DNA of 64,000 nucleotides, taken from positions 28,317 through 92,316 of the forward strand of contig CAIYUV010000122.1 in assembly GCA_903929475.1 (NCBI GenBank), in the 5' to 3' direction. Below the pieces are notes generated by a model. That model was not told the DNA's origin. It did not search any database and saw only the letters and a list, made by a program, of their open reading frames with translations. The translations under genes and the position numbers were made by a program. This DNA comes from an uncultured Spartobacteria bacterium. GTDB lineage: Bacteria; Verrucomicrobiota; Verrucomicrobiia; Chthoniobacterales; Chthoniobacteraceae. This document shows, in pieces, positions 1-64,000 of the stretch. The stretch's first letter is position 1. Every line of letters starts with the position of its first letter.

Positions 1-823
1 TGACGAGTGCTTTGTTCACGCTCACCCATGCGCGGCCTTCCTTGTCGGCGAGCTTTGCCGAAATGCGGTCGGCGGTTTCTTCGAGATGTTCCTTCGCGCG
101 ACCGATGGTGCCGTTGCGATAAATCGCCCACGTGAGCGACGGCCCGATGTAGCTGTAGGCGACCGTGACGACGCCCGGCGCGAGCACGCCCGCAGCTTCC
201 AAAGCGTCCATCCACATCTCCCAATCTTCGCCGCCCATGACCGCGACCGTGTCCGCGATGTCCGCATCGCTTGCGGGCTCGATGTTCACTTCGCTCACGA
301 TGCCGCGATCGGTGTCCACGGTCTTGTTGGAATACGCTGCGCCGATGGGTTTCAGGCAGCTTTTGTGCGTGACGCCCGTGCGCGGATTCGTGCGGCGGGG
401 CGAGGCGAGGGAGTAAATGACGGCGTCCACCTGACCGAGGTCGGCCTTGATTGTGGCGATGACCTGCTCCTTCACCGCGTCGGAAAATGCGTCGCCATTG
501 ATGCTCTTCGCATACAGACCGGCGGCGTGCGCCTCGCGCTCGAAGGCGACCGAGTTATACCATCCCGCCGTGCCCGTGCGATCCGGCTCCGGTGGTTTTT
601 CAAAGAACACGCCGAGTGTGGCTGCGCCGCCCGCAAACGCTGGAACGATGCGGCTCGCGAGGCCGTAGCCGGTGCTGGAACCAATCACGAGCACACGCTT
701 TGGCGCGCTCGCGATGGGGCCTTTGCTGCGCACGTATTCGATTTGCTGGCGCACGTGGGCCGCGCAGCCGTCGGGGTGCGATGTAGTGCAGATGAAACCG
801 CGAATCTTGGGCTTGATGATCAT
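1..823 (-). CDS. fabV: trans-2-enoyl-CoA/ACP reductase, FabV family (3' end runs off the window)
   Basis: Minus-strand translation from ATG at 823: [59 protein letters not shown]...[43 protein letters not shown]; this is the FabV N-terminus and NAD-binding region. Open to the window edge. Confidence 0.9.
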
Positions 824-919
824 GCTCAGACGGTGCGCGAGCGCCGCGCGGGGCGTCGAGGTTTTTTCTGGTGTGAACCATTGTTGGAAATGCGGGAACG
901 GCCCGCTAGCATCCGCGAT

Positions 920-1711
920 GTGAAACTTCGTGGCATCCTTTTGATCCTATCCATTTTCGTCGGCTCAGCGCTGGCGCAGAAACCAACACCCAAGCCTGCG
1001 CCCGCTCCCGCGCTCGATGAAAACACGGCGCTCGGCGCGCTGCGTCAGCTCCCGAAGGACGCTGCAAAACGTCTCGCCCGCATCGAAGCGCGCGACGGCA
1101 ACCCGTGGCCGCAGCGCTGGTATTTGCTCGTGCATGATCCCGCCCAGCCGCGCGGGTTGCGCGAATTTGTCTTCGCCGACGGCAAGCTCGTCACCGCACG
1201 CACGCTCTCGCAATTCGCCGACACGCTGAAAGCGACCGACGTCATCGGCGACACCGTCGCAAAAGTGAACAGCGATCAGGCCGCCGGCATCGCCGGGCAA
1301 TACGCGCTCACCAACGCCGTGCGCCTCGGCACCGTGAACTACGAACTTTCCAAAACGAGCGCCGGAATCGTGTGGCAGCTCACCTGCCTCGATCCGCAGG
1401 GCAACCAGCTCGGAGTCCTCATCGTCAACGCCACGAAGGGCGGCGTGCTCAGCCACGAGGGTTTTGAAAAAGCACCCGTCACCGCAGCGCCCGCACCAAC
1501 TCCCGAACCGAAAACCGTCGCGCCGCGTCCCGTCGTCACTGCCACGCCCGCGCCAAAACAAACGCCGAAGCCTGCGCCTAAACCCGCCGAGGCAGAGCCG
1601 CCAAAACCCGTCATCATTTCCACACCCGCAGCAACCCCGGCACCCACTCCAAAGCCCGGCGTCGGCAAACGTGTCGGCGATTCGGTGCGTAAACTTTTCG
1701 GCAGCGAATAG
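920..1711 (+). CDS. secreted hypothetical protein with Pro/Ala/Lys-rich C-terminus
   Basis: GTG start after fabV (divergent); signal peptide [20 protein letters not shown]; low-complexity [16 protein letters not shown] tail. Confidence 0.7.
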
Positions 1712-1712
1712 C

Positions 1713-3086
1713 ATGACTCCTCTCGCCCGCTCGCTCACAAAACTGCTCGGCCAAGGCATCGTCCGCGACGACCCGGCCACGCTCGCCACGCACGCGACGG
1801 ATCGCTGGTTCGCATCCCGCAAGCCGGATGTTGTCGTGCTCGCAAAGACCCGCGCACACGTCGAAGCGACGCTCGCTTTCGCCAACAAACGCGGAATCCC
1901 CGTGACTCCACGCGGCGCGGGCTACGGCTACGTCGGCGGCTGCGTGCCGTCGCACGGCGGCATCGCGCTCAGCGTCGCGCGCATGAACCGCATCAAGGAA
2001 ATCCACGTCGCCAATGGAGTCGCAGTCGTGCAGCCGGGCGTCATCACCGGCGAGTTGCAGGCGGCAGTGCGAGCAAAGGGACTTTTCTATCCGCCCGATC
2101 CCGCGTCGCTCGCCGATTGCAGCATCGGCGGCAACATCGCCACCAACGCCGGCGGGCCGCGCTGTTTGAAATACGGCGTCACGCGCCACTACGTGCTCGG
2201 CCTCGAAGTCGTGCTCGCCGACGGGCGCGTCCTCCACTGCGGCGGGCGCACTCACAAAAACAAACAGGGCTTTGATCTCATCGGTTCCTTCGTCGGCAGC
2301 GAAGGACTGCTCGGCGTCGTCACCGAAGCCACGCTGCGCCTGCTCCCCCACCCTCCCGCACGCGCCACGCTCGCCGCGAGCTTCCGCACTTTCCGCGCAG
2401 CAGCGGATGCCGTGCAGCAAATTTTCGCCGCCGGATTCCTGCCGTGCGCACTGGAAATCGCCGACCCTTTCACGCTGAAAAGCGCACGCGAATTCCTCGG
2501 ACGCGAGATCGCACCCGGCGCGCAATCGCTCGTGCTCGTCGAATTGGATGGCCAGGTGGACTCCGTGAAAAGCGAGTCCGCCGCCGTCGCAAAACTACTG
2601 CGGAAAATTGACGCCATCCGCGTGCTCAGCGCATTCGGCGACGAGGAATCCGAAAAACTCTGGGGCCTCCGCCGCGCCTACAGCGCATCGCTCAAAGCCA
2701 CCGGCCTCACGAAGCTGAACGAAGACATCGTCGTCCCGCGTGGCCAGCTAGTCGCGCTCGCGGAATTTGGCGAACACCTCGCAAAAAAACACGGTTACCC
2801 CGTCGCGTGCTTCGGCCACGCGGGCGATGGCAACATCCACGTCAACATCATGGCCGCGAACTACCACGAAGACCGCCGCGTGAAAGCCAAAGTGGATCGC
2901 GCGCTCGACGAACTTTTTACATGGGTGCTGAAACACGACGGTGTCATCACCGGCGAACACGGCATCGGCCTCGCCAAAAAACCATGGTGGCCCCAAGCCT
3001 TGGACAAAGTAGGCCGCGACGTCCACCGCGCCCTCAAAACCGCGCTCGATCCAAAAGGAATCCTGAACCCCGGAAAGTTCGTCTGA
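1713..3086 (+). CDS. FAD-binding oxidase, GlcD/D-lactate dehydrogenase type
   Basis: FAD-binding motifs TPRGAGYGYVGGCVPSHGGIALS, SIGGNIATNAGGPRCLKYG, C-terminal CFGHAGDGNIHVN and GEHGIG. Confidence 0.9.
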   Translation: MTPLARSLTKLLGQGIVRDDPATLATHATDRWFASRKPDVVVLAKTRAHVEATLAFANKRGIPVTPRGAGYGYVGGCVPSHGGIALSVARMNRIKEIHVANGVAVVQPGVITGELQAAVRAKGLFYPPDPASLADCSIGGNIATNAGGPRCLKYGVTRHYVLGLEVVLADGRVLHCGGRTHKNKQGFDLIGSFVGSEGLLGVVTEATLRLLPHPPARATLAASFRTFRAAADAVQQIFAAGFLPCALEIADPFTLKSAREFLGREIAPGAQSLVLVELDGQVDSVKSESAAVAKLLRKIDAIRVLSAFGDEESEKLWGLRRAYSASLKATGLTKLNEDIVVPRGQLVALAEFGEHLAKKHGYPVACFGHAGDGNIHVNIMAANYHEDRRVKAKVDRALDELFTWVLKHDGVITGEHGIGLAKKPWWPQALDKVGRDVHRALKTALDPKGILNPGKFV

Positions 3087-3089
3087 GCC

Positions 3090-4097
3090 CTACGCCACGT
3101 TCACCACACTTGCGCGGCCGCTTTTTTGCGTCGCGACGATCTCGTCGTGGATCCATGCGTAGGTCTTTTCGAGGCCGGCGCGCAGGCGGATGTTTGGCTC
3201 CCAGCTGAATACTTTTTGGATGAGCGTGTTGTCAGAGTTGCGACCGTTCACGCCCTTCGGTGCGTCGAGTTTGTAGCGGCGTTTCAGCTTGATGCCCGCG
3301 ATGTCCTCCACCACATCCACGAGCTGGTTGATGCTTACTTTTTCCGAGCTGCCGATGTTGATCGGCTCGATGAAATCGGAGCGCGTAAGCATCTGCGTGC
3401 CGTGTAAGCAGTCGTCAATATACATGAAGCTGCGCGTCTGGTGTCCGTCGCCCCAAATCTCGATGTCGTGCTTCCCGCTCAGCTTCGCCTGGATGACTTT
3501 GCGGCACACCGCCGCCGGAGCTTTCTCGCGTCCGCCGTCGTAAGTCCCGTTCGGGCCATAGACGTTGTGATACCGCGCCACGCGCGTCGGGATTTTGAAG
3601 TCCTCGCGGAAATGCCGGCACATGCGCTCGCTGAAAAGCTTCTCCCAGCCGTAGCCATCCTCGGGCAGCGCCGGATACGCATCCGCCTCCGCAAGCGCCG
3701 TCACGTTGGGGTCCTTCTGCTTGTCGCCGTTATACACGCACGCGCTCGATGCGTAGAAAAACCGCTCCACGCCGCCCGCCTTCCGGGCCGCCATGAGCAG
3801 GTGCGTGTTGATGAGCACCGTCAACATGCACAGCCCCTTGTTCAATTCGATGAAACCCATCCCACCCATGTCCGCCGCCAGATTGTAAATCCAGTCGCAG
3901 CCCGGCACCACTTTCTCGCAAGCATCGAGCCGGCTCAGATCGAGGTGAAAATTCTCCACGTCATCGAAACGCTGATACCATTGGTCGAAAGGCTTGATGT
4001 CCACCGCGCAGATGGACTTCGCGCCCTGTCGGCGCAAATCAGCAACAAGATGACCGCCGATAAAACCACCGGCACCGCAAACGAGGACTTTGTTCAT
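3090..4097 (-). CDS. NAD-dependent epimerase, GDP-mannose 3,5-epimerase-like
   Basis: MNKVLVCGAGGFIGGHLVADL Rossmann motif; YASSACVYN, YGWEKLFSERMCRHF, GTYDGGREKAPAAVCRKVIQA, GDGHQTRSFMYIDDC. Confidence 0.88.
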   Translation of the reverse strand: MNKVLVCGAGGFIGGHLVADLRRQGAKSICAVDIKPFDQWYQRFDDVENFHLDLSRLDACEKVVPGCDWIYNLAADMGGMGFIELNKGLCMLTVLINTHLLMAARKAGGVERFFYASSACVYNGDKQKDPNVTALAEADAYPALPEDGYGWEKLFSERMCRHFREDFKIPTRVARYHNVYGPNGTYDGGREKAPAAVCRKVIQAKLSGKHDIEIWGDGHQTRSFMYIDDCLHGTQMLTRSDFIEPINIGSSEKVSINQLVDVVEDIAGIKLKRRYKLDAPKGVNGRNSDNTLIQKVFSWEPNIRLRAGLEKTYAWIHDEIVATQKSGRASVVNVA

Positions 4098-4168
4098 AGA
4101 GTTTCTTGGAAAAAGGGGCCGCAACTCTCGTCATCCGCGCTCACACTGCAAGCGGAGAGTTCACGCCT

Positions 4169-4525
4169 TCATTTCGTAAATCTGTCAATGATCCCGAAAC
4201 CGAGCGCGGCGATGAAACCGTTCACCATAGCAAATGCGCCCCACCAAACAGGAATGCCTACAATCCGTAGGGGCCATCTTTTCTCACGGAAAGAAAAGAC
4301 GACTGCCGGAACCAATGTAGCCACATAAAATACCATCGCCGAAAGTAACAGCGCATGGAAACCAGCATCTTGGTATGTGGGTGGGTGGCTCGCTAATTTT
4401 GCGCGAAAGAACGCGTATGACACTGGATAGACAATGGCAACGGCAAGCGTTGGTAAAAACACTATCAACCACTGCCAGTATTTTAGGCCAAATAAACGCG
4501 GTGATGTGCTGGGAGATTCATTCAT
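4169..4525 (-). CDS. small multi-pass membrane protein, unknown function
   Basis: 118 aa with about three hydrophobic segments; ATGA start/stop overlap with the upstream glycosyltransferase gene. Confidence 0.65.
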   Translation of the reverse strand: MNESPSTSPRLFGLKYWQWLIVFLPTLAVAIVYPVSYAFFRAKLASHPPTYQDAGFHALLLSAMVFYVATLVPAVVFSFREKRWPLRIVGIPVWWGAFAMVNGFIAALGFGIIDRFTK

Positions 4526-5310
4526 GAAAGCGGATGATTCTCTTCGCCGATAGGATACTTTTTCAGGCCGGTGCGCTGGAGGAAGATTCGGAAGAGGTAG
4601 GTGGGGACGATGACGGCGTAGCGTTTCCAAAGGCGGCGCGGGTCGCTGAGGACGCGGTGGAACCATTGGAGGCCGACGCGCATCATCCAGCGAGGGGCTT
4701 CTTTGATGCGGCCTGTGTGGAAGTCGAATGCGGCGCCGACTCCGAACATGAGGGTGGTTTCGAGCTTGGGGAGATTTTCGGCCATGAAGCGCTCTTGTTT
4801 TGGCGTGCTGAGGCCGACCCAGATGATGTCGGTTTTTTTCTGCGCGATGTCGGCGGAAAGCGCGGCCTGCTCGGCTTCGTTGAGAGGGCGAAAGGGCGGG
4901 CAGTAGGTGCCGAGGATGCGGACGCCGGGGAAGCGGCGCTGCAATTCGTCGCGCAGCGCGTCGGCGACTCCGGGTGCTCCGCCGTAGAAATAGTGCGTGT
5001 ATTTTCCGTCCTGCGTAGCGGCCATGATGCGGAGCATGAGGTCGGGGCCATAGACGCGGCTGACCCACTGGCCGAGCTGTCGGCGGCCCTGCCAGACGAG
5101 AGGCATTCCGTCGCACGTGTTGAGAAAGGCGTTGTTGAGGATCTGGCGAAAGGCCGGGTCGTTCTGTGCTTCATGCACGCCGTGGACGCCGGTGACGCAG
5201 ATGTATCCTTTTTGCCGCTGTGCGCAGGCTTCGAGCGTGGCGGCTGTGGCGATGTCGAGATCCATGGCGCTCATGGCGACACCGAGGACGTTGAATTTCT
5301 GAATGTCCAT
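4522..5310 (-). CDS. WecG/TagA/CpsF family glycosyltransferase
   Basis: Motifs TCDGMPLVW, YGPDLMLRIM, YFYGGAPGVADAL, GTYCPPFRPL, IIWVGLSTPKQE, GVGAAFDFHTG. Confidence 0.9.
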   Translation of the reverse strand: MDIQKFNVLGVAMSAMDLDIATAATLEACAQRQKGYICVTGVHGVHEAQNDPAFRQILNNAFLNTCDGMPLVWQGRRQLGQWVSRVYGPDLMLRIMAATQDGKYTHYFYGGAPGVADALRDELQRRFPGVRILGTYCPPFRPLNEAEQAALSADIAQKKTDIIWVGLSTPKQERFMAENLPKLETTLMFGVGAAFDFHTGRIKEAPRWMMRVGLQWFHRVLSDPRRLWKRYAVIVPTYLFRIFLQRTGLKKYPIGEENHPLS

Positions 5311-5316
5311 GCAGGG

Positions 5317-6624
5317 CTAAATGTTTTCTTTGATCCACTCTATGGCGGCATCGCGCGTGGTGAGGGTGCCTTCGAGCTGGAGGTTGGCGACGGTATCGAG
5401 GATTTGCTTAAAACGCGGGCCGGGGGTGATGCCGAGTTTCATGAGGTCGTGGCCGTTAACGAGGGGCGGAGGGATGAGCGGGGCGGCGGCAAATTCTTCG
5501 CGCTTGGCGCGGATGAAATCGTAGTTGTCCAACATGCCGTGGCTGCTGGTGCAATCCACGCGGTGGAGTTCGAGTTCGTCGTCGAAACCGTCGCGCGCCA
5601 TGAAGCGTTTGAGCTTGGCGACGCGCATTTCCTTCACGTCTTTGAAGACCATGTGATTGGCGACGGCGGAGACGGTGGCATCAATTTCCGCACGGCTGAA
5701 ACGAAGGCGCGTGAGGATTTCTTCGGTCATCGTCGCGCCGATCTTGTCGTGGCCGTTGAAGCGAATGCGGCCTGTGGGGTCCACGTTGTAGGTGGCGGGT
5801 TTGCCGATGTCGTGAAGCAGGACGCTAAAGACGAGCGGCACGCTGACTCGCTCTGGCAACAGCGCGAGCATGGCGCGTGTGTGAACGAAGACGTCGCCCT
5901 CGGGGTGAAATTGCGGCGGCTGTTCGCAGCCGCGCAGGATGAGAATTTCCGGCAGGACGTGCTGCATCAGGCCACTCTCGACGAGGAGGTCGAAGCCGCG
6001 CACGCGTGCGGGGGAGAGGAAGATTTTCACCAGCTCGTCGCGGATACGCTCGGCGCTCACGTCGTGAATGTCGCGCGCGTGTTCGAGGACGGCGGCCCAT
6101 GTTTTGGGTTCGATTTCAAAGCCGAGCACTGCGGCGAAACGAACGGCACGAAGCAGGCGGAGTTTGTCTTCGCGAAAACGCGCGACGGGATCGCCGATGG
6201 CACGGATGAGGCGGGCGGCGAGATCCACGCGGCCCGCGACGTAGTCTATGACTTCGCCAGCGATGGGATCGTAGAAGAGGCCGTTGATGGTGAAGTCGCG
6301 GCGCTCGGCATCGGTCTGCGGGTTGCTGAAGGTAACTTCCGTGGGGCGGCGACCATCCACGTATGCGCCGTCGCTGCGGAAGGTGGCGATTTGAAAGTCG
6401 TGATCATTTTCGTGGACGACGATGACGCCGAAATGCGCGCCGACCGCATAGGTGCGCGGGAAAAGCGCCTGAACTTGCTCGGGTCGTGCATCGGTCGCGA
6501 TGTCGTAGTCGTGCGGCTCGTGGCCGAGGAGCATGTCGCGCACGCTGCCACCGGCATAGAGCGCGGTGTAGCCGGCCTCGCGGAGGCGGCTGACGAGCGA
6601 ACGTGCGGTGGCTTCAAGTGACAT
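5317..6624 (-). CDS. cca: CCA tRNA nucleotidyltransferase / poly(A) polymerase family with HD domain
   Basis: GGSVRDMLLGHEPHDYDIATDARPEQV, RRDFTINGLFYDP, RFREDKLRLLRAVRFAA, VLLHDIGKPAT. Confidence 0.92.
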   Translation of the reverse strand: MSLEATARSLVSRLREAGYTALYAGGSVRDMLLGHEPHDYDIATDARPEQVQALFPRTYAVGAHFGVIVVHENDHDFQIATFRSDGAYVDGRRPTEVTFSNPQTDAERRDFTINGLFYDPIAGEVIDYVAGRVDLAARLIRAIGDPVARFREDKLRLLRAVRFAAVLGFEIEPKTWAAVLEHARDIHDVSAERIRDELVKIFLSPARVRGFDLLVESGLMQHVLPEILILRGCEQPPQFHPEGDVFVHTRAMLALLPERVSVPLVFSVLLHDIGKPATYNVDPTGRIRFNGHDKIGATMTEEILTRLRFSRAEIDATVSAVANHMVFKDVKEMRVAKLKRFMARDGFDDELELHRVDCTSSHGMLDNYDFIRAKREEFAAAPLIPPPLVNGHDLMKLGITPGPRFKQILDTVANLQLEGTLTTRDAAIEWIKENI

Positions 6625-6683
6625 GGCTTGCGAAGATAGCCAAATACCCCGGTGCGTGCGCGAGTGAAATGCCGGAAAAAGAA

Positions 6684-6709
6684 GAAGGCCGGAGTTTCCT
6701 CCGGCCTTC
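6684..6709 (-). terminator. intrinsic terminator downstream of the 6742-7191 gene
   Basis: Perfect 11-bp arms gaaggccggag / ctccggccttc with a 4-nt loop; on the minus strand it is followed by a T-rich tract (ttctttttcc). Confidence 0.75.
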
Positions 6710-6741
6710 GACTGTTTGAATTTCGCGAGCGATGAAGCGAC

Positions 6742-7191
6742 TCAGGGATTCTTTTTCTCTTCCTTCTTGTCTTCCTTCTTGTCTTCCTTCTTCTCCTCTT
6801 TTTTGTCGTCCTTCTTGTCCTTCTTTTCGGTGGCGGCAGGGCCGGAATCTGTGGAGGCGATGCCGTAGGTTTTCACAATGAGCTGGGCGTCCTTGTCTCC
6901 GCTATCGGCGATTTCAAGAAGGTCTTTCATGATTTCACCAAACTGCTTTTGCGTCTGCTCGGCTATGGCGACGTTTTGCTTGTTTTGTTCGAGCGACTTC
7001 TCGTTGTTCTCGCGCTGCTTCTTCCGTGCTTCAATTACTTCCTTGTTGTATTTGTTCTGCCACTCGAGGTTCTCGGCGGTTTGTTTTGCGCCCCCGTAGT
7101 TGAGGTAGAAAAATAGCGAAAATGCCAGGGCGATGAGTGTCAGCGGGAGGTGGATGCTGAAAAATGGGTTCTGTTCTTCTTTGGTGTCCAT
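6742..7191 (-). CDS. small single-TM coiled-coil protein with K/E/D-rich tail
   Basis: TM segment PLTLIALAFSLFFYLNY, Q/K/E coiled coil, tail KKDKKDDKKEEKKEDKKEDKKEEKKNP; 12-nt gap from the upstream gene. Confidence 0.75.
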   Translation of the reverse strand: MDTKEEQNPFFSIHLPLTLIALAFSLFFYLNYGGAKQTAENLEWQNKYNKEVIEARKKQRENNEKSLEQNKQNVAIAEQTQKQFGEIMKDLLEIADSGDKDAQLIVKTYGIASTDSGPAATEKKDKKDDKKEEKKEDKKEDKKEEKKNP

Positions 7192-7203
7192 GGTAGTAAA
7201 AAT

Positions 7204-7650
7204 TTAGCGTGCTGGTGCTGGTGTGGCAGCCGGGGCTACAGCAGGTGCTGGCGCACTTGCTCCTCCTTGTTGGGCTTTGAGTTTCTCGGCCTGCTCGTCA
7301 ATTTGCTTCACCTGCTCGGGTTTGAGGATAAAGCCGTCAAGCTTCTGGCGGATGAGGATTTTTTCGAGCTTTTCGTTCTTATTCTTGGCAGCGAAATAAC
7401 CGATATTGGTAAGGATTTCGCGTCCTAGCTTCTGAGCGATATTGGCTCCCGTCTGGATGATCTGTTGCTGGCGATTAATATCTTGCTGTTGAATCGAGAT
7501 GGCGTCATCGAGACTTTTAATCTCCTGCTGCTGCTTGAGGATATCGCCGGAGATTTGCTGATTGGAACGGCCTTTGTATAAATAAAGACCGCTAAAAGCG
7601 AGGCAGACGACTGCCATGATGGTGGATACGAAGAAGGGGATATTTTTCAT
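7204..7650 (-). CDS. small single-TM coiled-coil protein
   Basis: MKNIPFFVSTIMAVVCLAFSGLYLY then a Q-rich coiled coil; same layout as 6742-7191. Confidence 0.75.
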   Translation of the reverse strand: MKNIPFFVSTIMAVVCLAFSGLYLYKGRSNQQISGDILKQQQEIKSLDDAISIQQQDINRQQQIIQTGANIAQKLGREILTNIGYFAAKNKNEKLEKILIRQKLDGFILKPEQVKQIDEQAEKLKAQQGGASAPAPAVAPAATPAPAR

Positions 7651-7716
7651 TTTGGGCGCGGAGGTATCGGCTTGGAGCAGGGCTCAGTCAAGTATTTGTA
7701 ACGGAAAAATTCACCT

Positions 7717-8829
7717 CTATTTTCCGGGTTGCTGTTCGCGCATTTTCACGCCGAGGATGATTTTTTGCGCCTCGGCGCGGATGCCGGCGCGTATCTGGCG
7801 GTCAGCCTCCTGCGCGGCGGCGCTCGCCATTTCATCCACGGGCAGGACGACTGTAGTCACGGGGATGCACGACGGGATTTCGCCTGCGTGGTCTGCGAGG
7901 GCAAGGACGACAAGCTTGGAGGCGAGACCCTTGGCGTGAATGCGCGCGGCGAGGCCACAAGCGGCGGCTTCGCTGAGAGCGAAGACGGCGGTGGGAGAAG
8001 GGGTGTGCGCAAGTAGGGAATCGAAAGCCGCGACGCCTGCGGCAAAACTGAGGTCGCCCTGAAAAATATTTTGCGCGGCGATATTGAGGCTGAGTTCCAC
8101 CGTTGCGTGGCCGATCGCGCTGTTCAATTCCGCCAGCCGTGGCTCGGGGTTGCCGAATGGCCCGCCGACGATGGCCACGTGCTTGTGCCCGCTTTTTATG
8201 AAATGTCCGAAAGCTAGGCGCGCGGCGGCGAGGTAGTCGGGCACGATGCTCGTGGTGCCCGGAAATTGCGTCTCGTGCCCGAGTATGATGACCGGACATC
8301 CGCGCCGCTGCGCAATTCTACAAAGCGACGCGCTGGCTGTGCCGAGTGAGATGAATTTGGAACTCGTGCCGTTCTTGAGCGGCGGCGGGAGGCTGTCGTC
8401 ATCGGCGGTGTATTCGCGCGCCTCGTCGTAAAAGGAGACCGTGATGTTGCGCTGCGGTGATGCGGCGATGACCGCACCGGCGACGCGGGCGACGAAGGGA
8501 TTTGCCAGACCGCCGGGCACTTTCGTGGAGACGAGCAGGCTGGTGTCGCCGACTTCGGGATACATCCGCACGACGGCGCGCAGATCGTTCGGAACATAGT
8601 TCATCTCGCGGCAGACTTTGAAAACGCGCTCGCGTGTTTTTTCGCTCACTCGGATGCCGTAGTCGCGATCGTTGAGCAGCGAGGAAATTGCACCCTGAGA
8701 GACGCCCGCCGCCCTGGCGATGTGCGCCATGGTGATGGGCTTGGACAGACCGGCGCTGTTGCGCACGATCCGTGGGTCTGGGACTCCGCCGCCCTGCGCG
8801 GGAAGTCCTCCCTCTGTGGGCAAATTCAT
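7717..8829 (-). CDS. LacI-family transcriptional regulator
   Basis: HTH ITMAHIARAAGVSQGAISSLLNDRDYGIRVSEKTRERVFKVCREMNYVPN followed by a periplasmic-binding-like domain. Confidence 0.88.
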   Translation of the reverse strand: MNLPTEGGLPAQGGGVPDPRIVRNSAGLSKPITMAHIARAAGVSQGAISSLLNDRDYGIRVSEKTRERVFKVCREMNYVPNDLRAVVRMYPEVGDTSLLVSTKVPGGLANPFVARVAGAVIAASPQRNITVSFYDEAREYTADDDSLPPPLKNGTSSKFISLGTASASLCRIAQRRGCPVIILGHETQFPGTTSIVPDYLAAARLAFGHFIKSGHKHVAIVGGPFGNPEPRLAELNSAIGHATVELSLNIAAQNIFQGDLSFAAGVAAFDSLLAHTPSPTAVFALSEAAACGLAARIHAKGLASKLVVLALADHAGEIPSCIPVTTVVLPVDEMASAAAQEADRQIRAGIRAEAQKIILGVKMREQQPGK

Positions 8830-8976
8830 GACCTGCTATAAGTGCGGCTCGATGCGAAAAAACAAGAGCAAACTTGGGCTGACCGATGAAAAAGCCGTGC
8901 ACCCGCATGGCACGCGGGCTTGCAGTGGGCGGCGCTCGCTGCGAGACGGAGGCGATGCGAACGGAAAATTTGTCAC

Positions 8977-11319
8977 ATGGCGTCCACTCACGCTGACTCC
9001 GTAAAGAAGCGGCGTCACGCATGGCGTCCGCGAATCATCGTCGTGCTGGCGCTGCTCGCAGGCGCGGTGTGGGCGGGTTGCACGATCCGGCTGGAAACTG
9101 AACTGCTCGCACTGCTGCCGCCGGACTTGCCGAGCGTGCGCGGGCTCGATGGCTTTCAGCGCCAGTTCGCCAGCGACCGCGAAGTGGTGCTCGTGGCCGA
9201 GGAAAATCTGCCCGCAGCGGAACGCGAGGAGTTTTTCCGGAAACTCAAGCCCGCCCTCGCGGCTCTGCCGGGCGTCGAGTCCGTGGAAAGCACAGGCGGC
9301 GAGTGGCTGAAATCCGCACCGCAGCTCGCAGCCTGGGCCGTCTGGAATCTCCCGCCGGAGCAATTTGCAAAAGTCACCGCCTCGCTTACCGATGAACGCG
9401 TCAAACAGCGTCTCGCGGAACTCCCCTCGATCCTCGCCGGCGCCCTCGATCCCGAGGAAATGGCGAAGCGGCAGTTCGATCCCCTCGACTTGCTCGACGC
9501 ACTCGGCGGAGGCGGAGACGACAGCGGCTTCCAATGGACGGGGCAGGCTGCAAAATCCCTCACGATCACATCCTCGCACCCGCTCATTGCATTCCAGGAC
9601 TGCGCGAGTTTCTGCAATGCAATCCAGTCCGCCATCCAGCGCGCACTTCCCGGTGAAAAGCGGCTGCTGCTCACGGGAAGGCCCGCATTTACCGCCGAAA
9701 TCTCCACACAAATGCGCAGCGACATGATCCTCATGATGGTCGTCGCGACCGTGCTCGTGAGCGCGGCGTTCTGGGCCTTCTACCGCACCGTGCGGCCGCT
9801 CGGCTGGATACTCCTCGGCCAGTTCCTCGCACTCGGCGTCGGCCTCATCACCGCGCGGCTCGGCGCAGGGTCGCTGAATGTCATCAGCATGGGCTTCGCC
9901 TGCATTCTCCTTGGGATCAGCATGGACTACAGCATCCTCGTCTATCACCACTTTGCCTCGCCGCTTCGCGAAGATCACCACGTCTGGGAGCGCTTGAAAC
10001 ACGGCATCTGGTTCAGCGCCGTCACGACTGCCGCCGCGTTTCTCGTGCTCGCGTTCTCATCGCTCCCGGGCCTCCGCCAGCTCGCGATGCTTGTCGCCTC
10101 GGGCCTGGTTGCCTCCGCGTGGTTCGCCACATGGCTGCTGCCGGCAGCGTGGGCCACGCGCATTCCGAAACCGCTCCCCTTCCTCCAGCGCGCGAGCGAC
10201 GCGATGGCCCGCACGATGGACCGCCGCGGACTCCTTTTGCTCGTCATCGTGATCCTCGCCGCACTCCCCGTCGGCTGGAAGCTCCTCCGCAACCCCGCCT
10301 CCCTCTACGCGCCCGAGTTGGACAACCTCCAGCCCTCCACCAGCGCCGCATTTCGCGGACAACTCATCCTCGCAAAAAACGACCCCTCCTTCCGCGACGC
10401 CATCTACCTCGTCCAGGCACCTTCCTGGGATGCCGTAAAAGACGCATCCGCCGAAATCACCAACCGTGTCGCCCCCGGGCGCATCTCGCCGATGAACGGC
10501 TTCCTCCCCTCCCCGAAAAACCAGACCGCAAATCGCAAATTGTGGCCCGCCTCCCCGCAAACCACCGCCGCCCGCCTGCGAAAAGCCTTCGCAGACGCCG
10601 GCCTCGGCAGCGAGTGGAGCGAATCCACCATCACCTTCGCAGAAACGCTCGACCATGCCGGTTCCAGCGAAGCCTTTCACGCCGTCCAGCCACTCCTTTC
10701 CAAGCTCTTCACGGAAAAAACCGGCCAGTGCCGCGCCATCATCCGCGTCCCCGACGCCGGCGAACACCCCATCCCCGCCGCCGGCCTCGCCATCGCCGGA
10801 GCGGACGTGATGCCCGTGAGCTGGGTCGCCCTCAAAGAAGAACTCAACCGCACCTCCACCGGCGACCTCGGGCGCCTTGGCGGATGGGCCCTCGTCGCCA
10901 TCGCCGCACTCTGCGCCCTCGCCCAGCGTTCCCTGCGAATGGTGCTCTTGAATTTCGCCGCGCTCGTCATTTCCCTCCTCCTGCTCGCCGCTTTGCTTTC
11001 AATCACCGGCACACAACTCAGCGCACTCTCCCTCCTCTGCGTCCCGCTGCTCCTCGGCCTCGTCGTGGACTACAGCCTCCACGTCCTCATGGCCCTAGAA
11101 CATGAACACGGCGACTTCCGCCAGCTCTACGCCCACATCGGCGCCCCCATATTACTCACCGGCCTCTCCTCGTGCATCGGCTTCGGCGCACCCATGCTCA
11201 CCAGCCAGCCCGCATTGCAAAACTTCGGCCTCGTCATGGACCTCGGCATCATCGCCGCCGTCACCTCCTGCCTCTTCCTCCTCCCCGTCCTCGCCCGCAT
11301 CACCGCACGGCGGAAATGA
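8977..11319 (+). CDS. RND/MMPL-type exporter (COG4258-like)
   Basis: Two blocks of TM helices with SMDYSILVYHH and VVDYSLHVLMALEHEHGD signatures; large periplasmic loops. Confidence 0.85.
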   Translation: MASTHADSVKKRRHAWRPRIIVVLALLAGAVWAGCTIRLETELLALLPPDLPSVRGLDGFQRQFASDREVVLVAEENLPAAEREEFFRKLKPALAALPGVESVESTGGEWLKSAPQLAAWAVWNLPPEQFAKVTASLTDERVKQRLAELPSILAGALDPEEMAKRQFDPLDLLDALGGGGDDSGFQWTGQAAKSLTITSSHPLIAFQDCASFCNAIQSAIQRALPGEKRLLLTGRPAFTAEISTQMRSDMILMMVVATVLVSAAFWAFYRTVRPLGWILLGQFLALGVGLITARLGAGSLNVISMGFACILLGISMDYSILVYHHFASPLREDHHVWERLKHGIWFSAVTTAAAFLVLAFSSLPGLRQLAMLVASGLVASAWFATWLLPAAWATRIPKPLPFLQRASDAMARTMDRRGLLLLVIVILAALPVGWKLLRNPASLYAPELDNLQPSTSAAFRGQLILAKNDPSFRDAIYLVQAPSWDAVKDASAEITNRVAPGRISPMNGFLPSPKNQTANRKLWPASPQTTAARLRKAFADAGLGSEWSESTITFAETLDHAGSSEAFHAVQPLLSKLFTEKTGQCRAIIRVPDAGEHPIPAAGLAIAGADVMPVSWVALKEELNRTSTGDLGRLGGWALVAIAALCALAQRSLRMVLLNFAALVISLLLLAALLSITGTQLSALSLLCVPLLLGLVVDYSLHVLMALEHEHGDFRQLYAHIGAPILLTGLSSCIGFGAPMLTSQPALQNFGLVMDLGIIAAVTSCLFLLPVLARITARRK

Positions 11320-11487
11320 GACGCGTGTCCCTTGCGACCATAGAGCCCGTGCAGTCCAGCGGCACTCCCCAAAGACAAATGGACTCCGTGGACACGATGG
11401 ACAGGGAAACTCCCCCCTCGCTCCGTGGGCGTTTGCGCCGTCCCCGGCCCTGATTGTGGCTGGATGGGGAAATGGAACGCCGAATCG

Positions 11488-12348
11488 GTGAAAGATTGCG
11501 GCCTACGGGTGGAAAATTGCGAGCTACGATGCCACGCTTGCGGCAAATTTGAAGAATTTTACCGGAAAACGGTGAAGTATCGCTGGAAAACCGTGGAATC
11601 TTGCTGGAAAACGTGAAAAGCGAGCGGCCTACTGGAAGTGTGGAATGGCAAAAAGTAAGTGTCTAGCACGAGATGCAACTTATTTTATGCGCAAAAGACT
11701 TTGTATTTTTTAAAAAACAGACTGCATTTTGCTCAAAATAGAATTTCTAGTTCTTAATGCATACTTTCTTTCCATAAATGCAGTATTGCTCGTGCTAAAT
11801 GCAGCGTGTCTCGGACTAGATGTAGACTAACTTTAGCTTAATGCAGAGTTTATTTATCTAAATGCAGTATTTCTTTACAGAAATGCAGTTTGCATTTAAT
11901 ACAAGTAACACTGCATTTTACTCAAGTCACACTGCATTTCGCATAAGATTTCTTACATTTGCTATAAGTTTCTTTGCATTTGCTGCAATAACTCGTGCAT
12001 TTTATGTGAGAAAGTCTGCATTTAGTGCTAGCAACTCTGCATTTTAAGCGAGACTTTTTAAAGTTGCCGCAAGTGACCTTAAAGTTGCCACGAATGTTCT
12101 CCGAGTTATCGCAAGTAATCTCCGAGTTGCCATGAGTGTTCTCCGGGTTGCCGCAAGTGTCCTACAAGTTGTCGTAAGCGTTCTCCGAGTGGGCGCAAAT
12201 GATCTCCGAGTTGCCATGAGTGTTCTCCGGGTTGCCGCAGGTGTCCTCCAAGTTGCCGTAAGCGTTCTCCGAGTGGGCGCAAGTGATCTCCGGGTTGCCG
12301 CAGGTGTCCTCCAAGTTGCCGCAAATTATCTCCGGGTAGCCATAAGGG
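11488..12348. repeat. about 41 contiguous degenerate 21-bp tandem repeats
   Basis: Read in 21-nt rows: e.g. 11908 acactgcattttactcaagtc, 11929 acactgcatttcgcataagat, 12097 ttctccgagttatcgcaagta, 12118 atctccgagttgccatgagtg, 12139 ttctccgggttgccgcaagtg, 12286 atctccgggttgccgcaggtg. Unit length stays 21 nt throughout. Confidence 0.93.
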
Positions 12349-12390
12349 TCGTCTCGGCCGCTAATCCCCATGCGTCGTCTGCGATTCGAG

Positions 12391-12617
12391 GAACGCCAAC
12401 GGCGTTCAATCATTCAGCCCAGGGTTGGCGCGACGAAGGAGCGCCTACCCTGGGTAACGGGAGAGCGGCATCAACCCTGAAAGGGTTGAATCCATTCGTG
12501 CAACCGCCGGTGGATTCAACCCCGTTGGGGTTGTGGTTTTGTCGGGGCGCTATCCCAGGGTAGCCACGACTGCGTCGCGTCAACCCTGGGCTGATAGATG
12601 GAACGCCGTCAGCGTTC
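12391..12617. repeat. symmetric cluster of hairpins (REP/MITE-like compound palindromic element)
   Basis: gaacgcc-aac-ggcgttc (12391-12407); cccagggttggcgc...gcgcctaccctggg (12418-12454); caaccct-gaa-agggttg (12472-12488); caacccc-gtt-ggggttg (12517-12533); cccagggt...accctggg (12554-12590); gaacgc-cgtca-gcgttc (12601-12617). Confidence 0.88.
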
Positions 12618-12779
12618 CCACACAGGCCAGCCACCACTCGCCTTGCCTCTTCTGCGTTCCCACACAGGCCAGATGCCACTCGCCTTGCGTCGTCTGCGTT
12701 TCCACACAGGCCAGCCGCCGTTCGCCTTTCCCCTTCTGCGTTCCGACACTGGCCATCCGCCGTTCGGCTTTCCCGTTTG
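12612..12779. repeat. four tandem 42-bp repeats
   Basis: Units start at 12612, 12654, 12696 and 12738; e.g. gcgttcccacacaggccagccaccactcgccttgcctcttct / gcgttcccacacaggccagatgccactcgccttgcgtcgtct. Confidence 0.9.
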
Positions 12780-12794
12780 CTCAGTAATCGCCCC

Positions 12795-13616
12795 TTATTT
12801 CGCGGGCGCTGGTTCGGCGGGCGGGGTCGGTGTTCCCGTTTTGGCGGCTTCTTCGAGGGTTTCGCGGACAAATTTCGCGTGCAACACGTCGCCGATGCCG
12901 AGGGGGTAGTGGACGGAGCGCTCTTCATACTTGGTGTTGATTTTTTCGTCGCTGCGGAATTGCGCGATGACCATGCCGATGACCACCGGGTGGCCGTCGC
13001 CGCCGGGGATGAAGGCAGGCCCGCCGCTGTCGCCGTCGAACGCCGTGAAGTCGGCGAGAAAGGTGTGCTTTTTGCCGTAAGGCAGCAGCGGGTGGCTGGC
13101 GATGATCCCCTGCCGCGCGACGGGGTAGCCCGCTTCGTTGGCCTCGAAGGTCGTGGGGTAGGTGAGCACGAAGAGCTGGCTGGTCACGCCGAGCGCTGCG
13201 GCTTTCAGGCGTGCTTCGTCGGCGAGCGCGTTCATGGGCACCGTCGGCGCGGGCACCGGGAGCGCGCTCGTGATTCGCAGCACGGCTACGTCGTCTTTCG
13301 GATGGCGCACCCACAGCGCCTTGCCGGCGTTTTTGATCTCCACCTTGTGCTCGCGCTTTTTGAAAGTGCCGTCTTCGCGCCGCTCGCGCAGCACGAGCGT
13401 CGCCTTGTCCGCCTTCATGCCTTCGAAAACATGCGCTGCGGTGACGAGATAGATCGCTTCATCCGGCGCATCGCGCTTTACGAGGAAGCAAGTGCCCGTC
13501 ACCGCCGGGTCCCACACTTTGAAAGTCGCCTCGACCATCTCCGTCGCCGAATCGGCAGAGGCAGTGAGCGCAAAACCGAGGATGCCGAGGAGCGTTGTGA
13601 AAAGAGAAAGTTTCAT
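12795..13616 (-). CDS. secreted trypsin-like serine protease
   Basis: Signal peptide MKLSLFTTLLGILGFALTASA; catalytic triad context TAAHVFEG, DDVAVLRI, FDGDSGGPAFIPGG. Confidence 0.87.
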   Translation of the reverse strand: MKLSLFTTLLGILGFALTASADSATEMVEATFKVWDPAVTGTCFLVKRDAPDEAIYLVTAAHVFEGMKADKATLVLRERREDGTFKKREHKVEIKNAGKALWVRHPKDDVAVLRITSALPVPAPTVPMNALADEARLKAAALGVTSQLFVLTYPTTFEANEAGYPVARQGIIASHPLLPYGKKHTFLADFTAFDGDSGGPAFIPGGDGHPVVIGMVIAQFRSDEKINTKYEERSVHYPLGIGDVLHAKFVRETLEEAAKTGTPTPPAEPAPAK

Positions 13617-13827
13617 CCGAGGAAAATGGTTCGCATGGCGCGGGGAGTAGAGCGCCCCCGCAGCGATGTGAACAGCGGGAAGTGTTACTTGCGGCGGCGT
13701 CACTGCACATCACTTCCGCATCTTAGTCACTTTTTGCACGCGACCCGCTAATAATTACGCCAGAAATACTGGACACCTCTCGCACGCTTCCCCACCGTCC
13801 CGCGCCTTACCCCCGCTCACACATACC

Positions 13828-15093
13828 ATGAAACTCAACGTCACCACTAAAACATGGCTCCTCGCGCTGCCGTTCATCGCAGCCCTCCTCTCCGCCACTC
13901 CCGCCAGTGCGCAGGCACCAGCCGCTGCCCCGGCTGCAAAAAAGGACAAGAAATCGAAATCCACGCCCGCCGAGAAAGCCGCGAAGGCCGCGAAATCCGA
14001 GGCGACACGCGCCGCATTCTTCAAAAGCACGAGCGACAAGATTCCCACCATCAATGTCACCATCGCTCCGTCGCCCGGTGCCGTGAAGCCCCTCACGCCG
14101 CTCATGACGGAGCCGAAGAAATACGTCAAAGCGTCCATCAACATCGGGCCCTATAATTTCGCCAACGTCGGCATCCACCTCCGCGGCGGTCTCGGCAGCT
14201 TCCGCAACGTCAACGACAAGGCCGGGTTCACGGTCAACATGGGCAAATTCGCTGAGAAAAAGGATTTCTTCGGCATGGATAAATGGGCGCTCGTCAATTC
14301 CGCACAGGACGGCAGCTACCTCTCCCTCCTCGTCGCCAATGAAATGCTCCGCGAATCCGGCGTCCCCGCCCCGCGCATCAGCCACGCCATCGTGAACCTC
14401 AATGGAATGCCCAAAGGTTTCTACTGCATCCAGGAGGGTTACGATTCCAACTACTTCCAGATTCATTTCAAAAACGGCGACGGCAATTTCTACGATCCCG
14501 GCTTCAAGAGAGACATTGATCAGCCCTTCGAACTCGTCCGCACCAAGGACGACGTCAAAGACAACGCCGATGTCAAAGCCCTCCTCGCCGCAGCCCGCAT
14601 CGGCGACCCCAACCAGCGCTTTACCGAAATGGCAAAGCTCATGGACATGGATACCTTCATCAGCGGCTTCTGCATCCAGGCCATCCTCGGCGACTGGGAC
14701 GGCTACGTTTTCAATCGAAACAACTACCGCGTCTATCACAACCCGGCGACCAACAAAATCTTCATCCTCCCGCACGGCCTCGACCAGGAATTTGGCAACG
14801 CCGACCAAGGCCCGCTCGTCCCGCCGATGCAATCAATCCTCGGCCCCGCAGTCTTCAACACTCCCGAAGGCAAGGCGCGCTACCTGAAACGCATGGGCGA
14901 AATCAACACTACCGTCATGGACACCGACAAATGGCTCAAGCGCCTCGATGCCCTGCAAGCCAAACTCCAGCCCGCCATCGCCAGCGTGGACGCCAAAGCC
15001 GGAGCCGACTACCCCAACCAAGTCAACCGTCTCCGCGAGTTCTTCAAAGTGCGCCCCAAGAGCATTGACCGCCAGCTCAAGGCCGCGAAGTAA
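13828..15093 (+). CDS. secreted CotH-like kinase family protein
   Basis: Signal peptide; IHLRGGLGSFRNV, KWALVNSAQDGSYL, GFYCIQEGYD, AILGDWDGYVFNRNNYRVYHNPATNKIFILPHGLDQEFG. Confidence 0.85.
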   Translation: MKLNVTTKTWLLALPFIAALLSATPASAQAPAAAPAAKKDKKSKSTPAEKAAKAAKSEATRAAFFKSTSDKIPTINVTIAPSPGAVKPLTPLMTEPKKYVKASINIGPYNFANVGIHLRGGLGSFRNVNDKAGFTVNMGKFAEKKDFFGMDKWALVNSAQDGSYLSLLVANEMLRESGVPAPRISHAIVNLNGMPKGFYCIQEGYDSNYFQIHFKNGDGNFYDPGFKRDIDQPFELVRTKDDVKDNADVKALLAAARIGDPNQRFTEMAKLMDMDTFISGFCIQAILGDWDGYVFNRNNYRVYHNPATNKIFILPHGLDQEFGNADQGPLVPPMQSILGPAVFNTPEGKARYLKRMGEINTTVMDTDKWLKRLDALQAKLQPAIASVDAKAGADYPNQVNRLREFFKVRPKSIDRQLKAAK

Positions 15094-15207
15094 GCGGGGT
15101 TTTATTGTAGCCAGAATGGTATTTTGCAGAAGGCAGGGATCTGCATCCGCTTTCGCGGCTCGGCGCTCCCGATTGACGCCGCCCCTGCTCTGCGGCAGGC
15201 TGGCGCG

Positions 15208-15570
15208 GTGAAATCAATCCTCACACTGCTTTTGCTCCTCGCCGCCGTGCTGCCTTCCGGCGCGGGCGAGCGGGTCGTGCTTTATGTGACACTGCTGGAA
15301 AATACGACCACCGAACTGAGCGACGGCGCGAAGTGGCAGATGGACAAGGGCGACTGCTTTCCCGTCGTTTCCTACAAGGAATCGCACACCATGGTGATCC
15401 TCCAGCTCGCGAGCGCGACGTTCATGATCCCGGCGGTAAAAACACGGGTCGTCTCGGAAAAAGAACTGCCCGTGGCAATCGCCAATTATCGCGCAAACGT
15501 GAGCACCTACATCAACGGCGTCGCCGCCCGGTGGCGCGCAGCGGCGGAATCCGGAAAGGCGCCGCAATGA
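15208..15570 (+). CDS. small secreted hypothetical protein
   Basis: GTG start with signal peptide VKSILTLLLLLAAVLPSGAG; 4-bp ATGA overlap with the downstream glutaredoxin gene. Confidence 0.65.
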   Translation: MKSILTLLLLLAAVLPSGAGERVVLYVTLLENTTTELSDGAKWQMDKGDCFPVVSYKESHTMVILQLASATFMIPAVKTRVVSEKELPVAIANYRANVSTYINGVAARWRAAAESGKAPQ

Positions 15571-15809
15571 AACTCTTCGTCAAAGTCTGGTGCCCGTGGT
15601 GCGTCTCGGCGCGCGAGTGGCTCGACAAGCGCGGCTACCAATACGAACTCGTGGACGTGGAGGAAAACGACGCCGATTACGAAGAGATGCGCCGCATTTC
15701 CGGCCAGAGCAAAACGCCGACGCTACTCACGCACGACGGTCTCGTGCTGCCGGATTTCGGCCCTGAGGAACTGGCTGCTTTCATCAAGGAAAACAACATC
15801 ACGCCCTAG
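15567..15809 (+). CDS. glutaredoxin-like protein
   Basis: MKLFVKVWCPWCVSAREWLDKRGYQYELVDVEEN with CPWC active site and KTPTLL cis-Pro region. Confidence 0.88.
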   Translation: MKLFVKVWCPWCVSAREWLDKRGYQYELVDVEENDADYEEMRRISGQSKTPTLLTHDGLVLPDFGPEELAAFIKENNITP

Positions 15810-15812
15810 GAA

Positions 15813-16628
15813 ATGTTCGACCTTCTGCTCATCGCTGGCGTGTTTGTGCTCAGCCTTTCGCTGCGCTCGCTGAACAGCGTCCTCCTTCGCAAACTGGGCA
15901 CATTTGGTTTTCTCGCCACGTCGTTCCTCATCGGCTGGCGCTTCACGGAATCCTGGCCGATGGGGATTTTGTTCGCGAGCTTCTGGCTCGTGTGGCCGTG
16001 GTATGAACTCATCACGCGCGTGCGCAAAATCAAAATGCCTGCGGACAAAACGCTGCGGCACAAAACGCCGCCGCACCGCGAATTTTTCCCCGCGCTCGCC
16101 GACCTGACCGAGGAGATCGAGGGCGAAGGCTACGAACATCTCGAAGACCTCGGGCGCGATTGGGACGAGACCCAGCAGTTCTTCCGCATCTTTCACAAAA
16201 ACGACGAGCGCGCGCAGGCGGTCATCTGCCTCATCGAGCAGGAAAGCTACGCGTTTTACTACATCCGCCTCATCTCCCGTGCGCAGGACGGGACGGTGTG
16301 GACGACGTGGAATTATCCATTTTCGCTCAACCTCAAAGTCGCCCCCGAGTGGCGCATGAATCGCGAGAGCGGCGACAAAACTTTCATCCAGCTCCTCGAC
16401 AGCCACCGCGCCTGCCTCGAACGCAACGGAGTCCGCCCGGAAAATCTTCTCGAAACAAATCCTCTGGAACTTGCCGATCAGCTTCAGTCCGAGCAGCAGG
16501 CGCAAATCGCGCACAACGTCACCGCCGGCATCCTCGCCAAGGGCAAGGACGGCGAGATCCGCTACACATGGCGCGGGCTGCTATTTATCTGGCTGCAATT
16601 TCTCCGCGACCTCGTGAGACTCCACTAG
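15813..16628 (+). CDS. hypothetical protein with N-terminal TM segments
   Basis: Long ORF tightly packed between glutaredoxin and deoC on the same strand. Confidence 0.7.
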   Translation: MFDLLLIAGVFVLSLSLRSLNSVLLRKLGTFGFLATSFLIGWRFTESWPMGILFASFWLVWPWYELITRVRKIKMPADKTLRHKTPPHREFFPALADLTEEIEGEGYEHLEDLGRDWDETQQFFRIFHKNDERAQAVICLIEQESYAFYYIRLISRAQDGTVWTTWNYPFSLNLKVAPEWRMNRESGDKTFIQLLDSHRACLERNGVRPENLLETNPLELADQLQSEQQAQIAHNVTAGILAKGKDGEIRYTWRGLLFIWLQFLRDLVRLH

Positions 16629-16630
16629 TC

Positions 16631-17506
16631 ATGCCCGCGATTGATCAAGTGATGGCCAAGGAACGCGCATCCGCGTTCACCAAACGCAGCATCAAAAACG
16701 CGTCGAAACTCGCTGGCCTGAAAATGGTCGTCTCGATGATGGACCTCACCACGCTCGAGGGAAAAGACACGCCCGGCAAAGTCGCCTACCTCTGCCGCAA
16801 AGCCATCCAGCCCGCAGAGCCGCGCCTCGGAGTTCCATCGTGCGCAGCCGTCTGTGTTTATCCGAATCTCGTCCGTGCCGCGCGCCCGTTCGTTGGCGAC
16901 AGCGGCGTGAAAGTCGCGGCAGTCGCCACCGCATTTCCCAGCGGCGCGATGCCACTGCGCGTGAAGCTCGCCGACGTCCGCATGGCCGTGGTTTTCGGCG
17001 CGGATGAAATAGACATGGTCATCGATCGCGGCGCATTCCTCGCGGGCGAACATGGGCGCGTGAGCGATGAAATCGCCGCCGTGAAAGAAGCATGCGGCCA
17101 CGCGCACTTGAAGGTGATTTTGGAAACCGGCGAGCTGCACAGCTACGACAACGTCCGCATCGCCAGCGATCTCGCCATGCACGCAGGCGCGGATTTCATC
17201 AAGACCAGCACCGGTAAAGTCGCGCCCGCCGCCACGCTGCCCGTCACGCTCGTCATGCTCGAAGCAATCCGCGATTTCTTTTTCGCCACAGGCCGCCGCA
17301 TCGGCATGAAGCCCGCAGGCGGCATCCGCACCGCAAAGGAATCACTCTCCTACCTCGTGATGCTCGCCGAGACGCTCGGCGACGACTGGATGACGCCCGA
17401 CCTGTTCCGCTTCGGAGCCAGCACCCTCGCAAACGACGTCGTCATGCAAATCGCAAAACTCACCGACGGCAGCTACCAGGGCGCGGATTATTTTTCGCAG
17501 CCGTAG
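16631..17506 (+). CDS. deoC: deoxyribose-phosphate aldolase
   Basis: DLTTLEGKDTPGKV, VCVYPNLV, FPSGAM, EIDMVIDRGAFL, LKVILETGEL, DFIKTSTGK, GMKPAGGIR. Confidence 0.93.
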   Translation: MPAIDQVMAKERASAFTKRSIKNASKLAGLKMVVSMMDLTTLEGKDTPGKVAYLCRKAIQPAEPRLGVPSCAAVCVYPNLVRAARPFVGDSGVKVAAVATAFPSGAMPLRVKLADVRMAVVFGADEIDMVIDRGAFLAGEHGRVSDEIAAVKEACGHAHLKVILETGELHSYDNVRIASDLAMHAGADFIKTSTGKVAPAATLPVTLVMLEAIRDFFFATGRRIGMKPAGGIRTAKESLSYLVMLAETLGDDWMTPDLFRFGASTLANDVVMQIAKLTDGSYQGADYFSQP

Positions 17507-17522
17507 CCTGAAGTCGCTTGCG

Positions 17523-17703
17523 CAAGGAGCGGCGACATTCCTGTCGCCGACCTCCAAATGCGAAGCACAAACTTTCCAACGCCGCGCCGGGAAGATCAGG
17601 CGCTACGCGCAAATATGGACGGCGACAGGAACCGAGCTTGCGAGATAGCCTGCCATAGGCAGCCCGCAGGGCGAGCGTAGCGAGGCAATGTCGCCGCTCC
17701 TTG
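17523..17703. repeat. intergenic element with inverted termini caaggagcggcgacattcctgtcgccg
   Basis: Left caaggagcggcgacattcctgtcgccg (17523-17549); right side holds cggcgacaggaa (17620-17631) and aatgtcgccgctccttg (17687-17703). A further copy of the left end lies at 47712-47738. Confidence 0.85.
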
Positions 17704-20700
17704 TTAACTGCTCGCTGATTTCGATCCTTTCTTCGTCGCCTCGTATTGAACACGGAGTTTTTCCGCCTCGGCTTTTGCGGCGGTTATTTCCTTCGCCAGC
17801 GCAGCAGCGGCCTTCTCGGCGGCGGCTTTGTTTTTCACAGCATCCTTTTCAAGTTGCGGGATGCGCGCCTTGAGTTCGACGATTTGCTTTTTTGCCTCCT
17901 CGACGGACTTCTTCGTTTCGTCGAGAGCCTTTTGCGCGGGCGAGATTTTATCGGCGTCGCGCTTTGCTTCCGTCTGTGCTTTCTTCACGGCTTCGATCAA
18001 TTCCGGCATAACAACGACCGGCTTGCCGACGGGTTTTTCCTTCGTAGCAACGAGTGCCTCCTCGGCTTTGGCGACGACTTGCTTTTGCGCCTGAACCAGC
18101 CCGTTGGTCTTTGTGTATTCCGGCGTGCCCTCGGCAAACTTCGCACGCTCGGCTCGGAGACGCGCAAGTTCCGCCGTCGCTTCCTCTAATTTTTTCGTCA
18201 GCCCGGCGTTTTCGCCGACGGGTTTTTCCGGCGAAGCTGCCACCGTTTTGTTGTCAGCGACGGCTTTCTCCGCATTCGCAAGTGCGCTCTTCGCAACTTC
18301 AGCAGTCTGTTTTGCCGCTACGAGTGACTGCTCTTTGGCTGCGATGGTTTTTGGAGCGGCGGAGACAGTTTGTTGCGCTGCCGCGAGACCTTGTTTCGTC
18401 AATTCGACCTGACGGAAAGCGTCCTTCGCGGCAGCCACGGTCTCGTCGTATTTCGCCTGCTTGTCGGCGGCGTTTTGCTTCGCGTTGAAAACAGTCTGGT
18501 AAATCTGCGCGCGCTTCCACCGCTCCACGCCCGCCCTCGACGCGCTGATGCGGGCGTTTGCTGCATCAAGCTCTCCTTTGGTTTTGGCAAACACCTGCTC
18601 CGCCTCGGTCTGTGACGGCGAGGGCTTGGCTGGTGTTTGCAGTTTCTGAATATCGGCTTCCGCAGCGGTTATGTTTTTCGTGGCCGCCTCGATTTGCCTT
18701 GGCGCATCAGCCTTCAATTTCCTCATCTCCGTCTGTGCTTGCTGGAGCTGCTGAGAAACAGCCTCCACATTTTTTTGTGCGGCTGTGATTGCACTTTTTG
18801 CAGCCTCGGATTCCGCAGGATTTCCACTCACTCCCCCGCCCTGATTTGCAGCGGCAAGCGCCTGCTCGGCCTTGCTGATTTCCGGCTTGAGCGCCTGCAC
18901 CACTTCGTTGGCGCGTGCGTATTCTGGTGTGCCTTGTGAAAATTTCGCGCGCTCATCGCGGCGTCTGGCGATCTCGGCGTTCAACTCATCGAGCTTCTTT
19001 TTCACAGCAGCCCGCGCGGAATCATCCGCAGGCGCGGCAGTGGTCTTCTGCTGCTCAACGCCCGTGGCGCGCGCTTTTGCGACGGCGTCCTTCGCCTTGG
19101 CCAGTTCGGCAGTGAGTTCGTTCACCGTTTTCTCCGCACTGGCAGATGCGATTTTTATCGCTTCGATTTGCTTCGCCTTCCCGGCCTTGCGCGCCTCGGC
19201 GGCGGTGATGTCCGCCTTGCGTTTCGACTCTGCGGCTTCTTTCTCCCATTTCACCCTGGCCTCCGCTTTTGCGAGGGCCTCCTGTAATGCGGGCAGCGCG
19301 TCGCTGTTCTCAGTGATCGCTTTTTCCGCGGCGGCAATTTGCTCGGCGATGGCGGGCGGATTCGTATCCAGCGCACCGACGCGTTTGCCATCGAGCGAGC
19401 AGACGCGCACTTCACCCGTCCAGTCAGTCGCGATGACTCGCTCGCCATTCAGCGTGCAGCGGACAGCGAGGTCGCCGAACGCCTCGGTCGTCGCGATTTG
19501 TTTTCCGCCCGCATCCCAAATCTTCACAAGCTTGTCGCGCCCGCACGTGGCCAGCCGCCCGTCGGGCGAAAACTCCGCCCACAGCACGCCGCCATTGTGC
19601 GCGGCCCAGCTTTTCATCTCCGTGCCGTCTTTGACATTCCACAGCGTCACTTTCCCGTCCTCGCTCGCGCTCGCGAGCACGCCGGGCATAAACGCCAGAG
19701 CCGTTACGCCCGCCTTGTGCCCGGCGAGCGAGTTGAAAAGCTTCGGCTCCGCGCCCGTCTCCCACACTTCGATGCCACCGTTGCGGTCGCCCGAGGCGAG
19801 ATATTTTCCATCCGGGCTGAAAGCGATCGCAGTCACCCACTCGGTGTGTTTTTTGATCATCGCGGTCTGTTTGCCGTCTTTCGTCTGGAAAATTTTCAGT
19901 CGCCTGTCCGCGCCGCCGAGCGCGACGAACTGATGGTCCGGCGAAATGTCCGCCGCCAGCACGGCGTCCGTTTCATTGCCCACGGTGCCCGCTCGCTCGC
20001 CCGTCGCCACGTCCCAAAGCACGACCCTGCCCGACTTCCCGCCAAGACCGCCCGCGGCGAGCAGCAGCTTCGCATTGCGCGAAAAACGCAGCACATTCGG
20101 AAACCCCTCGGGGAACGCCAGCACGCCGAGCCGCTCGGTGGTCTCGGTGTTGAAAAGGAACACCTGTCTTTGCCCTCCAACCGCCACGAGCGGGGCCCAC
20201 GGACTCGCGGCCATCGCGAGAATCACGTTTCCCTGACGCGCACGCACAAACGGCTCCATCGGCAAATCGCCCGGCATTGGCGGCGGGCCGTCGGGTCGTT
20301 TGAGCGAAACGATTGCGGCGTCCACTTTGTTCGCGGCGACCTGCGCCGGTTTGCTGCCGGGATTTTCGAGCGCAAAACCGGCGATCCAGTTTTTCAGCAA
20401 CGCGATTTCGCCCTCGCTCAGCTTGTCGCCCTTCGGCGGCATCTTCGGATCCTCCACTTGCATGCAGACTTTATACATCAGCGATCCGTCCGCATTTCCC
20501 GGTTTGATGACAGGGCCGTTCTCGCTGCCGGCGAGCGCGCCCGCGTAAGTCGTCAGATCGAGTCCCGCTTTTTTTTTGTCGGGGTTGTGGCAGTTCGTGC
20601 AGATGTTGCGGAAGATGGGCGCGATGTGCTCGGCATACGTCACCTTCGCCGGTGCCTGCGCATTTGCGGCGGAGCAAACGACGAGCATTGCTGTGGTGAT

Positions 20701-20718
20701 GGGAAGGAGCGTCTTCAC
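17704..20718 (-). CDS. planctomycete-type cytochrome c / WD40 repeat / long coiled-coil fusion protein
   Basis: GTG start VKTLLPITTAMLVVCSAANA; heme motif NICTNCHNPDKKKAGLDL and MPPKG; WD40 segments (AIAFSPDGKYLASGDRNGGIEVW, ALAFMPGVLASASEDGKVTLWNV, AEFSPDGRLATCGRDKLVKIWD); about 550-aa Ala/Lys/Glu coiled coil. Confidence 0.87.
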   Translation of the reverse strand: MKTLLPITTAMLVVCSAANAQAPAKVTYAEHIAPIFRNICTNCHNPDKKKAGLDLTTYAGALAGSENGPVIKPGNADGSLMYKVCMQVEDPKMPPKGDKLSEGEIALLKNWIAGFALENPGSKPAQVAANKVDAAIVSLKRPDGPPPMPGDLPMEPFVRARQGNVILAMAASPWAPLVAVGGQRQVFLFNTETTERLGVLAFPEGFPNVLRFSRNAKLLLAAGGLGGKSGRVVLWDVATGERAGTVGNETDAVLAADISPDHQFVALGGADRRLKIFQTKDGKQTAMIKKHTEWVTAIAFSPDGKYLASGDRNGGIEVWETGAEPKLFNSLAGHKAGVTALAFMPGVLASASEDGKVTLWNVKDGTEMKSWAAHNGGVLWAEFSPDGRLATCGRDKLVKIWDAGGKQIATTEAFGDLAVRCTLNGERVIATDWTGEVRVCSLDGKRVGALDTNPPAIAEQIAAAEKAITENSDALPALQEALAKAEARVKWEKEAAESKRKADITAAEARKAGKAKQIEAIKIASASAEKTVNELTAELAKAKDAVAKARATGVEQQKTTAAPADDSARAAVKKKLDELNAEIARRRDERAKFSQGTPEYARANEVVQALKPEISKAEQALAAANQGGGVSGNPAESEAAKSAITAAQKNVEAVSQQLQQAQTEMRKLKADAPRQIEAATKNITAAEADIQKLQTPAKPSPSQTEAEQVFAKTKGELDAANARISASRAGVERWKRAQIYQTVFNAKQNAADKQAKYDETVAAAKDAFRQVELTKQGLAAAQQTVSAAPKTIAAKEQSLVAAKQTAEVAKSALANAEKAVADNKTVAASPEKPVGENAGLTKKLEEATAELARLRAERAKFAEGTPEYTKTNGLVQAQKQVVAKAEEALVATKEKPVGKPVVVMPELIEAVKKAQTEAKRDADKISPAQKALDETKKSVEEAKKQIVELKARIPQLEKDAVKNKAAAEKAAAALAKEITAAKAEAEKLRVQYEATKKGSKSASS

Positions 20719-20830
20719 GTTCGTATATTTGAAAGCGGCAAGGGCGGTTTGAATTAGCGGATTTTTCCAGAGTAACAGCAATCACTCATTGCCCTCGCCG
20801 CACAGCACCGGGTCGGCAATAATGCCGCGC

Positions 20831-21691
20831 ATGAGTAACGCACCGCGCACAGCCTTTATCCTCGGTGCCGGGCTGGGCACGCGGCTGCGACCGCTGACGG
20901 CACGGCGCCCGAAACCGCTCATTCCCGTGGGTGGAAAGCCGCTGATCTGTCATGCGTTCGATCATTTGCTGGCGCTGGGCGTGGAGCGTTTCGTGGTGAA
21001 CACGCACTGGTGCGCGGAGCGGTATGCGGAGTTTTTTCCGAAAGGGACTTACAAGAGCGCGCCCATAGTTTTTGTCCACGAATCGCCCGAAGTGCTGGAG
21101 ACAGCGGGCGGGATTTGGAACGCACGCGCTCATTTAGGAGACGGACCATTCGTTGTTTATAACGGGGACATCCTCAGTGACGTCCCGCTGGAACGTGCGT
21201 GGGCGCATCACACGGCCAGCGGAAATGAAGTGACGCTCGTTTTGCGCTCGCACGGCGGAAATCAGAACGTGTCGTTCGACGCGGGCCGCGTGCTGGATTT
21301 ACGACGCGCACTAAGTCCGGACATCGTTCCGGGCCATGTGTTCACGGGGATTTATTTTGTAGAGCCGGGCTTCATCGCGCGTATTCCGGCGGGTGTGAAA
21401 ATGTCGGTGGTTCCGATTTTTCACACGATGATCCGCGAGGGTGCGAAACTCGGAGGCATCGTGCTCGACGAAGGCGAATGGCGCGATCTCGGGACTCGCG
21501 ACGAATATCTCGCCGCTTGCACCGCCATCGGCGAACCGCCCGCTGCTCCATCACAAATCGGCGAATGCGCGGTGCTGCGCGATTGCATCATCTGGCCCGG
21601 CGGCGAAGTCGCGCCCGGCGCGCGGTTGACGCGCTGTATCGTGACCGACGGCGCGCACGCAGAGGGCGAGTGGGTGGACAGGGATTTCTGA
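20831..21691 (+). CDS. sugar-phosphate nucleotidyltransferase (mannose-1-phosphate guanylyltransferase-like)
   Basis: FILGAGLGTRLRPLTARRPKPLIPVGGKPLI, ETAGGIWNA, VVYNGDILSD. Confidence 0.88.
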   Translation: MSNAPRTAFILGAGLGTRLRPLTARRPKPLIPVGGKPLICHAFDHLLALGVERFVVNTHWCAERYAEFFPKGTYKSAPIVFVHESPEVLETAGGIWNARAHLGDGPFVVYNGDILSDVPLERAWAHHTASGNEVTLVLRSHGGNQNVSFDAGRVLDLRRALSPDIVPGHVFTGIYFVEPGFIARIPAGVKMSVVPIFHTMIREGAKLGGIVLDEGEWRDLGTRDEYLAACTAIGEPPAAPSQIGECAVLRDCIIWPGGEVAPGARLTRCIVTDGAHAEGEWVDRDF

Positions 21692-21694
21692 GCG

Positions 21695-22867
21695 TCACCG
21701 CGCGCTCGCCGATGCCAGCGAACGCAGCAGACGCGCGACCACCGCCTCCCGCCGCAGCAGGTGCGGCAACAATTTTCCCGGCAGAGCGCCGAGCAGCGGG
21801 ATGTTCAATAAACGAAATAAACGCCCAGCCAGCCGCGATGGACGCACACCGCGCTCATTCGCGGACCGCCGCGCAGACTCGTAGGCAGCGACGAGATTTT
21901 TTTCCCCTGCGAGAATCAGCCGTGCAAGCGCGACGGCGTCCGCGATGGCCATGTTCGCTCCCTGCCCGCCGGCGGGCGTGACCGGGTGGATCGCATCGCC
22001 GAGCAGCACCGCGCCCTCGACGCCATAGCGCTCCGCGTGTCCCCACGGACGGCGAATGCGCGTGAAGCCGTGCGGAAATCCGCACGCGCGCAATTCCTGC
22101 GGCACTTCGGCGGCGTGTGAAAAGATCTGCTCCAATTCCGCGGCAAGCACATCATCCGCGCAACCGGCGCGGACAACACCCAGAGCCGCCGCCGCCGCAC
22201 CGGGCAATGGCATGACGCCAAACGCCATCAACCCACCGCCACGCTGCGCGGGAAAATACAGTCGCACCACGTCCGGTGCCCACTGTGCGGGCCACGGCAG
22301 CCCGCGCACGATGAACTCCACGGGAAACTCCCGGCGCTCAATACCAATGCCGCAACCCTCGAGCACCCGCGATTCACCGCCATCATCGCCGACGGTGAGC
22401 GCGGCCTCCACCTCGAAGGTCTCGCCGTTTTCAATAACACGCGCCTGCAAACCGCACACGCGCATACCATCGCGCAGCAGTCCGATCACTTCGACGCCAC
22501 GCCGCACCTCTGCGCCGCAGATTCCGAGCAGGGTTTCGCGTGTGTGATTTGGCTGGGTAAGAAAAGGCTGCACGCCCGCGCGGGCGAGTGTCACGCGCGT
22601 GACGAACGGCTCGACGCGTCCGCCTTGATCCACGGTGATGCCCCCGAGCGGGCGCAGGCACTCGCTTTCCCAAAATTCGCGGGGCTTCAGTGCAAAAAGC
22701 GCAGCGGCAGCGGGTGGCCAGAGAACCTCCGGGCGCAAAAACGGCGGCGGCCCCTTTGCCCGCTCAACGATGAGCACGCGCTTCCCGCCGCGCACCAGCA
22801 GCGCCGCGAGCAGCGTGCCGCCGATGCCTCCACCGGCGATGACCACATCTGTTTGAATAACAGCCAT
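21695..22867 (-). CDS. FAD-dependent monooxygenase/oxidoreductase (UbiH/PHBH-like)
   Basis: MAVIQTDVVIAGGGIGGTLLAALLVRGGKRVLIVERA; AVLLGDAIHPVTPAGGQGANMAIADAVALA. Confidence 0.88.
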   Translation of the reverse strand: MAVIQTDVVIAGGGIGGTLLAALLVRGGKRVLIVERAKGPPPFLRPEVLWPPAAAALFALKPREFWESECLRPLGGITVDQGGRVEPFVTRVTLARAGVQPFLTQPNHTRETLLGICGAEVRRGVEVIGLLRDGMRVCGLQARVIENGETFEVEAALTVGDDGGESRVLEGCGIGIERREFPVEFIVRGLPWPAQWAPDVVRLYFPAQRGGGLMAFGVMPLPGAAAAALGVVRAGCADDVLAAELEQIFSHAAEVPQELRACGFPHGFTRIRRPWGHAERYGVEGAVLLGDAIHPVTPAGGQGANMAIADAVALARLILAGEKNLVAAYESARRSANERGVRPSRLAGRLFRLLNIPLLGALPGKLLPHLLRREAVVARLLRSLASASAR

Positions 22868-22898
22868 GCGTGAAATCTCGTCTGAGGAAAACCCGGCG

Positions 22899-24266
22899 TC
22901 ACGCTTTTGTCGCGGGCTTTCCAGGAGAACGGAGACGAATTTCAAATTCGGTGATTTCCTCGTCCGAGCGCAGCAATCGTAAATCGCCACCCTGCGCTCG
23001 TGCGAGTTCGCGTGCGATGCTGAGGCCGAGACCGTGACCGACGCGCTGTTCGTCGCTCTCGCCGCGCGTGAAGCGGTTGAAAATAATCGGCATTTTTTCG
23101 CCGGGGATCGGCGTGCCGGTGCTCGCGACGATAATGAATACGCCGTCCTCGTCGGTGCCTGCGCTGACGTTGATGAGCCCGCCGTCGCGATTATATTTCA
23201 CCGCGTTTTCGAGAAGGTTCAGCAGCACCTGCTCGACGCGCGCCTCGTCGGCGATGGCAGGAATTTTTTCCGGCAGGTCGTGCTCGATGCGGAGTTTGCG
23301 CTGGGCGGCGAGGACTTCGGCATCTTCGAGACAACCTTCGATGAGTTGACGCAAATCGGTTTCCACCGCTTTGACGACAAGACGCCCGGCATCGGCGCGC
23401 GCGAGGAGGAGCAGACCCTCAGCCAGCGAGGAAAGACGGCGCGTCTGCTGGAGGAGTTCATCCAGCTCGCGACAATGCTCGGGCGAAAGGCCGGGCTGCC
23501 GCATGAGGGACTCGATGCACGAACGCATGACGGTGATTGGCGTCTTGAGTTGGTGTGATGCGTCGGATGAGAAGCGAACGGCTTGAGTATATCCTTTTTC
23601 GAGCTGCTCGAACGTTTTGTTGAGCACCTCGGTGAGTTCGTGGATTTCATCATTCGCAGCAGGCACAGGCAGCCGCTGGTGCAGATCTTCCGTGGTGATG
23701 CGCCGCGCGGCATCGGTGATTTTTTTCACAGGCCGCAGAGCGCGGACGGCCACCAGCAGTCCGCCCGCGAGACTGAACAGCAGGATCGCCGGCAGCGAAA
23801 TGATGATGGCGTGTGAGACACGGGTGAGCGTGGCATCGTCATTCGCGAGCGACGCGCCGAGGTGGAGGGTGAGCGATTTGTGATAGTAGGTGCCGACACG
23901 GTAGGGCCGTTCGCGGAAAGTGAATTCGTGCAACTCCGGCTGGCCGTCATGAAGGCCCGTGTCCTTGAGGTTGGGGGAGCGGTAGAGCGTCTGTTTGTTT
24001 GCGCCGATGATCTCGATCAAATGCGAGGCGGCGGACGGCGGCATGAGATCGTCCGCGATGAAAGTGCGCGCTTCAGCGGGGCCGCCGGGGCGTTGATCGA
24101 GGTTCCAAAAAATCTCGCTCGCCACGCGATCCATGCGCTGATCCAAAATCTCCATCAGTTCGTATTGGAGAAAGTAGCGGATGCCGAAGAGCGCAAGCCC
24201 CATCGCTCCGCCGGCCATCAGTGCGGACCAAAGCGCGACTTTGACCCGCAAGGGCAGTGCGCTCAT
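22899..24266 (-). CDS. sensor histidine kinase (HAMP, HisKA, HATPase)
   Basis: FSSDASHQLKTPITVMRS H-box; NLLENAVKYNRDGG N-box; VGHGLGLSIARELARAQGG G-box. Confidence 0.92.
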   Translation of the reverse strand: MSALPLRVKVALWSALMAGGAMGLALFGIRYFLQYELMEILDQRMDRVASEIFWNLDQRPGGPAEARTFIADDLMPPSAASHLIEIIGANKQTLYRSPNLKDTGLHDGQPELHEFTFRERPYRVGTYYHKSLTLHLGASLANDDATLTRVSHAIIISLPAILLFSLAGGLLVAVRALRPVKKITDAARRITTEDLHQRLPVPAANDEIHELTEVLNKTFEQLEKGYTQAVRFSSDASHQLKTPITVMRSCIESLMRQPGLSPEHCRELDELLQQTRRLSSLAEGLLLLARADAGRLVVKAVETDLRQLIEGCLEDAEVLAAQRKLRIEHDLPEKIPAIADEARVEQVLLNLLENAVKYNRDGGLINVSAGTDEDGVFIIVASTGTPIPGEKMPIIFNRFTRGESDEQRVGHGLGLSIARELARAQGGDLRLLRSDEEITEFEIRLRSPGKPATKA

Positions 24267-24940
24267 GCCGCCGGCGCTTCGATTTTATAGCCGACGTTGC
24301 GCACTGTCTGGATGAGCTTCACGGGGAAATCCTCATCCACCTTACGGCGCACGCGCTGGATATACACGTCCACGGCGTTCGTTTCGTCATCGAGCGCGCT
24401 CTTCCACACGTGCTCGCACAATTCCGTGCGCGTAAAGGCGCGGCCCATGTGGCGCATGAGGAAATTGAGCAGCCCGAATTCGCGCAGCGAGAGGTAGAGT
24501 TTGGTCGTGCCGCGAATCACATCGCGTGTGGTTTCATTCAACACGAGATCGCCGACGCGCAGCAGCGGCGAACTGTCGGTGCCCTTGCGCCGGGTGAGCG
24601 CATTCACACGGGCGATCAATTCCTCCATCGCAAACGGCTTCGGTAAATAATCGTCGGCGCCGAGATCGAGGCCGCTGATGCGGTCGGGCAGTTCGCCGCG
24701 TGCAGTGATGATGAGCACCGGCGTGGCGACGCTGCGGTTGCGGATGGCTCGGAGGATTTCGATGCCGTCGCAACCCGGCAGCGCCAGATCGAGAAGGATG
24801 ATGTCAAACGGGCGGGTCGTTGCGGCTTTGAGACCTTCGTCGCCTTTGTGAATGGTCTCCACCGTGTGGCCCTCGGCTGTTAGGGCTTTCGCGATGTAAC
24901 GGGCGATTTTTTCTTCGTCTTCGACTAGTAGTATTTTCAT
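24263..24940 (-). CDS. OmpR-family response regulator
   Basis: MKILLVEDEEKIARYIAKAL, DIILLDLALPGCDG, winged-helix C-terminus; ATGA overlap with the kinase gene. Confidence 0.93.
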   Translation of the reverse strand: MKILLVEDEEKIARYIAKALTAEGHTVETIHKGDEGLKAATTRPFDIILLDLALPGCDGIEILRAIRNRSVATPVLIITARGELPDRISGLDLGADDYLPKPFAMEELIARVNALTRRKGTDSSPLLRVGDLVLNETTRDVIRGTTKLYLSLREFGLLNFLMRHMGRAFTRTELCEHVWKSALDDETNAVDVYIQRVRRKVDEDFPVKLIQTVRNVGYKIEAPAA

Positions 24941-25078
24941 GGGAGGTGAGTGTTATTTTTCAAATACATGAGCAGTTTCCGCCGATGTGCAATAACGGCG
25001 TTGATTGCTAACGAATTTTTTACAACTCCCGCACGAAGTCCTGACAACTCCGTTATCACAGTGCGCTACGTTCGCGGC

Positions 25079-26218
25079 ATGAAAACAACACGCACACTAG
25101 CCATCGCCACGCTCGCTCTCTGCGGGCTTTCCTTCACCCACGCTTCGGACGCCAAGTCCGACCAGCCGGTAGTTTAAATCGCCATCCTGCTCGATAACTC
25201 GGGCAGCATGAGCGGGCTGATCGCACAGGCAAAAACGCAGCTCTGGAATATCGTCAACGAATTCATCTCCGCCAAACAGGACGGCAAAGCGCCGCGCGTG
25301 CAGGTCGCGCTTTTTGAATACGGGCTGAATAATGCACCTTCGAATGTCGGCTATATCCACCAGCTTTCGCCGCTCACGGACGACCTCGATAAACTGAGCG
25401 AACAACTTTTCTCCATCTCGCAGAAAAATGCCGGCAGCGAGGAGTATTGCGGCTGGGTCATCCGCGATGCGGTGGAGAAACTCGAATGGGACAATTCGCC
25501 GAAGACTTACAAGGCGATCTTCATCGCAGGCAATGAACCTTTCACGCAAGGGCCGGTGAAATACACCGTCGCGTGCAAGGCAGCGATCTCGAAGGGAATC
25601 ATCGTGAACACCATCCACTGCGGCCCGGAAAACGAGGGCATCAGCGGCATGTGGAAGGACGCGGCGGCAATTTCCGACGGACGTTTTCTCATCATCAACC
25701 ACAACGCGCAGGTCGCCGCGATCCCTGCACCGCAGGATAAGGACATCGCCGAATTAAACGCAAAACTGAACACGACCTACGTGGCCTACGGTGCAAAAGG
25801 TGCAGAAGGTAAAGGCAGGCAGATCGCTCAGGACGCGAACGCCGCTGCGGCACCGGCAGCCCCCGAAGTGATTGCCAAGCGTGCCGCGAGCAAAGCCTCC
25901 GCGAACTACGACAATGGTTCATGGGATATAGTGGATCGCGCAAAGCAGAAAGGCTTCGACATCAGCAAGGTCGCGGATGCGGAACTACCGGAGGAAATGC
26001 GGAAGATGAGCGTGGAAGAGCGCAAGACCTACGTGGAAAAGAAACGCACCGAGCGCGAGGAACTCCAAAAGAAACTCAGCAGCCTCGCAGCCGAGCGCGA
26101 CAAATACGTCGCAGAAAAACAAAAGGAGCTGAGCAAGAATCCGACGCTCGCGAGCGCAGTCACCACCGCCGTGCGCGAACAGGCGGAGAAAAAGGGCATG
26201 AGCTTCGAGAAGAAATAG
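25079..26218 (+). pseudogene. von Willebrand factor A domain protein interrupted by an in-frame TAA (25175-25177)
   Basis: ATG at 25079: MKTTRTLAIATLALCGLSFTHASDAKSDQPVV* followed in the same frame by IAILLDNSGSMSGLIAQAKTQLWNIVNEF...; the MIDAS DxSGS lies between the stop and the next Met. Confidence 0.75.
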
Positions 26219-26222
26219 CGGG

Positions 26223-27233
26223 CTATTTTAAGAGCCAGTCGGCCCAACCCGGCGACTCGGTAAGTTCAACTTTGTCCGCAGGCTGGCGCTGAAAAAACGC
26301 GGCGGCCTTCCACCGGGCGACGAGCTTCAGGCCTTGTTCGGGACCAATCACGCTGCACGCGGTCGAGATGCCCGCCGTCAGGCCGTCGCGGGCGATCACG
26401 GTCACGAGATTGTGGTCGGTGAGAGGCTGGCCTGTGCGTGGATCGAGGATGTGCGAGTAGCGCTTCCCGCCGATCTCCAGTCGCTGAAACCGATCTCCGC
26501 TCGTCGAAATTGCAGCATTCGCAATCTCCACGACAGGCGGCGCCGGTTTGGGCGCATCACCCTCCGCGTCGAGCGAACCAATCTCCACGCGCCAGCCTTT
26601 TCGGCCCGGCGGCGCGTCGCCCGCAACCGTGTCTCCACCAGCAGCCACTAGTGAAATAGGTAGTCCTTTTTCCTTCAACACTCTCACTGCCTGATCGCAA
26701 GCATAGCCCTTCGCGATGGAGCCGAGATCTAAGCGCATCTGTGGAGCGAGCAAATCCACTGTGCGCTTTTTTTCATCCAGTCGCATTTTTTTAAAGCCAA
26801 CGCGGTCTCGCATCTCCGCGACCAATTCTTGTGACGGCAGTTCCTTCTTCCGCCGTGCCCGCCGCCAAACGCTCGTGAGCGGCCCGCAAGTCACGTCGAA
26901 TGCTCCATCCGTCTGCACCGCCAGTTTCTGCGCGCGTGATAGCACCGTCCACAAATCTTCGCTAACCTTCACCGCTTTGCCTCCGCCCGAGCTTTGCGAA
27001 AGTTTCGCCAGTTCGCTGTCGTCCTCGTAATCGCTGAAGATTGCATTCAACGCCTCGATGCGTGTGAACGCTGCATCCGCCGCTGCACTCGCATCACTTT
27101 CCTTTTCAGCAAAGATCGTGATCTGAAATGGAACTCCCATCTCCGCTTTCTCAAACGCAAACTTTTGCAATTCCACCGCCCTTGCAGAGAGCGCTGCGCA
27201 GATGGTGACAAGAAAGCGAATTGTTTTCAGCAT
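26223..27233 (-). CDS. apbE: FAD:protein FMN transferase (ApbE family)
   Basis: ALNAIFSDYEDDSELAKLS, TDGAFDVTCGPL, LDLGSIAKGYACDQAV, ISTSGDRFQRLEIGGKRYSHILDPRTGQP. Confidence 0.92.
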   Translation of the reverse strand: MLKTIRFLVTICAALSARAVELQKFAFEKAEMGVPFQITIFAEKESDASAAADAAFTRIEALNAIFSDYEDDSELAKLSQSSGGGKAVKVSEDLWTVLSRAQKLAVQTDGAFDVTCGPLTSVWRRARRKKELPSQELVAEMRDRVGFKKMRLDEKKRTVDLLAPQMRLDLGSIAKGYACDQAVRVLKEKGLPISLVAAGGDTVAGDAPPGRKGWRVEIGSLDAEGDAPKPAPPVVEIANAAISTSGDRFQRLEIGGKRYSHILDPRTGQPLTDHNLVTVIARDGLTAGISTACSVIGPEQGLKLVARWKAAAFFQRQPADKVELTESPGWADWLLK

Positions 27234-27237
27234 CGGC

Positions 27238-29787
27238 TCAAAGCAGATTCATCTGTGGCGGCATCGCCTGCATTGCTTTCTCAGCTGCCTTTTTTCCGCG
27301 TGGTTTGCCGTGTTTTTTTGGCGCTGGCGCTTCCGCGAGCATGGGTTTGCCGTCAGCGGTGAGTTCGTGCTGCTCGAGGTTGGAGAGGATTTCTTTTGCG
27401 CGTGCGATGACGCGCGCGGGGAGACCGGCGAGGCGGGCGACTTGGATGCCGTAGCTTTTGTCCGCGCCACCGGCGACGATTTTGCGGAGGAAGATGATCG
27501 CGTCGTTCCATTCGCGGACTGCGATGTGCCAGTTTTTCACGCTGCTGCGGGTGAGCGCGAGTTCGGTGAGTTCGTGGTAGTGCGTGGCGAAGAGCGTGCG
27601 GCACTTGGGTTCGTCGTGGAGAAATTCGGCGACGCTCCACGCGATGCTGAGGCCGTCAAACGTGCTCGTGCCGCGGCCGATTTCATCAAGGATGACGAGG
27701 CTGCGCGCGGTGGCATTGTTGCAGATGTTGGCGGTTTCGTTCATCTCGACCATGAAGGTGCTCTGCCCGCGCGAGAGATCGTCGTTCGCACCAACGCGGG
27801 TGAAAATGCGGTCGGCGATTCCGATTTCCGCCTGCTTCGCGGGAACCCACGAGCCGATTTGCGCCATGAGGACGAGCAGCGCGACCTGGCGGATGTAGGT
27901 GCTTTTGCCGGCCATGTTCGGGCCTGTGATGATGAGTAGCCGGTTCGCGGTTTCGTCGAGCGATGTGTCGTTGGGGACGAATTTTTCCTCCACGAGCGAT
28001 TGATCCAAAACGGGGTGGCGTCCGTCGGTGATGCGGATGCGAAGTTCGTCGCTGAGTTGCGGGCGGCAGTAGCCGAAAAGGCGCGCGGTTTCCGCGAGGC
28101 CGGCGATGACATCGAGCGTGGCGACGGCGGATGCTGTGGCTTGTAGCGGGGTGAGTTCGCGCAGGACTTCGTCGCGGAGCTGGAGGAAGAGTTCGTATTC
28201 GAGCGCCTGCGAACGTTCGTCGGCACCGAGGATTTTGCTTTCGACCTCCTTCAACTCCGGCGTGATGAAGCGCTCGCCGTTGGCGATGGTTTGCTTGCGG
28301 TGCCACGTGGGCGGGACGGAACTGAGATTGGATTTTGTGACTTCGATAAAATAGCCAAAGACGCTCGTGTAACGGATTTTCAGCGACTTGATTCCGGTCT
28401 CCTCGATGGTTTTTTGTTGAAGCTGGGCCATCCAATCCTTGCCGGCGCGCGAGGCGTGGCGGAGTTCGTCGAGCGGGGCGTGGTAGCCGTCGCGGAAGAT
28501 GCCGCCTTCCTTGGTCATCGCAGTCGGTTCGTCCACCATGGCTTTTGTCAAAAGCTCGACGATGTGCGGGAGCGTGTGCAGGTCGGCGTGGATGCTTGCG
28601 GCCAGTTGCAGATTACCGCTGGGTGCGGACGATGTGACAAGCGCATCCGGCCCTCGCAGGAGCGATTCGAGGTCGGTGCGAAGCTGCGGGATTTGTTCGA
28701 GCGAAGTGCGGAGGACTTGCAGGTCGCGCGCATTTCCGCCGGTTTGTGTGAGGCGACCGATGGTGCGCTCAAGATCGCGGATGCCTTTCAAAGTTTCGCG
28801 CAAATTTCCGAGGATGAATGGCTCGGCAATGAAGCGGCCGATGAGTTCCTGCCGTGCGTGGAGCACGGCGAGATCGCAGAGCGGATGGAGAATCCAGTCA
28901 CGCATCTTGCGCGCGCCCATCGGCGTGTGCGTGCGGTCCAGACAGCCAAGCAGCGAGGTGTCGCGGCCGCCGCCACGCGCGACGACGAGTTCGAGGTTCG
29001 CCTGCGTTGCGGCGTCCACGATCATGAACTGCGAATTGCGATATGCAGCGAGCCGGGTGATGTGGCTGAGCGAGCGGCGCAGTTCTTTTAAATAGTTGAT
29101 GATGGCGCCCGCCGCGCACTGCGCCGCCGGCATTTCGGCACAGCCAAATCCATCGAGCGACTGCACTTTGAAATGATCGCGCAGCGTGTAGTAGGCGTGG
29201 TCGGCGAGAAACGTGTAGCCGTCGCGGAGCTGGATGCCGTGAATTTCGCGGTAAAGCGCGGCGTGCTCGTCGCTCACGATCACCTCGGCGGGCTGGACGC
29301 GCGCGATTTCGTCGGCGAGCGCGGCGTCATCGGCAAGCTCGGTGAAGCGGAAATCGCCGGTGGTGAGATCCACAAATGCAAAACCGTGCGCGCCTTTTTC
29401 GCCGGGATGAATTGCGGCGAGGAAGTTGTTCCGTTTCGCATCCAGCATCTGCAAATCTGCGACGGTGCCCGGCGAGACGATATGGGTGATCTCGCGCTGG
29501 ACGATCTGCCCCGGCTTCGGCTCGCTCACCTGGTCGCAAATCGCGACGCGCTTCCCCGCTTTGATCAGCCGCCTCATGTAGCCATCGCACGCGTGATGCG
29601 GGATGCCGCACATCGGCGTGCCGTTTCGCTTCGTGAGCGCGACATTGAGGATCGCTGAGGCCTCCTTGGCGTCTTCAAAGAACATCTCGTAAAAGTCGCC
29701 GAGCCGGAAAAGCAGCAGGGTATCCGGCGGCAAAGTGCGCCGGATGCCTTGGTATTGCTGCATCATCGGGGTCAGGTGTTCGGACAT
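27238..29787 (-). CDS. mutS: DNA mismatch repair protein MutS
   Basis: TPMMQQYQGIRRTLPPDTLLLFRLGDFYEMFFEDA; ITGPNMAGKSTYIRQVALLVLMAQIGSWVPA; LDEIGRGTSTFDGLSIAW. Confidence 0.97.
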   Translation of the reverse strand: MSEHLTPMMQQYQGIRRTLPPDTLLLFRLGDFYEMFFEDAKEASAILNVALTKRNGTPMCGIPHHACDGYMRRLIKAGKRVAICDQVSEPKPGQIVQREITHIVSPGTVADLQMLDAKRNNFLAAIHPGEKGAHGFAFVDLTTGDFRFTELADDAALADEIARVQPAEVIVSDEHAALYREIHGIQLRDGYTFLADHAYYTLRDHFKVQSLDGFGCAEMPAAQCAAGAIINYLKELRRSLSHITRLAAYRNSQFMIVDAATQANLELVVARGGGRDTSLLGCLDRTHTPMGARKMRDWILHPLCDLAVLHARQELIGRFIAEPFILGNLRETLKGIRDLERTIGRLTQTGGNARDLQVLRTSLEQIPQLRTDLESLLRGPDALVTSSAPSGNLQLAASIHADLHTLPHIVELLTKAMVDEPTAMTKEGGIFRDGYHAPLDELRHASRAGKDWMAQLQQKTIEETGIKSLKIRYTSVFGYFIEVTKSNLSSVPPTWHRKQTIANGERFITPELKEVESKILGADERSQALEYELFLQLRDEVLRELTPLQATASAVATLDVIAGLAETARLFGYCRPQLSDELRIRITDGRHPVLDQSLVEEKFVPNDTSLDETANRLLIITGPNMAGKSTYIRQVALLVLMAQIGSWVPAKQAEIGIADRIFTRVGANDDLSRGQSTFMVEMNETANICNNATARSLVILDEIGRGTSTFDGLSIAWSVAEFLHDEPKCRTLFATHYHELTELALTRSSVKNWHIAVREWNDAIIFLRKIVAGGADKSYGIQVARLAGLPARVIARAKEILSNLEQHELTADGKPMLAEAPAPKKHGKPRGKKAAEKAMQAMPPQMNLL

Positions 29788-29928
29788 CGGGGAAGCAGAC
29801 TAGCGGCTGGCGATTCGCGGGCAAGCAGAGGCACGAAAGGTGTGATTTTTTTCTCAAAATCGTATGGCGCAGCCCGAGATGCTCCACTTGCAATGTAATT
29901 ACCCACCTGTATTGTCCCGCACCTTTCT

Positions 29929-32373
29929 ATGCGCCACTGGCTGCACTTTATCCTCAGCTTTATTTCTCTGACCCTCGTTCACGGGCAGGCGTTTTTACCT
30001 TTTCCAACAAATTTTCCGCCCAGTTTTTCCTTTGATGAAACTTACCGAGACGAAGTGATCGGAGACCCGTTCTCTCCGGGTGATTATCTCACGAGATCAC
30101 GGGGCACCATCACAATCGGCGCCACCGGTTCGCTGGATGGTTTTGATGTCAGCAACCCTGATAATCTGGATATTTTCAGCCCTTACGAAATTACCATTGG
30201 CGAGTTCACCATGAGCGGAACCCTCGGAGACGATCCAGATTACGACCCTCTCGACAGCAAACACAATCGTTCGATCACCATCCCAGTTCTGGGCTACGAC
30301 GACAATGGGAACGAAGTGAATGCAGGCTCCATGAATATCGCGTGGACATCCGCACGAGTGAACTTTTCTTTCAGCGTATCAGACCCGCTTCTCTATGGAG
30401 TTGATCAGCCTTTAACATCGGTTGTCAGTGGCGACTACTACCCCGATGTGAACGAGCCGAGCATTAATCGAAATGATCTTCTGGCAAAGATGGTATTCGG
30501 TCCTTTTGGTATGGATATAAGGAGCTGCTACATCCTTGGCAGCGCAAGCGCCAAGCCTGATCCGCAGGGCCGTGTAACGGACAACCTCTCGGATGTTCAT
30601 GTCTATGGGGCGATTGATAGTATTGCTCCGATAGTGACAATTACCCAGCCAGCCGCCAATGCAATCGTGACCACCAATGACGTCACTGTGGACGGCAAAT
30701 ACAATATCGTGGGCAAGGCTTCGGATACGCGTTCCATCTTTGGTCAGACAATGCCGGGTGCTGTTGATACCGTGGAGGTGCAGGTCGGCACACAGGCAAA
30801 TCCAGGGACTTTTATGTTGGCACAACTCGATAATGCCGGAAACTGGATATTGCCAAACGCCCAACTCGACCCCGGAAAAAACCGCGTCTCCGTGCGCGCC
30901 ACGGACATAGACGGTAATGCGATCACCACAGCACCGAGGGAGTTCACTTTTAGCAAGCAGGGCACCATATCCGTCACTTGCGCCGCGACAGGCTACAGCA
31001 TGGCTGACAACGGAAAGGTCGCAGGCACGGTCACCGGTGCATTTTTCGTATCGCCGGGCAAAAAAATCACGATGGTCGTCGGTCAGGTGCCTTTTCAGGA
31101 TTCGCGCGGCGGCGTGACGGCCGGCCAGATTTTTTCGGTAAAAGCCACACCCGCACCCGGCTCGGTTTTCAACGGGTGGGTGGGGAAAATCAACAACGTC
31201 ACCGTGCTGACCGCAGTCACCGAGACGCTCGATTTCGAGACAAAACCAAATTTGGTTCTTACGGCCAATTTCGTTCCCGATCCCTTCATCACCAACATTC
31301 GCGGCAGTTACTATGGACTTGTCACTGGCGGCAGCGCGGTCGAGCGGGGATTGTTCAAGCTAGTCCTCTCAAAATCCGGTCTTTTTACGGGCACTGTGCA
31401 AATCGGCACCCTTACGTTCCCGCTCAAGGGCAAGATTCTCGGCAACGGGTTTTGGACAACCACCATCAAGAAAAAGGGCGGTGCTGCATACACCATCACA
31501 TTGAACCTCACCTTGAGCCAGGCCGGAGACCGGCAGATCAGCGGTGCCGTCACAGCCACCGGTATCAATTCCACAATCACTGCGGACCTCAATGACTGGC
31601 ACAAACCCAAGGGCGTTGACCTTGGCAAAGTTTCCGATGCTTATGCGGGATTTTACAACGTGCTCATGCCCCCGGCACTCACCAACAACGACGCGAACTT
31701 CCCAACTGGAATTGGTTATGGTCGTGCGAACATTGGCAAGCTCGGCACTGTGAAATTCGTAGGCAAATTCGGGGACGGCTCGCCTGTAACAGCGGGCACC
31801 AAACTCGCCAAGCGCAATTCGGGCGCTGTAGTTTTCCCATTATTTTTTGCGCTGGATAAATTGCACGGCAATGTTTCCGGACTCGTAACCTATGACAATA
31901 CACAGCCTAGCAGCGATCTGACGGCATCCCTAGACTGGGCCGAGCCGCTCACCACAGGCGCAGACCCGGATCCATTCATCGGAAATATCGCGCTTCACGG
32001 CTCCCACTACGTAAAGCCCGCTTCCAATACACGCATCATTCTTCAATCAACAGGCGGCATCGGAAAATTATCTCTCGCAGCGCCATCATACACAAAACCG
32101 GCCAAACCGCCGGCCGTGGATCTTGCCCTGAATTTCAATGCCGCGACGCTCGATGCCACAAAGCAAAGCGTCGGGCCACTCGGGGCGGAATTGGTAACAC
32201 TCAAATTCAATACAAGCACCGGTCTTTTCACCGGCAGCTACAAGGATGCCCTGCTGAAAAAAGTCATTCCATTCTCTGGAGCAGCTTCACGCAAGGCAAA
32301 CAGCGGGGCAGGCGAAGCGGGTGGTGTTTTTTTGCGTGGCAACAGTTCAGGTAGCATTCGTTTTGGACCATAG
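29929..32373 (+). CDS. large secreted/surface protein, Ig-like and beta-rich
   Basis: Signal peptide MRHWLHFILSFISLTLVHGQ; repetitive beta-type segments; C-terminal region resembling that of 50825-52864. Confidence 0.75.
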   Translation: MRHWLHFILSFISLTLVHGQAFLPFPTNFPPSFSFDETYRDEVIGDPFSPGDYLTRSRGTITIGATGSLDGFDVSNPDNLDIFSPYEITIGEFTMSGTLGDDPDYDPLDSKHNRSITIPVLGYDDNGNEVNAGSMNIAWTSARVNFSFSVSDPLLYGVDQPLTSVVSGDYYPDVNEPSINRNDLLAKMVFGPFGMDIRSCYILGSASAKPDPQGRVTDNLSDVHVYGAIDSIAPIVTITQPAANAIVTTNDVTVDGKYNIVGKASDTRSIFGQTMPGAVDTVEVQVGTQANPGTFMLAQLDNAGNWILPNAQLDPGKNRVSVRATDIDGNAITTAPREFTFSKQGTISVTCAATGYSMADNGKVAGTVTGAFFVSPGKKITMVVGQVPFQDSRGGVTAGQIFSVKATPAPGSVFNGWVGKINNVTVLTAVTETLDFETKPNLVLTANFVPDPFITNIRGSYYGLVTGGSAVERGLFKLVLSKSGLFTGTVQIGTLTFPLKGKILGNGFWTTTIKKKGGAAYTITLNLTLSQAGDRQISGAVTATGINSTITADLNDWHKPKGVDLGKVSDAYAGFYNVLMPPALTNNDANFPTGIGYGRANIGKLGTVKFVGKFGDGSPVTAGTKLAKRNSGAVVFPLFFALDKLHGNVSGLVTYDNTQPSSDLTASLDWAEPLTTGADPDPFIGNIALHGSHYVKPASNTRIILQSTGGIGKLSLAAPSYTKPAKPPAVDLALNFNAATLDATKQSVGPLGAELVTLKFNTSTGLFTGSYKDALLKKVIPFSGAASRKANSGAGEAGGVFLRGNSSGSIRFGP

Positions 32374-32478
32374 CACTCAGCGGCTATTTCAATCCTTCTG
32401 TCACACGCTTGTTGCATACCGACACTTGACCTGCTGGCATTGAGGACGGAATTTTCATCCGACTCCCAAAACATATCC

Positions 32479-33252
32479 ATGCGTTTCTGCCGCCAACAAC
32501 TGAATATCGCCTTCACTTTACTCGAGCTCGTCGTCGTCATCGCGATTATATCTATTCTGGCAGCGTTCCTCTTCCCAATTTTCGGGAGCACCAAACAAAG
32601 ATCAAACCAGACCATCTCGCTCAACAACCTCAAACAGTGGGGCGTTGCCCTCAATCGCTCCCTCGGCGATAACAACGGCCTTATGCCGTCCGACGGTCAG
32701 GGCAGCAGCAGCATCAAACTTTATGACACCAATGCCTGGTTCAATCGGTTACCTCCATACATTGACGAAAAACCACTATCAGACCCCTACTATGTGACAA
32801 ATCCACCGAAGCCCGGCAACCGGAGCGTCTGGATCAATCCCGCCGTTCCCAAGGATGACGGTATGCAATACGTCAAGCCGCCGCAGAAATTCCTGTTCTG
32901 CTACTCGATGAATTATTTTCTCAGCAACAGCGCTGAACCCACACAGCCCATCAGTCGCATCGAATATACTTCAACCACCGTTTTTATGGCCGAAAAAAAC
33001 GACGATTTCGCCAACTGCAACCCGAAGTATATCAAAGCCTACTTTGGTTCCGACGCCCCCGGAGCTGCCGAAACAGACAAGAATAACGCTGCCCATTTTC
33101 TTTTCTGTGACGGGCACGTCGAACTCATAAAACGCGCGATCTTTGATCCGAATTTTTCGCCAAACACGAACGACAACCCGAGTTCGATCAACACGACAAA
33201 CATCAATACGCATTTCACCTTCATCCCCTATCCCGGGGCGAAGTCTTCGTAG
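32479..33252 (+). CDS. pseudopilin-like protein with type II/IV prepilin N-terminus (DUF1559-like)
   Basis: NIAFTLLELVVVIAIISILAAFLFPIF N-terminal helix and C-terminal AAHFLFCDGHVELIK. Confidence 0.82.
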   Translation: MRFCRQQLNIAFTLLELVVVIAIISILAAFLFPIFGSTKQRSNQTISLNNLKQWGVALNRSLGDNNGLMPSDGQGSSSIKLYDTNAWFNRLPPYIDEKPLSDPYYVTNPPKPGNRSVWINPAVPKDDGMQYVKPPQKFLFCYSMNYFLSNSAEPTQPISRIEYTSTTVFMAEKNDDFANCNPKYIKAYFGSDAPGAAETDKNNAAHFLFCDGHVELIKRAIFDPNFSPNTNDNPSSINTTNINTHFTFIPYPGAKSS

Positions 33253-33267
33253 AGGCGCGGCGCGGCT

Positions 33268-34083
33268 TTACCGTGCGAAAAACGGGTTATTCTTCTGCTC
33301 CTCGCCCACGCTCGTGAGCGGGCCGTGGCCGGGACAGATCACGGTGACGGGCGGCAGTGTCAGGATTTGCTCGATGTTGTTCTTCACCGCATCGGCGTAG
33401 CTCACGCCGCCGCCGCCCATGCTGCCGGCAAAAATGCTGTCGCCGACGATCGCCACAGGCCGCGCCAGCCCGCTAATGACGTAGGTGATTCCACCCGGCG
33501 AGTGACCCCACGTGAGACGGCTCTCCACTTTCAGCCCGCCAAACTGCCAGCTCTGGCCCGGTGCAAAAATATGCGCGACTGCGACCGGTTCGCGATCCCC
33601 GGCCCACACCTCGGCCCCGGTTTTTTCGCGCAGGCGGTCGAGGTCAAAAATATGATCCCCGTGCGTGTGCGTGATGAAAATGTGCCGCACGTTGAGGCCG
33701 CGCGACTGCGCCTCGGCGAGGATGCCACTTGCATCCGCACCTGTGTCGAAAACAGCCGCGTCCTTCGTGACGGGGTCCCAGACGAGATACGCATTCACCG
33801 TCATGTCCTCGTAAGGCGTGTTGAATTGTGCCAGCCCGTCGAGCGTGACCGGCACTGGAAAATACCGCTTCTCCGCGAGCGCCGTCAGCGCACCGGCGCA
33901 CAGTCCGAGCACCGGCGCAATCTTCGCCGCTGCTGCGCTGCTGAAATCCCCAGCTCGAAGCGTCTGCAAATCCGGCAAGCCGATGCCAGCGCGTTGAGCA
34001 AGTGATTGGTCATCGAGATGCAGCCCCCGCATGGCCTTGCCGATGATGTCTGTGAAAGTGTCTTCGAGTGGGATAGTAGGCAT
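33268..34083 (-). CDS. MBL-fold metallo-hydrolase with extra N-terminal HTH-like region
   Basis: FITHTHGDHIFDLDRL, TWGHSPGGITYVI, VGDSIFAGSMG, VICPGHGPLT; N-terminus resembles an XRE-type HTH. Confidence 0.85.
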   Translation of the reverse strand: MPTIPLEDTFTDIIGKAMRGLHLDDQSLAQRAGIGLPDLQTLRAGDFSSAAAAKIAPVLGLCAGALTALAEKRYFPVPVTLDGLAQFNTPYEDMTVNAYLVWDPVTKDAAVFDTGADASGILAEAQSRGLNVRHIFITHTHGDHIFDLDRLREKTGAEVWAGDREPVAVAHIFAPGQSWQFGGLKVESRLTWGHSPGGITYVISGLARPVAIVGDSIFAGSMGGGGVSYADAVKNNIEQILTLPPVTVICPGHGPLTSVGEEQKNNPFFAR

Positions 34084-34208
34084 GAGCGCAAAGTAAATTG
34101 CCCGCGCACCGCCTGTCGAGTTTTTGGAAGCGCCGAAGCCCATGTCCATCGAATCCCTCCCCACGTATTTCGTGGACAACACCCACTGTGCTCGCGTGCA
34201 ATCCCTCC

Positions 34209-34955
34209 ATGCCCGCCGCCGAGTTCCTGCTGATTGATAACAGCAACTCTTTCACAAAATTTGCCCTCGCCTCACGCGACGCCATCGGCCCCGTGCGAAA
34301 ACTCCGCACCTCCGCACTCGACGCCACGAGCCTGCACCACATCCTTCGAGGCTGGCGCTTCGCACGCATCGTCATGTGCAGCGTCGTGCCGGAAAAAAGC
34401 GCGCTCATTTCGCAGTGCCTCGACGGCCTCCCGCTCCACCTCGTCTCGCACCGCAGCAAACTCGGCGTCGGCATCCAATATCCCCGCCCGCGCAGCATCG
34501 GCGCGGATCGCCTCGCCAACGCCGCCAGCGCCGCCGCGTTCCACGGCACGCCTTGCGTCGTCGTAGATTTTGGCACCGCAGTCACGTTCGACATTTTGAG
34601 CAGTGCAAAAAAATACATCGGCGGCGTCATCGCGCCCGGCCTCGAAGCGATGACCGATTACCTGCATCAGCGCACCGCGCTCCTGCCGAAAATCACACTG
34701 CTCGAACCGCCCGGCCCCATCGGAAAATCCACCCGCCACGCCATGCTCGCCGGTGCCGTCTATGGCTACCGTGGCCTCGTGCGGGAAATCCTCGCGGAAA
34801 TCCGCGGCAAACTCGGCGTGCGCAAAATGAAAGTCGTCGCCACCGGCGGCTACGCCTCGCTCATCGCCGCAGGCGTCCGCGAAATTTCCACCGTCCACGA
34901 AAACCTCACGCTGGAAGGCCTTCGCCTCATCGGCGGATTGAACTTTCGTTCGTAG
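34209..34955 (+). CDS. coaX: type III pantothenate kinase
   Basis: LLIDNSNSFTKFAL, GADRLANAASAAAFHGTPCVVVDFGTAVTFDIL, YIGGVIAPGLEAM, VVATGGYASLI. Confidence 0.88.
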   Translation: MPAAEFLLIDNSNSFTKFALASRDAIGPVRKLRTSALDATSLHHILRGWRFARIVMCSVVPEKSALISQCLDGLPLHLVSHRSKLGVGIQYPRPRSIGADRLANAASAAAFHGTPCVVVDFGTAVTFDILSSAKKYIGGVIAPGLEAMTDYLHQRTALLPKITLLEPPGPIGKSTRHAMLAGAVYGYRGLVREILAEIRGKLGVRKMKVVATGGYASLIAAGVREISTVHENLTLEGLRLIGGLNFRS

Positions 34956-34961
34956 CCCCGC

Positions 34962-37049
34962 TCACGAAACCTGCGCGAGAATCGTGCGGCGCGTTTCGTT
35001 CAGCAGCACGCGACACCCGGCGTGCCCGGGCCTTTCGAGCTTCGGATCCTGCTCAAAAATCAAATACGCGTGGTTGCGCGCCAGCTTCATCAAATCCGCA
35101 TCGCGGAAAAGATCGCCCAGTCTGAGTGGCGGCAGTCCGCTCTGCGCCGTGCCGAGTAAATCCCCCGCACCGCGCAGGCGAAGATCCGCCTCCGCAATTT
35201 CAAATCCATCGTTCGTCTTTTCCAACACGCGGAGTTTTTCCATCGCCTCCTCCTCGTCTGTTCCTGTGATAAGAATGCAGTAACTCTTGTGCTCGCCGCG
35301 CCCGATGCGTCCGCGGAGCTGGTGGATCTGCGCGAGGCCAAAACGCTCCGCGTTTTCAATAAGCATCACGTTTGCGTTCGGCACATCCACGCCCACCTCG
35401 ATCACCGTCGTCGCAATGAGCGCCTTCGTCTCGCCGGAGCGGAAGCGCGTCATGATCGCATCCTTCTCCTCCGGCGGCACGCGGCCGTGGATGAGTTCGC
35501 ATTTCAACGGCGCCAGCAACTCGCTCCATTTCGCAAACTCCGCAGTCGCCGCCTTCGCCTCCAGCTTTTCGCTCTCCTCGATCAGCGGATAAACGATGTA
35601 GCACTGCCGCCCGGCGTCGAGTTGCTCGCGGATGAATTTCGCCGCCTCCGGCAATTTCGATGGCGCGCGCACTCCTGTGATGATTTTGCCGCGACCGGCA
35701 GGCATTTCATCGAGCGTGGAAACATCGAGGTCGCCGTAGATCGTCATTGTCAAAGTGCGCGGGAGCGGCGTCGCCGTCATCACCAGCACATCCGGCGCGC
35801 TCCCTTGCTCACGCAGCCGCGCGCGCTGCACGACGCCAAATTTGTGCTGCTCATCAATCACCGCCAGTCCCAGCCGCGTGAACCCCGCGCCTTCATACAA
35901 AAGCGCGTGCGTCCCGACCAAAATGTGCGGCTCGCCCGGCGCGCTGTCCGTGCGCGGACTTGGATCAAACAGCGGCATCTCGCCGCCATACTCACGCCGC
36001 GCACCCGTGCGAAGCGCGACACGAACACCAAGCGGATCGAGCAGCCGTCGAAAAGTCAGGTAATGCTGCTCCGCCAAAATCTGCGTCGGAGCCATGAGCG
36101 CCGCCTGAAAGCCGGCCTCGATGCAAAGTAGCATCGCACTCATCGCCACGAGCGTCTTGCCGGAGCCCACATCTCCGTGGAGCAGACGGTTCATCGGGCG
36201 CGACGAGGCGAGGTCATCGCGAATTTCAGCGATGGATCGTTGCTGCGCCTTGGTCAGCGGAAATGGAAGCGAGTCATGCAGACGGCGCATCCATTCGCCA
36301 GGCCCGCAGTGCGGCTCTCCACGCTCGGCTTTCAACTCCGTGCGCTTCGCAGAAACCGCGAGCTGCATGGCGAGAAATTCTTCCAGCACGAGATGCCGCC
36401 GCGCCTTCGCCAGCGATTCCATGCTCGCGGGAAAGTGCATCTCGCGCAGCGCCCATGCCCGCGGAGTGGCGTCGAGTTTTTCCGGCACGAGTTGCTCGAC
36501 GGTGTCGTCCTGAAGCTGCTCCAAAACATCCCACACAATCCGCCGCAACACGCGCGGTGAAATGCCCTCCGTCGCTGCATGAATGGGCACGATGCGCCGC
36601 AGATGGATGCTTTCCTCCGCGTCGTCCTCGATCACCTCAAACTCCGGGTGCGCGATGATCACATTGCCGCCGCTCCGCTTCGGCTTTCCGTAAACAACAA
36701 GCCGATGTCCCTGGACGATCATTTTTTCGACCCAGTGCGAATTGAACCACCGGCAGACCAGCCGCCCTCCGAATGCACTCGCGCCGTCCTCCTCGATGAG
36801 CACGTCGAACATTTTCTGCCACCCGCGAATCCTGCGGATGCTCGTCTTTTTCACCATGCCGCAAACGCAAACCGGCTGATCGGTCGTGTCGTTCGGGAAG
36901 CGGTCGAACTGGTTGCGGTCCTCGTAGCGGCGGGGAAAGTGCAGGAGCAGCGCGCCGACCGTCGGCAGGCCGAAGCGTTCGAGCAGCCGAGCGCGATTCG
37001 GCGGCAGGAAATCAAGCTCGTCCAGCGGCGTCTCCAACGTCACACCCAC
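34962..37049 (-). CDS. recG: ATP-dependent DNA helicase RecG
   Basis: RLLHGDVGSGKTLVAMSAML, APTQILAEQHY, DEQHKFGVVQRARL, MTATPLPRTL, GRIGRGEHKSYC. Confidence 0.96.
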   Translation of the reverse strand: MGVTLETPLDELDFLPPNRARLLERFGLPTVGALLLHFPRRYEDRNQFDRFPNDTTDQPVCVCGMVKKTSIRRIRGWQKMFDVLIEEDGASAFGGRLVCRWFNSHWVEKMIVQGHRLVVYGKPKRSGGNVIIAHPEFEVIEDDAEESIHLRRIVPIHAATEGISPRVLRRIVWDVLEQLQDDTVEQLVPEKLDATPRAWALREMHFPASMESLAKARRHLVLEEFLAMQLAVSAKRTELKAERGEPHCGPGEWMRRLHDSLPFPLTKAQQRSIAEIRDDLASSRPMNRLLHGDVGSGKTLVAMSAMLLCIEAGFQAALMAPTQILAEQHYLTFRRLLDPLGVRVALRTGARREYGGEMPLFDPSPRTDSAPGEPHILVGTHALLYEGAGFTRLGLAVIDEQHKFGVVQRARLREQGSAPDVLVMTATPLPRTLTMTIYGDLDVSTLDEMPAGRGKIITGVRAPSKLPEAAKFIREQLDAGRQCYIVYPLIEESEKLEAKAATAEFAKWSELLAPLKCELIHGRVPPEEKDAIMTRFRSGETKALIATTVIEVGVDVPNANVMLIENAERFGLAQIHQLRGRIGRGEHKSYCILITGTDEEEAMEKLRVLEKTNDGFEIAEADLRLRGAGDLLGTAQSGLPPLRLGDLFRDADLMKLARNHAYLIFEQDPKLERPGHAGCRVLLNETRRTILAQVS

Positions 37050-37179
37050 AAGATATTGATGCGACAGAACGGCGACAAGCCACCGCTTGCGTCAAATTCA
37101 GGTTACAAAGAATTGTCTGAAGGGTCGGACAAATGCTTTGACTGAGACACGCACGCCTTTAGCCTTCCGCGTCAACTTG

Positions 37180-37848
37180 ATGAACCCATTTGCCAATATC
37201 AAACGTATCGCCGCTGTGGTGGCGCTTTTCGCGTTCATCACTGCGTCGGCAGAGGCACGCACGAAGGCCGAGCAAAAGGGTCGTAGCAAACAAGGCCACT
37301 CCAAGCACTCGTCTCAGGCCAGCCGCACAAAATCGTCAAAGGGAAAGAACTCAAGGACTGCCTCAAAGGCATCCAAGTCCAAAAAAGTAGCAGCGATTGC
37401 CATCGTGGACAACGCCTCGCTCTACGAAGCTACCGCCGCGAAAAAAATTGATCCTGCCCAGCTTTCATTCTTCGGCCCGCAAGCGTCGAAATTTCGCTAC
37501 GATAAACGGATGGTTCACGCCGCCGAGATTGCCGCAACACGCGCACACGCACACAGCCACGGCTCTTGCTGGCACTACGTGAAAGATGCGCTTCTCAGCG
37601 CGGGACTCGTGGATTCACGTCCAAAAACAGCCTACGCAAAACAGGCGGGCGGCGAACTCTCAGGCAGCTATGGATTCACAAAAATCCGCGTCTCCGATCC
37701 CTATAAAGCGCCAGTCGGTAGCGTCCTTGTTTACGGCGGAGGCGGCGCGGGGCACGTGGAGTTTCGCACCAAGACAGGATTCGTCAGCGACTTCACCTCG
37801 CCTACGCCGAGCCATCGCCCGCTCATCGGTGTCTACATCAAATCGTAG
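37180..37848 (+). CDS. secreted CHAP/amidase-like protein
   Basis: Signal peptide, Lys/Ser-rich linker, then SHGSCWHYVKDALLSAG and PVGSVLVYGGGGAGHVEFRT. Confidence 0.65.
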   Translation: MNPFANIKRIAAVVALFAFITASAEARTKAEQKGRSKQGHSKHSSQASRTKSSKGKNSRTASKASKSKKVAAIAIVDNASLYEATAAKKIDPAQLSFFGPQASKFRYDKRMVHAAEIAATRAHAHSHGSCWHYVKDALLSAGLVDSRPKTAYAKQAGGELSGSYGFTKIRVSDPYKAPVGSVLVYGGGGAGHVEFRTKTGFVSDFTSPTPSHRPLIGVYIKS

Positions 37849-37854
37849 CCGAAC

Positions 37855-38127
37855 GTGACCGCGCTGAAACTGCGCATCGTTCCCAACGCGAGGCGTAACG
37901 AAATTTCCGGCGAATACGGAGACGCTGTGAAAGTGAAAGTCGCAGCCCCCGCCGTGGATGGAAAAGCAAACGCCGCACTGTTGGAATACATCGCGCAAAA
38001 ACTCGGCGTCCCTCCCCGCACCGTCACGCTTTTCCACGGTGAAAAATCGCGGGACAAACTTGTCTCCATCGAAGGCATGGATGGTGAGGAGGCGAAAAGA
38101 AAATTGCTGACGGCGAGGCGCGAATAA
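37855..38127 (+). CDS. YggU/DUF167 family protein
   Basis: KLRIVPNARRNEISGEYGDAVKVKVAAPAVDGKANAALLEYIAQKLGVPPRTVTLFHGEKSRDKLVSI; GTG start. Confidence 0.87.
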   Translation: MTALKLRIVPNARRNEISGEYGDAVKVKVAAPAVDGKANAALLEYIAQKLGVPPRTVTLFHGEKSRDKLVSIEGMDGEEAKRKLLTARRE

Positions 38128-38141
38128 AATCCCGCACACAA

Positions 38142-40631
38142 TCAACCGCGCGCCGCCGTTGCGGAGATCGTTTCTTTTTCCAGCAGCGTGCCCCGTGTGA
38201 CGCCGAGCTGGCTTTGCGCCTTTAGTTCGCGCCAGAGCGAATCGCCGTCGCGTTCGCCGCGCAGGAGTGACTGGTAGGAACGCAGGACGCGTGCGCTTTC
38301 CTCCGCATCCTCCTCCAGCAATTCTACACGAAATGCACGCAGCCCTGCATCGGCAAGCGCGGCAAAATATCGCGCGCCGGTTTGTGCGACAGCGTTGAAG
38401 AGTGTGTTGCGGCAGACCACATCCGCGCGTAACGGATGCTCCATTCCGACGCGATCGCGCAAATGCACGCGGTGTTTGTCGCACGGCCGTCCGCAATCGA
38501 GAAACGAAGTTCCCTTCGACATGAATGCGGCGAACACGCAGTGCTCCATGTGAAACATCGGCATATGCTGATGCAGTGTCAGTTCGAACCACGAGGGCGG
38601 CGCGTCGGCGAGAAGGTCAAGCACCTGCTCAATGTTGAGATCATAGCTGATCGTGAGCCGTTCGATTCCCTTCGCGATGAAATGCTGCGCGGTTAGTGGA
38701 TTTGCGACATTCAGCGAGAAGTCGCCGACACGCCGCAGCGAGCTATCGTGAAAATAATCAATCGCGCCCAGATTGCGGATGAGCACGCCGTCAGGCTCCG
38801 CATTCTCGATCAATTTGAAGAAACCCTGCTCGCCCGCCTTTTGAATACGCGGAGTCGCGAGATAAACTGCGGCACTACTTTTCCGCACCAGTGCCACGGC
38901 ATCGCGGTAGCGGCGGATGTCCTCGAAATCCACGTAGAGCGTTTGCAAACCACAGCCGATAGCGGCTTCGATTTGCTCCATCGTGCGGCAGAGAACAGTG
39001 AGGTTGGATGACGAATGTCGGATGTCGGATGCCGAATGGGCGGTTGCTTTGAATACATCGCGCCATGTTTTCGACGACTCGGCGCGTTTGTGTTCGAGTG
39101 CTGTGTCGAGTTGGAAGGCCAGCTCGCGGCGGAGGCGGTTGAGTTCGCCGATGGGCAAGATGACTTCGCCTTCGAGTTCGTTACGCAGTTCGGCGAGTTC
39201 GTAGGGATGCTCGCCGAAACGCCCGAGATGCTCGCGGAGTTTGTCCGGCGTGAGCGGGGCTGTGCGCGCGGCTTGCAGCGGAATTGTCGAACGCACAACC
39301 ACAGTCGTCAGCGGTGCAGCGACGAGCGCTTCGACTTCGAGCGGCTCGCCCGCTTTGCCGCGAACGATGAGTGTGATTCCGGTGCGTGTGCGCGGCTCGA
39401 TGCGCCCCGCGTAGCTTTGCTGGAGGCGCTTGTTCAGCGCGGGGTCGTCAGTTTTCCAAACGCGATGGCCGGGGCTGAGTTTGGAGAAATCAATTTTGCC
39501 GTGCTCGAAATAAAACCGCCCGCCGTGTATTTCGTAAATGCGCCCGCCCTGCTCGTCATTCGTGTCGCCACCGGTGTCGAAGACCACGCCATCGCCGGGC
39601 TTGAGTGCGATGAGCGGAGAAAACTCCACATGGTCGCGCCCGACGCGCGCGATGCGTCCAGCAAGCGGGCCGCGTTTTTTTCCATAGCGCGCGGAGACGA
39701 GCTGCTGGTGATCCACGCCGTGCATCCAGCCGGAGAATAGCCCGCGCGAAAAAGTCATCTCGAGCTGATAACGTTCGTCGTCGCTCACGATGTTCTGACT
39801 TCGGCCTGACATCGCTGCGTCGAGCGCACGGCGATAGACTTGGCAGACTGCGGCGACGTATTCGGGCGACTTGAGCCGGCCTTCGATTTTGAAACTGGTC
39901 ACACCACGTTCGAGCAGCGCGGGGATTTCGTCCGCGGCGGCGAGATCCTGCGGAGATAATAGATAACGCTTGTCGCCAAGGTCGCGCAGCACGCCGTCCA
40001 CGATCAACTCGTAGGGCATGCGGCACGCCTGCGCGCACTCGCCGCGATTGGCGCTGCGCTGGCCGAGCGATTCGCTCGTGAGACACTGGCCGCTGTATGC
40101 CACGCAAAGCGCGCCGTGCACGAATACTTCCAGCGGCAATGATATTTCGGAGCTTTCGTTTTTGAATTTCTCAAGTTCGCGCAGACTCAACTCGCGCGCC
40201 AGCACGGCACGCGAAACACCTAGCTCCTTTGCAAAGGCCAGCCCTTCCGGCGATGTGATGGTCATCTGTGTGCTCGTATGGATGGGCAGGTCAGGCACGA
40301 CCGAGCGTGCCAGGCGCACGAGGCCGATGTCCTGCACGATGAGAGCATCCACGCCGGCGCGGCTGCAATCGCGCAGCATCAGTTCGGCGGCGTCGAGTTC
40401 GCCGGTGAAGACGAGCGTGTTGAATGCAACATACGCTTTCACGCCGTGGCGGTGGCAAAATTTCACGACCTCGCTCAGTTCATCATCGCGGAAATTGTCG
40501 GCGCGCAGCCGCGCATTGAAACGTGGCAGTCCGAAATAAACCGCATCGGCTCCATTGGCGACGGCGGCCCGCAGGCAATCCCATCCACCGGCGGGCGCGA
40601 GCAATTCGGGGTGTTCGTGATTTTCGGACAT
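38142..40631 (-). CDS. U32 family peptidase / collagenase-like
   Basis: ELLAPAGGWDCLRAAVANGADAVYFGLPRFNARLRADNF, IPLEVFVHGALCVAYSGQCLTSESLGQRSANRGECAQACRMPYEL, SFKIEGRLKSPEYVAAVCQVYRRALD. Confidence 0.93.
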   Translation of the reverse strand: MSENHEHPELLAPAGGWDCLRAAVANGADAVYFGLPRFNARLRADNFRDDELSEVVKFCHRHGVKAYVAFNTLVFTGELDAAELMLRDCSRAGVDALIVQDIGLVRLARSVVPDLPIHTSTQMTITSPEGLAFAKELGVSRAVLARELSLRELEKFKNESSEISLPLEVFVHGALCVAYSGQCLTSESLGQRSANRGECAQACRMPYELIVDGVLRDLGDKRYLLSPQDLAAADEIPALLERGVTSFKIEGRLKSPEYVAAVCQVYRRALDAAMSGRSQNIVSDDERYQLEMTFSRGLFSGWMHGVDHQQLVSARYGKKRGPLAGRIARVGRDHVEFSPLIALKPGDGVVFDTGGDTNDEQGGRIYEIHGGRFYFEHGKIDFSKLSPGHRVWKTDDPALNKRLQQSYAGRIEPRTRTGITLIVRGKAGEPLEVEALVAAPLTTVVVRSTIPLQAARTAPLTPDKLREHLGRFGEHPYELAELRNELEGEVILPIGELNRLRRELAFQLDTALEHKRAESSKTWRDVFKATAHSASDIRHSSSNLTVLCRTMEQIEAAIGCGLQTLYVDFEDIRRYRDAVALVRKSSAAVYLATPRIQKAGEQGFFKLIENAEPDGVLIRNLGAIDYFHDSSLRRVGDFSLNVANPLTAQHFIAKGIERLTISYDLNIEQVLDLLADAPPSWFELTLHQHMPMFHMEHCVFAAFMSKGTSFLDCGRPCDKHRVHLRDRVGMEHPLRADVVCRNTLFNAVAQTGARYFAALADAGLRAFRVELLEEDAEESARVLRSYQSLLRGERDGDSLWRELKAQSQLGVTRGTLLEKETISATAARG

Positions 40632-40688
40632 CAGCTTTTCCAAAGGAATCTCAAACCACGAACAATCTGCACAGACACGAGGACCGGG

Positions 40689-42089
40689 CTAGAAGCTCTT
40701 CCGCATATTGCTGGGGAGGATGTTCAGCTCGTTGCGATATTTTGCGACGGTGCGGCGGGCGATGGGGATTCCCTTTTTTTCCAGCAGTTCGACGATTTCC
40801 TTGTCGCTCAGCGGATTCTTTGGGTTTTCCTTCGATACGAGTTCGGCGATGACGCCCTTCACGCTCGTGTTGCTCATGCTTTCACCGCCGGCGGTCTGGT
40901 AGCCGGGGGTGAAAAAATATTTCATCTCATAGACGCCGTGGGGCGTGCTCATGTATTTTCCGGAGATGGCGCGGCTCACGGTGGTCTCGTGAACGCCGAC
41001 GATGTCTGCGATTTGCACCATCGTCATCGGCTTGAGACCGCTCGGGCCTTTTTCAAGAAACTCCTTCTGCTTGTCCACGATTTGGTGCGCGATGTTCGAG
41101 ATCGTCTGCTGGCGCTGGTGGATGGATTTGATGAGGAATTTTCCGTTGCGTATTTTCTCGCGGATGTAATCGCGCACCTCCTCTTTGCTGGCCTGCTGAG
41201 CCATGAGGTCCTTGTAGGTATTGCTGATTCGGAGATGGGGAATCTGGTCGCCGTTGAGCGAAATTTGCCAGACGCCGCCGATTTTTTCCACGGTCACGTC
41301 GGGCAGCACGTAGTTGTTCGGGTCAGCGGCGAAAATCTGTCCGGGCTTTGGGTCGAGCGTGCCAACGAAAATGGATGCGCGCTGGACGCATTCGACCGTC
41401 GTGCCGCAGCGGCGGGCGATTTCCGGAAAGCGTTTTTTCCCGAGGTCGTCGAGGTGGTTGGAGACGACCTTCCATTCGAGTGAGCCCTCTTTTCCGATGC
41501 GCTTGAGTTGAATGAGGAGGCACTCGCGAAGATCGCGTGAACCGACGCCGACCGGGTGAAAGGTCTGCACGATTTCGAGGACGCGGTTGATGTCTTCGAG
41601 TTCAAGTCCCGTGTTGCCGGCGATCTCCTCCGGCTTGGCGGATAGAAAACCCACTTCGTCAATGTTGCCGATGATCAGCTCGCCGAGCTGCATGTCGTCC
41701 TTGGTGAGTTCGGTGTTCCGAAGTTGTTCGTGGAGGTGTTCCTGAAGCGTCTGCTCCTGTATGAGCGAATCGAAAAAGAACTGGCGGCGTTCCTCGTCAT
41801 CCGCATTGCGGCGGGCGTAGCTGGAGTTCTGCGCCATGTAATCGCGCCATTCCTCATCGAGCTTCGAGAGCTTTTCAAATTCGGCGTCGAACTCCTCCGC
41901 CTCGCGCTGCTTGTCCTCGATTTTCGGATCGGTGTCATCCATTTCGAGCGTGGGATTTCCATCCAGCTCCTGCTGAATAAGCGCGCGTAGTTCGAGCATC
42001 GGCACCTGCAAAATTTGAAGGCTTTGCTGAAGTTGTGGTGCCAGAACTTGCTGCTGGCTGAGTGACTGAGTTTGCGAAAGTCCGGCCAT
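40689..42089 (-). CDS. rpoN: RNA polymerase sigma-54 factor
   Basis: N-terminal Q/L activator region and C-terminal DIVGVHETTVSRAISGKYMSTPHGVYEMKYFF with RpoN box IARRTVAKYRNELNILPS. Confidence 0.95.
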   Translation of the reverse strand: MAGLSQTQSLSQQQVLAPQLQQSLQILQVPMLELRALIQQELDGNPTLEMDDTDPKIEDKQREAEEFDAEFEKLSKLDEEWRDYMAQNSSYARRNADDEERRQFFFDSLIQEQTLQEHLHEQLRNTELTKDDMQLGELIIGNIDEVGFLSAKPEEIAGNTGLELEDINRVLEIVQTFHPVGVGSRDLRECLLIQLKRIGKEGSLEWKVVSNHLDDLGKKRFPEIARRCGTTVECVQRASIFVGTLDPKPGQIFAADPNNYVLPDVTVEKIGGVWQISLNGDQIPHLRISNTYKDLMAQQASKEEVRDYIREKIRNGKFLIKSIHQRQQTISNIAHQIVDKQKEFLEKGPSGLKPMTMVQIADIVGVHETTVSRAISGKYMSTPHGVYEMKYFFTPGYQTAGGESMSNTSVKGVIAELVSKENPKNPLSDKEIVELLEKKGIPIARRTVAKYRNELNILPSNMRKSF

Positions 42090-42203
42090 ATAGTGTTTTG
42101 TCTCACCGACATTGTCGTCGCACGCGCGCATTTAGCAAGGCCGATGCCACTGGTTTGGAAATTTTCCGGGACGCCGGGCACCCTTCCCGCTAATCAGCAC
42201 CGC

Positions 42204-42461
42204 ATGAACAAGCCCAACAAACTCCTTCTCGCCGGACTTGGTGCCGCCGCTTTTGCAGGCGCGGCACTGAGCCAGCAGCCTGCGATTGCACAATCCGGCA
42301 GCGAGCAACAGCAAATCGCACAACTCGTCGCGGAAATTGCACAACAACAGGCGCAGATCATCGCCAATCAAAAGCTCATTGATGATAAAGTCGCCGCCAT
42401 CACCGAGGATCTTCGCCTCGCCAAAATTTTTGTTTCCAGAGGAGGCGGAGCACACAAATGA
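42204..42461 (+). CDS. small secreted Q-rich coiled-coil protein
   Basis: MNKPNKLLLAGLGAAAFAGAALSQQPAIAQ; ATGA overlap with the next gene. Confidence 0.65.
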   Translation: MNKPNKLLLAGLGAAAFAGAALSQQPAIAQSGSEQQQIAQLVAEIAQQQAQIIANQKLIDDKVAAITEDLRLAKIFVSRGGGAHK

Positions 42462-42694
42462 AACGCGCACTCACAATCCTCGTGCTGGCGGCTGCCTTCG
42501 CCTCGACCAGCCTCACGCTCCACTCACAGGCACCCGCACCCGCAGCGCTGCCTGCGAAATCGCCGCTCGAACAACTCAAGGCCATCCGCGATGCGAACGC
42601 CAAACTGCTCGAACAGCAAAACAAGACTCTTCAGCAACTCGATGAGATGGAGAAAACTTCCCAATCGCTGAAGGTGCTCGGCAGGCGCGCGTAG
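42458..42694 (+). CDS. small secreted coiled-coil protein
   Basis: MKRALTILVLAAAFASTSLTLHSQ, coiled coil; coupled to 42204-42461. Confidence 0.65.
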   Translation: MKRALTILVLAAAFASTSLTLHSQAPAPAALPAKSPLEQLKAIRDANAKLLEQQNKTLQQLDEMEKTSQSLKVLGRRA

Positions 42695-43129
42695 TCACGA
42701 ACCCATCGAGATGCGCACCCAGTCGCTCTCGGTATCCACATCACGCAGCACGGGCAGGCGCAGTATTTTCACGCCAGCAGCATCGGCACAGGCCAGCGTG
42801 TCGCTTGTGCTCCAGCGGATGGTTTCAAAAAGCGCGGGCTGCCCGCGGCGCAACGCCAGCAGGTAGTAGCCACCATCCTCCGTCGGCCCGATGGCCGCAT
42901 CCTTCGCCATCCATGCCTCGATTTCCGCGCGCCGCTCCATTGGGTCAAAATACACAATCACCGACGTCGCGTGCGGCAACCGTGCGCACACCTTCGCGAC
43001 CAGTTCGCGGTAAATCTCCGCCGCGCGCACCGGGCCGGCCGTCGCTGCGATGCGCGTTTTCACACGTCCCGGCTCCGACCATTTCACAAAGAGCAAAACA
43101 TCCGGCGCATGGCTGCTACGATTTGCCAA
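42695..43129 (-). CDS. TIGR04282/DUF2064-like glycosyltransferase, apparently lacking its central region
   Basis: N-terminal LLFVKWSEPGRVKTRIAATAGPVRAAEIYREL and C-terminal IGPTEDGGYYLLALRRGQPALFETIRWSTSDT...LRDVDTESDW; only 144 aa. Confidence 0.7.
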   Translation of the reverse strand: MANRSSHAPDVLLFVKWSEPGRVKTRIAATAGPVRAAEIYRELVAKVCARLPHATSVIVYFDPMERRAEIEAWMAKDAAIGPTEDGGYYLLALRRGQPALFETIRWSTSDTLACADAAGVKILRLPVLRDVDTESDWVRISMGS

Positions 43130-44000
43130 CCTCCGGCAGACGCACGCGGACTGTCAGGCCGGCACCCTGCGGGCTTTCGGCAAAAACGATCCCGTCCATC
43201 GCCTCCGCGAGCCGCTTCACAATCGCCAGCCCATGCGTGCTACCCGTGTGTTTCGCAAACAACCGCGGCAATTCCTCCGCGCCGACGCCGGGGCCGCTGT
43301 CCCCCACGCGCAGCTCGATGTGACGGCCCTCGCGATGCACGGCCACTTCGATGCGTCCTTTGCGCGGGGTAAATTTCAGCGCGTTACCCACGACCTCGTC
43401 CATGATCTGCGCAAGAGCATCACCATCCGCGCGCACACAGCCGGGGCCGGGCTTGAAGCTGAGCGTGATCTGTTTCACCTGCGCACGCGGCTGCATCGCG
43501 GTGACGATGGCGGCTGTTTCGCTCGAAAGATCCATCTCCCGCATTTCAAATTTCGCCTGCCCGGAATTGAGCGCCGTGGTGTTGAGGACGTTTTTCACGA
43601 GGCGCGTCATGCGCTCCACGGTCTGCCGCAGCGTCGTCAGGGTCTTATCATCCACAGGCCCCGGGCCAAACGAATCGCACGCCAGCCGGATCGTTTGCAG
43701 CGGGTTGTTCAAGTCGTTCGCAAGCATCGCGAGGAGATGCTCGCGCTCGACGCGCAATTCGGCCAGTTGCCCCTCCGCGTCGCGTCGCGCGACATCCAAC
43801 CGCCGCGCCCGGTAGATGAAAATGATCGCAGCAGCCAGCGACAGCGCGACCAAAAACCACGGAAGCGTGGCCCACAAGACACGCAGCCCGCTTTCCTCCC
43901 AGTCAGCATCAGTCTGCGCGGACGCCGGCGGAGGCCCCTCGGCCACGCCAGCCAGCACGGCGAGAAAATGAAAACAAACAGGCAGACAGAATGCGACCAT
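43116..44000 (-). CDS. histidine kinase-like protein lacking the conserved phospho-acceptor His
   Basis: EHLLAMLANDLNNPLQTIRLACDSFG in place of an SHELRTPL H-box; HATPase motifs DEVVGNALKFTP, VGDSGPGVG, STHGLAIVKRLAEAM. Confidence 0.82.
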   Translation of the reverse strand: MVAFCLPVCFHFLAVLAGVAEGPPPASAQTDADWEESGLRVLWATLPWFLVALSLAAAIIFIYRARRLDVARRDAEGQLAELRVEREHLLAMLANDLNNPLQTIRLACDSFGPGPVDDKTLTTLRQTVERMTRLVKNVLNTTALNSGQAKFEMREMDLSSETAAIVTAMQPRAQVKQITLSFKPGPGCVRADGDALAQIMDEVVGNALKFTPRKGRIEVAVHREGRHIELRVGDSGPGVGAEELPRLFAKHTGSTHGLAIVKRLAEAMDGIVFAESPQGAGLTVRVRLPEVGKS

Positions 44001-44098
44001 GCGTGCGCACGCTTACCGCAGCCGCCCGCCCGCGACAAGCTCGCACGACTCCCGCATTGCAAAGACACGCCGCGCGGCTACGGTCGCCGCACAAAAAA

Positions 44099-46690
44099 AT
44101 GGCGCAATCCCGTCGCGCAGAACGCACCTCTTCCTCAATACAGGAAATTCTCGGACTCAGCCTTCTCGTGCTGGGTATCCTGCTTTTCCTCGCGCTTATT
44201 TCCTACACACCACGCGACGTGCCCTCGTGGTTTCCGCTCTCCCATGCCGCCTCGACGAGCAAGACGTCGCAAAATTTCGTCGGCACGCTCGGCGCGATGA
44301 TGGCGTGCGTGAGCTACTCATTTTTGGGAGCAGCGAGCTACCTGCTTTCGGCTTCACTCATCGCCTACGGAGCAACCACGCTTTTGGGCCGCCCGATGGG
44401 ATTCGCGCTGCGTCCGATTTGGATGGCAGGGTTTGTATTCAGCGGAGCCTGCCTGCTGCACGTGCTCGGCTGGTCGCTCATAGATAGTGGAAAAATGAAC
44501 ATCGCCAGCGAAGGCGGCATCATCGGCCAATACATCGGCGGCAAAATTTTCCACAACATCTTCGGCCCTGCCTCCGTGCTCGTGCTCGGCCTCGTTTATA
44601 TCATCTCGCTCATCCTGATGACCGGCCTGCGTCCCATCGCCGTCGCACGGCGGCTCATCGCCATGCCCGGCAAATGGATCGAAGCGCACCACCAGCGCAA
44701 AATCGAGCGCGCCACCGAGGAGCAGCGCATCATTTTGGAACAAAAGAAACTCGAGCGGGAGCAACGCCGCCTCGAACGTGACCTGGGCAAACTCCGCACG
44801 AAAAACGACAACTTGGAAGACGAAGCACAGGCAAAACTCCAGCAACCCGAACTCCTCCCGCTCGAAGGCGAAAAGGAACCCGATCGGCCCGCGCCGAAGA
44901 TCTTCGATTCCGCCGCGCCGCCCCCGCCCGTCACGAAAAAGGAAAAGGAGAAAAAGAAAATCGAACTGCTCGCGACACTGCACAACGAAAACTACAAGCT
45001 CCCCTCGCTCGATTTGCTCGACGCGATGGACACCGAGGGCCGCGTCGTCGCCAGCCACGACGAATTGCTCGGCGTGCAGACGCGCATCATCGAAACACTC
45101 TCCGAATTCGGCATCTCCGTCACAGCGGGTGACATCACGAAAGGCCCGACCATCACGCGCTACGAAGTCTATCCCGCCAAGGGCGTCCGCGTGGATCGCA
45201 TCACTACCTGCGAGCGCGACCTCGCACGCGCCACGCGCGCCGAGCGCATCAACATCCTCGCACCCATCCCCGGCAAGGACACCGTCGGCATCGAAATCGC
45301 CAATTCCAAAAAGCAAAAAGTCGCCCTCCGCGAACTGCTCGAATGTGAGGACTTCGCAACATCGAAGGCAAAAATCCCCATCGCGCTCGGCAAGGACGTG
45401 TATGGCAAAGCGATCATCGCCGACCTCGCCGCGATGCCACACGGCCTCGTCGCCGGCACCACCGGATCGGGCAAGAGCGTGTGCATCAACGCCATCATCG
45501 CCAGCATCCTCTACCGCTTCACGCCGGAAGACCTGCGGCTCATCATGATCGATCCGAAAGTCGTCGAGATGCAGATGTATAACACCCTGCCCCACCTCGT
45601 CGTCCCCGTCGTCACCGATCCGAAAAAAGTCCTGCTCGCCCTCAAGTGGGCCGTGAACGAAATGGAAAAGCGCTACGCCATTTTCGCCAAGTGCGGCGTG
45701 CGCAACATCGGCAGCTTCAACACCCGCCCGAAGCCAAAATCACAAAAGGAACTCGATGCGGAAAAATCCGCGCCCGCCGCTCCTGCAAGACCGAAGCCAC
45801 TCGACGGAGTGGATCTCAACGCGGAGCCTGATGTCGCTAGCAGCAGCGACATCCTTGGCCGGCCCTTCGGCGAAATCGCAGAGGAAGACGCCGGCCCAGC
45901 CGTGCTCAACGCCACTTCCGAGCTTTACGGCACTCCCGACAGCGACCGCGAAACCGTCGGCGAAGAACTCGATCGCGCCGAGCAGGCCGAACTCGGCATC
46001 ACCGTCCAACGCGACGACGGCATCGTCGTCCCCGAGAAAATGCCGTTCATCGTCATCATCGTGGACGAGCTTGCCGACCTCATGCAGACCGCGCCCGCTG
46101 ATGTGGAATTGCTCATTGCACGCATCACGCAGAAAGCACGCGCCGCAGGCATCCACATGATCATCGCCACGCAAACGCCGCGCGCCGACGTCATCACCGG
46201 AGTCATCAAGGCAAACGTCCCCTGCCGCATCGCATTTCAAGTCGCCAGCCCACTCGACAGCCGCGTCATCCTCGATGAAAACGGCGCCGAGCGACTCCTC
46301 GGCATGGGCGACTTGCTCTACCGCCCGCCGGGCACTTCGCGCATGATTCGCGCGCAAGGCGTGCTCGTCACCGACGAGGAAGTCCACCGCGTCGTCGCGT
46401 TCGCAAGCGCGCAGGGCGAGCAGTGTTTTGAAAGCGACATCCACTCCAAACTCGAAAACGTGGGCGGCGACGATGAGGAGGATGTGAGCGACGAAGACGA
46501 GGAGCTTGTCTCGAAATGCCTCGAAGTCATGCAGCAGGAGGGAAAAGCCAGCACCTCGCTTTTTCAACGCCGCCTGAAGCTCGGCTACACGAGGGCCGCG
46601 CGCATTTTGGACATCCTCGAAGATCGCGGCTACGTCGGCCCCGGCGACGGCGCGAAGCCGCGCGAAATTTTGCGGCCACTCGGCGAATAA
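44099..46690 (+). CDS. ftsK: DNA translocase FtsK/SpoIIIE
   Basis: N-terminal TM helices; PHGLVAGTTGSGKSVCINAII, LIMIDPKVVEM, IVDELADLMQ, IATQTPRADVITGVIKANVPCRIAFQV; gamma winged helix. Confidence 0.96.
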   Translation: MAQSRRAERTSSSIQEILGLSLLVLGILLFLALISYTPRDVPSWFPLSHAASTSKTSQNFVGTLGAMMACVSYSFLGAASYLLSASLIAYGATTLLGRPMGFALRPIWMAGFVFSGACLLHVLGWSLIDSGKMNIASEGGIIGQYIGGKIFHNIFGPASVLVLGLVYIISLILMTGLRPIAVARRLIAMPGKWIEAHHQRKIERATEEQRIILEQKKLEREQRRLERDLGKLRTKNDNLEDEAQAKLQQPELLPLEGEKEPDRPAPKIFDSAAPPPPVTKKEKEKKKIELLATLHNENYKLPSLDLLDAMDTEGRVVASHDELLGVQTRIIETLSEFGISVTAGDITKGPTITRYEVYPAKGVRVDRITTCERDLARATRAERINILAPIPGKDTVGIEIANSKKQKVALRELLECEDFATSKAKIPIALGKDVYGKAIIADLAAMPHGLVAGTTGSGKSVCINAIIASILYRFTPEDLRLIMIDPKVVEMQMYNTLPHLVVPVVTDPKKVLLALKWAVNEMEKRYAIFAKCGVRNIGSFNTRPKPKSQKELDAEKSAPAAPARPKPLDGVDLNAEPDVASSSDILGRPFGEIAEEDAGPAVLNATSELYGTPDSDRETVGEELDRAEQAELGITVQRDDGIVVPEKMPFIVIIVDELADLMQTAPADVELLIARITQKARAAGIHMIIATQTPRADVITGVIKANVPCRIAFQVASPLDSRVILDENGAERLLGMGDLLYRPPGTSRMIRAQGVLVTDEEVHRVVAFASAQGEQCFESDIHSKLENVGGDDEEDVSDEDEELVSKCLEVMQQEGKASTSLFQRRLKLGYTRAARILDILEDRGYVGPGDGAKPREILRPLGE

Positions 46691-46742
46691 CCGAGGTTTG
46701 CATTGCGCGCGGCGCGGCAACCGCCAACTTGATGCACGGAAT

Positions 46743-47708
46743 ATGGATCACGATTTTGGAAAACGACTGGCAAAGGCACGCGCCGCACGCGGACTCGGCA
46801 TCGAGGAGGCCGCGCACGCCACGCGCATCCGTGCATCGCACATTCAGGCGTTGGAGGACGGCAACCTCGTGAAATTCCCGAACGCCGCCTACGCAAAAAG
46901 TTTTTTGCTCATGTATGCGCGCTTCCTCGGCGTGGACGTGAGCGACGTCGCCTCGCAAATTGACACCGCGACGCAGATGAAGGTCGAGGATTTCCAATAC
47001 CTCACCAACCGCGCCGGCGGGGAAAAAAAACTACAACGCGACGCCACCGACACGCGCTACGATTTCGTCGTCCCGCAAAAGGACGGCGGCTCGTGGATGC
47101 CGCTCATCGCCCTCGCAGCAATCGTGGCCGTCGGCGTGATCGTGTTTGTCGTGTGGAGTAATTTCAACCGCATCGCCGACACCGATCCCAAGCCCGGCCC
47201 GGCGCCCAAAACCAGCGATGCGAAGGAGGCCGTGCAGCCGCTCAAGGACACGCCGCCACGCAAACAAAATCCCGAACCCGAGCCGGAGCCGCCGCGTCCG
47301 CGCATCATCGCACTTCCCGCGCCTGCGCCCGGCGAGGATCCCGCGATTCCTCGCGCGAAGCCAATTTCGCCGGTGGCGAAAATTGCATCCGGCGACGCCG
47401 ACGCACTCTCCGAACTCGCATCACCTCCAAAACCCGCGCCCGCCATTGCAACACCGCCGCAGGAGAACAACACACCGGGCGTCGAGTCGGACGTCATCGT
47501 CCTCGAACCCCGCAGAAAAACGTGGGTCGTCATCCGCAATGGCCCCGGCGGCCAGCCGCTCTTCGAGGATTACCTTTATCCCGGCGCGAAGCCTATGCAC
47601 CTCCCGGCGGGCCGCTATTTCATCGAGCTGAAAAGCGCGGATGCCGTCGAGATTTCCAAAAACGGAAAGCGCATCGCCTACAACGCACCCGGCGTGGTCG
47701 TCCAGTAA
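46743..47708 (+). CDS. RodZ-like membrane protein with cytoplasmic HTH
   Basis: FGKRLAKARAARGLGIEEAAHATRIRASHIQALEDGNL...YAKSFLLMYARFLGVD, one TM, Pro-rich linker, DUF4115-like C-terminus. Confidence 0.82.
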   Translation: MDHDFGKRLAKARAARGLGIEEAAHATRIRASHIQALEDGNLVKFPNAAYAKSFLLMYARFLGVDVSDVASQIDTATQMKVEDFQYLTNRAGGEKKLQRDATDTRYDFVVPQKDGGSWMPLIALAAIVAVGVIVFVVWSNFNRIADTDPKPGPAPKTSDAKEAVQPLKDTPPRKQNPEPEPEPPRPRIIALPAPAPGEDPAIPRAKPISPVAKIASGDADALSELASPPKPAPAIATPPQENNTPGVESDVIVLEPRRKTWVVIRNGPGGQPLFEDYLYPGAKPMHLPAGRYFIELKSADAVEISKNGKRIAYNAPGVVVQ

Positions 47709-47711
47709 CGC

Positions 47712-47738
47712 CAAGGAGCGGCGACATTCCTGTCGCCG
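47712..47738. repeat. dispersed copy of caaggagcggcgacattcctgtcgccg
   Basis: Identical 27-nt string to 17523-17549, with internal hairpin ggcgaca-ttcc-tgtcgcc. Confidence 0.9.
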
Positions 47739-47747
47739 TTTGGCATA

Positions 47748-49013
47748 TTGCGCAAAGCGCGGCTTGCCATACGGCGCGTGCTCGTGCCTCCCTCACGCGT
47801 GCATGATCAAAAATGGTGGCGTGAATACACAGAGCTTGCCGTGCTATTTTTCCTCCACGCGATGGCGATGGGAATTTGGTTCGTCCCGCTCGCCTCGGTG
47901 CTGGATACGCACGGCCTCGCGCACATCAAATCCTACGCCTACGCCACCGGCGGAATCTCGGCTTTCATCTCCCCTCTGATTTTCGGCGCGCTTGCCGACA
48001 GGCACATTGCACCGGTGCGACTGCTGCGCTGGCTCTCGCTGGCCACGGCAATCGCGATGGCGCTGGCAACCACCGCGATCCACTTTCACTGGAGCGCCGC
48101 GATCATCCTCGTGCTCATCCAGCTCCACGCTCTGTGCGCGACTCCCACGTGGAGCATCTCGACCACCATCGTCCTCGCGAAATTGAACAATCCGAAGCGC
48201 GAGTTCGGCCCCATCCGCGCGATGGCCACGCTCGGCTGGATCGTAGGCTGCCTGCTCGTCTCCGCGCTTCATGCCGACAGTTCCACGTTCGCCGGCTACG
48301 GCGGTGTGCTCGCGTGGCTCGTCGTGACCGCATTCACTTTCGCACTTCCGAGCGTCGCACCACCTGCGCAGACCGAGCATCTTTCGTGGAAGCAACGCCT
48401 CGGCCTCGACGCGCTTTCGCTGCTGAAACATCGCGACACATGCGTCGTCTTCATCGCCGCTGCGCTCTACAATATGCCGCTCTGCGCATTTTTCCCGCAG
48501 ACACCGCTGCACATGAAATCCCTCGGCCTCCACAGCACAACCGCGTGGATGTCGCTCGGCCAAGTCACGGAAGTCGTCGCAATGTTCAGCCTCGCCGGGC
48601 TCCTCGCCCGCTGGCGGATGAAAACCGTCATCCTCGCAGGCATGAGCTTTGGAGTGCTGCGCTTCGTCCTTTGCGCACTCGACACCAAGGGCTGGCTGCT
48701 CGGCGGCGTCGCGCTGCACGGTCTGTCGTTTGTCCTCGTCTATATCACTTTTCAACTCTACCTCGAACAACGCATTGACCCGCGCTGGCGTGCGCGTGCG
48801 CAGGCGCTGCTCACCCTTCTACTCAGCGGCTTCGGAAACCTCTTCGGCTACCTCGGCTGCGGCTGGTGGTTCAAAGCAAACACCCACGGAGAAATCACAC
48901 GCTGGCCGCTCTATTGGGGCGGCCTCGCCGCGTGCGTCACCGCCGTGTGGATATTCTTCGCTATCGCCTACAAAGGGCGTGCAGCCAGCGAAGAGGGAAA
49001 GTCTGCTGCATAA
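47748..49013 (+). CDS. MFS transporter (nucleoside-permease-like)
   Basis: 12-TM pattern; LAVLFFLHAMAMGIWFVPLASVL, YATGGISAFISPLIFGALADRH, GWIVGCLLV, QVTEVVAMF, MSFGVLRF. N-terminal start uncertain. Confidence 0.8.
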   Translation: MRKARLAIRRVLVPPSRVHDQKWWREYTELAVLFFLHAMAMGIWFVPLASVLDTHGLAHIKSYAYATGGISAFISPLIFGALADRHIAPVRLLRWLSLATAIAMALATTAIHFHWSAAIILVLIQLHALCATPTWSISTTIVLAKLNNPKREFGPIRAMATLGWIVGCLLVSALHADSSTFAGYGGVLAWLVVTAFTFALPSVAPPAQTEHLSWKQRLGLDALSLLKHRDTCVVFIAAALYNMPLCAFFPQTPLHMKSLGLHSTTAWMSLGQVTEVVAMFSLAGLLARWRMKTVILAGMSFGVLRFVLCALDTKGWLLGGVALHGLSFVLVYITFQLYLEQRIDPRWRARAQALLTLLLSGFGNLFGYLGCGWWFKANTHGEITRWPLYWGGLAACVTAVWIFFAIAYKGRAASEEGKSAA

Positions 49014-49033
49014 AGTATTGCTGTGTGAAAATG

Positions 49034-49250
49034 TTGGCGCATAGCGCCAGCGACTACTGTAGCCGTGGGTGAAGCGCAGCGAAACCCACGGATAGCAGGA
49101 AAAACGCAAAGCGCCGCGTAGTCGGCGCGACCATGCACTCGCCACCGTTTGTCGCACCGCATACGCGGTGCATACACGTCTGTAGCGCACCGTGGGCTGC
49201 GTCGCGCCGCTCCTTGCACACGGCTACCGTAGTTGCTGGCGCTGCGCCAA
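49034..49250. repeat. palindromic intergenic element with about 32-34-bp inverted terminal arms
   Basis: ttggcgcatagcgccagcgactactgtagccgtg (49034-49067) pairs with cacggctaccgtagttgctggcgctgcgccaa (49219-49250); internal hairpins ccgtgggt...acccacgg (49063-49091) and gcgccg...cggcgc (49111-49128). Confidence 0.85.
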
Positions 49251-49279
49251 TTTTTTCTCCACGCATTAATGCGAACAAC

Positions 49280-50728
49280 TCACACCACCTCGCCAACGAG
49301 ATCATAGACCTGCGTGCCGGTGATTCGGACGTTCGCGAATTCGCCTACGGGCGCGGGCTTTTTTAAGAGGATGCGGCCATCAATGTCCGGTGCGTCCACT
49401 TCGCCACGGGCGACGAGGGGCTGGTCCACGAGGGCGCGGATGGTTTTGCCGACTTGCGCGGCGCTTTGCTCGGCGGCGATGCGTTGCTGGAGCTTCATCG
49501 CTTTTTTGTAGCGCGCTTGCTTCACCTTTTGCGGGAGCTGGCCGTCCATTTTCGCGGCGCGAGAGCCTTCCTCCTGCGAATAGGTGAAGACACCGAGCCG
49601 CTCGAAGCGCGTGCGCTCGATGAAGTCGAGGAGGTATTCAAACTCCTCCTCCGTCTCACCGGGAAAGCCGACGATGAAAGTCGTGCGGATGGCGATGCCG
49701 GGGATGCCCGCACGGATGCGGGTGATGAGATTTTCGATGTGCTCGCTGCTCGTTTCGCGGCGCATGACTTCGAGCATTCGCGGATGGATGTGCTGGAGCG
49801 GCATGTCCACATAGCGCGCGACGTGGCGGCATTCGGCGATGGTGTGGATGAGTTCATCGCTCCAATGCGCGGGGTGGGTGTAAAGCAGACGCACCCAGAA
49901 ATCGCCTTCGATTTTGTCCAGCTCGCGGAGCAGCCGAGTGAGCGTGACACCACGTGCGCTGTCCACCGGCTGACGCGGCCCGGCTTTCTCCGCCCACAAA
50001 TCCATTCCATAGTAAGTGGTGTCCTGGCTGATGAGATTGATCTCCTTCACGCCCTCGGCAACGAGCCCGCGCACTTCGGCGACGACGCTCTCGATGGTGC
50101 GGCTGCGATGCTTGCCGCGCATCTGCGGAATGACACAAAAAGAGCACGGGTGATTGCAGCCCTCGGCGATCTTCGTGAACGCCGTGTGCGATGGCGTGAG
50201 GCGCACGCGCGGTGTGTCCCAATCGGGAATGTAAACAGGTTTGCGTGTGACGAGATTGAGCGGCTCCCACGCTTCGTCGGTGAGGGAAACGTTACTGGTA
50301 ACCGGTAACTGGTGACTGGGCGCACGACCGAGCACCTTCTCAATAATACCGCCAACGTCCTTCACCTGATCGAGGCCGATGAACGCATCCACTTCCCCGT
50401 TGAATTCCCCCGCAAGATCATTGCTGAAACGCTGGCTCATACAACCTGCAACGATGAGCTTTTGATCCTTGCGCCGTTTTTTCAGCCCCTTGGTTTGATG
50501 GGCTTCGAGGATGGCTTCGATGCTCTCCTCCTTCGCGCTGTCTATGAAAGCGCACGTGTTCACGATGAGCACATCGGCGTCCGCGGCGTCGTTGGTAATT
50601 TGCATCCCGCGGGCGATCACATCACCGAGCATGATTTCGGCATCCACGAGGTTTTTGGCGCAGCCAAGTGAGATCATCCCGACTTTCGGTATGTGTGATT
50701 TCGGCGCTGAAATGGTCTTGGTGCTCAT
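49280..50728 (-). CDS. rimO: ribosomal protein S12 methylthiotransferase RimO
   Basis: MISLGCAKNLVDAEIMLG, VNTCAFIDSAKEESIEAILE, AEGCNHPCSFCVIPQMRGKHRSR, TRIRAGIPGIAIRTTFIVGFPGETEEEFEYL. Confidence 0.95.
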   Translation of the reverse strand: MSTKTISAPKSHIPKVGMISLGCAKNLVDAEIMLGDVIARGMQITNDAADADVLIVNTCAFIDSAKEESIEAILEAHQTKGLKKRRKDQKLIVAGCMSQRFSNDLAGEFNGEVDAFIGLDQVKDVGGIIEKVLGRAPSHQLPVTSNVSLTDEAWEPLNLVTRKPVYIPDWDTPRVRLTPSHTAFTKIAEGCNHPCSFCVIPQMRGKHRSRTIESVVAEVRGLVAEGVKEINLISQDTTYYGMDLWAEKAGPRQPVDSARGVTLTRLLRELDKIEGDFWVRLLYTHPAHWSDELIHTIAECRHVARYVDMPLQHIHPRMLEVMRRETSSEHIENLITRIRAGIPGIAIRTTFIVGFPGETEEEFEYLLDFIERTRFERLGVFTYSQEEGSRAAKMDGQLPQKVKQARYKKAMKLQQRIAAEQSAAQVGKTIRALVDQPLVARGEVDAPDIDGRILLKKPAPVGEFANVRITGTQVYDLVGEVV

Positions 50729-50824
50729 CGTGAAGGGCGCGGACGATACACACGTCCGGCAAACAAGCTAGTTTGGAACTCCCTTGCCAGAACGGTGTTT
50801 TCAAGCACCATACCTTTGTCGCTT

Positions 50825-52864
50825 ATGAAATTTCTGGCCGCTTTCCTCGCGCTGTGTGTGTCCGCCTACGCCGCCGCTCCCTCTGTGAGCGGGCTGACGG
50901 CGGGTCCGGTGTCGAGCGGAGCAATTAGTTTGAGTGCCTCGGTGACGACAAACGGGACCACGTCGAATGTCACTTTTCATTATGGATTCGGCGGCGAACT
51001 CGATAAAAAGCAGGTGGTGTCGCTTTCCAGTGCCGCGAGCGCGCAGACTGCGAAGGTAAATCTCGCGAGCCTCGCGGGCGGGCAGACATATCATTATAAA
51101 GTCGAGGCCGTGAATGGCGACGGGACGACGGAGGTGGACGGGAGCGACTTTGCGGTTCCTGCATATGCGCCGACGGTCGTCCTGCAAAGCACCACGACGC
51201 CGCTCGGTGGAAAAGCAACGCTGAAGGCGACCATCACAGGCAACGGTGCAGACACCACGGTGACATTCAGCTACGGCACGACGACCAGTTACGGCACCAC
51301 AGTCACTGCCACACCCGAAGTGCTCGCTGCTGATGTGGATAAAGCCGTGTCCGCACCGCTCGAAGGACTCAATCGCGGGACAACGTATCATTTCAAGGCC
51401 ACCGCAACGAACGCGCGCGGCATCACCAGCACAACGGACGCGGCTTTTTTTTCAGCCCCAAACGCAGCGCCCGTCGCGAAAGCCGACACCGTGACACTGC
51501 TCGGGCGCACGCCGATCCTCATAGATGTGCTGAAAAACGATAGGGATCCCGAGAACGACGTGCTTTCGATCAGCAGCGTGACGCAGGGCAAACAGGGCAG
51601 GGCGGAAATTGTCGGCAAACAAATCCGCTACACGCCGGGAGACGGCACGATCTGGCCGGACACATTCACCTACACCGTGGCAGACAATTATCTGGGAACA
51701 ATTGGAACCGGCGCGACTTCGACAGGCACCGTGACAGTCCACGCACCGGGCCTCGCCGCCGAAGGATTGCACTCGGCAACGATCAAGGAAGCTGAAGGAC
51801 ACATCATCGGCATCATCCGGCTTGTCGGCACAGCAGGCGGATCTGTGACAGGGAAAATTCTCCTCAATACACAGAATTACTCCATCAGCGGAACGCTCGA
51901 TGCGGACGGGCATTTTCACGCCACACTCTTACACAGTGACCAATCGCCGCTCGAAGTGGACATCACCTATGATCAAACAGGCACCACCACGCTGAAAGCG
52001 AATCTCACCTCCGACGGAACCGAATACACCGCCTCGACCCCCCTTGCCACTCTCACCTCCGCCCGTCGCGATGAACTCAACGGAAAATATACCATCCAGC
52101 TTCCGGCTCCCACTGCTACGGACACGCCAAAGGGCACAGGCTTCGCCTATCTCGAAGTAAAACCATGGGGCGATGTTTCCATCAAAGGAAGGTTTGGGGA
52201 CGGCAGCAAATTTTCCACGCGCTCCGTGCTCGGCGGCGCGGGAGACGTAGCAGCGATAGATTTTTGGGCCGCTCCCAAATATACACGTGTGGGCGGCACG
52301 CTTGCCTTTGGCACAGGAGCCACACCAACGCTCACGGGCAGTTTAAACTGGGATCGTCCGCCGGACTCCGGATCGGAATTTTTCCCCAATGGCTTTTCCG
52401 CAAGTGTGAGCGCCAGCGGTTCCATGTATATCCCGCCGGACAAGGGTGAACATGCTCTTGGAAAAACCGACAATGCCAGCGTGATCCTGCGTGATGGAAA
52501 CCTGCTCGTTTCCATCACGCACAATCTGGACATCAACAGCCATGACGGTGTCGATATTCTCGATCAGGGCCCCGACGACATGTCGCTGAAAATTGACCGC
52601 AAGAAGGGAATATTCAATGGGACGTTCGAACATCCGCAGGACGGCTCACGACGGAAATTCCAAGGCGCGCTGCTACAACAGCAGAACATTGGTCGTGGTG
52701 TTTTCACCGGGCAGAATCAAACCGGCACCGTGGAGTTCAACCTCGGAGCGGTCACCACTACGCCCGCAGCCGGTGGAAGCACAGGCGGAACTACCGGCAC
52801 AACCGGCGGCACAGGCATCAGCGTCGGCAGTCAGGGCAGCAGTGGGGCGACTTTGCAGAACTAG
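50825..52864 (+). CDS. large secreted/surface protein with fibronectin/Ig-like repeats
   Basis: Signal peptide MKFLAAFLALCVSAYAA; repeated TYHYKVEAVNGDG / TYHFKATATNARG segments; cadherin-like DVLKNDRDPENDVLSISSVTQGKQG; Gly/Thr-rich C-terminus. Confidence 0.8.
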   Translation: MKFLAAFLALCVSAYAAAPSVSGLTAGPVSSGAISLSASVTTNGTTSNVTFHYGFGGELDKKQVVSLSSAASAQTAKVNLASLAGGQTYHYKVEAVNGDGTTEVDGSDFAVPAYAPTVVLQSTTTPLGGKATLKATITGNGADTTVTFSYGTTTSYGTTVTATPEVLAADVDKAVSAPLEGLNRGTTYHFKATATNARGITSTTDAAFFSAPNAAPVAKADTVTLLGRTPILIDVLKNDRDPENDVLSISSVTQGKQGRAEIVGKQIRYTPGDGTIWPDTFTYTVADNYLGTIGTGATSTGTVTVHAPGLAAEGLHSATIKEAEGHIIGIIRLVGTAGGSVTGKILLNTQNYSISGTLDADGHFHATLLHSDQSPLEVDITYDQTGTTTLKANLTSDGTEYTASTPLATLTSARRDELNGKYTIQLPAPTATDTPKGTGFAYLEVKPWGDVSIKGRFGDGSKFSTRSVLGGAGDVAAIDFWAAPKYTRVGGTLAFGTGATPTLTGSLNWDRPPDSGSEFFPNGFSASVSASGSMYIPPDKGEHALGKTDNASVILRDGNLLVSITHNLDINSHDGVDILDQGPDDMSLKIDRKKGIFNGTFEHPQDGSRRKFQGALLQQQNIGRGVFTGQNQTGTVEFNLGAVTTTPAAGGSTGGTTGTTGGTGISVGSQGSSGATLQN

Positions 52865-52870
52865 AGTTGC

Positions 52871-53968
52871 TTAAACCCCGAGCAGCAAACGCGACGGCTG
52901 CTCGATGCCCTCTTTGACTTTCACGAGGAAAGTGACGGCCTCTTTTCCATCCACCACGCGGTGATCATAGCTGAGCGCGAGATACATCATCGGTCGCGCC
53001 ACAATCTGTCCATTCACGACAACGGCGCGCTCCTGAATCTTGTGCATCCCGAGGATGCCGCTCTGCGGCGGATTCAGAATCGGCGTGCTCAACAGGCTGC
53101 CGTAAATCCCGCCGTTGCTGAGCGTGAAAACTCCGCCCGACAAATCGTCAGTTGTGATTTTTCCCTCACGCGCCCTGGTCGCAAATCCAGCGAGATCGCG
53201 CTCCAGTTCGGGAAAGGTTTTTGCATCCGCCCCTCGAACCACCGGCACCACAAGGCCGCGCTCGGTGCCCACTGCGACGCCGATGTCGTAAAAATGGTTT
53301 TGCACCAATTCATCGCCTTCGAGGCGCGCATTGATCTGCGGCACCGCCTTGAGCGCGACGACCACAGCCTTGATAAAAAACGACATGAACCCGAGCTTGA
53401 TACCATGCTGCTTTTGAAAATCTTCGCCCAACTCCTTGCGCAGCGCCATCACTGCGGACATGTCGGCTTCATTGAACGTGGTAAGGATCGCCGCCGTGTG
53501 CTGCGCCATCACGAGCTGCGCCGCGATCTTCCGGCGCAATGGCGAGAGCTTCCTGCGCGTGCTGCGACCATCGCTGGCGGGCGCGGTGTTTTCTATGGCA
53601 ATTGCGGGTGATTCATTCGCCACCGCAGCTGCTGCGGAAAGCGAAACCGATACTGCTGGAACTGGAGCTGACTCGGAAGCAGGCACGGATTTCTTTGCGG
53701 TCCTTTTCTGCGCTGGCTGCGCGGGTGCGGCAGCGGCATCTTCGATTATCGCAACAACCTCGCCAATCTTCACCTCCGCACCAGTTGCGGCCTTGATCCG
53801 CAGGACGCCCCCGCAATCGGCAGTGATCTCCGTAGAGACCTTGTCCGTTTCGAGCGTGAGCAAAGCGTCGCCCTTGCTGACTGTATCCCCATCATTTTTC
53901 AGCCACGCCGAGATCATGCCGCTCGTGACCGACTCCCCCACCGCTGGAATTTTGACTTCAAGACTCAT
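52871..53968 (-). CDS. sucB: dihydrolipoamide succinyltransferase (E2 of 2-oxoglutarate dehydrogenase)
   Basis: [50 protein letters not shown] lipoyl domain; C-terminal [24 protein letters not shown]. Confidence 0.93.
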
Positions 53969-54019
53969 ACGCCTCCACGTTCGCCATGAATGCACCCTTT
54001 GTGCAACGGCAAACCTTGC

Positions 54020-55447
54020 CTATGCACGCTCGATGAGTTCGCGCACTTCGTTCTCGTAGGTGCTGAACGGGTCGCCCATCGCGAGCGGCTTTTGCTCGTT
54101 TGCAGTGAGCGAGTCCCAATGAATCACGCACGGCATCCGCGTCTCCATGAAACGCTCGATCGCAAGCCCCCGGCCCCACGCACGCGTGTCGCGCGGCGGC
54201 TCGCGCAATGCACTTTCCCGGCGCGCCGTGAGATTAAACTGCCCAATCTCCTCCTTCACGGGTAGCGCGTAAAAGAGTCCGCGCGACGGGTTGAGGTTGT
54301 GGTATTCGAGGTCGAGGCTTTGCAGCCACGGGTCGTCCCACTCGATTCCTTGCTCGGCGCGAAAAGTTTCGAGCAGCCATTTCTTCGATACCCAGTCCAC
54401 GGCACCGATAAGCGACTCCGTGTCATCGCGACGAAGCGCATCCAGCAGCCAGGCCCATTGTTCGAGCAGCCAGTCGGTTTCCTCGTCGCGTCCGGCGAAC
54501 GCCTCGGTCGCAGATGCGTGAAATTTTTCCTGAATACCCAGCGCCGTCTCCGCGCCGCCGCCAACGAGTGCGACCGGTGCATCCGCGCGACACGAACGCG
54601 AGACGAGGCGCGTGGCCATCACCGCATCATCGAGAGCAACGCGGCGCGGAAGGCGGTTCTCTTCGAGCAAAGTGAGCACGAGATGTGTGGTGCCGATCTT
54701 CAGCGCGGTGGCAAAGGGCGACATGTTAGAGTCGCCGATGAGCAGGTGGAGACGGCGGTATTTGCGGTAGTCGGCGAGCGGTTCGTCGCGAGCGTTGATG
54801 ATGGCGCGGTTGAACTGCACCCATTGGTAGATGTCGTTCATGATGTGGTCCGCGCGCTGGCTGATCTGAAAGTCCACCTTGTCAAACGGCGGCAGCGGCG
54901 AGACCTCAAGCGCCTGCGAAGTCGCCTGCCCCACGCGCCCGGTGCCTGTGAAAATCTGCCGCGTCGCGAGGAACGAAAGGACGGCGCCCACACCCGCCGG
55001 TGTGAACGGCGTCTCGCGTCGCATGAGATAGTTTTCGTGGCAGCCGAAAGTCGCGCCCGTGTGATGATCAATGTTGTTTTTTAGAAACGCCACCTCTTCC
55101 GCCACGCCCATCGCATCCAGCGCGGCTTGAACGAATGCGTCGCCCGCCACGTCGTAGGCCACGATATCGCGCACGCTGCGGCATTCGGGCGTCGCATATT
55201 CGAGGTGTCCCATGTCGAGATACAGCCGCCCGCCGTTGCGCAAAAAACCACCGTTGCCAGGCGGTTCCTCGTAATCGCGGAAATGGGTGTCGAGCACACC
55301 GGCGCGAGACTTTTTGAAAAGGTGATTCTTCACCCGCGCAGGCCACGACTCCGCGCTACGGTCTTCCTCTTTGCTGACAAGGCAACCGTATTCAGTTTCG
55401 ATGCCGACGATTCGATTCACAGCGTGTGAGAAGTTGCGTGCCGCCAA
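54020..55447 (-). CDS. PafA/Dop family (Pup ligase / depupylase-like) protein
   Basis: NRIVGIETEYGCLV, FLRNGGRLYLDMGHLEYATPEC, FLKNNIDHHTGATFGCHENYLM, FLATRQIFTGTGRV, ISQRADHI, INARDEPLAD..KYRRLHLLIGDSNMSPFATALKIGTTHLVL. Confidence 0.92.
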   Translation of the reverse strand: MAARNFSHAVNRIVGIETEYGCLVSKEEDRSAESWPARVKNHLFKKSRAGVLDTHFRDYEEPPGNGGFLRNGGRLYLDMGHLEYATPECRSVRDIVAYDVAGDAFVQAALDAMGVAEEVAFLKNNIDHHTGATFGCHENYLMRRETPFTPAGVGAVLSFLATRQIFTGTGRVGQATSQALEVSPLPPFDKVDFQISQRADHIMNDIYQWVQFNRAIINARDEPLADYRKYRRLHLLIGDSNMSPFATALKIGTTHLVLTLLEENRLPRRVALDDAVMATRLVSRSCRADAPVALVGGGAETALGIQEKFHASATEAFAGRDEETDWLLEQWAWLLDALRRDDTESLIGAVDWVSKKWLLETFRAEQGIEWDDPWLQSLDLEYHNLNPSRGLFYALPVKEEIGQFNLTARRESALREPPRDTRAWGRGLAIERFMETRMPCVIHWDSLTANEQKPLAMGDPFSTYENEVRELIERA

Positions 55448-55486
55448 AGCGACAGGGCGCGACTCTCAACCCTCCGCTCCAAACAC

Positions 55487-56194
55487 TCAACTCTCCAAAT
55501 AAAGAATCCGTCCGCAGTTCAAGCACGCCGTCACGACCTTTGCTGTGCGGACTGCGTGGAACACATGCGTCTGAGCTTTTACATGGCAGCCCTGGCAGAT
55601 TTCGTTTTCGAGCGCGACGACGGCGTGGCCGTCCTTTTTGTCGAAGAGCCGTTGATATTCATCGAGAAGATCCTCGTCCACATCGGCTGCGAGCTTCGCG
55701 CGATCTGCCTGGATTTCGACCAATTGTGCTTCAAGCGCCTTCACCTTGGCGTCGAGATCCGCGCTCTGGCTCTGCACCTGCGACTTTGTCGCGGCTGATT
55801 CCTTTTCTGCGGCGGCGATGATCGGCTTTTGCAACTCCGCCGCTTCCATGAGTTCCATCTCCTTGTCCTCGATGCCCGCGATTTCGATTTTCAAACTCTC
55901 GATGGCGTGGTCGTAGGCGCGATACTCCTCGTTCTTTTTCGTTTCGAGTTTTTGCTGCTCGTATTTGTTGATGCGATCGGTGCGGGTGCGGACTTCGTTT
56001 TCCAGCTCCTTACGCTTCACTTCGATTTCCTTGGCTTTGAGTTTCGCAGCATCAAGCGCGTTGGAAGCGGCACTGAGTCTGGCATCGAACGCCTTTCTTT
56101 CGAGCGGCGCGTTTTTGAGTTCGATTTTGAGCTGCCGCAATTTGCGATCGCGGTCTTGGATGACGAGAAGTTGAGTGACTGCGGGAAGGATCAT
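55487..56194 (-). CDS. coiled-coil protein with C4-type zinc ribbon (DUF164-like)
   Basis: Long coiled coil followed by NEICQGCHVKAQTHVFHAVRTAKVVTACLNCGRILYLE. Confidence 0.87.
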   Translation of the reverse strand: MILPAVTQLLVIQDRDRKLRQLKIELKNAPLERKAFDARLSAASNALDAAKLKAKEIEVKRKELENEVRTRTDRINKYEQQKLETKKNEEYRAYDHAIESLKIEIAGIEDKEMELMEAAELQKPIIAAAEKESAATKSQVQSQSADLDAKVKALEAQLVEIQADRAKLAADVDEDLLDEYQRLFDKKDGHAVVALENEICQGCHVKAQTHVFHAVRTAKVVTACLNCGRILYLES

Positions 56195-56258
56195 GTGGCG
56201 GTGAAGTTGTTCATTCGCACGCTGAGCGTCAACAGTTCGCCGCAGGAAAAGCCCTCTT

Positions 56259-57164
56259 TTACAAGAGCATCTGTTCCTCGGGAGGAACGGTCTTTTCAAC
56301 GCGCTCGGCCTGGAGCACGGAAATGCGACGGCCTTTTTCGATGGGAAAACTGGGTTTGCCGATGATTTTCACCCACGTCATCTCGGGAAAAGCGGGCATT
56401 TTCTCCACCTCCACGAGCGTAGCCACGGGGCGCGCGTCTGCGGCGCAGCATGTCATAAACATCCGCACAGCCTTAAAGCGATGACCGGTGGCGTTGTTCG
56501 TGTTGTCGGGCATGAACTGCGCGATGAGCTGCACTTCCTTGCCTTCGAAATCGGGCCGCAAAATCGCATCCTGTGCGGCGTAAAGCAGGTCGAGAACCTC
56601 GGCCATGATGTAACCCTCGGGCGTGCGTGTGAGGTAATCGGTCGCGGGTTTCGTCTGCGGCTGCGCGACGGCCGGGGCGGGCTGTGTGCCATCCTTGCTC
56701 GGAAGCGGCAGGTCGTTCTTCGTGTTCACAGCGCCGGGGATTTTTGGCGCGTTGGCAGTCATAGACGCGAATTTTTCCTGCGTTCGCTCCATCGCTGCGG
56801 GCAAATCCTTTCCATCGGTGGAGGTGCGGCGGTTTTTCGTGATGTTGCTGCTGAATTCACCACGCGAATATGGCACCGCAATGCAGATGGGAACGAGCAG
56901 GATTAAGAAGGCGAGCAACTTTCCCGCACTGACACGGCTAAGTCCGTGGCCGCACTCCGCTGACGAACAGCAGCTCGCATCCGCCTTGAACGCGACAAAT
57001 ACCATGGCCATCAACGCAAGCACGCACGCCGCCGCCAGTGCATAGCGGTGAAATTCAGGCGTGAGCATGTTTTTCATCCGCTCCGAAAAGTGAAAGTAAA
57101 ACAGCACCACGCTCCACGTGGCGAGCGTGGCGGCGGGGAGCCATCGGGCGATGAGCTTTTGCAT
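56259..57164 (-). CDS. TIGR03943/DUF1980-like membrane protein
   Basis: N-terminal TM helices, C-terminal MFMTCCAADARPVATLVEVEKMPAFPEMTWVKIIGKP; next to the DUF318-like permease. Confidence 0.8.
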   Translation of the reverse strand: MQKLIARWLPAATLATWSVVLFYFHFSERMKNMLTPEFHRYALAAACVLALMAMVFVAFKADASCCSSAECGHGLSRVSAGKLLAFLILLVPICIAVPYSRGEFSSNITKNRRTSTDGKDLPAAMERTQEKFASMTANAPKIPGAVNTKNDLPLPSKDGTQPAPAVAQPQTKPATDYLTRTPEGYIMAEVLDLLYAAQDAILRPDFEGKEVQLIAQFMPDNTNNATGHRFKAVRMFMTCCAADARPVATLVEVEKMPAFPEMTWVKIIGKPSFPIEKGRRISVLQAERVEKTVPPEEQMLL

Positions 57165-57171
57165 GGCGGGA

Positions 57172-58221
57172 CTATAGGCGGGTGTTGAAAGGGACGCAAC
57201 CGATGCTTCCTGGAAGAAGCGCTACAGCGCTTGTTTTCGTGCCGACATCATGCCCGGCCAATAACCAGCAGATGAGCGCAATGAGAACAAACAACGCGAT
57301 GGAAAATACAGTGACAAACCGCCGCTTGAAAACAAGACCGTAGAGCCAAAAGAGCTTCAGATCAAAGACTGGGCCAAAGAGCAGAAATGCGAGCTTAGAT
57401 ACCATAGAAAACGGCACAAACTGCGTCGCTGCCACAAACGCATCTGTCGTGCTGCACAGCGCCAGCAACGCAGCCATGACCATGAGCGTGATGATCGAAA
57501 GCAAAGGCTGCCCTGTTGCCAGCGGCGCAAGCGCCTCTTGATTGATGCCGACCGCAAACACGCTCGTGATCGCAGTGCCGATCACAAAATAAAACGCCAC
57601 ATCGAGAAAATCCGCCGTGGCCGATTGCACGGCGAGCAGCAACTTGCGCAGGGGAGTCGAGGACGCGACCATCTGTGCAAAGTCCGGCGTATCTTCAGGC
57701 GCGCCGGAAATGCTCAAACCAGTGCGACGCTTGGGCTGTTCGTCTGGCAAGATTCCCGCCTGCAAAATGCGCCGCTGCGGGAGCTGGTGGATGATCAGTC
57801 CGAAAACCACCGCGATCAAGAAACCAAATCCCAGACGCAGTGAAACCATCAACCACGGCTGCTGTCCACTGAACGCCTTGAATGTGCTGATGGCCACAAT
57901 CGGACTCACGATTGGAGCGGCCAGCATGTAGGTCATCGCGGCCGAAACCGACACACCTTTGCGAATGAAGCGCCGCACAATGATCACGCTTCCACATTCA
58001 CACATCGGAAAAATCAATCCGAGCAGCCCCGCCATGAAAATCGCAGGGACGGGTTTGCGCGGGAGCATCTTCGTCACGCGCTCGGACGAGACGAACACAT
58101 CCACCAGTCCCGAGATGATCGAGCCGAGCAGCAGGAACGGAACGCCCTCGAACAGCACGCTGAGAAACGCCTTCGCAAAATCACCGAAATCAAAGTGAAA
58201 ATTATTTGTGAGCCAGTTCAT
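57172..58221 (-). CDS. permease, DUF318/YraQ-like
   Basis: GVPFLLLGSIISGLVDVFV, GLIFPMCECGSVIIVRRFIRKGVSVSAAMTYMLAAPIVSPIV, CSTTDAFVAATQ. Confidence 0.87.
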   Translation of the reverse strand: MNWLTNNFHFDFGDFAKAFLSVLFEGVPFLLLGSIISGLVDVFVSSERVTKMLPRKPVPAIFMAGLLGLIFPMCECGSVIIVRRFIRKGVSVSAAMTYMLAAPIVSPIVAISTFKAFSGQQPWLMVSLRLGFGFLIAVVFGLIIHQLPQRRILQAGILPDEQPKRRTGLSISGAPEDTPDFAQMVASSTPLRKLLLAVQSATADFLDVAFYFVIGTAITSVFAVGINQEALAPLATGQPLLSIITLMVMAALLALCSTTDAFVAATQFVPFSMVSKLAFLLFGPVFDLKLFWLYGLVFKRRFVTVFSIALFVLIALICWLLAGHDVGTKTSAVALLPGSIGCVPFNTRL

Positions 58222-58263
58222 CAAAAGGAGCACGCCGGGTAAGACCTGCGGCAATGCATTTCA

Positions 58264-59793
58264 TTAGTCCGCCCCGCCCTTCGTGAGCAACTTGTCACCG
58301 CCTAGCAACTCAGTTGCCTGCAAACTACGCGTGCTTTGCTCCAGCGGTTTTGGTTCTTCGATCTCCCTGCCATTCGCCGTTGCGTGCAGGTCTTTGAATT
58401 TTCGCGCCGTCACAAACACGCGCGTCTCCAGCGATCTCGTCGCGTCGTTGTAGGCATCCACCGCACTGCCGAGATTTTTTCCGACCTTGGAAAAGTGTTC
58501 GCCGAGTTTCGACAAACGTTCGTAAAGCTCCGCGCCGAGTTCGCTGATTTGCTTCGCGTTTTCCGCCAGTTTTTCCTGCCGCCAGCCGTAATGCACAGCG
58601 CGCAGCAATGCGATTAGGGTCATCGGCGTGGTGAGCATCACATTTTTCTCCGCGCTGAATTCGATCAACCCCGGATCGTGCTCCACCGCTGCGCCGAAAA
58701 AAGTCTCCGCTGGCAGAAAGAGCACCACGAACTCCGGCGCTTCGCCGAACTGCTCCCAATAGCTCTTCGCCGAGAGCGCCTTGATGTGCTCGCGCACCGC
58801 CTGCGCGTGCTCTCGATATGCCGCGGTGCGTGTGGCTTCATCGGTTGCGGAAACTGCGCGCTCGTAAGCGCTGAACGGCACCTTCGAGTCCACGACGACG
58901 GTTTTTCCGCCGGGCATTTTCACCAGCATATCCGGGCGCAGCCGCCCGCCTTCGCCCTCCGCGCTTTGCTGTTCGTAAAAATCGCAGTGGTCCTGCATTC
59001 CCGCCAGCTCGACCACGCGGCGGAGCTGGATTTCCCCCCACCGCCCGCGCGTGCCTGATGCACGCAGCACATTCGCAAGACGCCCCGTTTCTCCGCGAAG
59101 TTCGCGCTGCGTTTCGATGAGCGATTTCACCTGCGTCGCGAGACCTTCATAGGCGCCTGCACGCGTCTTTTCGATTTCGTTCATCTGTGTATCCACGCGA
59201 GCGAGCGACTCGCTCACGGGCTTCAGCAACTCGGCGATGGCTTGCTGCTTTTGCGCAAGGTCGCCACTCGCCTTTTCCTGAAATTGCCCGAGCGCCGTCT
59301 TTGCCAGTTCGAGGAAGGATGCGTTGTTCTGCTGAAGCGCCTGAGCGCTGAGAGCGTGAAATGCGTCCGTCAGTTTCTTCTGCGCATCGTCGAGCATCGC
59401 CAGCTTTTCAGTGCTCTGCTCGCGCTCCTCGGAAATCTGCATCTCCAGAGCAGCCACGCGCGCATCCGCCTCGCTTTTCGCCGTGCGCAATTCCGCCATC
59501 GCGCGCCCGTGCTCCTCTCCCTCGCGCTGAAGCTCGACGACGCGCGCCGCTGCCGTGGTTGCGTTTGCCTCCGCAGTCGCGAGCCGCGTCGAGAGCGCGA
59601 GCTTCTCCGCACCGTGCTCCGATTGCAGCTTCGCCTCCTTTTCCGCAACCGCCGCGCCAACGCGCTGTCGCGCGAAAAGCCACATCAGCCCCGCGCCTGT
59701 TACAGCGCCGCCGAGTGCGATCAAAATGGAAGTCGTGTCTGCCAAAGTCCCGCAAGACTGCGCATCACAAAGCGGCGTTGCAAGCCACCCCAT
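58264..59793 (-). CDS. rmuC: DNA recombination protein RmuC (start uncertain)
   Basis: N-terminal TM plus coiled coil; RGRWGEIQLRRVVELAGMQDHCDF, RPDMLVKMPGGKTVVVDSKVPFSAYERAV, MLTTPMTLIALLRAVHYGWRQEKLAENA. Confidence 0.92.
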   Translation of the reverse strand: MGWLATPLCDAQSCGTLADTTSILIALGGAVTGAGLMWLFARQRVGAAVAEKEAKLQSEHGAEKLALSTRLATAEANATTAAARVVELQREGEEHGRAMAELRTAKSEADARVAALEMQISEEREQSTEKLAMLDDAQKKLTDAFHALSAQALQQNNASFLELAKTALGQFQEKASGDLAQKQQAIAELLKPVSESLARVDTQMNEIEKTRAGAYEGLATQVKSLIETQRELRGETGRLANVLRASGTRGRWGEIQLRRVVELAGMQDHCDFYEQQSAEGEGGRLRPDMLVKMPGGKTVVVDSKVPFSAYERAVSATDEATRTAAYREHAQAVREHIKALSAKSYWEQFGEAPEFVVLFLPAETFFGAAVEHDPGLIEFSAEKNVMLTTPMTLIALLRAVHYGWRQEKLAENAKQISELGAELYERLSKLGEHFSKVGKNLGSAVDAYNDATRSLETRVFVTARKFKDLHATANGREIEEPKPLEQSTRSLQATELLGGDKLLTKGGAD

Positions 59794-59845
59794 GCGTCAT
59801 TCGTCATTCGACATTTTCCCCCGCCCCCGCCACAAGCCACGCCTC

Positions 59846-62338
59846 ATGCGCACGCTCATCGCGTTCCTATTCATCACAGCCGCCGCCTTCGGAGCGGGCG
59901 GACCCGAGAACGCACTTATCGTCGTCAATGCCGATAGCTGGGCCTCGACGTGTGTCGCCAACGAATACATCGCCGCGCGCTTCATCCCGGCGGACAACGT
60001 CGTCTATCTCCGCGACATCCCTTCTTTCGAGCGAATGGACGTGGAGCAGTTCCGCGAACGCATCCTGCGCCCCGTGCTGCGAACAGCGGAGGAGCGCGGC
60101 CTCTCCTCGCAGATTGATTACATCCTCTACAGCGCGGACTTTCCGACGGCGATTGATGTGGTTGCGGACATGGCCGGCAAGGAGTTCCCGAAAACAATCA
60201 CGCCATTGGCATCCATCAACAGCCTTACTTTTTATTACCAGTTCACGCTTAAGAAAAATCCCGGCTACCTCGGGATGAACACAAACTTTTATTTCCGCCA
60301 GCGCTCCCTCGTCGCCCCCGAGAAGCCGTGGCCCGAGGCCGACCAAAAAACTTACAACTCCGCACTCGCTGTTTTTTTCAAAGTGAGCGCGGCGAGAGAG
60401 AAGGCGCGTGAAAAGAAAGACGAACCACCCAAGCCCGAAGCTCTCGCCGAGGAGAGACAGCTACTCATGGGAGCGCGTGCGACTTTCCTAAAAATTAAGG
60501 TGGATCATCCGAAATCCACCGAACTGCTTTACAACATCGCCTGCATCGAAGCGCAGCTCGGCAACGCTGCGGACTCTGTCTCCGCGCTCAGTGAAGCGAT
60601 AGAAAATGGCTGGTGGGATATGCAGCGTTCGCAACAGGATCCCGATCTGCGCAGCGTGCGAGACCGCGAGGATTTCAAAGCACTGATGCTCCGCGCTCGT
60701 GCGGTGAGGTTTGAAATCTCACCATCCAGCGGATTCCGCTCGTCCGTGGGATGGCTGCCGAACGGCCAGGTCGTGCCCGCAGGAAATGGCGTGCGCTATC
60801 TGCTCTCGACGATGCTCGCCTACACGAGCGGACGTGGAAATTCCGTGCGCGAGGCGGTGGCGGGTTTCCGCCGCAGCGTAAGTGCGGACGGAACGCGACC
60901 GCCCGGCACCGTATATTTTCTCGAAAACAACGACGTGCGCTCGACTACACGCGAGTGGGGATTTTCCCGCGCAGCGGAAAAACTGCGCGACTCGAATGTT
61001 GCCGCGAGCGTGGAAAAAGGCGTTCTGCCGCAAAACAAAAACGACGTGGCCGGACTCACTGCGGGTGTTGCAGACTTCGATTGGGAAAAGAGCGGCAGCA
61101 CCATTTTGGCCGGCGCAATTTGCGAACATCTCACGAGCTTTGGCGGAATGCTCCACGAAGGTGACACGCAAACGCCGCTCACGGAATTCCTGCGCCACGG
61201 CGCGGCTGGAGCGAGTGGAACCGTGAACGAACCCTACGCCATTCAGGCGAAATTTCCGACGCCGTTCATCCACTGGCACTACGCGAACGGCTGCACGCTC
61301 GGCGAAGCTTTCTACCAAAGCGTCGCCGCGCCCTACCAACTCCTCATCGTCGGCGATGCACTCTGCGCGCCATGGAAAAAGCGGTTCACCGTGAAGGCGG
61401 ACGGCATCAAGGCCGGAGCCGCGCTGAAAGGTTCATTCACTGTCAAGCCAGTCGTCGAATCACTCGACGGACTCAAGCCCGCGTCGTTTGAGCTATATCT
61501 CGATGGCCACCGCACCGGGGCAGGTGGTGCCAACAGTTCCTTCACCGTGGACACCGCCAAGCTCCACGAAGGCCCGCTGCAAATCACACTCGCGGCAAAC
61601 AGCCTCGACGCGGTCTCGACGCGAACGAGCATCAACATTTCCGCGGTCGTGCGAAACAGCGATGTTACGCTGAACGTCACGGCACCTTCAGGCGACTGGC
61701 CGTGGGACAAACCCATCGTGCTGAAAGCCAGCGCAACCGGCGCGAGTGCGATTCTTTTCCGACAAAATGGCCGCGAAATCGCACGCACCGCCAACGGAAC
61801 GACAACCATCGATCCGAGAACTCTCGGCCAGGGCCCCGTGCGCATCCAGCCGGTCGCATTGCTAAATGGCGGGCGCGAAATTTGGGGCGAGCCGATTTTA
61901 CTGCGCATCTCACCGCCACCTTCGATTCTCGCGCAAAGCCTCGCGCCCGGAATCACGCTCACAAACGGTTTTCACGTCACGCCCGCCGGAGGCACTGCGG
62001 CGCTCGTGCAAAAAGCCGATGGCGACTGGCTCGCCAAGGCTGGTGTTGCGAAGGACGGCGAATTTGCCATCGAAACATGGCTCCGCGTGCCGGCGGATGA
62101 TGTGTATCAATTTCAGTTTCGCGGCCCGTCACAACTCCGCGTGATCGTGGACGGCCAGCCACTCGACTGGCCGCGCGGAAAAGAATGGTGGTTCCTCCCC
62201 GCCCACCTCGCACGCGGCCCGCACCGCATTCGCATCGAAGGAAAAGCGGACGGTGCTCCACAACTCGATGCACGCTTCGGCGGCCCCGGCTGCCTGCGCC
62301 TCGACGGCGCACGCTTTCAGCACGCCGAGACGAAATAA
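59846..62338 (+). CDS. TIGR03790-like secreted protein with additional C-terminal domains
   Basis: Signal peptide MRTLIAFLFITAAAFGAG; ALIVVNADSWASTCVANEYIAARFIPADNVVYLRDIP; IDYILYSADFPTAID; C-terminal PA14-like DDVYQFQFRGPSQLRVIVDGQPL. Confidence 0.78.
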   Translation: MRTLIAFLFITAAAFGAGGPENALIVVNADSWASTCVANEYIAARFIPADNVVYLRDIPSFERMDVEQFRERILRPVLRTAEERGLSSQIDYILYSADFPTAIDVVADMAGKEFPKTITPLASINSLTFYYQFTLKKNPGYLGMNTNFYFRQRSLVAPEKPWPEADQKTYNSALAVFFKVSAAREKAREKKDEPPKPEALAEERQLLMGARATFLKIKVDHPKSTELLYNIACIEAQLGNAADSVSALSEAIENGWWDMQRSQQDPDLRSVRDREDFKALMLRARAVRFEISPSSGFRSSVGWLPNGQVVPAGNGVRYLLSTMLAYTSGRGNSVREAVAGFRRSVSADGTRPPGTVYFLENNDVRSTTREWGFSRAAEKLRDSNVAASVEKGVLPQNKNDVAGLTAGVADFDWEKSGSTILAGAICEHLTSFGGMLHEGDTQTPLTEFLRHGAAGASGTVNEPYAIQAKFPTPFIHWHYANGCTLGEAFYQSVAAPYQLLIVGDALCAPWKKRFTVKADGIKAGAALKGSFTVKPVVESLDGLKPASFELYLDGHRTGAGGANSSFTVDTAKLHEGPLQITLAANSLDAVSTRTSINISAVVRNSDVTLNVTAPSGDWPWDKPIVLKASATGASAILFRQNGREIARTANGTTTIDPRTLGQGPVRIQPVALLNGGREIWGEPILLRISPPPSILAQSLAPGITLTNGFHVTPAGGTAALVQKADGDWLAKAGVAKDGEFAIETWLRVPADDVYQFQFRGPSQLRVIVDGQPLDWPRGKEWWFLPAHLARGPHRIRIEGKADGAPQLDARFGGPGCLRLDGARFQHAETK

Positions 62339-62339
62339 C

Positions 62340-62768
62340 CTACGTGCAAACGGGGAATCCTTTGCGCATCGAAGCCCACGGCTCCTCGGTGGAAACATCC
62401 ACCAGACCCGGCTCCGCTGCATTCGCGGGTGAGAGGATTGCGAGAAACACGAGGCGCTCGTTGAAAATATTGTAGGTCCCATGCACTTCACCCGTCGGGA
62501 CGAAAACGATTTCGCCCGGCCCGATGATGCGGTGCTCTTTCCCGCACCACTGCTCCGCGCGACCGGAGAGCACGTAGATGATTTCCTCCCGCGTCGGGTG
62601 CGTATGAAAACCGTGGCACCTGCCCGGCTCAATGTTCGCGCGCACGAGCAACAACTCCTTGTTGTCCACGATGTCGTTGCGGCACAGCCATTCCTCCAGC
62701 GCCCACGGGGAGCGGTAGTCCACTTTTTCTGCTGCGGTGACGAAACGACGAAGATTTGGAGTGCTCAT
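62340..62768 (-). CDS. cupin-domain protein
   Basis: RANIEPGRCHGFHTHPTREEIIYVLSGRAEQWCGKEHRIIGPGEIVFVPTGEVHGTYN. Confidence 0.87.
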   Translation of the reverse strand: MSTPNLRRFVTAAEKVDYRSPWALEEWLCRNDIVDNKELLLVRANIEPGRCHGFHTHPTREEIIYVLSGRAEQWCGKEHRIIGPGEIVFVPTGEVHGTYNIFNERLVFLAILSPANAAEPGLVDVSTEEPWASMRKGFPVCT

Positions 62769-62814
62769 GCGCGGAAAAATGTCCGATGTCCCGCGCAGCG
62801 TCAACGCCGGGCCC

Positions 62815-63240
62815 CTATTTTCCAGCCGCTAAAAATATCTCGGGCGTCATCATAGGAATCGTGCTCCCGATAAAGTCGGACGTATTGCGGGTGATAATCA
62901 CATCGGCCCCTCCTGAGGCAGCACAGGCAATTTGCAAAGCATCCTCAAAGTCAGCCAGCCCGTGGCTCCGCCAGTTCGCCGCATCGCGGTGGGATACGGG
63001 CGGCACCTCCAGCATCGCAAGCAGCGCGTCCATCATCGCCGCCGTATCTTCGGTGCCGTGTTGTCGCTCGTGGTAATACGCGATGATCGGCAGCGTGTGC
63101 CACGCAATCAGCCCCTCATGCACCCCGGTATCACAAAGGTTGAGGACTTGATCGCTCGCGGCTTTGCCAGCGCGCGGCTCCCCGGAAGACTGCAACACCA
63201 GACAATCCAGCACGACATTGGCATCAAGCAACACCCTCAC
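62815..63240 (-). CDS. PIN-domain protein (VapC-like toxin)
   Basis: MRVLLDANVVLDCLV, DFEDALQIACAASGGADVIITRNTSDF; ATGA overlap with the upstream small gene. Confidence 0.85.
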   Translation of the reverse strand: MRVLLDANVVLDCLVLQSSGEPRAGKAASDQVLNLCDTGVHEGLIAWHTLPIIAYYHERQHGTEDTAAMMDALLAMLEVPPVSHRDAANWRSHGLADFEDALQIACAASGGADVIITRNTSDFIGSTIPMMTPEIFLAAGK

Positions 63241-63488
63241 GACCCGTGCAGATGTTTGTCGTTGATATGAGTCAGCCAGGCATCCGCTTCATCCACAGCT
63301 TTCTTCGTCGAACCACCCCACTTTTCCACGAAGCCCGTCGGTTTTCTGAGTGCAGTCGTCACTTCATCCACCACCACCTGCCCATTCCCCGCCGCCACAC
63401 GATAGCGCCGGTGCGGTCCCGGATGCGGCAGCATTGAGGGTGGCAGCCGCAAAGCGCCTGTCTCATCAGCTTCGAGGATAGTGCTCAT
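63237..63488 (-). CDS. putative antitoxin partner of the PIN toxin
   Basis: 84 aa; MSTILEADETGALRLPPSMLPHPGPHRRYRVAAGNGQVVVDEV, overlaps the PIN gene start by 4 bp. Confidence 0.72.
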   Translation of the reverse strand: MSTILEADETGALRLPPSMLPHPGPHRRYRVAAGNGQVVVDEVTTALRKPTGFVEKWGGSTKKAVDEADAWLTHINDKHLHGS

Positions 63489-64000
63489 GCGCAGGAAAAT
63501 GCCCGACCCCATGCCTTACGTCAACGCCGAGATGGACCATCTCTACTAAGGTCACCGAAGAAAACGAACACGTCGCCGACGAAGCCGCCCGCACCGTGCC
63601 CGGCCTCCGCCTCCACACCACCCGCCACATCCGCCCCTGGCTCGATAAAGTGGACGGCGCATTCTGCGCTCACTTCGTCGGGGCGTAGCCGCCACCGCAC
63701 AAACTAAAATGCCACCGCCCGCGACGGATGGCCTTTTGTGAAATGGAACGAATAAACGAGCGTTCCTATTTTCCTCTCCTCTCTCCTAACGATGCAAATC
63801 TGGCAACCACTCTCGAAGCTCAGCAGATTTGCGAAGAAATGCTTCAAGATAGTGTAAACTAGGGAAACGCTGAATAAAGCGGTGATCGTCTGAAAGTTTT
63901 CTGGACGGCTGTTTTTTGTCTAACGAGTGGGAGTGGTATGTGGATTTTTGGACGCGAGAGGTGCGCGACGGGGCAATTAGTTGGTTGTTTTTGATAGGAC

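Follow-up and report, generated by a model that had tools for sequence, protein, structure and literature searches.

A lone PafA-type ligase gene and the scattered genes of a UBact-proteasome system in a Spartobacteria bacterium

The window, that is the whole 64-kb stretch of DNA which was analysed, is part of one contig (C122) of a 4.50 Mb draft genome in 295 contigs (completeness 100, contamination 1.79). The features of interest are collected in Table 1. The ligase gene is an open, full-length and intact reading frame, and its product matched the Pup_ligase profile PF03136 over profile positions 1-440 of 441 (422 bits, E 3.6e-126; gathering cut-off 25 bits), which places it in the PafA/Dop family as the earlier note had proposed from the sequence. 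The annotated start is a TTG codon while the conserved part of the protein begins at a GTG at 55420-55418 (VNRIVGIETEYG), the position at which the relatives of the protein likewise start. The TTG start is therefore doubtful and the true start is likely the GTG at 55420, which would give a protein of 466 residues.

Table 1. Coordinates of the ligase gene and its two neighbours in the window
Feature	Position	Strand	Basis or remark
PafA-type ligase of UBact system	54020..55447	-	PF03136, TIGR03686, tree side, conserved catalytic residues
CT398/CdsZ-like coiled-coil C4 zinc-ribbon protein	55487..56299	-	PF24481, PF02591; context only
SucB-type 2-oxoacid dehydrogenase E2 acyltransferase	52871..53995	-	downstream of PafA; context only

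The neighbours were as the earlier note had described them, with the zinc-ribbon coiled-coil gene (PF24481, PF02591) 39-66 bp upstream on the same strand and the SucB-type E2 gene downstream. The latter likely starts at an ATG at 53968 which has its own ribosome-binding-like GGAGG. No SucB match was found at the PafA loci of the fetched relatives, so that SucB adjoins PafA in the window only, and when a conserved PafA neighbourhood was sought across the order the zinc-ribbon gene alone recurred across families. It lies directly upstream of PafA also at L017, L018, L019, L025 and L101 (the last in G051, of another family); in the same-genus genome G116 it is on another contig, and in most of the order it is apart from PafA. 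This pattern is better explained by a linkage that is ancestral or was kept by chance than by a functional pairing.

To which side of the family the protein belongs was addressed with profiles, alignment, trees and structure. It matched the PafA model TIGR03686 with 338 bits over residues 12-473 and the Dop model TIGR03688 with 311 bits over residues 67-473 only. Both equivalog models are based on actinobacteria and the protein fell under the curated cut-offs of both (551.3 for TIGR03686), that is, it does not score as a PafA of the actinobacterial type. In an alignment with PafA of Corynebacterium glutamicum (Cg; PDB 4B0T, 4BJR) and Dop of A. cellulolyticus (PDB 4B0R) the ATP-binding and catalytic residues (GxExE, the catalytic Asp and RDE) were all kept, with equivalents of Cg E16, E18, D64, E70, R207, D208 and E209. 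These seven are invariant in 44 of 45 PafA rows, the remaining row being gapped, and the catalytic residues are conserved also in 19 close relatives. With actinobacterial PafA the protein shares the fold family, the GxExE, catalytic Asp and RDEP motifs, the absence of a Dop-loop and the side of the tree, and it is about 34% identical to a Nonomuraea PafA. With Dop it shares the superfamily, the active-site cradle and the spacing after the catalytic Asp, but the Dop-loop (about 40 residues) and the D-H-A motif are missing from it. In its own genome only a paralogue on contig C217 has this loop. No relatives of the protein were found on the viral contigs which were scanned.

In trees of 72-74 sequences, sampled without PafA from Nitrospirae, Armatimonadetes or Methylacidiphilum, the window protein fell among the Verrucomicrobial PafAs, and together with 36 of these and four actinobacterial PafAs it was separated from all Dops with support of 95/89 (91/96 when two divergent rows were included). 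A topology joining Verrucomicrobial PafA to actinobacterial Dop was rejected (p-AU 0.017), while one with Verrucomicrobial PafA and Dop as each other's closest relatives was not (p-AU 0.16); two lineage-specific branches in the tree are long. Since the Dop-loop is common to both Dop groups, an origin of both Verrucomicrobial enzymes within their own lineage is nevertheless disfavoured. An AlphaFold model built from 19 close sequences had a mean pLDDT of 64, with much of the active-site half below 50, and its best Foldseek match was the PafA structure 4b0t; because the model is weak only this fold match was used and not the conformation of the alpha-loop.

The protein departs from known PafA in several places. 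Hecht et al. 2020 (PMC7947786, Table 1) listed positions uniquely conserved in PafA, among them the alpha-loop and an insertion that follows the catalytic Asp. The window protein agrees with PafA at the positions of Cg F41, F54, L63, G66, A72, T73 and H188 and does not carry the full set. Its LDMG-HLEY motif is without the one-residue insertion after the catalytic Asp which is seen in actinobacterial PafA, it has Pro at the position of Cg A74 as Dop does, and in the alpha-loop a His is the sole PafA residue kept, most other positions matching neither enzyme. The statement of the earlier note that the protein is closer to PafA and has no evident Dop-loop stands, with the LDMG-HLEY motif as a caveat. 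Between the gapless anchors QR[AS]D and RDEP the C. glutamicum enzyme reads HVWEGVSSATTRSRPIINT and the window protein HIMNDIYQWVQFNRAIINA, with NDIYQWVQFNR in the alpha-loop where actinobacterial PafA has EGVSSATTRSR. A loop like YQWVQFNR was present in every Verrucomicrobial PafA examined and replaces the paired threonines of the actinobacterial enzyme. Each of the 44 PafA rows with residues at this place has V-Q for the pair (the window gene being counted twice), and each of the 57 rows of Verrucomicrobial Dop has T-M. Since exchange of the two threonines for alanine slowed ligation by mycobacterial PafA (PMC7947786), the V-Q replacement likely matters for Verrucomicrobial PafA.

The window itself holds no prcA, prcB, ARC or UBact gene, in agreement with the earlier note, and searches of the whole genome placed all of these on other contigs. 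The small modifier which had been suggested as a search target was found at C71:19278-19433 as UBact, with 82.9 bits to NF033388 (cut-off 35). It has 58 residues, MPDRTQKPTGPAPWERKEGG...RRYRQRTGQ, and ends in RTGQ. PrcB begins about 20 bases 3' of it on the same contig and keeps the active-site context TTILAFKF...GDRRAT. PrcA lies on C52; its match is weak (71 bits to 20S_bact_alpha, TIGR03691, and 25 bits to PF00227), but in sequence it is close to PrcA genes found inside intact clusters. The ARC/Mpa ATPase, with proteasomal OB domains, lies on C155 (440 bits to pup_AAA). Exactly two PF03136 genes are present in the genome, and the second, on C217, is Dop (466 bits to TIGR03688 against 370 to TIGR03686; 412 bits to the solved A. 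cellulolyticus Dop). All members of a UBact-proteasome system were therefore present, distributed as ARC, Dop, UBact-PrcB, PrcA and PafA over five contigs rather than in one cluster, clustering being usual for such systems but not defining. A second PafA was not found by the PF03136 search, so no other place in the genome has a full operon with both a PafA and a Dop, and the copy in the window, with its catalytic residues kept and the gene conserved, does not look like an inactive duplicate.

The ARC ATPases at L012:1159-3045, L064, L117 and L119 end in a hydrophobic pair (GSAVV, RSAVV, TVSVV, GSGVV). The tail of actinobacterial Mpa is GQYL. The different ending suggests a different docking tail for the 20S core.

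Systems of this kind are already known, going by PMC12751074 and PMC2588565. A UBact conjugation-proteasome system of Gram-negative bacteria was described by Lehmann et al. 2017 (BBRC 483:946, as cited in PMC12751074), and the parts found here are the same, namely UBact (NF033388), PafA and Dop homologues, ARC and the 20S alpha and beta subunits; there they form one cluster whereas here they occupy at least five separate places with PafA alone. Iyer et al. 2008 (PMC2588565) reported Pup and PafA from Methylacidiphilum, of the same phylum, with PafA homologues and a Pup-like protein ending in G[EQ], and in every lineage available at the time they saw the genes of Pup and PafA next to each other. 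The separation of PafA from UBact seen here is a departure from that picture.

Across 189 genomes of the class PF03136 was found in 39, UBact in 39 and both in 38 (Fisher p about 1e-37, which overstates the association as the genomes are related). G003 is the only sampled genome with PF03136 but without UBact, and the enzymes which it has are divergent. In genomes outside the order of the window the genes usually form a cluster of about 7 kb, ARC-Dop-UBact-PrcB-PrcA-PafA, whose PafA is of the same clade. Dop, UBact and PafA lay mutually within 6 kb in 24 of 29 genomes outside the order against 0 of 9 inside it, a comparison which was chosen after the data had been seen. Most of the order has three blocks (ARC-Dop, UBact-PrcB-PrcA and PafA). 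An in-between state is seen in G051, where about 4 kb separate PafA from PrcA and the two are on opposite strands. In the window's genus (G000, G116) ARC and Dop are on separate contigs and PrcA too is alone, so that the system is in at least five pieces, with all six genes intact and open in both genomes. From these arrangements the dispersal reads as a stepwise break-up of an ancestral cluster. Contig breaks were considered as its source and rejected, as PafA is flanked in the window by about 54 kb and 8.5 kb of sequence, and separate loci are found also in genomes of only 10 to 30 contigs (G040, G009, G087).

Several related loci were recorded alongside. In G121, of the window's own family and 96% complete, UBact-PrcB-PrcA are kept (L124, G121:C66:7000-22000) and PafA, Dop and ARC were not found anywhere in the genome; either the modifier of this 20S core is not used or the assembly has two gaps. 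Two other sampled family members, G106 and G188, are without the system. In G092 PafA is split into two adjacent frames (L103, G092:C23:51000-70000, 9397-10787) by a frameshift or a sequencing error. G003, of another family of the class, carries on the minus strand at 3139-10360 of L123 (G003:C3:34000-46000) a Pup-like operon without linked proteasome genes, which encodes a JAB/Mov34 protein, an ARC-like AAA ATPase, a PafA/Dop-like enzyme, a 65-aa ORF ending in SVRQDGGQ and a further PafA/Dop-like enzyme that has a long extension at its C-terminus. UBact was not matched in this genome. Iyer et al. 2008 (PMC2588565) do not mention a JAB protease next to a Pup-like modifier. The 11.85-Mb Nonomuraea 'plasmid' NZ_LT559118.1 (L138, L139), which looks like a chromosome, has two PafA genes and a Dop. 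Adjoining Dop and PafA genes are also present in MT835496.1 (L140), an unverified 'Bacteriophage sp.' record from faeces which is probably bacterial.

The sequences show which genes are present, that the catalytic residues are intact, on which side of the tree the protein falls, that PF03136 and UBact co-occur almost perfectly and that the genes are dispersed throughout the order. We consider it very probable that the window gene encodes the sole PafA-type ligase of a UBact-proteasome system which is complete but has its genes dispersed around the chromosome. It is one more member of a known sort of ligase, in a dispersed system, and it looks isolated only because in these Verrucomicrobia the genes of the system appear to have moved away from one another. 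The enzyme probably couples UBact, a bacterial counterpart of ubiquitin, to proteins which are to be degraded. Biochemical activity, substrates and the joint function of the parts we infer by analogy with pupylation. The Dop homologue on C217 would convert the last residue of UBact (RTGQ) from Gln to Glu by deamidation. The window PafA would then phosphorylate the UBact gamma-carboxylate with ATP and join UBact to lysines of target proteins, its presumed substrate being UBact (RTG[QE]) where actinobacterial PafA acts on Pup. ARC (C155) would unfold the tagged proteins into the PrcA/PrcB 20S core (C52, C71), and Dop could also take UBact off again. Among 29 distinct UBact sequences (L027 to L135), all ending in RTGQ or RTGE, the last residue is Glu in 15 and Gln in 14, so that Dop would be needed for deamidation in some species, while presumably serving UBact removal in all. 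Even closely related genomes differ in this residue, for example G009 with Gln and G040 with Glu, so that the need for deamidation seems to flip easily.

Other explanations were weighed against this one. The earlier note had left room for a separate ligase which tags proteins independently of a proteasome, with its own modifier or purpose. A 64-kb window without any other gene of the system would suit such an enzyme, and the retention of UBact, PrcB and PrcA in G121 without a PF03136 gene or ARC indicates that the parts need not travel together. However, the gene is the only PafA in a genome which holds UBact, Dop, ARC, PrcA and PrcB, it belongs to the clade of the PafAs inside intact clusters, and PF03136 without UBact occurs in a single sampled genome with divergent enzymes; we regard a separate ligase as extremely unlikely. 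Of what the earlier note had put forward, a relocated PafA-type ligase with a link to UBact is what remains, and proteasome-independent tagging is set aside along with the separate ligase.

The short Asp-M-G-H motif and the unusual alpha-loop would also allow a Dop-like hydrolase or deamidase, or a bifunctional enzyme. The missing insertion, the Pro at Cg A74 and the absence of all PafA alpha-loop residues except one His point in this direction, as does a phmmer comparison in which the solved Dops scored slightly over PafA (238 against 225 bits). Such an enzyme is nonetheless highly improbable given the absence of the Dop-loop, the PafA residues at Cg F41, F54, L63, G66 and H188, the position in the tree with the rejected actinobacterial Dop grouping, and the presence of a separate, well-matched Dop in the same genome. 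A dispersed PafA on its way to loss of function in a lineage where the system is decaying would be in keeping with G106 and G188, with the reduced set in G121 and with the split PafA of G092, but we consider this improbable, as the six genes are intact and open in G000 and G116 and the PafAs of the window and of G116 are 77% identical with the catalytic residues kept. The reading of the window gene as the PafA of a scattered UBact-proteasome system is thus preferred.

The order-wide break-up of the cluster and the alpha-loop of Verrucomicrobial PafA seem to be the less familiar points; a search of openly accessible papers for an account of UBact gave citations and passing mentions only, and priority on either point is thus not claimed. 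As the published picture is one of Pup and PafA as neighbours in all lineages, searches by gene neighbourhood would miss or misread a ligase such as this one. The dispersal shows that no operon is needed for the system to persist, and it leaves the break-up on record step by step. A more speculative reading, which we hold to be rather doubtful, is that Verrucomicrobial UBact ligases are a mechanistically distinct PafA subfamily whose W-V-Q-F-N-R loop, without the paired threonines, chooses tag or target differently, and that in Chthoniobacterales the system is split into separately regulated genes such that conjugation could uncouple from degradation. With its invariant difference the alpha-loop is a clear site for mutations that ask why a member of this family ligates UBact and not Pup.
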